A DNA stretch of 23,839 bases from a virus. The notes under the pieces were generated by a model. That model made no database searches and was not told where the DNA came from. It was given only the letters and a program-made list of their open reading frames with translations. Shown piece by piece: positions 1-23,839 of the stretch; position 1 is the first letter of the stretch; every line of letters begins with the position of its first letter. The translations under genes were made by a program, and so were the position numbers. The DNA lies in IMG/VR virus record IMGVR_UViG_3300035698_000679, positions 1-23,839 of that record; one strand, 5' to 3'.

Positions 1-90
1 AGAGAACAGCGCATTTCATTTGTTTATGGAAACCTATCCCATAAGAGTAGCATAACACGGGAAGATGTCGCGGCTGAGATTGATAGGTGA
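1..90 (+). CDS. 3' end of a small phage protein (partial)
   Basis: The frame starting at base 1 is open for 29 codons and ends at TGA 88-90, so this is the C-terminal tail of a gene that begins before the window. The visible tail has a YGN motif followed by an ITREDV stretch. Many small proteins of unknown function in phages carry a similar SFxYGN...TREMV pattern; that resemblance is from memory. No function can be assigned. It is followed by a 36-base AT-rich gap and then the helicase, on the same strand. Confidence 0.6.
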   Translation, partial: REQRISFVYGNLSHKSSITREDVAAEIDR

Positions 91-126
91 ACGAATTACA
101 ATTAACATAATAGAAATGAGAAACTT

Positions 127-1368
127 ATGCTACGTAAACTACTGAAGGCCCTACTACAGAAATCTGTATGGGAGAGCTACCACCATCGAATCAGCGAGAC
201 TCTATTCCCTGATGAACTTAGAGGTCTCTTCCGTACAGTACGAGAGGCCCATGCCCAGTATGAGGGAGACCTATCTCTGGACGAACTTCAGGCTCTGCAC
301 TTTGCCCTCAACCCTGTCATCTCTGGTGCAGCTAAGACTGTAGTACGAGATATGATTGAGGCCCTTGAGGATGTCGAGGTATCCTACAATCCTGAAGTAG
401 TATCTGCTGTAGTAGATGCTGCATGGAAGGAAGAGCTGTGTCGGCAGATTATGGAACAGGCTTGTTATATCTCCGAGAATCAGTCGAGTGATTGGGGTAA
501 GATCTCTGACCTAGTAGAGCAGGCTCAACGAGACTTCTCACAGGGACAAGAGTATGCCGCCGTAACACTAGAAGATCTACTAGAGGTAGAGGATGGTACG
601 TCCGAGGATAGATGGGCGTTCAATCTACCACGACTACAGGAGGCAACAGATGGCCTACCTAAGGTGGGGTTTGGTATCATTGCTGCCCGCCCAGAAATTG
701 GTAAGACAGGCTTCTGGATCAGCTTACTATGTAACACTGGGGGGTGGGTACACCAAGGTGCTAAGGTACATATCTGCCGGAACGAGGAGACATATACAAT
801 GGTCGCCCGCCGACTGATCTCCTCACTGCTAGGAGTACCCTCCTCCGAAGCTCAAGATCATCTCTCGGAGTATAGAGAGTTGATTGCAAACTGTAACGGG
901 GGTAACATCAGCTTACTTAAAGATGAGACTACAGCTGACTGGGATGTGAGTGACATTGAAACTTATCTACTGACACACAAGGGTGAGGTAGACATTCTCA
1001 TCATTGACCAGATTGATAATGTCGGAGTAGATGGCCAGTCTGCTAATGATGATCATGTAGCCCTAGGTAAACTATACTCAACGGTACGTAAGTTAGCCAA
1101 TAAGTATGCTGTGTCTATCATCGGTGTCACCCAAGCAGGTGCAGCCGCCGAGGGTAAGCGATACTTCGGGTACAACGAACTCTACGGTAGCAAGACAAAC
1201 AAGGCAGCGATGGGGGACTTCGTGTTCTGTCTGGGTGCTAATGCAAAAGTTGAAGGCCAAGAGGATACAGGATTCCGGTACCTCAACTTCGCTAAGAACA
1301 AATTAAAAGGACCGCATGAGGCTGTGACCTATATCTTAGATCACAAGCTATCGCGGATGAAACATTAA
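127..1368 (+). CDS. DnaB-type replicative helicase
   Basis: A 413-residue RecA-fold helicase of the DnaB type, expected to unwind the phage replication fork as a hexamer in the cytoplasm. Residues 1-150 form a mostly helical N-terminal region. The ATPase core follows, with Walker A RPEIGKT (R188-T194, catalytic K193), Walker B DILIID ending at D294, a SIIGVTQ sensor/loop motif, and a late FAKNKLKGP segment matching the KNR/K-x-G motif that ends DnaB cores. There is no primase zinc finger or TOPRIM domain, so unlike T7 gp4 this is helicase only; a primase would have to be encoded elsewhere or recruited from the host. The start ATG 127 lacks a strong ribosome site. ATG 116 is out of frame and stops quickly. 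The next gene begins 19 bases after the stop. Confidence 0.9.
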   Translation: MLRKLLKALLQKSVWESYHHRISETLFPDELRGLFRTVREAHAQYEGDLSLDELQALHFALNPVISGAAKTVVRDMIEALEDVEVSYNPEVVSAVVDAAWKEELCRQIMEQACYISENQSSDWGKISDLVEQAQRDFSQGQEYAAVTLEDLLEVEDGTSEDRWAFNLPRLQEATDGLPKVGFGIIAARPEIGKTGFWISLLCNTGGWVHQGAKVHICRNEETYTMVARRLISSLLGVPSSEAQDHLSEYRELIANCNGGNISLLKDETTADWDVSDIETYLLTHKGEVDILIIDQIDNVGVDGQSANDDHVALGKLYSTVRKLANKYAVSIIGVTQAGAAAEGKRYFGYNELYGSKTNKAAMGDFVFCLGANAKVEGQEDTGFRYLNFAKNKLKGPHEAVTYILDHKLSRMKH

Positions 1369-1387
1369 AATTATGGGAGTAATAACA

Positions 1388-1795
1388 ATGACAGAAATGA
1401 AATGGCGTTATCAGTTGGTAATGTGGGAACGTGCTAATGAATCTCTATTCGGGGTATACGAAGTAGGAGTAGATGAGAATACTAATGAGATTCTTATGGT
1501 ACTCGACCCCGATCCTCTACGTCTATCCGGAGGTAGTGTCGAAGAGATCTTGCATCTTCTATACACTGTACAAATGGACATCAGAGAGTATGGTGTAATG
1601 ACTAAGGCTCAGATCGAAGCCGCTACCGAGAACACCCGGTTAGACCCTGAGGTAGAGATCCATGTAGAGCTAGACGACACCCTCCCTATGGATCGTGGGT
1701 TCGGAGAAGCGGATATGATTGAGTTGATGGATCAAGAGTACGATGATGCAGGTAATGTCTTAGACCTTGTAGACTTTATGAATAGGAACCAATAG
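1388..1795 (+). CDS. Acidic protein of unknown function
   Basis: A 135-residue, strongly acidic protein not recognised. The frame also opens at ATG 1373, but that ATG is part of the ribosome site: GGGAG at 1375-1379 lies 8 bases before ATG 1388, so 1388 is the likely start. The C-terminal half is rich in Asp and Glu (runs such as VELDD and MDQEYDD) and has no Cys. It sits between helicase and DNA polymerase and ends three bases before the polymerase start, so it is surely co-transcribed with them. A role as a replication accessory or DNA mimic would be guesswork based only on charge and position. Confidence 0.8.
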   Translation: MTEMKWRYQLVMWERANESLFGVYEVGVDENTNEILMVLDPDPLRLSGGSVEEILHLLYTVQMDIREYGVMTKAQIEAATENTRLDPEVEIHVELDDTLPMDRGFGEADMIELMDQEYDDAGNVLDLVDFMNRNQ

Positions 1796-1798
1796 TCC

Positions 1799-3931
1799 AT
1801 GCGAGTAGTAGTCGATATTGAAAACAGCGTTAGTTACCCTTGGGAGGACTCACCTAAAGACTCCGATATCACACCATTCCATCCAGACAACCTGCTGGTA
1901 TCTGTGGGGTTTCAGGACGTAGACACAGGGGAGTCAGCGTACTATTTTGTGAATCATGTTGAAATTGAGACTAACATATTCCAAGCACGTGACGATATTC
2001 AGGGGTGGCTAGATAAGGCTACCGTCCTGATTGGGCACAACCTCAAGCATGATGTGATGTGGTTACAAGAGTGTGGCTTACAACCATCAGCAGACGTAGT
2101 ATTATACGACACAATGTTCTTTGAGTATGTCATGGCCCGAGGTCGTAAGTTAGGATTCTCTCTCGATGCTTGTGTCACACGTCATGGTCTATCCGAGGAG
2201 GGCAAACTTGATATCATGACTGAGTACTTTAAGCAGGGGTATAATACACACAACATGCCTATAGCTGATCTGGAGACTTATGGTCGTCAAGACGTAGACA
2301 TTACTGCTAAGCTATACTTGCACCAACAAGAGCAACTAAACAATGATACCACAGGTAAGACAGCTTACATGATGACTGCGGTAGACTTGATGAATGACTT
2401 TCTACCCGTGATCATTGAGATGACAACAGCAGGTGCGCCTATTGATATGGACTTGCTAGACGAACTGAGTGGTACACTAGCAGCAGAGCGAGACCAGCTA
2501 CGTCAGGAACTACAGCACCAAGTCCGAGACCTGATGGGGGATAAGCCGTATAGCCTAACCTCTCCTGATGATCTGACCTGTATCTTGTATTCCCGTAAGG
2601 TAGCTAACAAGAAGGCTTGGGCTGTGACCTTTAACATTGGGGAGGAACAACGAGGTCACGTCAAGAAGAAGAAACGCCTACAGATCTTTGGTCCCGCCCG
2701 CTTTGCTCGTATTGTAAATGATATGCCTGTAGTACAGCGTACCAAGGCTGAGAAGTGTCAGACCTGCAAGGGCACTGGGCTCATCCAAAAGATCCGTAAG
2801 GATGGTAGCCTATACAAGAACAAGAACAAGTGTCCTGTGTGCTCAGGGGTAGGAATAAACTATATCTACACCGGTGAGACTGCGGGATTAAAGCTCAAGC
2901 CTAAGAATCTACACGCCACTGCTAATGGTTTTGCTAGTAATAAGGATATTATCGAAACCTATGCTGAGGATGTGCGAGTAACTGATGAAGCTAAAGCCTT
3001 TATGGTTCGGCTCAATCGATACAACAAACTCAACACATGGGTGGACACATTCCTTGCAGGCATTCGTAAGTACAGTCACGATGGTATTCTGCACACTAAC
3101 TTTAACCAGTGTGTAACAGCAACAGGTAGGCTATCAAGTAGTAAGCCTAACATGCAGAACCAACCTAAGCGGGATGCCAGCTTCCTCATTCGTCGAGTCT
3201 TTATATCTCGATGGGCTGACACAGGGGGTATGCTGGTAGATGCTGACTTTGGACAACTAGAGTTTCGTGTAGCAGCTCTACTGGCTCAATGCCCAGCAGC
3301 GATCAAGGCTGTAACGGAGGGGTTGGACATCCACACCCTGACTATGCAGTTCTACCATGGGGAATTGGAGTACCAACCTGATGTGGTGTTACCTACAATG
3401 ACCCGACAGGAGGCTAAGGCTGAAACCTTTGGTCCTCTATACGGTAAACAGACTGCGTGGACTAAGCAGTTCTACAAACTATTCCCGGGTATTGAGCTCT
3501 GGCATACAAAACTAATGGAGGAGGCAGTCAATACTTTGGAGATACGTACCCCGTCAGGGCGTATCTATGCCTTCCCTACGTGTCAACGATTCCAGAAGCA
3601 GGATGGTACTCAGTTAGTATCAGGGCACACACAGATCAAGAACTATCCTGTACAAGGATTTGCTACAGGGGATATGGTGCTCTTGGTACTCATAGATATC
3701 TATAGGTACTTACGTAAACACAACGCGAAGAGTCGTCTTATCTTACAGGTTCATGATAGTGCTGCTACAGATATGCACCCAGATGAGCAGGAGCTTGTGG
3801 TTGACGCTTACAAGTATGCCTTCGGGAATATCTACCAGCATGCCAAAGACCGCTTTGGTATTGATGTTAACGTACCTCTATCCTTCGATCTAACAATCGG
3901 ACCTAACTGGCTAGACCAAGAGAAAGTTTAA
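1799..3931 (+). CDS. Family A DNA polymerase with 3'-5' exonuclease and thumb zinc insertion
   Basis: A 710-residue Pol I-type replicative polymerase. The N-terminal DnaQ-like proofreading domain has its acidic residues: Exo I D6/E8, Exo II NLKHD (D85), Exo III YGRQD (Y161, D165). The polymerase half has motif A DADFGQLEFR (catalytic D483, E487), motif B R536-K540-F544-Y548 and motif C VHD (H652, D653). Position 544 corresponds to E. coli Pol I F762, and this enzyme keeps Phe where T7 has Tyr. Motif C reads HDS instead of the usual HDE. Between the thumb segment LTSPDDL and the next helix lies an insertion of roughly 100 residues with two CxxCxGxG units, C320/C323 and C345/C348, which look like a DnaJ-type zinc site. 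It is not at the position of the T7 thioredoxin-binding insert. No 5'-3' exonuclease domain is present. The gene follows the acidic protein by three bases. Confidence 0.95.
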   Translation: MRVVVDIENSVSYPWEDSPKDSDITPFHPDNLLVSVGFQDVDTGESAYYFVNHVEIETNIFQARDDIQGWLDKATVLIGHNLKHDVMWLQECGLQPSADVVLYDTMFFEYVMARGRKLGFSLDACVTRHGLSEEGKLDIMTEYFKQGYNTHNMPIADLETYGRQDVDITAKLYLHQQEQLNNDTTGKTAYMMTAVDLMNDFLPVIIEMTTAGAPIDMDLLDELSGTLAAERDQLRQELQHQVRDLMGDKPYSLTSPDDLTCILYSRKVANKKAWAVTFNIGEEQRGHVKKKKRLQIFGPARFARIVNDMPVVQRTKAEKCQTCKGTGLIQKIRKDGSLYKNKNKCPVCSGVGINYIYTGETAGLKLKPKNLHATANGFASNKDIIETYAEDVRVTDEAKAFMVRLNRYNKLNTWVDTFLAGIRKYSHDGILHTNFNQCVTATGRLSSSKPNMQNQPKRDASFLIRRVFISRWADTGGMLVDADFGQLEFRVAALLAQCPAAIKAVTEGLDIHTLTMQFYHGELEYQPDVVLPTMTRQEAKAETFGPLYGKQTAWTKQFYKLFPGIELWHTKLMEEAVNTLEIRTPSGRIYAFPTCQRFQKQDGTQLVSGHTQIKNYPVQGFATGDMVLLVLIDIYRYLRKHNAKSRLILQVHDSAATDMHPDEQELVVDAYKYAFGNIYQHAKDRFGIDVNVPLSFDLTIGPNWLDQEKV

Positions 3932-3935
3932 TTCA

Positions 3936-4100
3936 ATGCAAGCCGAAGAACACGAACAACGAATCATGCGTATCTTTTGTCAGTATGCACTAGGCATTAA
4001 TCCTCAGACGAAGATCTATTCGTTTCAAAAAGAGGACCTGCTTCGAGCCGCTAATGACATACTATACGTAACTGAGCCACAAAAAGATCTTGACATTTGA
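3936..4100 (+). CDS. Small protein of unknown function (54 aa)
   Basis: ATG 3936 opens four bases after the polymerase stop and runs 54 codons to TGA 4098-4100. The product starts MQAEEHEQRIM and looks helical and soluble, with one Cys and no membrane segment. Tight spacing to the polymerase gene and coding in the same direction support a real gene. The ribosome site is weak (AGAAAG in the polymerase 3' end), so translation may be coupled to the polymerase. Its last codons contain the -35 box of the promoter at 4090-4118. No family is recognised. Confidence 0.55.
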   Translation: MQAEEHEQRIMRIFCQYALGINPQTKIYSFQKEDLLRAANDILYVTEPQKDLDI

Positions 4101-4118
4101 TACTAGATGTGGTATATT
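4090..4118 (+). promoter_or_regulatory. Consensus sigma70-type promoter
   Basis: TTGACA at 4090-4095 is separated by exactly 17 bases from TATATT at 4113-4118, and TGG directly before the -10 box adds an extended -10 (TGn). An A-rich stretch lies just upstream (4081-4085). The start point would be near 4124, giving a leader of about 30 bases to ATG 4154. It is the best host-type promoter seen in the window and would drive the 277-residue protein, the nuclease, the RNR genes and what follows independently of the helicase/polymerase transcript. The -35 box overlaps the stop codon of the preceding small gene. Confidence 0.75.
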
Positions 4119-4153
4119 AATAATCCTTTTTTAACTATGGAGACTATTACATT

Positions 4154-4987
4154 ATGACAAGCACCGAACTTACAACACTAAGCCCCGAGGCACAAGCCAT
4201 TGTGGATTCTGCACTCAAGGGTGACATTGGGGTATCCAACACAGGACAGGGTTCTTTCTTCCCTGTGTTAGGTATTGAACAACAATACGAACAGGCTCTA
4301 CCACGTGGTTCATTCCACATTGGTGAGGAGTTATCCGGTCTGGAGGTTACCTTCCAACCTCTAGCATCATACATGAAGGTACTACGCCGAGGTGATGCAG
4401 ATGTTAACTATCGTGTAGAGGCTGAGACTGTGTTCTTTAGCGACTGGGGTGCTGAACAGCTAGACACCCTAGGTGGTATAGGTTGTGGCCGTCTGTTTGG
4501 ACGTGACGCTAAGGTACTATCTCCTGATGAAGCTAAGGCCAACAAGGAACTTGGTCGTCTCTTTTTGTATGTCTTCGGTATGGCAGAGTTTGCAGGAGCT
4601 GAACCAGCTCTATGTGTACTACGTCTATCTGGGGGTAAGATGGCTCGCTGGACTGATGCTACAAACCGTAAGGTGATTAACTCAAACATCACTGAACGTA
4701 AGTATAAGCTTAGTGCGGTGTCCCCTAAGAAGGATCCTTTGCTGACCAAGCAGCAGCAGCAGGAAGCTAGTGCTACATATCTGAATCTAATTGTCGAGCC
4801 TATCATGGGTGAGATTGTATCGCCTGCCTCGTATATGCCAGCGATTCAGGAGGTGGCTAACTATGTGATTGACGATCGTACTAAGGTATTATCTAAGCAT
4901 GATACAGCTAAGGCAAGTCGTAACCGAGCTGATGGTGTGTATCTCGACGCTGGGTACCAAGACGTAACTATTAACGAGCTCAACTAA
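4154..4987 (+). CDS. Unknown protein in the ssDNA-binding-protein position
   Basis: A 277-residue soluble protein not recognised by sequence. It lies between DNA polymerase and a recombination-type nuclease, directly behind a strong promoter. T7-like phages commonly place their abundant single-stranded DNA-binding protein in such a spot. The middle is beta-rich with alternating hydrophobic residues, compatible with an OB-like fold. However, it lacks the acidic C-terminal tail typical of gp2.5/SSB proteins and ends TINELN. There is a QQQQ run near residue 197. The ribosome site is GGAG 4139-4142, 11 bases before the ATG. An ssDNA-binding or annealing role is inferred from position and expected expression only. 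The long antisense frame in this region is a shadow. Confidence 0.88.
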   Translation: MTSTELTTLSPEAQAIVDSALKGDIGVSNTGQGSFFPVLGIEQQYEQALPRGSFHIGEELSGLEVTFQPLASYMKVLRRGDADVNYRVEAETVFFSDWGAEQLDTLGGIGCGRLFGRDAKVLSPDEAKANKELGRLFLYVFGMAEFAGAEPALCVLRLSGGKMARWTDATNRKVINSNITERKYKLSAVSPKKDPLLTKQQQQEASATYLNLIVEPIMGEIVSPASYMPAIQEVANYVIDDRTKVLSKHDTAKASRNRADGVYLDAGYQDVTINELN

Positions 4988-4997
4988 TTTTAGAGGG

Positions 4998-5019
4998 GGG
5001 AGGGGAAACTCTCCCTCCT
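4998..5019 (+). promoter_or_regulatory. GC-rich intergenic hairpin before the nuclease gene
   Basis: In the 54-base gap, 4998-5005 (GGGAGGGG) pairs with 5012-5019 (TCCCTCCT). This gives six Watson-Crick pairs plus G-U pairs at both ends, around a 6-base loop. No U-tract follows, so it is not a classic terminator. CTCC at 5015-5018 could alternatively pair with GGAG at 5027-5030, the ribosome site of the next gene. A translation-control or RNA-processing role is inferred from these competing pairings. Confidence 0.4.
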
Positions 5020-5041
5020 GCACACTGGAGACGCACAAGAT

Positions 5042-5917
5042 ATGGAATTAATTACAGAACGACTAACAGCCTACATCTCTAATGCTATCAATGGTGACGT
5101 TAAGGAAGTGCCTGACGAGCTACTCGATGAGTTTGCTAGTGAGTGTCGGCAGGTACTCAAGAACGCACTGACAGATGGCCCACAAGAGTTTCGTCTCCGC
5201 ATGTCCAACATTGGTAGAAATCCTCGTGGTCTATGGTTAGACAGCCAGCATGGTAGGGAGAAGCTAACCCCATCTGTGTGGGTGAAGATGACCTATGGAC
5301 ACTTTATTGAGAAGATGTTTATCACGCTACTTAAAGCTGCGGGTGTAGAGATTGAACAAGCCAACGAGAAAGTAACATTAGAGCTACGAGACTACACCCT
5401 CAAGGGTGAGTACGATGTTAAGATCAACGGTAAACACTATGATTTTAAGACAGCTTCCGATTGGTCTTACCAGAATAAGTTTATTAACGCTGATACCCTG
5501 TTAGCTGAGGATTCTTTTGGGTATGGGGGTCAGGCCGTAGCCTATGCGCTAGCTGATGACACCCCATTCGGGGGGTGGCTTGCGATTAACAAGGTGACTG
5601 GTGAGTACAAGCTAGTAGATGGGGCATGTCTTAACACTCTTCGAAGTCACATGAAGTACCTTGATAAATTTAACTATGCAGTTGATCTTATTGATGGTAA
5701 GGTTGCGGTCCCTGCCTGTACTGGGATCGAGAATGAGTCGTACTACCGTAAAGAAACAGGCAACAAAATTATTGGCAAGTCCTGTCAGTTTTGTTCCCAT
5801 AAAAACAAATGCCACCCTACCGCTATACACCGTCCTAGCGTAACGAGTAAGGCAGCTAACAAACCATGGGTGTGGTACACTGATTTAGTTAACACAACAG
5901 GAAACACAAATGTATAA
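5042..5917 (+). CDS. PD-(D/E)XK nuclease, Cas4/RecB-like, with C-terminal Cys cluster
   Basis: A 291-residue nuclease of the Cas4/RecB-type PD-(D/E)XK family, likely an exonuclease for host DNA breakdown, recombination or end processing, filling the role of T7 gp6. Visible motifs are SNIGRNPRGLWL near residues 55-66, GHFIE with E90, GEYD with D125, DFK (D134, K136) and QAVAY (Q164-Y168), matching motifs I to III and the QxxxY motif. The C-terminus has C226, C248, C251 and C257, the last three spaced as in the iron-sulphur cluster of Cas4/AddB enzymes. In those enzymes the fourth Cys normally sits N-terminal, at the place occupied here by N60. GGAG at 5027-5030 is the ribosome site. The stop overlaps the nrdA start by 8 bases. 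Confidence 0.85.
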   Translation: MELITERLTAYISNAINGDVKEVPDELLDEFASECRQVLKNALTDGPQEFRLRMSNIGRNPRGLWLDSQHGREKLTPSVWVKMTYGHFIEKMFITLLKAAGVEIEQANEKVTLELRDYTLKGEYDVKINGKHYDFKTASDWSYQNKFINADTLLAEDSFGYGGQAVAYALADDTPFGGWLAINKVTGEYKLVDGACLNTLRSHMKYLDKFNYAVDLIDGKVAVPACTGIENESYYRKETGNKIIGKSCQFCSHKNKCHPTAIHRPSVTSKAANKPWVWYTDLVNTTGNTNV

Positions 5918-7700
5918 TATTAATATTGATTATTCGAGGGACGCACTACTCAGTGAAGTAGCACTTGTTACCCTCAACGACCGGTATCTCCTGCCTCATG
6001 AGGGCTCTCCTCAAGATGGTTTTGCTAGGGCTGCCTCAGCCTTTGCGGATGACCAAGAACATGCTCAACGTATCTATGATTACGTGAGCCAACAATGGTT
6101 TATGTTCAGTACCCCTATCCTAAGTAACGGTGGGACTGAGCGAGGTATGCCTATTGCCTGCTTTGGTGGGTATGTTGCCGATAGTCGTGAGGGTCTCGAT
6201 GCCCACTTCCAAGAGAATGGTTGGCTATCCTCTATGGGGGGTGGTATTGGTGGCTACTGGGGTCATCTCCGAAGTGATGGTCAGGCTACCAGCAAAGGCA
6301 GCCAATCAACCGGTAGTATTCCCTTCATCAAGATTGTAGATAGCCAGATGCTAGCCTACTCCCAAGGTGGTACACGCCGAGGTAGTTACGCTGCATATAT
6401 GGATATGTCACACCCTGAAATTGAGGAGTTTATTAATATTCGCCGCCCTACTGGAGGTGATCATAACCGTAAGTCCCTCAACCTTAACAACGCTGTAGTA
6501 ATTACCGATGCGTTTATGCGTAAGGTCACTGGGGAAGACTCTGATCCTATGTGGAATCTTATTGATCCCCATAGCAAGCAGGTAATAAAGCAGGTAAACG
6601 CAACTGTCCTATGGCGTAGCCTATTGACTACTCGTGTAGAGACAGGTGAACCCTACATCATGTTCGGGGACACCGTAAACGCTGCACTACCACAACCTCT
6701 CAAGGATCGTGGACTACATGTGTACCAATCAAATCTCTGCTCCGAGATTACATTACCTACTAACAAGGATCGTACCTTCGTATGCTGCCTGTCTAGCTTG
6801 AACTTGGAACGATGGGAAGAGTGGAAGGATACTCAGATTGTTGAGGATGTCGTTCGATTCTTAGACAATGTGATTACATGGTTTGTTGAGAACGCACCCG
6901 CACCACTAGCTAAGGCTGTATATTCTGCACAACAAGAGCGTAGTTTAGGTCTAGGTGCTATGGGCTTTCATAGTCTACTACAGCGTAATAACATTCCTGT
7001 GGAGACTGCGCTAGCTATATCCCTCAACCGTAAGGTATTCAAGACTATCCAAGAGCGGGCTATTGCTGAGAGTAAACGCCTAGCAATTGAGCGGGGTGAG
7101 GCTCCAGACATGGCAGGTAGTGGTATGCGTAATGCACATCTAATTGCCGTAGCTCCTAATGCTACGAGTAGTTTACTTGCAGGTACTAGCCCCGGAATTG
7201 AACCATGGAATACTAACTCTTTTACCCAGAAGACATTATCAGGCTCATTTATCATGAACAACCCGCGTCTTCAGAAGGTACTTGACCAAGAAGAATCCAA
7301 TACCCACCTAGATATGGAGGAGATCTGGAAGTCTATCCGTCAGCACGGTGGTAGTGTTCAGCATCTTAGCTTCCTTGATGCCCAGTACAAAGAGATATTC
7401 AAGACAGCTAGTGAGATTGACCAACAATGGTTAGTTGAACATGCAGCTCAACGCCAAGAGTTTATCTGTCAGGCTCAAAGTCTAAATCTATTCTTTGTAC
7501 CTACAGAGGTGGCTGGCCAAGTGGGTATGCCAATGCAACACATTGAACAGGTACATATCCAAGCTTGGAAGAAGAAGGTCAAGACACTATACTACCTTCG
7601 CTCTACTGCGGCATCTCGTGTCGAGAATGTAAGTGTCCAAGTAGCCCGTAAACACCTAGCCGTTACTGATGATAATGGCTGCTTAGCCTGTGAAAGTTAA
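5910..7700 (+). CDS. nrdA: Class I ribonucleotide reductase, large (alpha) subunit
   Basis: The catalytic subunit reducing ribonucleoside diphosphates to deoxy forms for phage DNA synthesis, working with the NrdB encoded next. At 596 residues it is short for NrdA. It opens directly in the catalytic domain and lacks the N-terminal ATP-cone, so dATP shut-off by that route should be absent. Key residues are present: C84 (E. coli C225 counterpart), N275-L-C277-S-E279 with the thiyl-radical Cys, C292 (C462 counterpart), the PNATSS and PGIEP motifs, the paired Tyr in YYLRS for radical transfer, and the C-terminal shuttle pair C591/C594 in CLACES. There is no intein or frameshift. AGGAAA precedes ATG 5910, which overlaps the nuclease stop. 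NrdB starts three bases after the stop. Confidence 0.96.
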   Translation: MYNINIDYSRDALLSEVALVTLNDRYLLPHEGSPQDGFARAASAFADDQEHAQRIYDYVSQQWFMFSTPILSNGGTERGMPIACFGGYVADSREGLDAHFQENGWLSSMGGGIGGYWGHLRSDGQATSKGSQSTGSIPFIKIVDSQMLAYSQGGTRRGSYAAYMDMSHPEIEEFINIRRPTGGDHNRKSLNLNNAVVITDAFMRKVTGEDSDPMWNLIDPHSKQVIKQVNATVLWRSLLTTRVETGEPYIMFGDTVNAALPQPLKDRGLHVYQSNLCSEITLPTNKDRTFVCCLSSLNLERWEEWKDTQIVEDVVRFLDNVITWFVENAPAPLAKAVYSAQQERSLGLGAMGFHSLLQRNNIPVETALAISLNRKVFKTIQERAIAESKRLAIERGEAPDMAGSGMRNAHLIAVAPNATSSLLAGTSPGIEPWNTNSFTQKTLSGSFIMNNPRLQKVLDQEESNTHLDMEEIWKSIRQHGGSVQHLSFLDAQYKEIFKTASEIDQQWLVEHAAQRQEFICQAQSLNLFFVPTEVAGQVGMPMQHIEQVHIQAWKKKVKTLYYLRSTAASRVENVSVQVARKHLAVTDDNGCLACES

Positions 7701-7702
7701 TT

Positions 7703-8650
7703 ATGCCTGATCTACGACAGCCTAGAACAATATATAAGCCGTTCGAGTATCCTTGGGCCTATGAAGCTTATAAGGAACAGCAGCGGATGCATTGGCTACC
7801 TGATGAGGTACCTCTGCGTGAGGATATATCCGATTGGAACCTACGACTTAATGCTTCTGAAAAGAATCTGCTGACTCAAATCTTTCGGTTCTTTACTCAA
7901 GGAGATATCGCCGTAGCCCAAGGGTATCTACACACTTACATCCCCTTGTTTGGGCACAAACCTGAATTAGCTATGATGATGAGTAGCTTTGCCAGTATGG
8001 AGGCGGTACATATTGATGCCTATAGTCTCTTGCTAGACACTATTGGGATGCCGGAGACTGAGTACCAAGCCTTTACAAACTACGAGGCTATGGCGGCTAA
8101 GCATGAGTACCTCAGTGGGTATGGAGATGACACCTCACCAAGAGGTATCGCTAAGGCTCTAGCTGTATACTCAGCATTTACTGAGGGTCTACAGTTATTT
8201 AGCAGCTTTGCCATCCTTCTTAACTTCCCTCGTCATGGTAAAATGAAGGGCATGGGACAGATTGTCACATGGTCTATCCGTGATGAGAGCCTGCATGTAA
8301 GCAGTATGATTAAGCTGTTTGAGACGTACATCAACGAGCACCCGGAGATATGGACTGATGATTTTAAAAAGGAGCTCTATGATATATGCCGCAACATGGT
8401 CACGTTGGAGGAAGCTTTCATTGATCTGGCGTTTGAGCAAGGCAGTGTGGAAGGACTTACCCCCGAAGACGTCAAAGGTTATGTACACTACATTGCGGAT
8501 AGACGTTTACTACAACTAGGGCTCAAGCCTAACTATGGTGTCTCGAAGAATCCCCTAACATGGTTCGATGAGATGGTCAATGGTGTAGAGCATGCTAACT
8601 TTTTTGAAGCCCGAGCTACAGAGTACTCAAAGGGTAACTGTATCTGGTAA
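7703..8650 (+). CDS. nrdB: Class I ribonucleotide reductase, small (beta) subunit
   Basis: A 315-residue ferritin-like radical-generating partner of NrdA. All expected metal ligands are visible: D68, E100 and H103 (MEAVH), E161, and E195 with H198 (RDESLH). The radical Tyr is present as Y107, four residues after H103, so this is a tyrosyl-radical type rather than a Phe-containing (Ic) or metal-free type. The C-terminal tail EYSKGNCIW is the segment that docks into the large subunit. The sequence FTQGD...YIPLF resembles common bacterial and phage NrdB. It starts three bases after nrdA, probably by coupled translation because no strong ribosome site is seen. Downstream lies a 23-base gap and a gene with an unclear start. 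Confidence 0.96.
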   Translation: MPDLRQPRTIYKPFEYPWAYEAYKEQQRMHWLPDEVPLREDISDWNLRLNASEKNLLTQIFRFFTQGDIAVAQGYLHTYIPLFGHKPELAMMMSSFASMEAVHIDAYSLLLDTIGMPETEYQAFTNYEAMAAKHEYLSGYGDDTSPRGIAKALAVYSAFTEGLQLFSSFAILLNFPRHGKMKGMGQIVTWSIRDESLHVSSMIKLFETYINEHPEIWTDDFKKELYDICRNMVTLEEAFIDLAFEQGSVEGLTPEDVKGYVHYIADRRLLQLGLKPNYGVSKNPLTWFDEMVNGVEHANFFEARATEYSKGNCIW

Positions 8651-8903
8651 TAATCTAACACATGGAGAATATAATGGAACACATACACTAAAAGAAACAG
8701 CTAACGAGAAGGTATACGCTACCTATAGCGAAGAGGGTGTACGCCTGATGGCACTAGACCTAAACACTATGGGAAATGTAATCTTCTACCTACCTTATGA
8801 CCAGCTCGTAGAGTTGTATGAGGGTATCAAAATCCATAAGCCCGCGCCAGTTACTCTTATAGATGCCCCATCATCTGAAGAGCCCGTCGAAGTAAACGGG
8901 TAA
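8592..8903 (+). CDS. Small unknown protein, start unresolved (possible frameshift)
   Basis: The open frame to TAA 8901-8903 reads like coding sequence from about 8680 onward (ETANEKVYATYSEEGVRLM...). The frame's first ATG, 8592, lies inside nrdB in another frame with no usable ribosome site. The good ribosome site, GGAG 8664-8667, points to ATG 8674, which is in a different frame and stops after MEHIH at TAA 8689-8691. One extra base between 8677 and 8688 would join ATG 8674 to the long frame and give a protein of about 76 residues. Other options are ATG 8748 (preceded by GAGGG 8733-8737, 51 residues), a -1 frameshift, or a base missing from this sequence. The product ends in an acidic, Pro-containing tail. 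No family is recognised. The coordinates give the full open frame; the part before 8651 is probably not translated. Confidence 0.5.
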   Translation: MLTFLKPELQSTQRVTVSGNNLTHGEYNGTHTLKETANEKVYATYSEEGVRLMALDLNTMGNVIFYLPYDQLVELYEGIKIHKPAPVTLIDAPSSEEPVEVNG

Positions 8904-8909
8904 TACCTC

Positions 8910-9299
8910 ATGCGTGGTATCCGAACTGGACAATACCGTTCACGTTTTGAAGCACGGGTCGCCAAAGCATTACATACACTAGGGGTGAGGTTTAACTATG
9001 AAAAAACTAAACTAAAGTATGTAGTACCAGCTAGGGTGGGCACCTATACACCAGACTTTGAGTTACCTAACGGTCTCTTAATCGAGTGTAAAGGCCAGTT
9101 CACCCTAGCTGACCGTAAGAAGATGATGTTTGTTATTGCAGATAACCCTAAGCGGGACATCCGTATGCTGTTTCAAAATGCTAACGTCAGAATCTACAGG
9201 GGTAGTAAGACTACCTACGCAATGTGGTGCGACAAACAAAAGATCCAATGGGCTGAAGGTGAAGTGCCAACAGCTTGGATCAAGGAGAAGAAAACCTGA
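8910..9299 (+). CDS. T7-type endonuclease I (Holliday junction resolvase)
   Basis: A 129-residue homologue of T7 gp3, the dimeric junction-resolving endonuclease that cuts branched DNA during packaging and recombination and helps degrade host DNA. The catalytic set is visible: E14 in RFEARVA, D49 in YTPDFELPNG, and E59 and K61 in IECKG. This is the PD...ExK arrangement in the order and spacing of T7 endonuclease I. It is slightly shorter than the 149-residue T7 protein, mostly at the termini. It begins six bases after the preceding stop. Its TGA overlaps the ATG of the metallophosphoesterase by one base (TGATG), so the two are probably translationally coupled and may act together on DNA ends. 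Confidence 0.93.
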   Translation: MRGIRTGQYRSRFEARVAKALHTLGVRFNYEKTKLKYVVPARVGTYTPDFELPNGLLIECKGQFTLADRKKMMFVIADNPKRDIRMLFQNANVRIYRGSKTTYAMWCDKQKIQWAEGEVPTAWIKEKKT

Positions 9300-10099
9300 T
9301 GGACATTTTACTAATACCAGATGCACATGCAAGTCCGACCCATAATAACACTAGGTTTGACCTGCTAGGTAAGCTCATAATGGATCGACAACCTGATGTT
9401 ATTGTATCTATCGGTGACTTTGCTGACATGGAAAGCCTATGTAGCTATGACAAGGGAACTAAAGCTTTTGAGGGTCGTCGATATATCAAGGACATCGAGT
9501 CTGCTCTTGACGCTCAAGAACGGATGTTTGCTCCCCTTAAAGCCTACAACAAAAAACAGAAAGACGACCACCGGAAGCGGTATAAACCTAAGTTGGTAAT
9601 GACTCTAGGTAATCACGAGAACCGTATCAACCGAGCACAGAACCTCCATCCCGAATTAGATGGGACTATCTCTGTTGATGACCTAGGCTATAAGAAGTTT
9701 GGGTGGACGGTGTATGACTTCCTACATCCAGTAACTATTGGGGGTGTTGTCTTCCAACATTACTTTACGTCAGGGGTCATGAATCGCCCTATCGGAGGTG
9801 AGCATGCAGCATATAGCCTGATTACGAAGCAGCATGTATCCTGTGTACAAGGGCATGTACATACCCGAGACTTTGCAGATCGTACTACCCCAGATGGTCG
9901 TCGAATTCTAGGTCTAGTGTGTGGTTGTTTCCTTGATTCAGATCAACGTGAAGAATACGCTGGTCCTGCAAATGACATGTGGTGGAGAGGTGTCGTGTAC
10001 ATGCACGATGTAGCCAATGGTGAATACGAACCAGAGTTTATTAATATTAACCAGATGAGGAGTAGGTACAGTGAGTCGTCCAATCCAAAAGGAGTTTAG
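9299..10099 (+). CDS. Calcineurin-like metallophosphoesterase
   Basis: A 266-residue binuclear-metal phosphoesterase. Motifs in order are D8-x-H10, GD40, GNHE (N105, H106, E107), H154 in VFQHYF, and GHVH (H186, H188). All metal ligands of the calcineurin-like superfamily appear present. The substrate cannot be read from sequence: the superfamily includes protein phosphatases, nucleotidases and SbcD/Mre11 nucleases. Its coupling to endonuclease I suggests a nucleic-acid or nucleotide substrate, but that is inference. The frame is open from ATG 9275, but AAGGAG at 9282-9287 followed by the TGATG overlap makes ATG 9299 the likely start. Its 3' end overlaps the next gene's GTG start by 29 bases. 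Confidence 0.9.
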   Translation: MDILLIPDAHASPTHNNTRFDLLGKLIMDRQPDVIVSIGDFADMESLCSYDKGTKAFEGRRYIKDIESALDAQERMFAPLKAYNKKQKDDHRKRYKPKLVMTLGNHENRINRAQNLHPELDGTISVDDLGYKKFGWTVYDFLHPVTIGGVVFQHYFTSGVMNRPIGGEHAAYSLITKQHVSCVQGHVHTRDFADRTTPDGRRILGLVCGCFLDSDQREEYAGPANDMWWRGVVYMHDVANGEYEPEFININQMRSRYSESSNPKGV

Positions 10100-10535
10100 T
10101 TTTACACTCAAGCCTGCGTCAAGCGAGGCAGGGGGGTTAATCAAGTATGCACTTATAGCACTGCTACGTGAAGCCGACTGTGATACAGGTAGTGCTAGCC
10201 TAAGGTCCGCTAAGCGTTACATTATTCTGAACTTCATTAGGTTCGGAGCCGACAGAGGATTATCAATGCCCCCCCTCTACAAGCGTAACATGGATGCAGG
10301 ATATGTTTACCCCTCCTTTGCCCATGATAGTGTAGCTACCGCTGTTGAAGAGTTGACTGAGGCGGGTCTGCTTGAGGTATCCGAAGGACCATCTCGGTGG
10401 GGCTACAAACCCCCTGAAGAAGTCGTCAGTGCTACCGACAAGCTGCGTGAATTACTTTGGGCCCTACCTCTCTACTTTGACACGGGTACTACAGTCGAAT
10501 ATTTACGAAAGGTAACTTTTAATGAACCTAAATAG
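10071..10535 (+). CDS. Unknown protein, possible winged-helix DNA-binding
   Basis: A 154-residue basic protein. GTG 10071 is supported as the start by GAGGAG at 10057-10062, 8 bases upstream. Residues around 85-112 (HDSVATAVEELTEAGLLEVSEG...) have the helix-turn-strand look of a winged-helix recognition helix and wing, followed by GYKPP. That suggests a DNA-binding protein, either a transcription regulator or a replication-initiator-like protein, but the evidence is only pattern. It overlaps the metallophosphoesterase by 29 bases and the next gene by 14, so it is part of the same transcript. No definite family is recognised. Confidence 0.75.
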   Translation: MSRPIQKEFSFTLKPASSEAGGLIKYALIALLREADCDTGSASLRSAKRYIILNFIRFGADRGLSMPPLYKRNMDAGYVYPSFAHDSVATAVEELTEAGLLEVSEGPSRWGYKPPEEVVSATDKLRELLWALPLYFDTGTTVEYLRKVTFNEPK

Positions 10536-10884
10536 AACCTATGATGAGTGGAAACAAATTTACTGCCAATTCTCATCCTCGATAAACAACGAATTATTAG
10601 AAATGGAACCTGATATGCAGACGATTGAACAGATACTAATCGAACGAGGGAGAACACATGGCTCCTTCGATCTACAAGCTGTTATTGCCCAAGAACTAAA
10701 GAGAATTGTCCTCCCTCACTTACTGGATAAGGAAGCTGATGAACGACACCTTGAAGCAATATCTATGATCCTACATAAGGTAGCCCGTATTGCCGCTGGG
10801 AGTGTAGACTTTCACGACCATTGGGATGACATCGCTGGTTATGCAACATTAGGGAGTAAAGCCTGTGGCGATACAGTTAGCTGA
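10522..10884 (+). CDS. DUF6378-like phage protein
   Basis: A 120-residue protein. After a 30-residue lead, the segment IEQILIERGRTHGSF, a helix, then DERHLEAISMILHKVARI and HDHWDDIAGYATL matches my recollection of the DUF6378 family, common in phage genomes and of unknown role. The family pattern is helical with conserved RG-x-x-HG and K-x-x-RI...DxDxWxDIAGYA-type segments. It is sometimes found near nucleotide-metabolism genes, as here, with a MazG-like protein two genes on. ATG 10522 overlaps the previous stop. Assignment to the DUF is tentative because no profile search was possible. Confidence 0.8.
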   Translation: MNLNRTYDEWKQIYCQFSSSINNELLEMEPDMQTIEQILIERGRTHGSFDLQAVIAQELKRIVLPHLLDKEADERHLEAISMILHKVARIAAGSVDFHDHWDDIAGYATLGSKACGDTVS

Positions 10885-11107
10885 GTTTGTTGGGTACGTA
10901 AACCAACGGCATCCTGTCGTTAGTGCTACACGCTTACCTCACGGAAAGTGGTCTCTGATTATTGAGACGGCACCGCAGCAGTATATCGAGGTATGTGTGC
11001 GAGAGTGTCCCCGCACGAAACTTGTTGAGACTCTGGCAGCAGTAGATGCTGCTGTAGTGTTTGAGTTACAATCTTTAAAAAACCAAGGAGAAGTTAATGT
11101 CCATTAG
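10865..11107 (+). CDS. Small unknown protein (80 aa)
   Basis: Starts at GTG 10865, supported by AGGGAG at 10851-10856, 8 bases upstream, and overlaps the DUF6378-like gene by 20 bases. The protein is a mix of predicted strands (WSLIIETAPQQYIEVCVREC) and a C-terminal helix, with no membrane segment. Two Cys (VCVREC) lie in the middle. The 3' end overlaps the MazG-like gene by 11 bases. It is not recognised. Tight packing and good ribosome sites on both sides support it being translated. Confidence 0.7.
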   Translation: MAIQLAEFVGYVNQRHPVVSATRLPHGKWSLIIETAPQQYIEVCVRECPRTKLVETLAAVDAAVVFELQSLKNQGEVNVH

Positions 11108-11555
11108 TGAACACGTACGAAAAGAAAAAGAAGATTACAACCCAATGACCGTTTCAGCAGAGCAGGTAACTAGTGAGTTGTGGCAGGATATTGATTGTGT
11201 AGCCAGACATCTACACACAGTTGCTGCAAGTAAAGGCTTTTGGGATGAGGCGGATCAGACCGAAATTATCCTCAACTCTCATGATCCTAAGCTGGCCCTC
11301 AAGTACATCACAGATGTGAAAATCTCGAAGATGGCCCTTATTCATTCTGAGGTCTCTGAGGCTACAGAGGCTATCCGTAAGGACAGCATGGACGATAAGA
11401 TCCCAGATATGAAGGGTGAGGTAGTTGAACTGGCTGATGCTATCATTCGTATCTTGGATTATGCAGGTAGATACCACTTGCCTCTTGGTGAGGCTCTTAC
11501 GAAGAAACTAGCCTACAACCAGACCCGCCCCTACAAGCATGGAAAGCTGGCCTAA
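11097..11555 (+). CDS. MazG-like nucleotide pyrophosphohydrolase
   Basis: A 152-residue all-alpha NTP pyrophosphatase of the MazG/dUTPase type. The metal-binding signature is visible as HSEVSEATEA (E85, E88) followed by GEVVELAD (E108, E111, D114), the ExxE...ExxD pattern, then a helix with a conserved-type C-terminal KLAYNQTRPYKHGK. Such enzymes hydrolyse NTPs or dNTPs to monophosphates, and phage versions may alter nucleotide pools or alarmone signalling. Here it sits just upstream of thyX, which fits dNTP-pool control. AAGGAG lies about 8 bases before ATG 11097. The stop overlaps the next ATG by one base (TAATG). Confidence 0.85.
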   Translation: MSISEHVRKEKEDYNPMTVSAEQVTSELWQDIDCVARHLHTVAASKGFWDEADQTEIILNSHDPKLALKYITDVKISKMALIHSEVSEATEAIRKDSMDDKIPDMKGEVVELADAIIRILDYAGRYHLPLGEALTKKLAYNQTRPYKHGKLA

Positions 11556-11710
11556 TGGATAATGTCCCGTCTATCACTCAGCAGGTACAGGATCTCCGCT
11601 TACTCAGAGACCAAGAGTCTTTCACGACCTTAGGCCAAGCTCTGTGTAAGCGGGACATCCATCGTATTACTCAATATATTAAACGAATATTAGAAAGAGC
11701 AGACCAATAA
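11555..11710 (+). CDS. Small unknown protein (51 aa)
   Basis: ATG 11555 shares its A with the MazG-like stop (TAATG) and the frame runs to TAA 11708-11710, one base before thyX. The product is basic and helical, with one Cys, ending YIKRILERADQ. It fills exactly the space between two genes and has coupled starts on both sides, which supports a real gene despite its size. No function is recognised. GAAAGAG near its end would serve as the thyX ribosome site. Confidence 0.6.
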   Translation: MDNVPSITQQVQDLRLLRDQESFTTLGQALCKRDIHRITQYIKRILERADQ

Positions 11711-11711
11711 T

Positions 11712-12689
11712 ATGCTAACAGTAACTAACGTACCTAATACTCTTAGTGATTTGTTAGTTGTTAATGCAGCGCGTGTGTCTTTCGGGAAGCGTCATGATAG
11801 CTTTGACCCCGATGGTGACACACGCCTCATTACCTACCTAATGAAGCACGGACACTGGACCCCATTTGCTCACCCCCATGCAAAATTCTTCCTGACTCAC
11901 GTAACACAGGAAGATCTAATGGGGGTGATTAACGACAAGCTTCTGATGAGTGGTCTTTCTATTAAATGTAAACCTACTAGCCTAGGAGACTTTGATGTTA
12001 CGGTTGTAGGTAGCTTGTATGCACTACTCTGGCTATCTGAAAAGCTAGAATGTGAGGCATTACGACACTACCTATATATCCACTGTCCTTCGTCCACGTC
12101 CGCCTTTGAATTCGTGCATGGTCGGAGTGAGTGGCCTGAGACTAAGGTCTCTGTCAGAGCTTCAGTTGTTAGCGCCGCTAGTACCTTTCACATCAAGGCT
12201 CCTATATTTGTAGCCCGACAACTAGCTAAGCATCAGGTAGGTCTTGTCTGGAATGAGATTAGTCGTCGGTATGTATCTGATCCTCCTAAGCTCTATGACC
12301 CCAAAAAAATGCCCACTACTCTACAAGAGAATAGCGGGCTAGTCGAACCAGATGGGTGGGAAGCTTTAGGGGGATGGAGAGGTCGCGTTGCGAATAAGAA
12401 GCAGGGCAGTAGTCTTGGGCTACTTGAGGTACCTGAGGAGAGTGAACGTCTACAAGAGGTTAACTCTCTAATGACAACGGATCTATACCAAGAGTATGTA
12501 GATGATTGGGGGGTGTGCCCTGAACAAGCTCGTCTGCTGCTACCTCAGTCTATGATCACTGAGTGGTATTGGAGTGGTACTCGTGAGGCATTCGATAGAG
12601 TTATTGCCTTACGTACTAAACCAGACACTCAGTTAGAAACCCGATACATCGCAACACAAATGCAGGAGATACTGAACAATGAAACTTAA
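11712..12689 (+). CDS. thyX: Flavin-dependent thymidylate synthase with large insertion
   Basis: Makes dTMP from dUMP using FAD and methylene-tetrahydrofolate, completing dNTP supply alongside NrdAB. The N-terminal part has LITYLMKHGHWTPFAH (residues 39-54), and the core has FHIKAPIFVARQLAKHQ (159-175) followed by NEISRRY (181-187), the ThyX signature. The C-terminal RLLLP...LRTKPDTQLETR segment is also typical. Two oddities stand out. The signature reads KHQ instead of RHR and is one residue longer, without the usual first Ser. In normal ThyX, TPFEH runs almost directly into the PIFVARQ helix, but here about 95 residues intervene (roughly 62-157). Hence 325 residues instead of about 220-250. 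The 3' end overlaps the next gene by 11 bases. Confidence 0.92.
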   Translation: MLTVTNVPNTLSDLLVVNAARVSFGKRHDSFDPDGDTRLITYLMKHGHWTPFAHPHAKFFLTHVTQEDLMGVINDKLLMSGLSIKCKPTSLGDFDVTVVGSLYALLWLSEKLECEALRHYLYIHCPSSTSAFEFVHGRSEWPETKVSVRASVVSAASTFHIKAPIFVARQLAKHQVGLVWNEISRRYVSDPPKLYDPKKMPTTLQENSGLVEPDGWEALGGWRGRVANKKQGSSLGLLEVPEESERLQEVNSLMTTDLYQEYVDDWGVCPEQARLLLPQSMITEWYWSGTREAFDRVIALRTKPDTQLETRYIATQMQEILNNET

Positions 12690-13026
12690 TGAACTAAGAA
12701 CACGTATCCAAGAATTCAGGATGCAATATCAACTTGATGCTCCTGTAGCAGTCTTTGACCTAGACTTTATGGCGCATGCGTACCTACGAGGTCTGTATGA
12801 ATACTACGTACTCGGAGATACACTTAAGGCGACAGTAAGCATGGGGCAATTAGTCGCATTAGGGGCTGTGGTGGTACATCATAGGCAGGCACTCAGTGAT
12901 GAGATGTATAATCTGATTCCTACTGATGGTATTCCTACCCTTAAGGAGCTCGGGGAGCTGTCTGCCGATCAGGTACTTGAGGTCAATAAGGATAGAGTCC
13001 AAGACCTCGTCAATACTATCTACTAA
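12679..13026 (+). CDS. Unknown protein, last gene of the rightward block
   Basis: A 115-residue mainly helical protein without a recognised family. AGGAG at the end of thyX precedes ATG 12679. A hydrophobic stretch around VSMGQLVALGAVVVHH is too interrupted to be called a membrane segment. Its TAA (13024-13026) overlaps the TAG of the opposing outer spanin gene by two bases, so the two transcription blocks meet here with no spacer. The rightward terminator lies about 105 bases further on, within the spanin gene. Confidence 0.8.
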   Translation: MKLNELRTRIQEFRMQYQLDAPVAVFDLDFMAHAYLRGLYEYYVLGDTLKATVSMGQLVALGAVVVHHRQALSDEMYNLIPTDGIPTLKELGELSADQVLEVNKDRVQDLVNTIY

Positions 13027-13265
13027 GGTCGGCATGCCCTAATCGTTTGACGGGTAGTACGATAGTCTAACATACGTTTACGTGCCTCTGGGTACTCTCC
13101 TCTAGCTTGCATTAAGACAAGCTCAGTTAACAATGCGGTATCCTCCTGCTTCGTGTAGGGTAATAGGATACCGCATTTTTTTATGGGTTCAGAATCCCCC
13201 AGTGAACAGCTTGTTAATATCATAATCGGGATTGTAAGCTTTAGCAGCTTTAGATAAGACTTCAT
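13023..13265 (-). CDS. Outer-membrane spanin lipoprotein (Rz1-like)
   Basis: An 80-residue o-spanin candidate. It has a basic N-terminus, a hydrophobic stretch LTIPIMIL and a lipobox LTSC with the lipidation site at C20, so the mature protein would be about 61 residues anchored in the outer membrane. With the inner spanin it would fuse inner and outer membranes in the last lysis step of a Gram-negative host. GGAGG lies upstream of the ATG at 13265. The start lies inside the inner-spanin gene in a different frame, overlapping by 77 bases, the usual Rz/Rz1 logic. Unlike many Rz1 proteins it is not rich in Pro. A plus-strand terminator hairpin lies within its coding sequence. Confidence 0.8.
   Translation of the reverse strand: MKSYLKLLKLTIPIMILTSCSLGDSEPIKKCGILLPYTKQEDTALLTELVLMQARGEYPEARKRMLDYRTTRQTIRACRP
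13132..13182 (+). terminator. Rho-independent terminator of the rightward block
   Basis: A perfect 13-base inverted repeat: aatgcggtatcct at 13132-13144 and aggataccgcatt at 13165-13177, with a 20-base loop. The T-run at 13176-13182 makes it a factor-independent terminator for plus-strand transcripts. Read on the minus strand, no U-tract follows the stem, so it appears one-directional. It lies about 105 bases past the last rightward gene and wholly inside the minus-strand outer spanin gene, where the same bases encode codons (around CGILLPY and further). Confidence 0.88.
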
Positions 13266-13404
13266 TCTGGTCCTCCAATGTTTGGATGGTTGTCTCTTTA
13301 GCAGCTAGCCTAGCCACTAGGGTAGCATTCTTCCGATACTCTCCCCTTAACAAAAGAAAGAGGGTAGCACATGCTACCCCCAGTAATACTATGGCATAAG
13401 TCAT
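13189..13404 (-). CDS. Inner-membrane spanin (Rz-like)
   Basis: A 71-residue i-spanin candidate. It has one N-terminal membrane segment (YAIVLLGVACATLFLLL, residues 3-19), then a charged helix (ATLVARLAAKETTIQTLEDQNEVLSKAAK) likely to form a periplasmic coiled coil, and a short tail. This is short for Rz but the architecture fits. It follows the holin-like gene by five bases (holin TAG at 13410-13412), with GGTGAG as a possible ribosome site. The outer spanin gene starts inside it. Together with holin and amidase it completes a Gram-negative lysis cassette. Confidence 0.78.
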   Translation of the reverse strand: MTYAIVLLGVACATLFLLLRGEYRKNATLVARLAAKETTIQTLEDQNEVLSKAAKAYNPDYDINKLFTGGF

Positions 13405-13409
13405 AGACT

Positions 13410-13652
13410 CTACTCACCTTTGTCCTTAGCTCTAAAGACGTTCAAGGCAGGTAGGTCAATCAATACGGTATAGGCTAGTCCTAACCAAGACCCCGCCTTA
13501 GGGGTAGGTAGCACAGCAGCTAGTGCTGATGCAGCGGTTACAACTGCTAGGATAACTGGGACGTAGTCCCCAATTACGGGGATACCAAGTAAGAAGTTGA
13601 ATACTTCTAGGATAGTTTCCGAGTCGACTGGTAGTGTGTTAGTGGGTTCCAT
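13410..13652 (-). CDS. Holin-like membrane protein
   Basis: An 80-residue protein with an acidic N-terminus and hydrophobic stretches GDYVPVILAVVTAASALAAVL (about 28-48) and WLGLAYTVLIDLPAL (about 55-69), then a charged tail RAKDKGE. Size, two membrane segments and position next to spanins and near the amidase suggest a holin that would open the inner membrane for the signal-less endolysin. No holin family is recognised by sequence. AAGGA precedes the ATG at 13652. Confidence 0.65.
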   Translation of the reverse strand: MEPTNTLPVDSETILEVFNFLLGIPVIGDYVPVILAVVTAASALAAVLPTPKAGSWLGLAYTVLIDLPALNVFRAKDKGE

Positions 13653-13670
13653 TTGGTTAATCCTTATATG

Positions 13671-14033
13671 TTAATTAATACGCTTGAGGCCATAGACTGT
13701 GAATGTAATACAAGCATCATTACTTGATTGCACAGCAATGCTACCCCCTGTAGCTAAGGGTAACGGGTACTCAAACTCTATGTGTAGGGTTGATTGACTA
13801 GCAAGACTAGTCGTGTAGTACAGCGCAGTAGTCTCATCATGCGTTGTCCCGTCTGGATCATAAAAGATCTGAAAGGTTTTGGCGCCATCAGTCGTGTTAC
13901 AGATAACCATACCTGTCAGAAAATCTGTGAACGGATGGGTGATAGTTATAACCGAGGTAATTGCGCTGTTAACAGGGCGTACCTGACCTAGTACAACAGG
14001 TTGATATCTATCTGAACCTAGCTGAAGAGACAT
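13671..14033 (-). CDS. Small beta-rich virion-like protein
   Basis: A 120-residue protein. The pattern starts with RYQPVVLGQVRP, then strands around ITSVITITHPF, MVICNTTDGAKTFQIFYDPDG, a DETTALYY loop, STLHIEFEYPLPL and GGSIAVQSS, and ends FTVYGLKRI. This resembles small jelly-roll proteins often found in marine phages and called structural or decoration proteins. The resemblance is from memory, and the role in capsid or tail is not shown. ATG 14033 directly abuts the amidase stop (TAGATG), with AAGGATGG as the ribosome site, so it is co-translated within the lysis region. Confidence 0.7.
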   Translation of the reverse strand: MSLQLGSDRYQPVVLGQVRPVNSAITSVITITHPFTDFLTGMVICNTTDGAKTFQIFYDPDGTTHDETTALYYTTSLASQSTLHIEFEYPLPLATGGSIAVQSSNDACITFTVYGLKRIN

Positions 14034-14522
14034 CTATACCATCCTTCCATCAGCATCAAGACCTAGTACAGCCTTGTAATCAAACACAGGGCATGTCTTA
14101 CCTGCATCAAATTCAATGTGGCCATGGAAGGTAAGTTTATTGTCATAGGCTTCATTGATAGTCTGACAGAGCTGCTTGAGTTTAAGTAGCGACTGAGGTG
14201 TGAAGTGTTTACTACCACCTACACAGATAGCAATAGAGTTAGTATTGTAGTTCTTCTGAGCAGCAGGGATTTTAGTAAGAGGTCGTCCTGTCTGAAGCAC
14301 ACCATCCTTACGGATGTAATAATGGTAGCCGACATCGGCAAACCTACGGGCAATATGCCAAGCTCGGATAACAGCTACGTCATCATGGGTAGGTGTGTCA
14401 CTATCACTACAGTGAACAACCACCCTAGTGACGTTACGTTTAGGGGCGTTGAAGGAGATAGGGGTAGGCTCAGTTAGAAGTTTTCTAACGTGATGCCAGA
14501 GTTGTACTATGTATCGTGTCAT
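14034..14522 (-). CDS. N-acetylmuramoyl-L-alanine amidase endolysin (T7 gp3.5-like)
   Basis: A 162-residue zinc amidase of the Amidase_2 family that cuts the bond between MurNAc and L-Ala in peptidoglycan at lysis. Zinc ligands by comparison with T7 lysozyme are H37 (VVVHCS), H135 (HGHIE) and C144 (GKTCP). K142 and Y66 (GYHYY) match the catalytic Lys and Tyr. It carries about 30 more N-terminal residues than T7 lysozyme, basic but without a signal peptide, so it would depend on a holin. T7 lysozyme also inhibits its RNA polymerase, but no phage RNA polymerase is seen in this window. The start overlaps the end of the giant ejection protein gene by 38 bases. Confidence 0.92.
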   Translation of the reverse strand: MTRYIVQLWHHVRKLLTEPTPISFNAPKRNVTRVVVHCSDSDTPTHDDVAVIRAWHIARRFADVGYHYYIRKDGVLQTGRPLTKIPAAQKNYNTNSIAICVGGSKHFTPQSLLKLKQLCQTINEAYDNKLTFHGHIEFDAGKTCPVFDYKAVLGLDADGRMV

Positions 14523-17500
14523 TATATTCTCGTTTCCATTGGTTATATGTTGGGCGTTTATTCATGTCGTATCGGTTGTCTTCATAGTCCTCGGGTAGGT
14601 ATCTACCTGTAGATAACATATACGCATTCCTACGCATACGAGCGGATCCCCCGTCTTTACGTCTACCGGCTTGGCTATCCATAACCTCGTAGGCTGCCCG
14701 CTCAAAGTCACGCTGGTTGATTGCCTCTCGTAGTCCTGTAAATTTAGAGAACCTAGTCTTACCTAGCTGATAGGACATACTTGTTAGGGCTTCTTGGCGA
14801 GCTGGGGTTAACTCATTAAAGGTAGGAATAAGATCCTGTGCATCACCAATAGCGATGTCATAAGAGACCTGTAGTAAGCTCTCCGCTTCATCTAAGGTAA
14901 TGGATACCTGATTACTGTGCACTGCATCAAAGTCTTTAGTCATACCTGCACGTTCCCACGAGGCTCTAGCTGTAGAGTCATCCATGTTGAAGCCATATCC
15001 AACAGTACGAATACCTCCGGTATCATCGTATGCCTCTGTACGAAAGCCCTCATCCTCTTTGATAAGCTCAAGCAGTGATGGTGTCGTCTCAGGGCGGGCT
15101 CCCGGAGTACGAGTACGAGTTGGTCCTGATGTACGCTCACCCCCGATAATATCAATCTCCTCTTGAGATAAAGTATCTTGGGATTGGTAGCTCATAGGTT
15201 GGGTCCGAGAGAACTCTAGTACCCCTGTAGTTAACAGCTCTAGTGTGTCACGAACGCTATACGCTGTACCCTCACCAGATTCAAAGAAGAACTTGTATTG
15301 TTCTGGGATGTCCCCCTCGATAAAGTTAGTAACTGGAAGCCCTGCTTTCGAGGATTCATTAGCACGAATCACCTCAATAGTATCGGCTGCACCTAACATG
15401 TGCATCAGTTGAGTCTCTACCTTATTAGGTCGATCACCCGCAATGTTTACGAACTCATCATGCTGGTCTCGTAGGTGTTCCCCGATTAAGATGGCTTTGA
15501 CATAGGTCTCCTTTAGGTCAGACTTGTCTATATCGTGTAGTGACCCGTACTTCTCAAATAGCTGGTCCATAGGGCCTGAGAGTTCTGGGTCTAGTTGGGC
15601 GATAGATAGTAAGGCTGATTCACTAATACCAGTCTCCTGTGCTGCCCAACCAATAGCATCGTAGAACGCAGCGTCTGCACCTTGAACATCTAGTATACTA
15701 TCATCACCAGTATTAGTGTCGTATAGATAGGGAGTAGATACACCACCGTCAGGGTCTTCCCTGCTTGGACGGGCTAAGGGTTTAGAGCTCATCATATTAG
15801 TAATAACTCTGGTGATAGGGCTATACGGCGTACCGAAGTTTTGAATCACAGAGGGTCCATATTCTAGCCCAGCAACACGTTCCATTACAGTATCAAATAC
15901 ACCATTGAGCTGCTTATCAATTGTCTGTATAGCCTCTAACTTACCTACATCACCAAGGAGATCCCGCTCCTCAGTAGTATATATGTCAGCATCCTTCCCG
16001 ATAATGATTGCCTTCTTGAGATTCCTAAGTCGTTTAATCTCCTCACGGAATGGTTCGATGGTTTCGTAAACCTCAATGAATGGTGCACTCTCCTGCTCTA
16101 GCTGGGCTAATTCTTCAGACACTTCCAGAGCGTCAGCCGGTGGGACATGAGTTTCTGTTGGAGTGATGTGGCGCTGCATAGCGTCTATCTGATCTATGAT
16201 CGGGCGGATCTCTCTGTAGATATTATAGTATTGTTCCGCAGATCGGTTATCACGGCTACGTTTAACAAAGCGTTGTGTGAGCATAGAATCTTCAAAAGTA
16301 ATCGCAGGCTTCTCAGGAACTAAGCCCAGTGTTGATGCTGTATAATCGGTTACAGCACGGAAGATTGGGAATAGATTAGGGACTTCATTATCGAACACAT
16401 GCTGCATGATGATAGGCGAGAAGCTGATACCTGTGGTATTGTATACGCTTTGTGCAAACTGAGCAATAGAGGGACTCGTATATTCATTAGCCTGTAGGTG
16501 ATCAGGTAGATCCTCTAAGCCTTGTGGGACAAGAGGGAATCCACTCTGAGTGGTATTAGTTGATACATCAACTAGCGTCTGAACTACTGGCATCTTACGG
16601 CCGGGTAATTGACCTGTAGCGTATTCAACAAACTCCTTAATAATACCTCCCCTAGTTACCTCCTCCTTAAAGATAGCTTCGGCGGTATCTGGGTTGTACG
16701 CTGTGATGGCCGCTTTCAGTTGGCCCTGTATAATCTGATCTACCACCTGTATCACACCGTCATACAGGACACCAGCGAGGCGTTCTGGACTTACGTAGGG
16801 GCGAGGACGGGCTAGGCTTATATCATCCGAGATGGGGATGTTCTGTTGGATACGTTGAGTAGTAACACTCTCTTTGAGGTCGGGGTTAGCCCGCTCAGTT
16901 ACCCAAGACATAAATCCTATTGTGGCTGCGGCTGAGGCAGCCCTATCAGTTTCAAACCTAACACGGCGAGCATACCTGTCAATAGAGTTCACGGTAGTAC
17001 GTGCGAATGGTATCTTATACACCCACTTAGATACACCGGTAGCCTTAGAGCCTCGGGTCTGAAAGCGTACACCTAGCTCTAGGGCTAAGGTCAGAGACTC
17101 TTCATGTTTTCTACCTTGTGCACGGAGTTGGTTATAGTATGCAATCCTTGGTGCAAAGTCAGCCCGCTGTAACATACCGTATACAATATCTGTACCTCTA
17201 GTCCAAGCTGACTTCTCTCCGTGGATAGACTTTATGAAATCTGACATAAGCTTCTCTGGGTCCACGGCATTCGAGGTCTCTAACCACGGCACCTGATTAC
17301 CGTAACCGGCATTAGCATGTAACTCATCATATAGTTTCGGTTGGGTCTCTTTAGCTGCGAGTGCTTTCATCGGACCAAGGATATCAAACTTACGAACCCC
17401 CTTCACGTCACTATAGAACATCTTATCGATACTCTCTTGCATCCATGTCTTGAGGGCAAAGTCAGGAGCGGCTACAATAAGGACACGGTATGCCATACTA

Positions 17501-19926
17501 ATATCGTCTACACGTCTCTCACTCCAGTTCGGGTTTCCTCGCTGCATAGAGGCACCGGATAGAATGTCGTATATTTCTTTGTTTTGAATAGGGATGTCTA
17601 AGCTACCTCCATTAAACTTGAGGGTAACTGTACGTCCTTTCACCTGAGCCTCAGACACACCTTCAGGTAGAATCTCGTGAACCTTGATATGCTTACGCTT
17701 ACCGCTTGTCAGGTCCTCGATGGCCTTAGTAATCTTTGTCTTGTCTCCCGCGAAGAACATACCGAATACACCTTCATCAAAGGTGTTGTGGATAGTATCA
17801 AATATATTACGGTTAACGGCATTGGTTACGACCTGAGCACTTGTGAAGTACGCGTACTGAGCCACTACTTGGAGGAAGCTCTTGTTCTCTTTACTACTGA
17901 TCTTACGTTTCTTGAAGGGAACCACACCACCAGATAATGCACCTGCCACAGGGGTTTTAGGGTCGTAGTTAGGAACAACCTTAAACTCAGGAAGATAATT
18001 AGGGTGAGCCTCACGCCATGTTTGAGCTAGGGCAGGGGAGATCCCACCACTATCCGTCAGTTGTGTTAACATGAAGTTATGGTAAATAGACATCTGCTCA
18101 GTGAGCTGACCAGCCCAAGGCTTAGCGAGTAGTGCAGCTTCCGTAGCTTCTGCATCAGTCTGCTTGATAGTAGCACGTAGCTGTGATTGAGCTAGCATAG
18201 TGTCTAGGGAATCAGCAATCTCAGCACGGAGTTTCTTCGGTGCCTTCTTTATGATAGAGGTTTTGAGTTTAGTCATTGTCTCAACAGCACCATCCATTAC
18301 TAGATCATCATCAATCTTGCTGATGGCATTAGGGCCTGTGAGTGTACCGTCAAAGAACTGTATGATCTCGTCCTTATTACGCTTGTAGAATAGGGCAGTC
18401 TTTCGTTGGCGCTTGATCTGGTAATCTAATTGCCCTTTACGTAGGGAGCTGATGTTAGGATCTTTAAGCTCAACACGAGCTGCTTTAATCTTATCAGCAG
18501 CCTCACGACCTGCGGTTTGAATAGCCTCAGAGATACCGACCTGAGCTTCTGTCATGGTACGCTTAATGTTACGATAGTTATCTAGGGCGTTACGAGCAGC
18601 TAGTAGCTCTACGATCTCTTTATCCGTGGCACCCTCAGCTAACGCCGTGCTGAAAGCCAGCTTAGGAGTAGCCACATCTGTGGTCTGTAGGAATCCAGTC
18701 TCGAAGTTAATACCCCGAGCATAGTCCTCATCTACAAGACTCTTGACGAACCCCTGAATAATTGGACGTAGACGTTTGGATACCTGATGAGGAGCCCGCT
18801 CCACTACATCAGTAGCTCCAAAGATCTTTGTATTGGTGACACGATTACCGAAGCGGTAGATCTTATCGAGGATCTCAAACTCATCAACGTAGTTAGTACG
18901 AAACTTACTAACTCCAGATAGAGAAGTCATACCGTCCTCAGCAACCTTCATACTCCGTTGTAACTCAGGCTGGAGTACAGCGTCACTGAAAGCGTATCCT
19001 ACGGTTTGAGGCACATCTGCTTTACCAAACACTCCAGCCGTGTACTTCATTCCCCCAAGTGCTGTACCTAGTAGTATGTCATCTAGTATGGCAACCCCTT
19101 TGTAGGTACCGGGGCGAAGCTTATCCTCTTCATCTGCGAATAGACTACCAAACGTAGTATCGGGACTCTGTACAAACCAAGAGCCTAACGCAAAGTCTAC
19201 ATCAGTATTGATAAGTTCCTTACCCACTTCTTTTGCCTTGAGCTTAGAATCAGTGATGTCTGGGATAGCAGTCTTACGAGTAGCTTGACGTTGGAGTGCC
19301 CCCTTAGTCGCGACGGTAGTACCGGCACCCATGATAGATAAGAAGTCAGTGACGTTATCCTCACCTTCGTTCTCCTCAAAGAAGGGGAACATATCTTGGA
19401 AACTTTCCTTGATACCTGTTGAAGTATCCTCAGCAATATCTGCCATGACGCCCTGCCATTTACGGCTCCAACTACTATCTTCACCGAGAGCTTCGTCTTT
19501 CACCGCATCGCCCTGAAAGAGCAGGCTAGCCACTCCTGTGGGCGTAGCCACCATACCAGCAAGTGCTTTGACACCTGCGTTTCCACCCAGCTTCAAGCCT
19601 TCTGTGGCGACTGCCATAGCAGTAGACCCAAACGTGGCTTGAGCACCCCCAGCTTCATCTTCGACAGCTTGACTTACATCAGAGAGTGCCTCTGTGATAG
19701 GTGCAGTAACGGTATCGACAGCACTATTCACTGATGTGAATGTATCCATCATACTAATAGCACCTTGTGTGAACAGCCCAAAGCTGTCCTCTACAGGTGT
19801 CCCTAGTTCAGATTCTATCTCATCAAACTCATCAAGGGGTGATACAGGTTGAGGCCCTAGTAGCGCCTCGGCATCCGTAGTAGGTGTAGACTCTGGTTCG
19901 GGTCCAAGTAAATCGAGGTAATTCAT
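14485..19926 (-). CDS. Giant ejection/internal virion protein with C-terminal GH24 lysozyme domain
   Basis: An 1813-residue protein, by size and position an internal virion protein ejected with the DNA, like T7 gp16. Near the C-terminus, about residues 1615-1785, lies a T4-lysozyme-like GH24 domain with E1626 (EDEGF), D1635 and T1641 (GGIRTVGYGF) in the same spacing as E11, D20 and T26 of T4 lysozyme. It should therefore cut peptidoglycan during entry. The N-terminal 200 residues are acidic with weakly hydrophobic Ala/Gly helices. A central region (LELGVRFQTRGS... IPFARTTVNSIDR) recalls large polyvalent-protein domains such as LPD38, from memory. Much of the rest is charged helix. In T7 gp16 the muralytic domain is N-terminal, so the order is reversed here. 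No frameshift is seen. Confidence 0.9.
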   Translation of the reverse strand: MNYLDLLGPEPESTPTTDAEALLGPQPVSPLDEFDEIESELGTPVEDSFGLFTQGAISMMDTFTSVNSAVDTVTAPITEALSDVSQAVEDEAGGAQATFGSTAMAVATEGLKLGGNAGVKALAGMVATPTGVASLLFQGDAVKDEALGEDSSWSRKWQGVMADIAEDTSTGIKESFQDMFPFFEENEGEDNVTDFLSIMGAGTTVATKGALQRQATRKTAIPDITDSKLKAKEVGKELINTDVDFALGSWFVQSPDTTFGSLFADEEDKLRPGTYKGVAILDDILLGTALGGMKYTAGVFGKADVPQTVGYAFSDAVLQPELQRSMKVAEDGMTSLSGVSKFRTNYVDEFEILDKIYRFGNRVTNTKIFGATDVVERAPHQVSKRLRPIIQGFVKSLVDEDYARGINFETGFLQTTDVATPKLAFSTALAEGATDKEIVELLAARNALDNYRNIKRTMTEAQVGISEAIQTAGREAADKIKAARVELKDPNISSLRKGQLDYQIKRQRKTALFYKRNKDEIIQFFDGTLTGPNAISKIDDDLVMDGAVETMTKLKTSIIKKAPKKLRAEIADSLDTMLAQSQLRATIKQTDAEATEAALLAKPWAGQLTEQMSIYHNFMLTQLTDSGGISPALAQTWREAHPNYLPEFKVVPNYDPKTPVAGALSGGVVPFKKRKISSKENKSFLQVVAQYAYFTSAQVVTNAVNRNIFDTIHNTFDEGVFGMFFAGDKTKITKAIEDLTSGKRKHIKVHEILPEGVSEAQVKGRTVTLKFNGGSLDIPIQNKEIYDILSGASMQRGNPNWSERRVDDISMAYRVLIVAAPDFALKTWMQESIDKMFYSDVKGVRKFDILGPMKALAAKETQPKLYDELHANAGYGNQVPWLETSNAVDPEKLMSDFIKSIHGEKSAWTRGTDIVYGMLQRADFAPRIAYYNQLRAQGRKHEESLTLALELGVRFQTRGSKATGVSKWVYKIPFARTTVNSIDRYARRVRFETDRAASAAATIGFMSWVTERANPDLKESVTTQRIQQNIPISDDISLARPRPYVSPERLAGVLYDGVIQVVDQIIQGQLKAAITAYNPDTAEAIFKEEVTRGGIIKEFVEYATGQLPGRKMPVVQTLVDVSTNTTQSGFPLVPQGLEDLPDHLQANEYTSPSIAQFAQSVYNTTGISFSPIIMQHVFDNEVPNLFPIFRAVTDYTASTLGLVPEKPAITFEDSMLTQRFVKRSRDNRSAEQYYNIYREIRPIIDQIDAMQRHITPTETHVPPADALEVSEELAQLEQESAPFIEVYETIEPFREEIKRLRNLKKAIIIGKDADIYTTEERDLLGDVGKLEAIQTIDKQLNGVFDTVMERVAGLEYGPSVIQNFGTPYSPITRVITNMMSSKPLARPSREDPDGGVSTPYLYDTNTGDDSILDVQGADAAFYDAIGWAAQETGISESALLSIAQLDPELSGPMDQLFEKYGSLHDIDKSDLKETYVKAILIGEHLRDQHDEFVNIAGDRPNKVETQLMHMLGAADTIEVIRANESSKAGLPVTNFIEGDIPEQYKFFFESGEGTAYSVRDTLELLTTGVLEFSRTQPMSYQSQDTLSQEEIDIIGGERTSGPTRTRTPGARPETTPSLLELIKEDEGFRTEAYDDTGGIRTVGYGFNMDDSTARASWERAGMTKDFDAVHSNQVSITLDEAESLLQVSYDIAIGDAQDLIPTFNELTPARQEALTSMSYQLGKTRFSKFTGLREAINQRDFERAAYEVMDSQAGRRKDGGSARMRRNAYMLSTGRYLPEDYEDNRYDMNKRPTYNQWKREYNDTIHSTTLASR

Positions 19927-19948
19927 TATATACCATTCGTTAATGTTA

Positions 19949-21190
19949 TTAGTTAGATAGGGCTTGTAACTCAGCCTTAGCCTTAGCCCATGTTTCTGGG
20001 GTACGGTTAGTTTTGTAGCGATCTATGATTGCCTTTGCCTCTGGGGATACTGCCTCAGTTGTAGGCTTCTCTTTGGTCTCGGGTTTAGGTTTCTCTTTAG
20101 GGTCTGCTGTTAGCCCACTAATCAGTGCTGCAAACTTAGGATCAGACTTTTGTAGCTTCACCACTTGACGAGCTTCGCCTCGTGTGAATACCCCAGCTTC
20201 TTTACTGAACGGGTTAAAGGGCCTACCGATGATAGCTTCAATGTCTTTGTCTACTTGCATTAGCATTTCAAGACCCTCCTTCTGAGTATTACCTCTGGAG
20301 TATGAGCTAGATGGGGGATTCAATATATTGTTCTTAGCAGTAATGTACCGGTACCCTAGTCCCGCTACTTCAGCAGAACGAAGGCTAGATTTATTTGAGT
20401 TCTCGATGCGAGTCTCGTTACCTAGGTACTTGGTGAAGGCAGCAAACTGACCTGCGTACTGGGTCGCTGTTGTACGTTTGTTGTTCCCTGCCCCTGTAAT
20501 TGGGAAGTTAATGTTACCATCTTTAACAAGAGCCTTGAACGCATCCTCAGGAACCCTATCATCTGCAAAGACGATAGTGCCTGCGGTTACTGCGTCATCA
20601 GTCTTTCGGTCCTTCTGTTTAAGGGCTCGGTCCTCAACAGCAATGAGTTCTTTACTCATCATCCCAAGGGCCTTTGCAGCATCCTCAGGCTTTCCTGTAG
20701 TTAAGAGAATCCTATTCGAGATATACGACTCCCTAGGGATCTCTCCTGCGGCTACCTTCTCAGTATAAGTCTGCCCGAGTAACTCAGGAGTCTGGGGAAT
20801 ACCCTTAGTGGTATCGCCTAGTGCCTCACCGGGTATGGTAAGCTCAGGTAGGAGACGACTAAAGTCTGGCTTACCCTTCTGCTTCATCTCATACTCATAC
20901 GCTAGCATATCCTTAGCGTCTCTAGCATTAGCTAATCGCTCTGATACTTTTGCTGACATCTCCGCATCAAAGCGGGCGTCTTCACGATCGTAATTAGTCT
21001 CAATACGACTGGCTTCAATCGCTCGGGTGTCTTTGATACGACCATCTTCAACCTGATACTGACGCTCCATACGCTCGTCGGCACGGTCGAGTTCTTTAAG
21101 CTTGATCTTTTCAGCAGCACGACGCTGGCGGTTCTCAGCGGAGATCTCACCTAGTCGGCCAATGAAGTGACTCTTCATAATACTACTCAT
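19949..21190 (-). CDS. Charged helical protein, probable internal virion protein
   Basis: A 413-residue protein. Residues about 10-110 are dense in Arg, Glu, Asp and Lys with helical spacing, likely coiled coil. The middle is globular, with segments like PELTIPGEALGDTTKG and later VAGLGYRYITAKNNIL. Near the end is a Pro/Lys/Glu-rich linker (KEKPKPETKEKPTTEA) followed by a short helix. It lies directly upstream of the giant ejection protein, so it is probably an ejection or tail-lumen protein such as a T7 gp15 counterpart; this is inference from order. ATG 21190, with GGAG upstream, overlaps the previous stop by 8 bases. A second ATG at 21178 is possible. Confidence 0.8.
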   Translation of the reverse strand: MSSIMKSHFIGRLGEISAENRQRRAAEKIKLKELDRADERMERQYQVEDGRIKDTRAIEASRIETNYDREDARFDAEMSAKVSERLANARDAKDMLAYEYEMKQKGKPDFSRLLPELTIPGEALGDTTKGIPQTPELLGQTYTEKVAAGEIPRESYISNRILLTTGKPEDAAKALGMMSKELIAVEDRALKQKDRKTDDAVTAGTIVFADDRVPEDAFKALVKDGNINFPITGAGNNKRTTATQYAGQFAAFTKYLGNETRIENSNKSSLRSAEVAGLGYRYITAKNNILNPPSSSYSRGNTQKEGLEMLMQVDKDIEAIIGRPFNPFSKEAGVFTRGEARQVVKLQKSDPKFAALISGLTADPKEKPKPETKEKPTTEAVSPEAKAIIDRYKTNRTPETWAKAKAELQALSN

Positions 21191-21689
21191 TACCCATTAC
21201 TCCACTAATTTGTACTTTTGGTTGAGGCTCGACAGGGGGCTCAGGAGCCTTATCTTTAGCTGGGGCCTTTGCAGCTTGGTACTGTTTGTGTTCACTTAAC
21301 AGTTTACCTAGCTTTGCTTGTTTCTTACTAGGACGTTTATACTTGATCTTCGTAGGGTCTACACCTTGGGACATACCCGTGGCTACAACCATAGCAAGAG
21401 CCTTCTTAGCTGATAGGGCTGCCACATCAGGGGTTATCTTACCATCTGCAAAGCTCTTCATCAATATGCTATTAGTAATGTCTGAGGCATACACACCTTG
21501 CTCTAGGGCTACAGCAATGGTAGGTGCTGTGTGCTTGTCTGTTAGACGCTGCATAATAAAGCCCATAGCTTCGTGCTCAGTGGTGTACTCAGGAGGGCGT
21601 TCATATGGTAGGTTTCCCGGTGCAGCAGTTAGACTCTGGCCCGGAATAGGACGATCAAAGGTTAGATCATCATTAGGTTTAAGCGGCAT
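21183..21689 (-). CDS. Conserved-type phage protein with N-terminal IPGQSLT motif, unknown
   Basis: The frame opens as far up as 21842, but GGGAGG at 21698-21703 sits 8 bases before ATG 21689, and the upstream part is the shadow of the preceding gene. The start is therefore taken at 21689, giving 168 residues. The N-terminus RPIPGQSLTAAPGNLPYERPP followed by TTEHEAM recalls a protein family seen in many marine phages, from memory, of unknown function. The middle is helical, and the C-terminus is a Lys/Pro/Ala-rich tail (APAKDKAPEPPVEPQPK), probably disordered. Position among virion genes suggests a structural or assembly role. Confidence 0.78.
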   Translation of the reverse strand: MPLKPNDDLTFDRPIPGQSLTAAPGNLPYERPPEYTTEHEAMGFIMQRLTDKHTAPTIAVALEQGVYASDITNSILMKSFADGKITPDVAALSAKKALAMVVATGMSQGVDPTKIKYKRPSKKQAKLGKLLSEHKQYQAAKAPAKDKAPEPPVEPQPKVQISGVMGNE

Positions 21690-22032
21690 TGGTTGGGCCT
21701 CCCTGTGAAATCTGGTAAATAATACGGAGCCATTCAGCATTAGCGTCCGAAGCATCCGCAGCGCGGATAGCTTGGTTGCTTTGATGGGCTCGTTGGGTTT
21801 CGTTAATTGTACCTGAGGCTGTATCAATATCCATCTCATCAATATAATTAGTCTGTGGGGACATTACACCACCACCTGAGGCACCACCACCACTACTAGA
21901 GTCACCACTACTTAGTAGTGATACCCCTTTCTTAGCGATGTCAATAATACCTTCACCGTCAGTTAGGTCTACAAAAAAATCATCTACGTCATTGTAGACG
22001 TCTACGATATCTCCAAAAAAGTCATCGAACAT
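21679..22032 (-). CDS. Small acidic protein with Gly/Ser linker, unknown
   Basis: A 117-residue protein. The N-terminus is highly acidic (MFDDFFGDIVDVYNDVDDFF), then comes a helix IIDIAKKGVSLL, a Ser/Gly linker (GDSSSGGGASGGGV) and a helical C-terminal part ending AEWLRIIYQISQGGPTNAA. The two-part design with a flexible linker suggests an adaptor or scaffold-like virion component, which is inference. Its ATG overlaps the stop of the Q/N-rich repeat protein (TAATG), and its end overlaps the next gene by 11 bases. No family is recognised. Confidence 0.75.
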   Translation of the reverse strand: MFDDFFGDIVDVYNDVDDFFVDLTDGEGIIDIAKKGVSLLSSGDSSSGGGASGGGVMSPQTNYIDEMDIDTASGTINETQRAHQSNQAIRAADASDANAEWLRIIYQISQGGPTNAA

Positions 22033-23453
22033 TAGCTGTCATCTCCAAACATGTTGAGTATGTCGTGCAGTAAATCTGCGTACCCTCGTCCCTCTGCTAC
22101 TTCAGCAGCGTTCTGAAAGTTCTGGTTATTCAAACTTGTGTTGTATTCGAACTCCGTAGCTGCAAGAGCTAACCGGAGGTTACGTTCTTCCGCGGTTTGA
22201 GACGCACTGAAAGACCACTGTGCATCATCACGAAGAGATTGCCATAGTGCATTAAGGCTATAAGAGCTAAGGTTAAATCCATTTTGTACATTCAATTGGT
22301 TGGTAGCGTTAATAGACGCTGTGTTAGCGGTATTGATATTCCTACGCCAAGTGGCGTTGGCTTGATCAATTTGAGTTTGCATGTTAGCATTGAACTGTTC
22401 CCGTTGGAAGCTGGTAGTAGTATTAAACTTTTCTACTGCCACACGTTGTTGTTCATTAAACATGTCTGCTTGAACTTCAATCTGTGCTCCAGCCAGTTCC
22501 ATACGATTAGCTTCAGCAACATTGAATTGTTCCATACCAGCAACGCGGTTAGCATTCTGGGTAGTAATGTCTGATACAAGCTGGGCTTGGAACATTGAGA
22601 TCTGTTGACCGCTTGAGGCATTGAATTGTTTAGCTGCATTGATGGCTGCTTGATCAGTCAGTAGTGCCTGTTGTCGGAACTGAGCGTTAGTCAGTGAGGT
22701 CTGTTGACGGTTAGCTAAATTAGCCATATCCATTTGGAAATACGTCTGGGCATCAGGGGCTGCAATCTGAATAGCAGACTGTTGGATGGCTTCCGTGATA
22801 GCCCCTATACCAATAGAGCTGTTGCGTAGGCCACGAGCAGCCATAGAATCATTAGCTAGACGAGCAGCACCTTGTGCCCACTCGGGAATAGCATTACCAT
22901 CAGTATCGTTATACAGTTTTGTTAGTTGACCTACCATTGTAGCAAGCTCGGATACTGTACCTTGAGCCGCTTGGGCTGTAGCAGTAGTCCCTACATCTGT
23001 GCTAAGTGCAGCGTTGTATTGTCCAGCCGCAGGATTTAAGTAGGTCATACCTGTGTTAGGGTCAATGGCTAGGGCGTTAGTTGGGGCAGCCATAGGAACC
23101 ATAGTGGGGGCGGCTATTGCAGTAGGTGCAGCCACCGCAGTAGGAGCTACCATTGGGTTGTAATTAACCAGCTCACCTTGTTGAACTTGCATGGTCTGGG
23201 GTACCATCTCTGTACCTACAGGTAGGACTGGGTTTTGGATCTGGTTAGCTAGATACTCGTTTACTGTGTTAGGAGTAGACAGTGGGGTAGCTTCCCAGCC
23301 AGCACCCTGTTGGGATACCACAGCATCGTACTGTGCCTTAGCTGCGGGGTTAGCTTGTAGCCAGCTGTCTGCCTCTCCAGCACCAAAGGCTTGGCCTGAG
23401 TACCCGAGGTTGACGGCTAGTTGGTGTGCGTTATTATATGGGTTAGTACTCAT
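22032..23453 (-). CDS. Q/N-rich hendecad-repeat virion protein
   Basis: A 473-residue protein very rich in Ala, Gln and Asn with no Cys. Residues 100-125 hold an Ala-Pro-Thr repeat, probably a flexible linker. Residues 243-396 consist of fourteen back-to-back 11-residue units beginning with a hydrophobic-x-N pattern (MAN, LTN, LTD, QFN, MFQ, and so on). Hendecad spacing favours long, nearly straight helices that pack as right-handed coiled coils, so a fibrous or tube-lining trimer or higher oligomer is likely. Located just before the ejection-protein genes, it may be an internal core, tail-tube-lining or needle-like component; the exact place is inference. The start overlaps the stop of the upstream membrane protein (ATGA). 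Confidence 0.8.
   Translation of the reverse strand: MSTNPYNNAHQLAVNLGYSGQAFGAGEADSWLQANPAAKAQYDAVVSQQGAGWEATPLSTPNTVNEYLANQIQNPVLPVGTEMVPQTMQVQQGELVNYNPMVAPTAVAAPTAIAAPTMVPMAAPTNALAIDPNTGMTYLNPAAGQYNAALSTDVGTTATAQAAQGTVSELATMVGQLTKLYNDTDGNAIPEWAQGAARLANDSMAARGLRNSSIGIGAITEAIQQSAIQIAAPDAQTYFQMDMANLANRQQTSLTNAQFRQQALLTDQAAINAAKQFNASSGQQISMFQAQLVSDITTQNANRVAGMEQFNVAEANRMELAGAQIEVQADMFNEQQRVAVEKFNTTTSFQREQFNANMQTQIDQANATWRRNINTANTASINATNQLNVQNGFNLSSYSLNALWQSLRDDAQWSFSASQTAEERNLRLALAATEFEYNTSLNNQNFQNAAEVAEGRGYADLLHDILNMFGDDS
22266..22727 (-). repeat. Fourteen tandem 33-base units encoding 11-residue repeats
   Basis: Units start at residues 243, 254, 265, 276, 287, 298, 309, 320, 331, 342, 353, 364, 375 and 386 of the host protein. 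Examples are QFNASSGQQIS, QFNVAEANRME and KFNTTTSFQRE. The third position is Asn or Asp in 12 of 14 units (Gln in one, Gly in another). The DNA copies have diverged, so this is an old protein-level repeat rather than a recent expansion. Confidence 0.8.
23079..23147 (-). repeat. Ala-Pro-Thr linker repeat
   Basis: Encodes residues 103-125 of the Q/N-rich protein, with APT at 103, 109, 115 and 123. The first three are 6 residues apart (APTAVA, APTAIA, APTMVP) and the DNA copies are similar. It probably encodes an extended linker between an N-terminal globular part and the helical repeat. Confidence 0.7.
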
Positions 23454-23839
23454 TTGGGGTTAAGGCCTTCTATAAAGGTTAGGTATCCATAGACTATGGC
23501 AGCAAGGGCGCCTCCTCCTACGGTGAGGATGCCCCACATATTTTTAACTATAGTAAGCCCGCCCAACACCGACGGGATAACTAAGGATGACTTGAGTGGT
23601 GTGATCTCCTCCCCGTCCTGCATGATCCGGCTGAGGAAGAATAGAAACTCCTTCGTATCGGGATCGTATACACCATTCACAAGGAGGTGAACATGCACTA
23701 CTCGGAATTGATTGGGCGTCTTGGGGTCCTCGAAGCGGTAGGACTTTTTCATTAGGTAACTTTGGATCTCTCCTCGTATTACCATCTCCGCATTCTGAGT
23801 GTCCCATGCTTGGATGTGAGGAGGTGTTACATCCTCGAA
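23450..23839 (-). CDS. Membrane-anchored protein of unknown function (5' end outside the window)
   Basis: The frame ends at TGA 23450-23452 and stays open through ATG 23785 to the right edge. The codons before that ATG also read like coding sequence (TPPHIQAWDTQNAE), so the gene probably begins beyond the window and at least 129 residues are visible. The body is soluble with a strand-rich VVHVHLLVNG segment. Near the C-terminus is a hydrophobic region of about 35 residues (SVLGGLTIVKNMWGILTVGGGALAAIVYGYLTF) that may cross a membrane once or twice. TGA overlaps the next gene's ATG (ATGA). It is not recognised. Position among virion genes suggests a structural or lysis-timing role, but this is weak. 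Confidence 0.65.
   Translation of the reverse strand, partial: FEDVTPPHIQAWDTQNAEMVIRGEIQSYLMKKSYRFEDPKTPNQFRVVHVHLLVNGVYDPDTKEFLFFLSRIMQDGEEITPLKSSLVIPSVLGGLTIVKNMWGILTVGGGALAAIVYGYLTFIEGLNPK

Follow-up and report, generated by a model that had tools for sequence, protein, structure and literature searches.

Phages of the HMO-2011 type are among the most abundant in the sea, and their DNA polymerase serves as the marker gene of the group. Between its exonuclease and polymerase domains this enzyme carries a partial DnaJ central domain with two CXXCXGXG motifs (PMC6918029, PMC8528129, PMC9038755), and the presence of the two motifs in the insert has been used as a criterion for membership (PMC9038755, PMC8528129). 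According to papers that cite the original description, the insertion had already been published for HMO-2011 itself, whose record carries a PF00684 note on the polymerase. The thumb insertion considered here is not new: it is a published signature of HMO-2011-type phages, by which they can be recognised. In the literature on the group, we found no biochemistry of the insert. With the insert located at the thumb tip, across helix H1 from the T7 loop, what had been a vague 'DnaJ domain' label becomes a claim on processivity or partner docking that can be put to the test.

A divergent HMO-2011-type polymerase

The window, by which we mean the whole stretch of DNA analysed, is a 23.8-kb phage fragment that makes up its entire record; capsid and terminase large subunit genes are absent from the fragment. 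Its polymerase gene is the following:

1799 to 3931, + strand: family A DNA polymerase with 3'-5' exonuclease, 710 aa, HMO-2011-type (Pfam DNA_pol_A, 1.2e-49; best full-length phage matches of HMO-2011 type; AlphaFold2 model)

AlphaFold2, supplied with 63 aligned sequences, models the whole enzyme at a pLDDT of 90 and a pTM of 0.86, and the fold matches Bst, Klenow and apPol, that is, the polymerase I fold. Judging by its sequence, the window polymerase looks active: the group alignment shows no variation at D6, E8, D85 and D165 of the exonuclease or at D483, K540, F544 and H652-D653 of the polymerase. The fingers (window 3419-3460, residues ~541-554) are ~8 residues shorter than in most relatives directly after the O helix, reading LYGKQTAWTKQ where most relatives have LYGASGFGRTEAEAAYYKQ.

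Several observations place the enzyme in the HMO-2011 group. Its best full-length phage relatives are the HMO-2011, CRP and HTVC033P phages, with an identity to isolates of 35-38% over 96-100% of the length (the group threshold being at least 25% over at least 80%), and a partial DnaJ domain lies between the exonuclease and polymerase domains, with CQTCKGTG and CPVCSGVG as its two CXXCXGXG motifs. The genes follow the HMO-2011-type order: helicase, polymerase, then a block of small-protein, exonuclease, endonuclease, RNR, ThyX and MazG-type genes, after which the virion genes lie on the opposite strand, as they do in HMO-2011-type phages. One of these virion genes (22032-23453) matches HTVC033P, CRP and HMO-2011. 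In the tree a long branch, joined at an open fork within the group, leads to the window polymerase; on sequence grounds it is a divergent HMO-2011-type member.

Two further features of the fragment may be recorded alongside. Positions 5910-8650 encode a two-subunit ribonucleotide reductase (alpha and beta) of class I type; as HMO-2011's own enzyme is described as class II (PMC9038755), this suggests that the module has been exchanged. On the minus strand, 14485-19926 encodes a virion protein of 1813 aa, of which residues ~1614-1766, close to the C terminus, form a lysozyme-like domain. Outside this domain it has no relatives in the phage collection. HMO-2011 and two related contigs have the matching lysozyme stretch as an open frame of its own, ~160 aa long.

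Used alone as a query against phage records (E up to 1), the window insert matches HMO-2011-type polymerases only, and the insert of CRP-235, searched in the same way, adds two chance-level Cys-rich matches. In genome contigs, the zinc pair was seen only in polymerases from marine assemblies, at an HMO-type identity of 36-37%; these contigs probably belong to phages and were binned with bacteria. A CxxC in the thumb is absent from 67 of the 68 other polymerases of genome contigs, the exception being an HMO-type variant (L104); nor did we find the Cys module in Zobellviridae and the other phage polymerases examined, some of which have other loops at the same place. In two Zobellviridae (L015 and L017) the polymerase gene is split into two open frames, one for the exonuclease and thumb and one for the palm; in L017 a small additional frame lies between them.

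Position, conservation and identity of the thumb insertion

The elements of the thumb relevant to what follows are:

2564 to 2590, + strand: thumb helix H1, residues 256-264, adjoining the start of the insertion and corresponding to Pol I FNLSSTKQLQTILFEK (AlphaFold2 secondary structure; alignment to Pol I and T7)
2594 to 2932, + strand: thumb-tip insertion, residues ~266-378, ~105 residues longer than E. coli Pol I (profile alignment to Klenow, direct alignment)
2642 to 2677, + strand: short beta-hairpin, residues 282-291, ending in KKKKR (residues 289-293, positions 2663-2677), in the long insert variant only (alignment, AlphaFold2 secondary structure)
2735 to 2881, + strand: predicted zinc ribbon, in which strands 313-319 and 353-361 flank the four-Cys knuckle (AlphaFold2)
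2756 to 2779, + strand: first CxxCxGxG, CQTCKGTG (C320, C323), aligned to DnaJ motif II; Cys invariant in 91/91
2816 to 2830, + strand: basic stretch KNKNK, residues 340-344, before the second motif (sequence)
2831 to 2854, + strand: second CxxCxGxG, CPVCSGVG (C345, C348), aligned to DnaJ motif III; Cys invariant in 91/91
2984 to 3070, + strand: long thumb helix following the insertion, residues 396-424 (AlphaFold2 secondary structure)

A profile built from 11 related polymerases aligns to Klenow until about Q594 of E. coli Pol I (~residue 266 of the window polymerase) and picks up again at about K651 (~residue 428), leaving ~162 residues between the aligned blocks in the window polymerase versus ~57 in Pol I, or ~105 extra. 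Comparison with Taq gives the same picture, and direct alignment to E. coli Pol I and T7 gp5 puts the insertion site at Pol I ~594-607, the thumb tip, past the helix that follows FNLSS578; in the window polymerase it comes after YSLTS251 and helix H1. The preliminary description had claimed a thumb insertion of about 100 residues, and all three alignments uphold it as a true insertion relative to the ordinary Pol I thumb. That description also placed the insert between a thumb segment and the helix before motif A: the thumb assignment stands, and the site itself is corrected to the interval between H1 and the helix of residues 396-424, well before motif A. Long Cys-free loops occupy the same site in three other phage PolAs (L002, L015 and L017), so that the thumb tip may be a general site for insertions.

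The T7 site is a different one. Alignment to Pol I and T7 gp5 shows the extra segment of T7 preceding FNPSS334 and helix H1, and because the HMO insert comes after H1, the two sites differ. A T7-type insertion lies between helices H and H1, before FNPSS; the window insert does not. The two thus fall on opposite sides of H1, which bears out the earlier suggestion that this is not the thioredoxin-binding insertion of T7. Homology to the T7 loop was considered and rejected on the same ground: MAFFT columns set the loop and the zinc insert opposite one another, but the order of the FNxSS motif separates them.

Conservation was assessed in 91 polymerases, namely the window polymerase and 90 homologues from isolates and IMG/VR contigs (~37-41% identity to the window). 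C320, C323, C345 and C348 are invariant in every one, as are G325, G327, G336, G352, A362, G363, G377 and F378. With four Cys and eight other residues kept in 91/91, the insert is not a product of chance. The two motifs occur in the translated open frame exactly as first reported, with 21 residues from C323 to C345; this spacing recurs in 90/91 polymerases, the remaining one having 33. The sequence between the invariant residues varies, as does the length: the region of residues 262-378 measures 101-106 aa in 56/91 polymerases (short form) and 116-119 or 128 aa in the other 35 (long form, which adds a hairpin ending in a basic KKKKR-type stretch). Of the flanking basic stretches described initially, KKKKR and KNKNK, both are indeed present, with the qualification that the KKKKR hairpin is limited to the longer variant. 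L104, a further HMO-type relative from a marine genome bin, has lost the first Gly pair and kept all four Cys, which suggests, at the level of sequence, that the main constraint is metal binding.

The insert is also unusually basic, carrying a net charge of +19 against -28 for the rest of the window polymerase. Family medians over the 91 polymerases are +11 and -12, respectively, and in 69/91 the insert is the most basic segment of its length.

What kind of module is it? Pfam DnaJ_CXXCXGXG matches the window polymerase at 24.5 bits, below the curated cut-off of 32.7, and a partial match to the same model is found in all 63 group members scanned. The profile of the insert alone, compared with DnaJ zinc domains along the lines originally proposed, finds motifs II-III of the E. 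coli DnaJ zinc domain (1exk) as its best PDB sequence match (E=0.0047), followed by Ydj1 and then antitermination protein Q. TIGR02349 DnaJ matches at 157-197, in the same register (motifs II-III). AlphaFold2 models the isolated insert at a pLDDT of 86 overall, rising to 94-95 around the Cys, and the best fold matches of this model in the PDB (DnaJA2, BSD2, UvrA, Anti-TRAP and Ydj1) are weak, the best at E=0.13 and none significant alone, yet consistently of one kind of zinc knuckle. With Pfam, PDB profile, TIGR02349 and fold matches in agreement, the DnaJ-type module claimed at the outset finds support from each side. The insert is best explained as a DnaJ-type four-Cys zinc ribbon with one predicted zinc site, equivalent to DnaJ motifs II+III. 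It has two CXXCXGXG motifs only, rather than the four motifs and two zinc sites of the DnaJ pattern, and a J domain gave no match in Pfam or NCBIfam scans.

What the predicted zinc ribbon might do

The Pol I thumb lies with its tip across the minor groove of the duplex product, and Minnick et al. reportedly found in 1996 that deletion of Klenow residues 590-613 reduced DNA affinity and processivity. Because the ribbon is, on our predictions, zinc-stapled, strongly basic and situated at the thumb tip, it would most simply extend this grip on duplex DNA. In this picture zinc would staple a two-stranded, strongly basic ribbon extending the thumb, and the likely task of this ribbon would be to hold the duplex product as it leaves the active site, making synthesis more processive with no need for a host clamp of the thioredoxin type. 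In plant organellar polymerases, thumb insertions rich in lysine have been modelled beside duplex DNA (PMC7699545, a review). The analysis shows what the module is, where it sits, that it is conserved and basic, and that its fold is predicted with confidence; zinc binding, DNA contact and a role in processivity are what we infer for the insert, and we regard the chances as evenly balanced that the zinc-stapled basic ribbon at the thumb tip grips duplex DNA and raises processivity. A little short of that we would place the broader proposition that it amounts to an independent device for processivity built into the enzyme, or else to a new port for docking, which takes the place of the thioredoxin-type clamp at a site other than that of T7; if true, a phage group that ranks among the most abundant in the sea is served by it.

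Against a DNA grip it can be said that zinc ribbons serve equally often as surfaces on which proteins dock. Variable sequence between the invariant residues would fit a scaffold, and a surface adapted to a particular partner would show it too. The main rival is that the ribbon is a docking platform for a replication protein, be it a phage SSB, the helicase-primase or a host protein, much as the thumb loop of T7 receives thioredoxin, gp2.5 and helicase-primase. In T7 and in mitochondrial polymerases alike, processivity factors are recruited by thumb insertions (PMC7699545; Hamdan 2005). In HMO-2011-type phages a basic insert could pair with the acidic C-terminal tail of the product of the gene after the polymerase, which in the window is:

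4154 to 4987, + strand: downstream neighbour, 277 aa, candidate single-strand-binding protein and conceivably a partner (acidic tails in relatives; HTVC033P homologue)

This gene has a homologue in HTVC033P, and among isolates its relatives are confined to HMO-2011-type phages. The last 25 residues of its relatives have a median charge of -7 (61/71 at -4 or below), an acidity that recalls phage SSBs, whereas the tail of the window copy is hardly acidic at -1, which weakens the idea of a partnership here. The neighbour also has no recognised SSB domain: domain searches assigned it to no SSB family, and its product is a candidate SSB on the strength of the tails in its relatives. On balance we consider docking a possibility to be taken seriously, albeit a tentative one that is less probable than a grip on DNA.

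Two further readings carry less weight. The ribbon might be a purely structural decoration of the thumb tip, in which zinc stabilises an insert that is free to drift and matters little for synthesis. The thumb tip is variable in phage PolA (L002, L015 and L017 have longer Cys-free loops there); if drift were tolerated, however, one would hardly expect the Cys, their spacing, A362-G363 and G377-F378 to be strictly kept across 91 diverged polymerases, which argues for a selected function, and we think this reading improbable. Alternatively, the sequence match to the DnaJ zinc domain might denote a chaperone-like or redox module, or recruitment of host DnaK as by DnaJ in lambda replication, to which authors have pointed (PMC9038755). 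Yet no J domain was detected, which leaves the ribbon without a known way of reaching DnaK; of the two zinc sites it represents a single one; and its fold is shared by Anti-TRAP, UvrA, BSD2 and antitermination protein Q, none of them Hsp40s. Given the absence of a detectable J domain and the presence of half a zinc domain, a DnaJ-like chaperone function is unlikely by sequence; we rejected it as the main explanation and would give this whole family of readings very little credence.

Comparison with known systems

Like the insert, the thioredoxin-binding loop of T7 gp5 is a large basic thumb insertion in a phage family A polymerase; unlike it, the T7 loop lies before H1, is without the four-Cys module and bears no sequence similarity. 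Plant organellar polymerases and Pol gamma likewise have extra thumb segments, some of them lysine-rich, that have been tied to DNA contact or processivity factors, but these are unrelated in sequence and the review that covers them describes no zinc motif (PMC7699545).

The Cys-rich domain of DnaJ/Hsp40 (PF00684; 1exk) has the same CxxCxGxG pair, as motifs II-III, at similar spacing, whereas the insert has one of its two zinc sites and sits in a polymerase in which J and client-binding domains were not detected. Antitermination protein Q, Anti-TRAP (RtpA), BSD2 and UvrA each offer one DnaJ-like zinc knuckle with a weak sequence or fold match to the insert; they are other proteins with other functions, and the likeness is confined to the knuckle. 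The closest systems are the HMO-2011-type polymerases themselves (HMO-2011 gp12; CRP-1/2/3/345 and others; HTVC033P). Although the window polymerase is only 37-41% identical to the sampled members, lies on a long branch and has a small fingers deletion after the O helix, it shares with them the order of exonuclease, zinc insert and polymerase, the insertion site, the two CXXCXGXG motifs, their 21-residue spacing and the invariant Cys.
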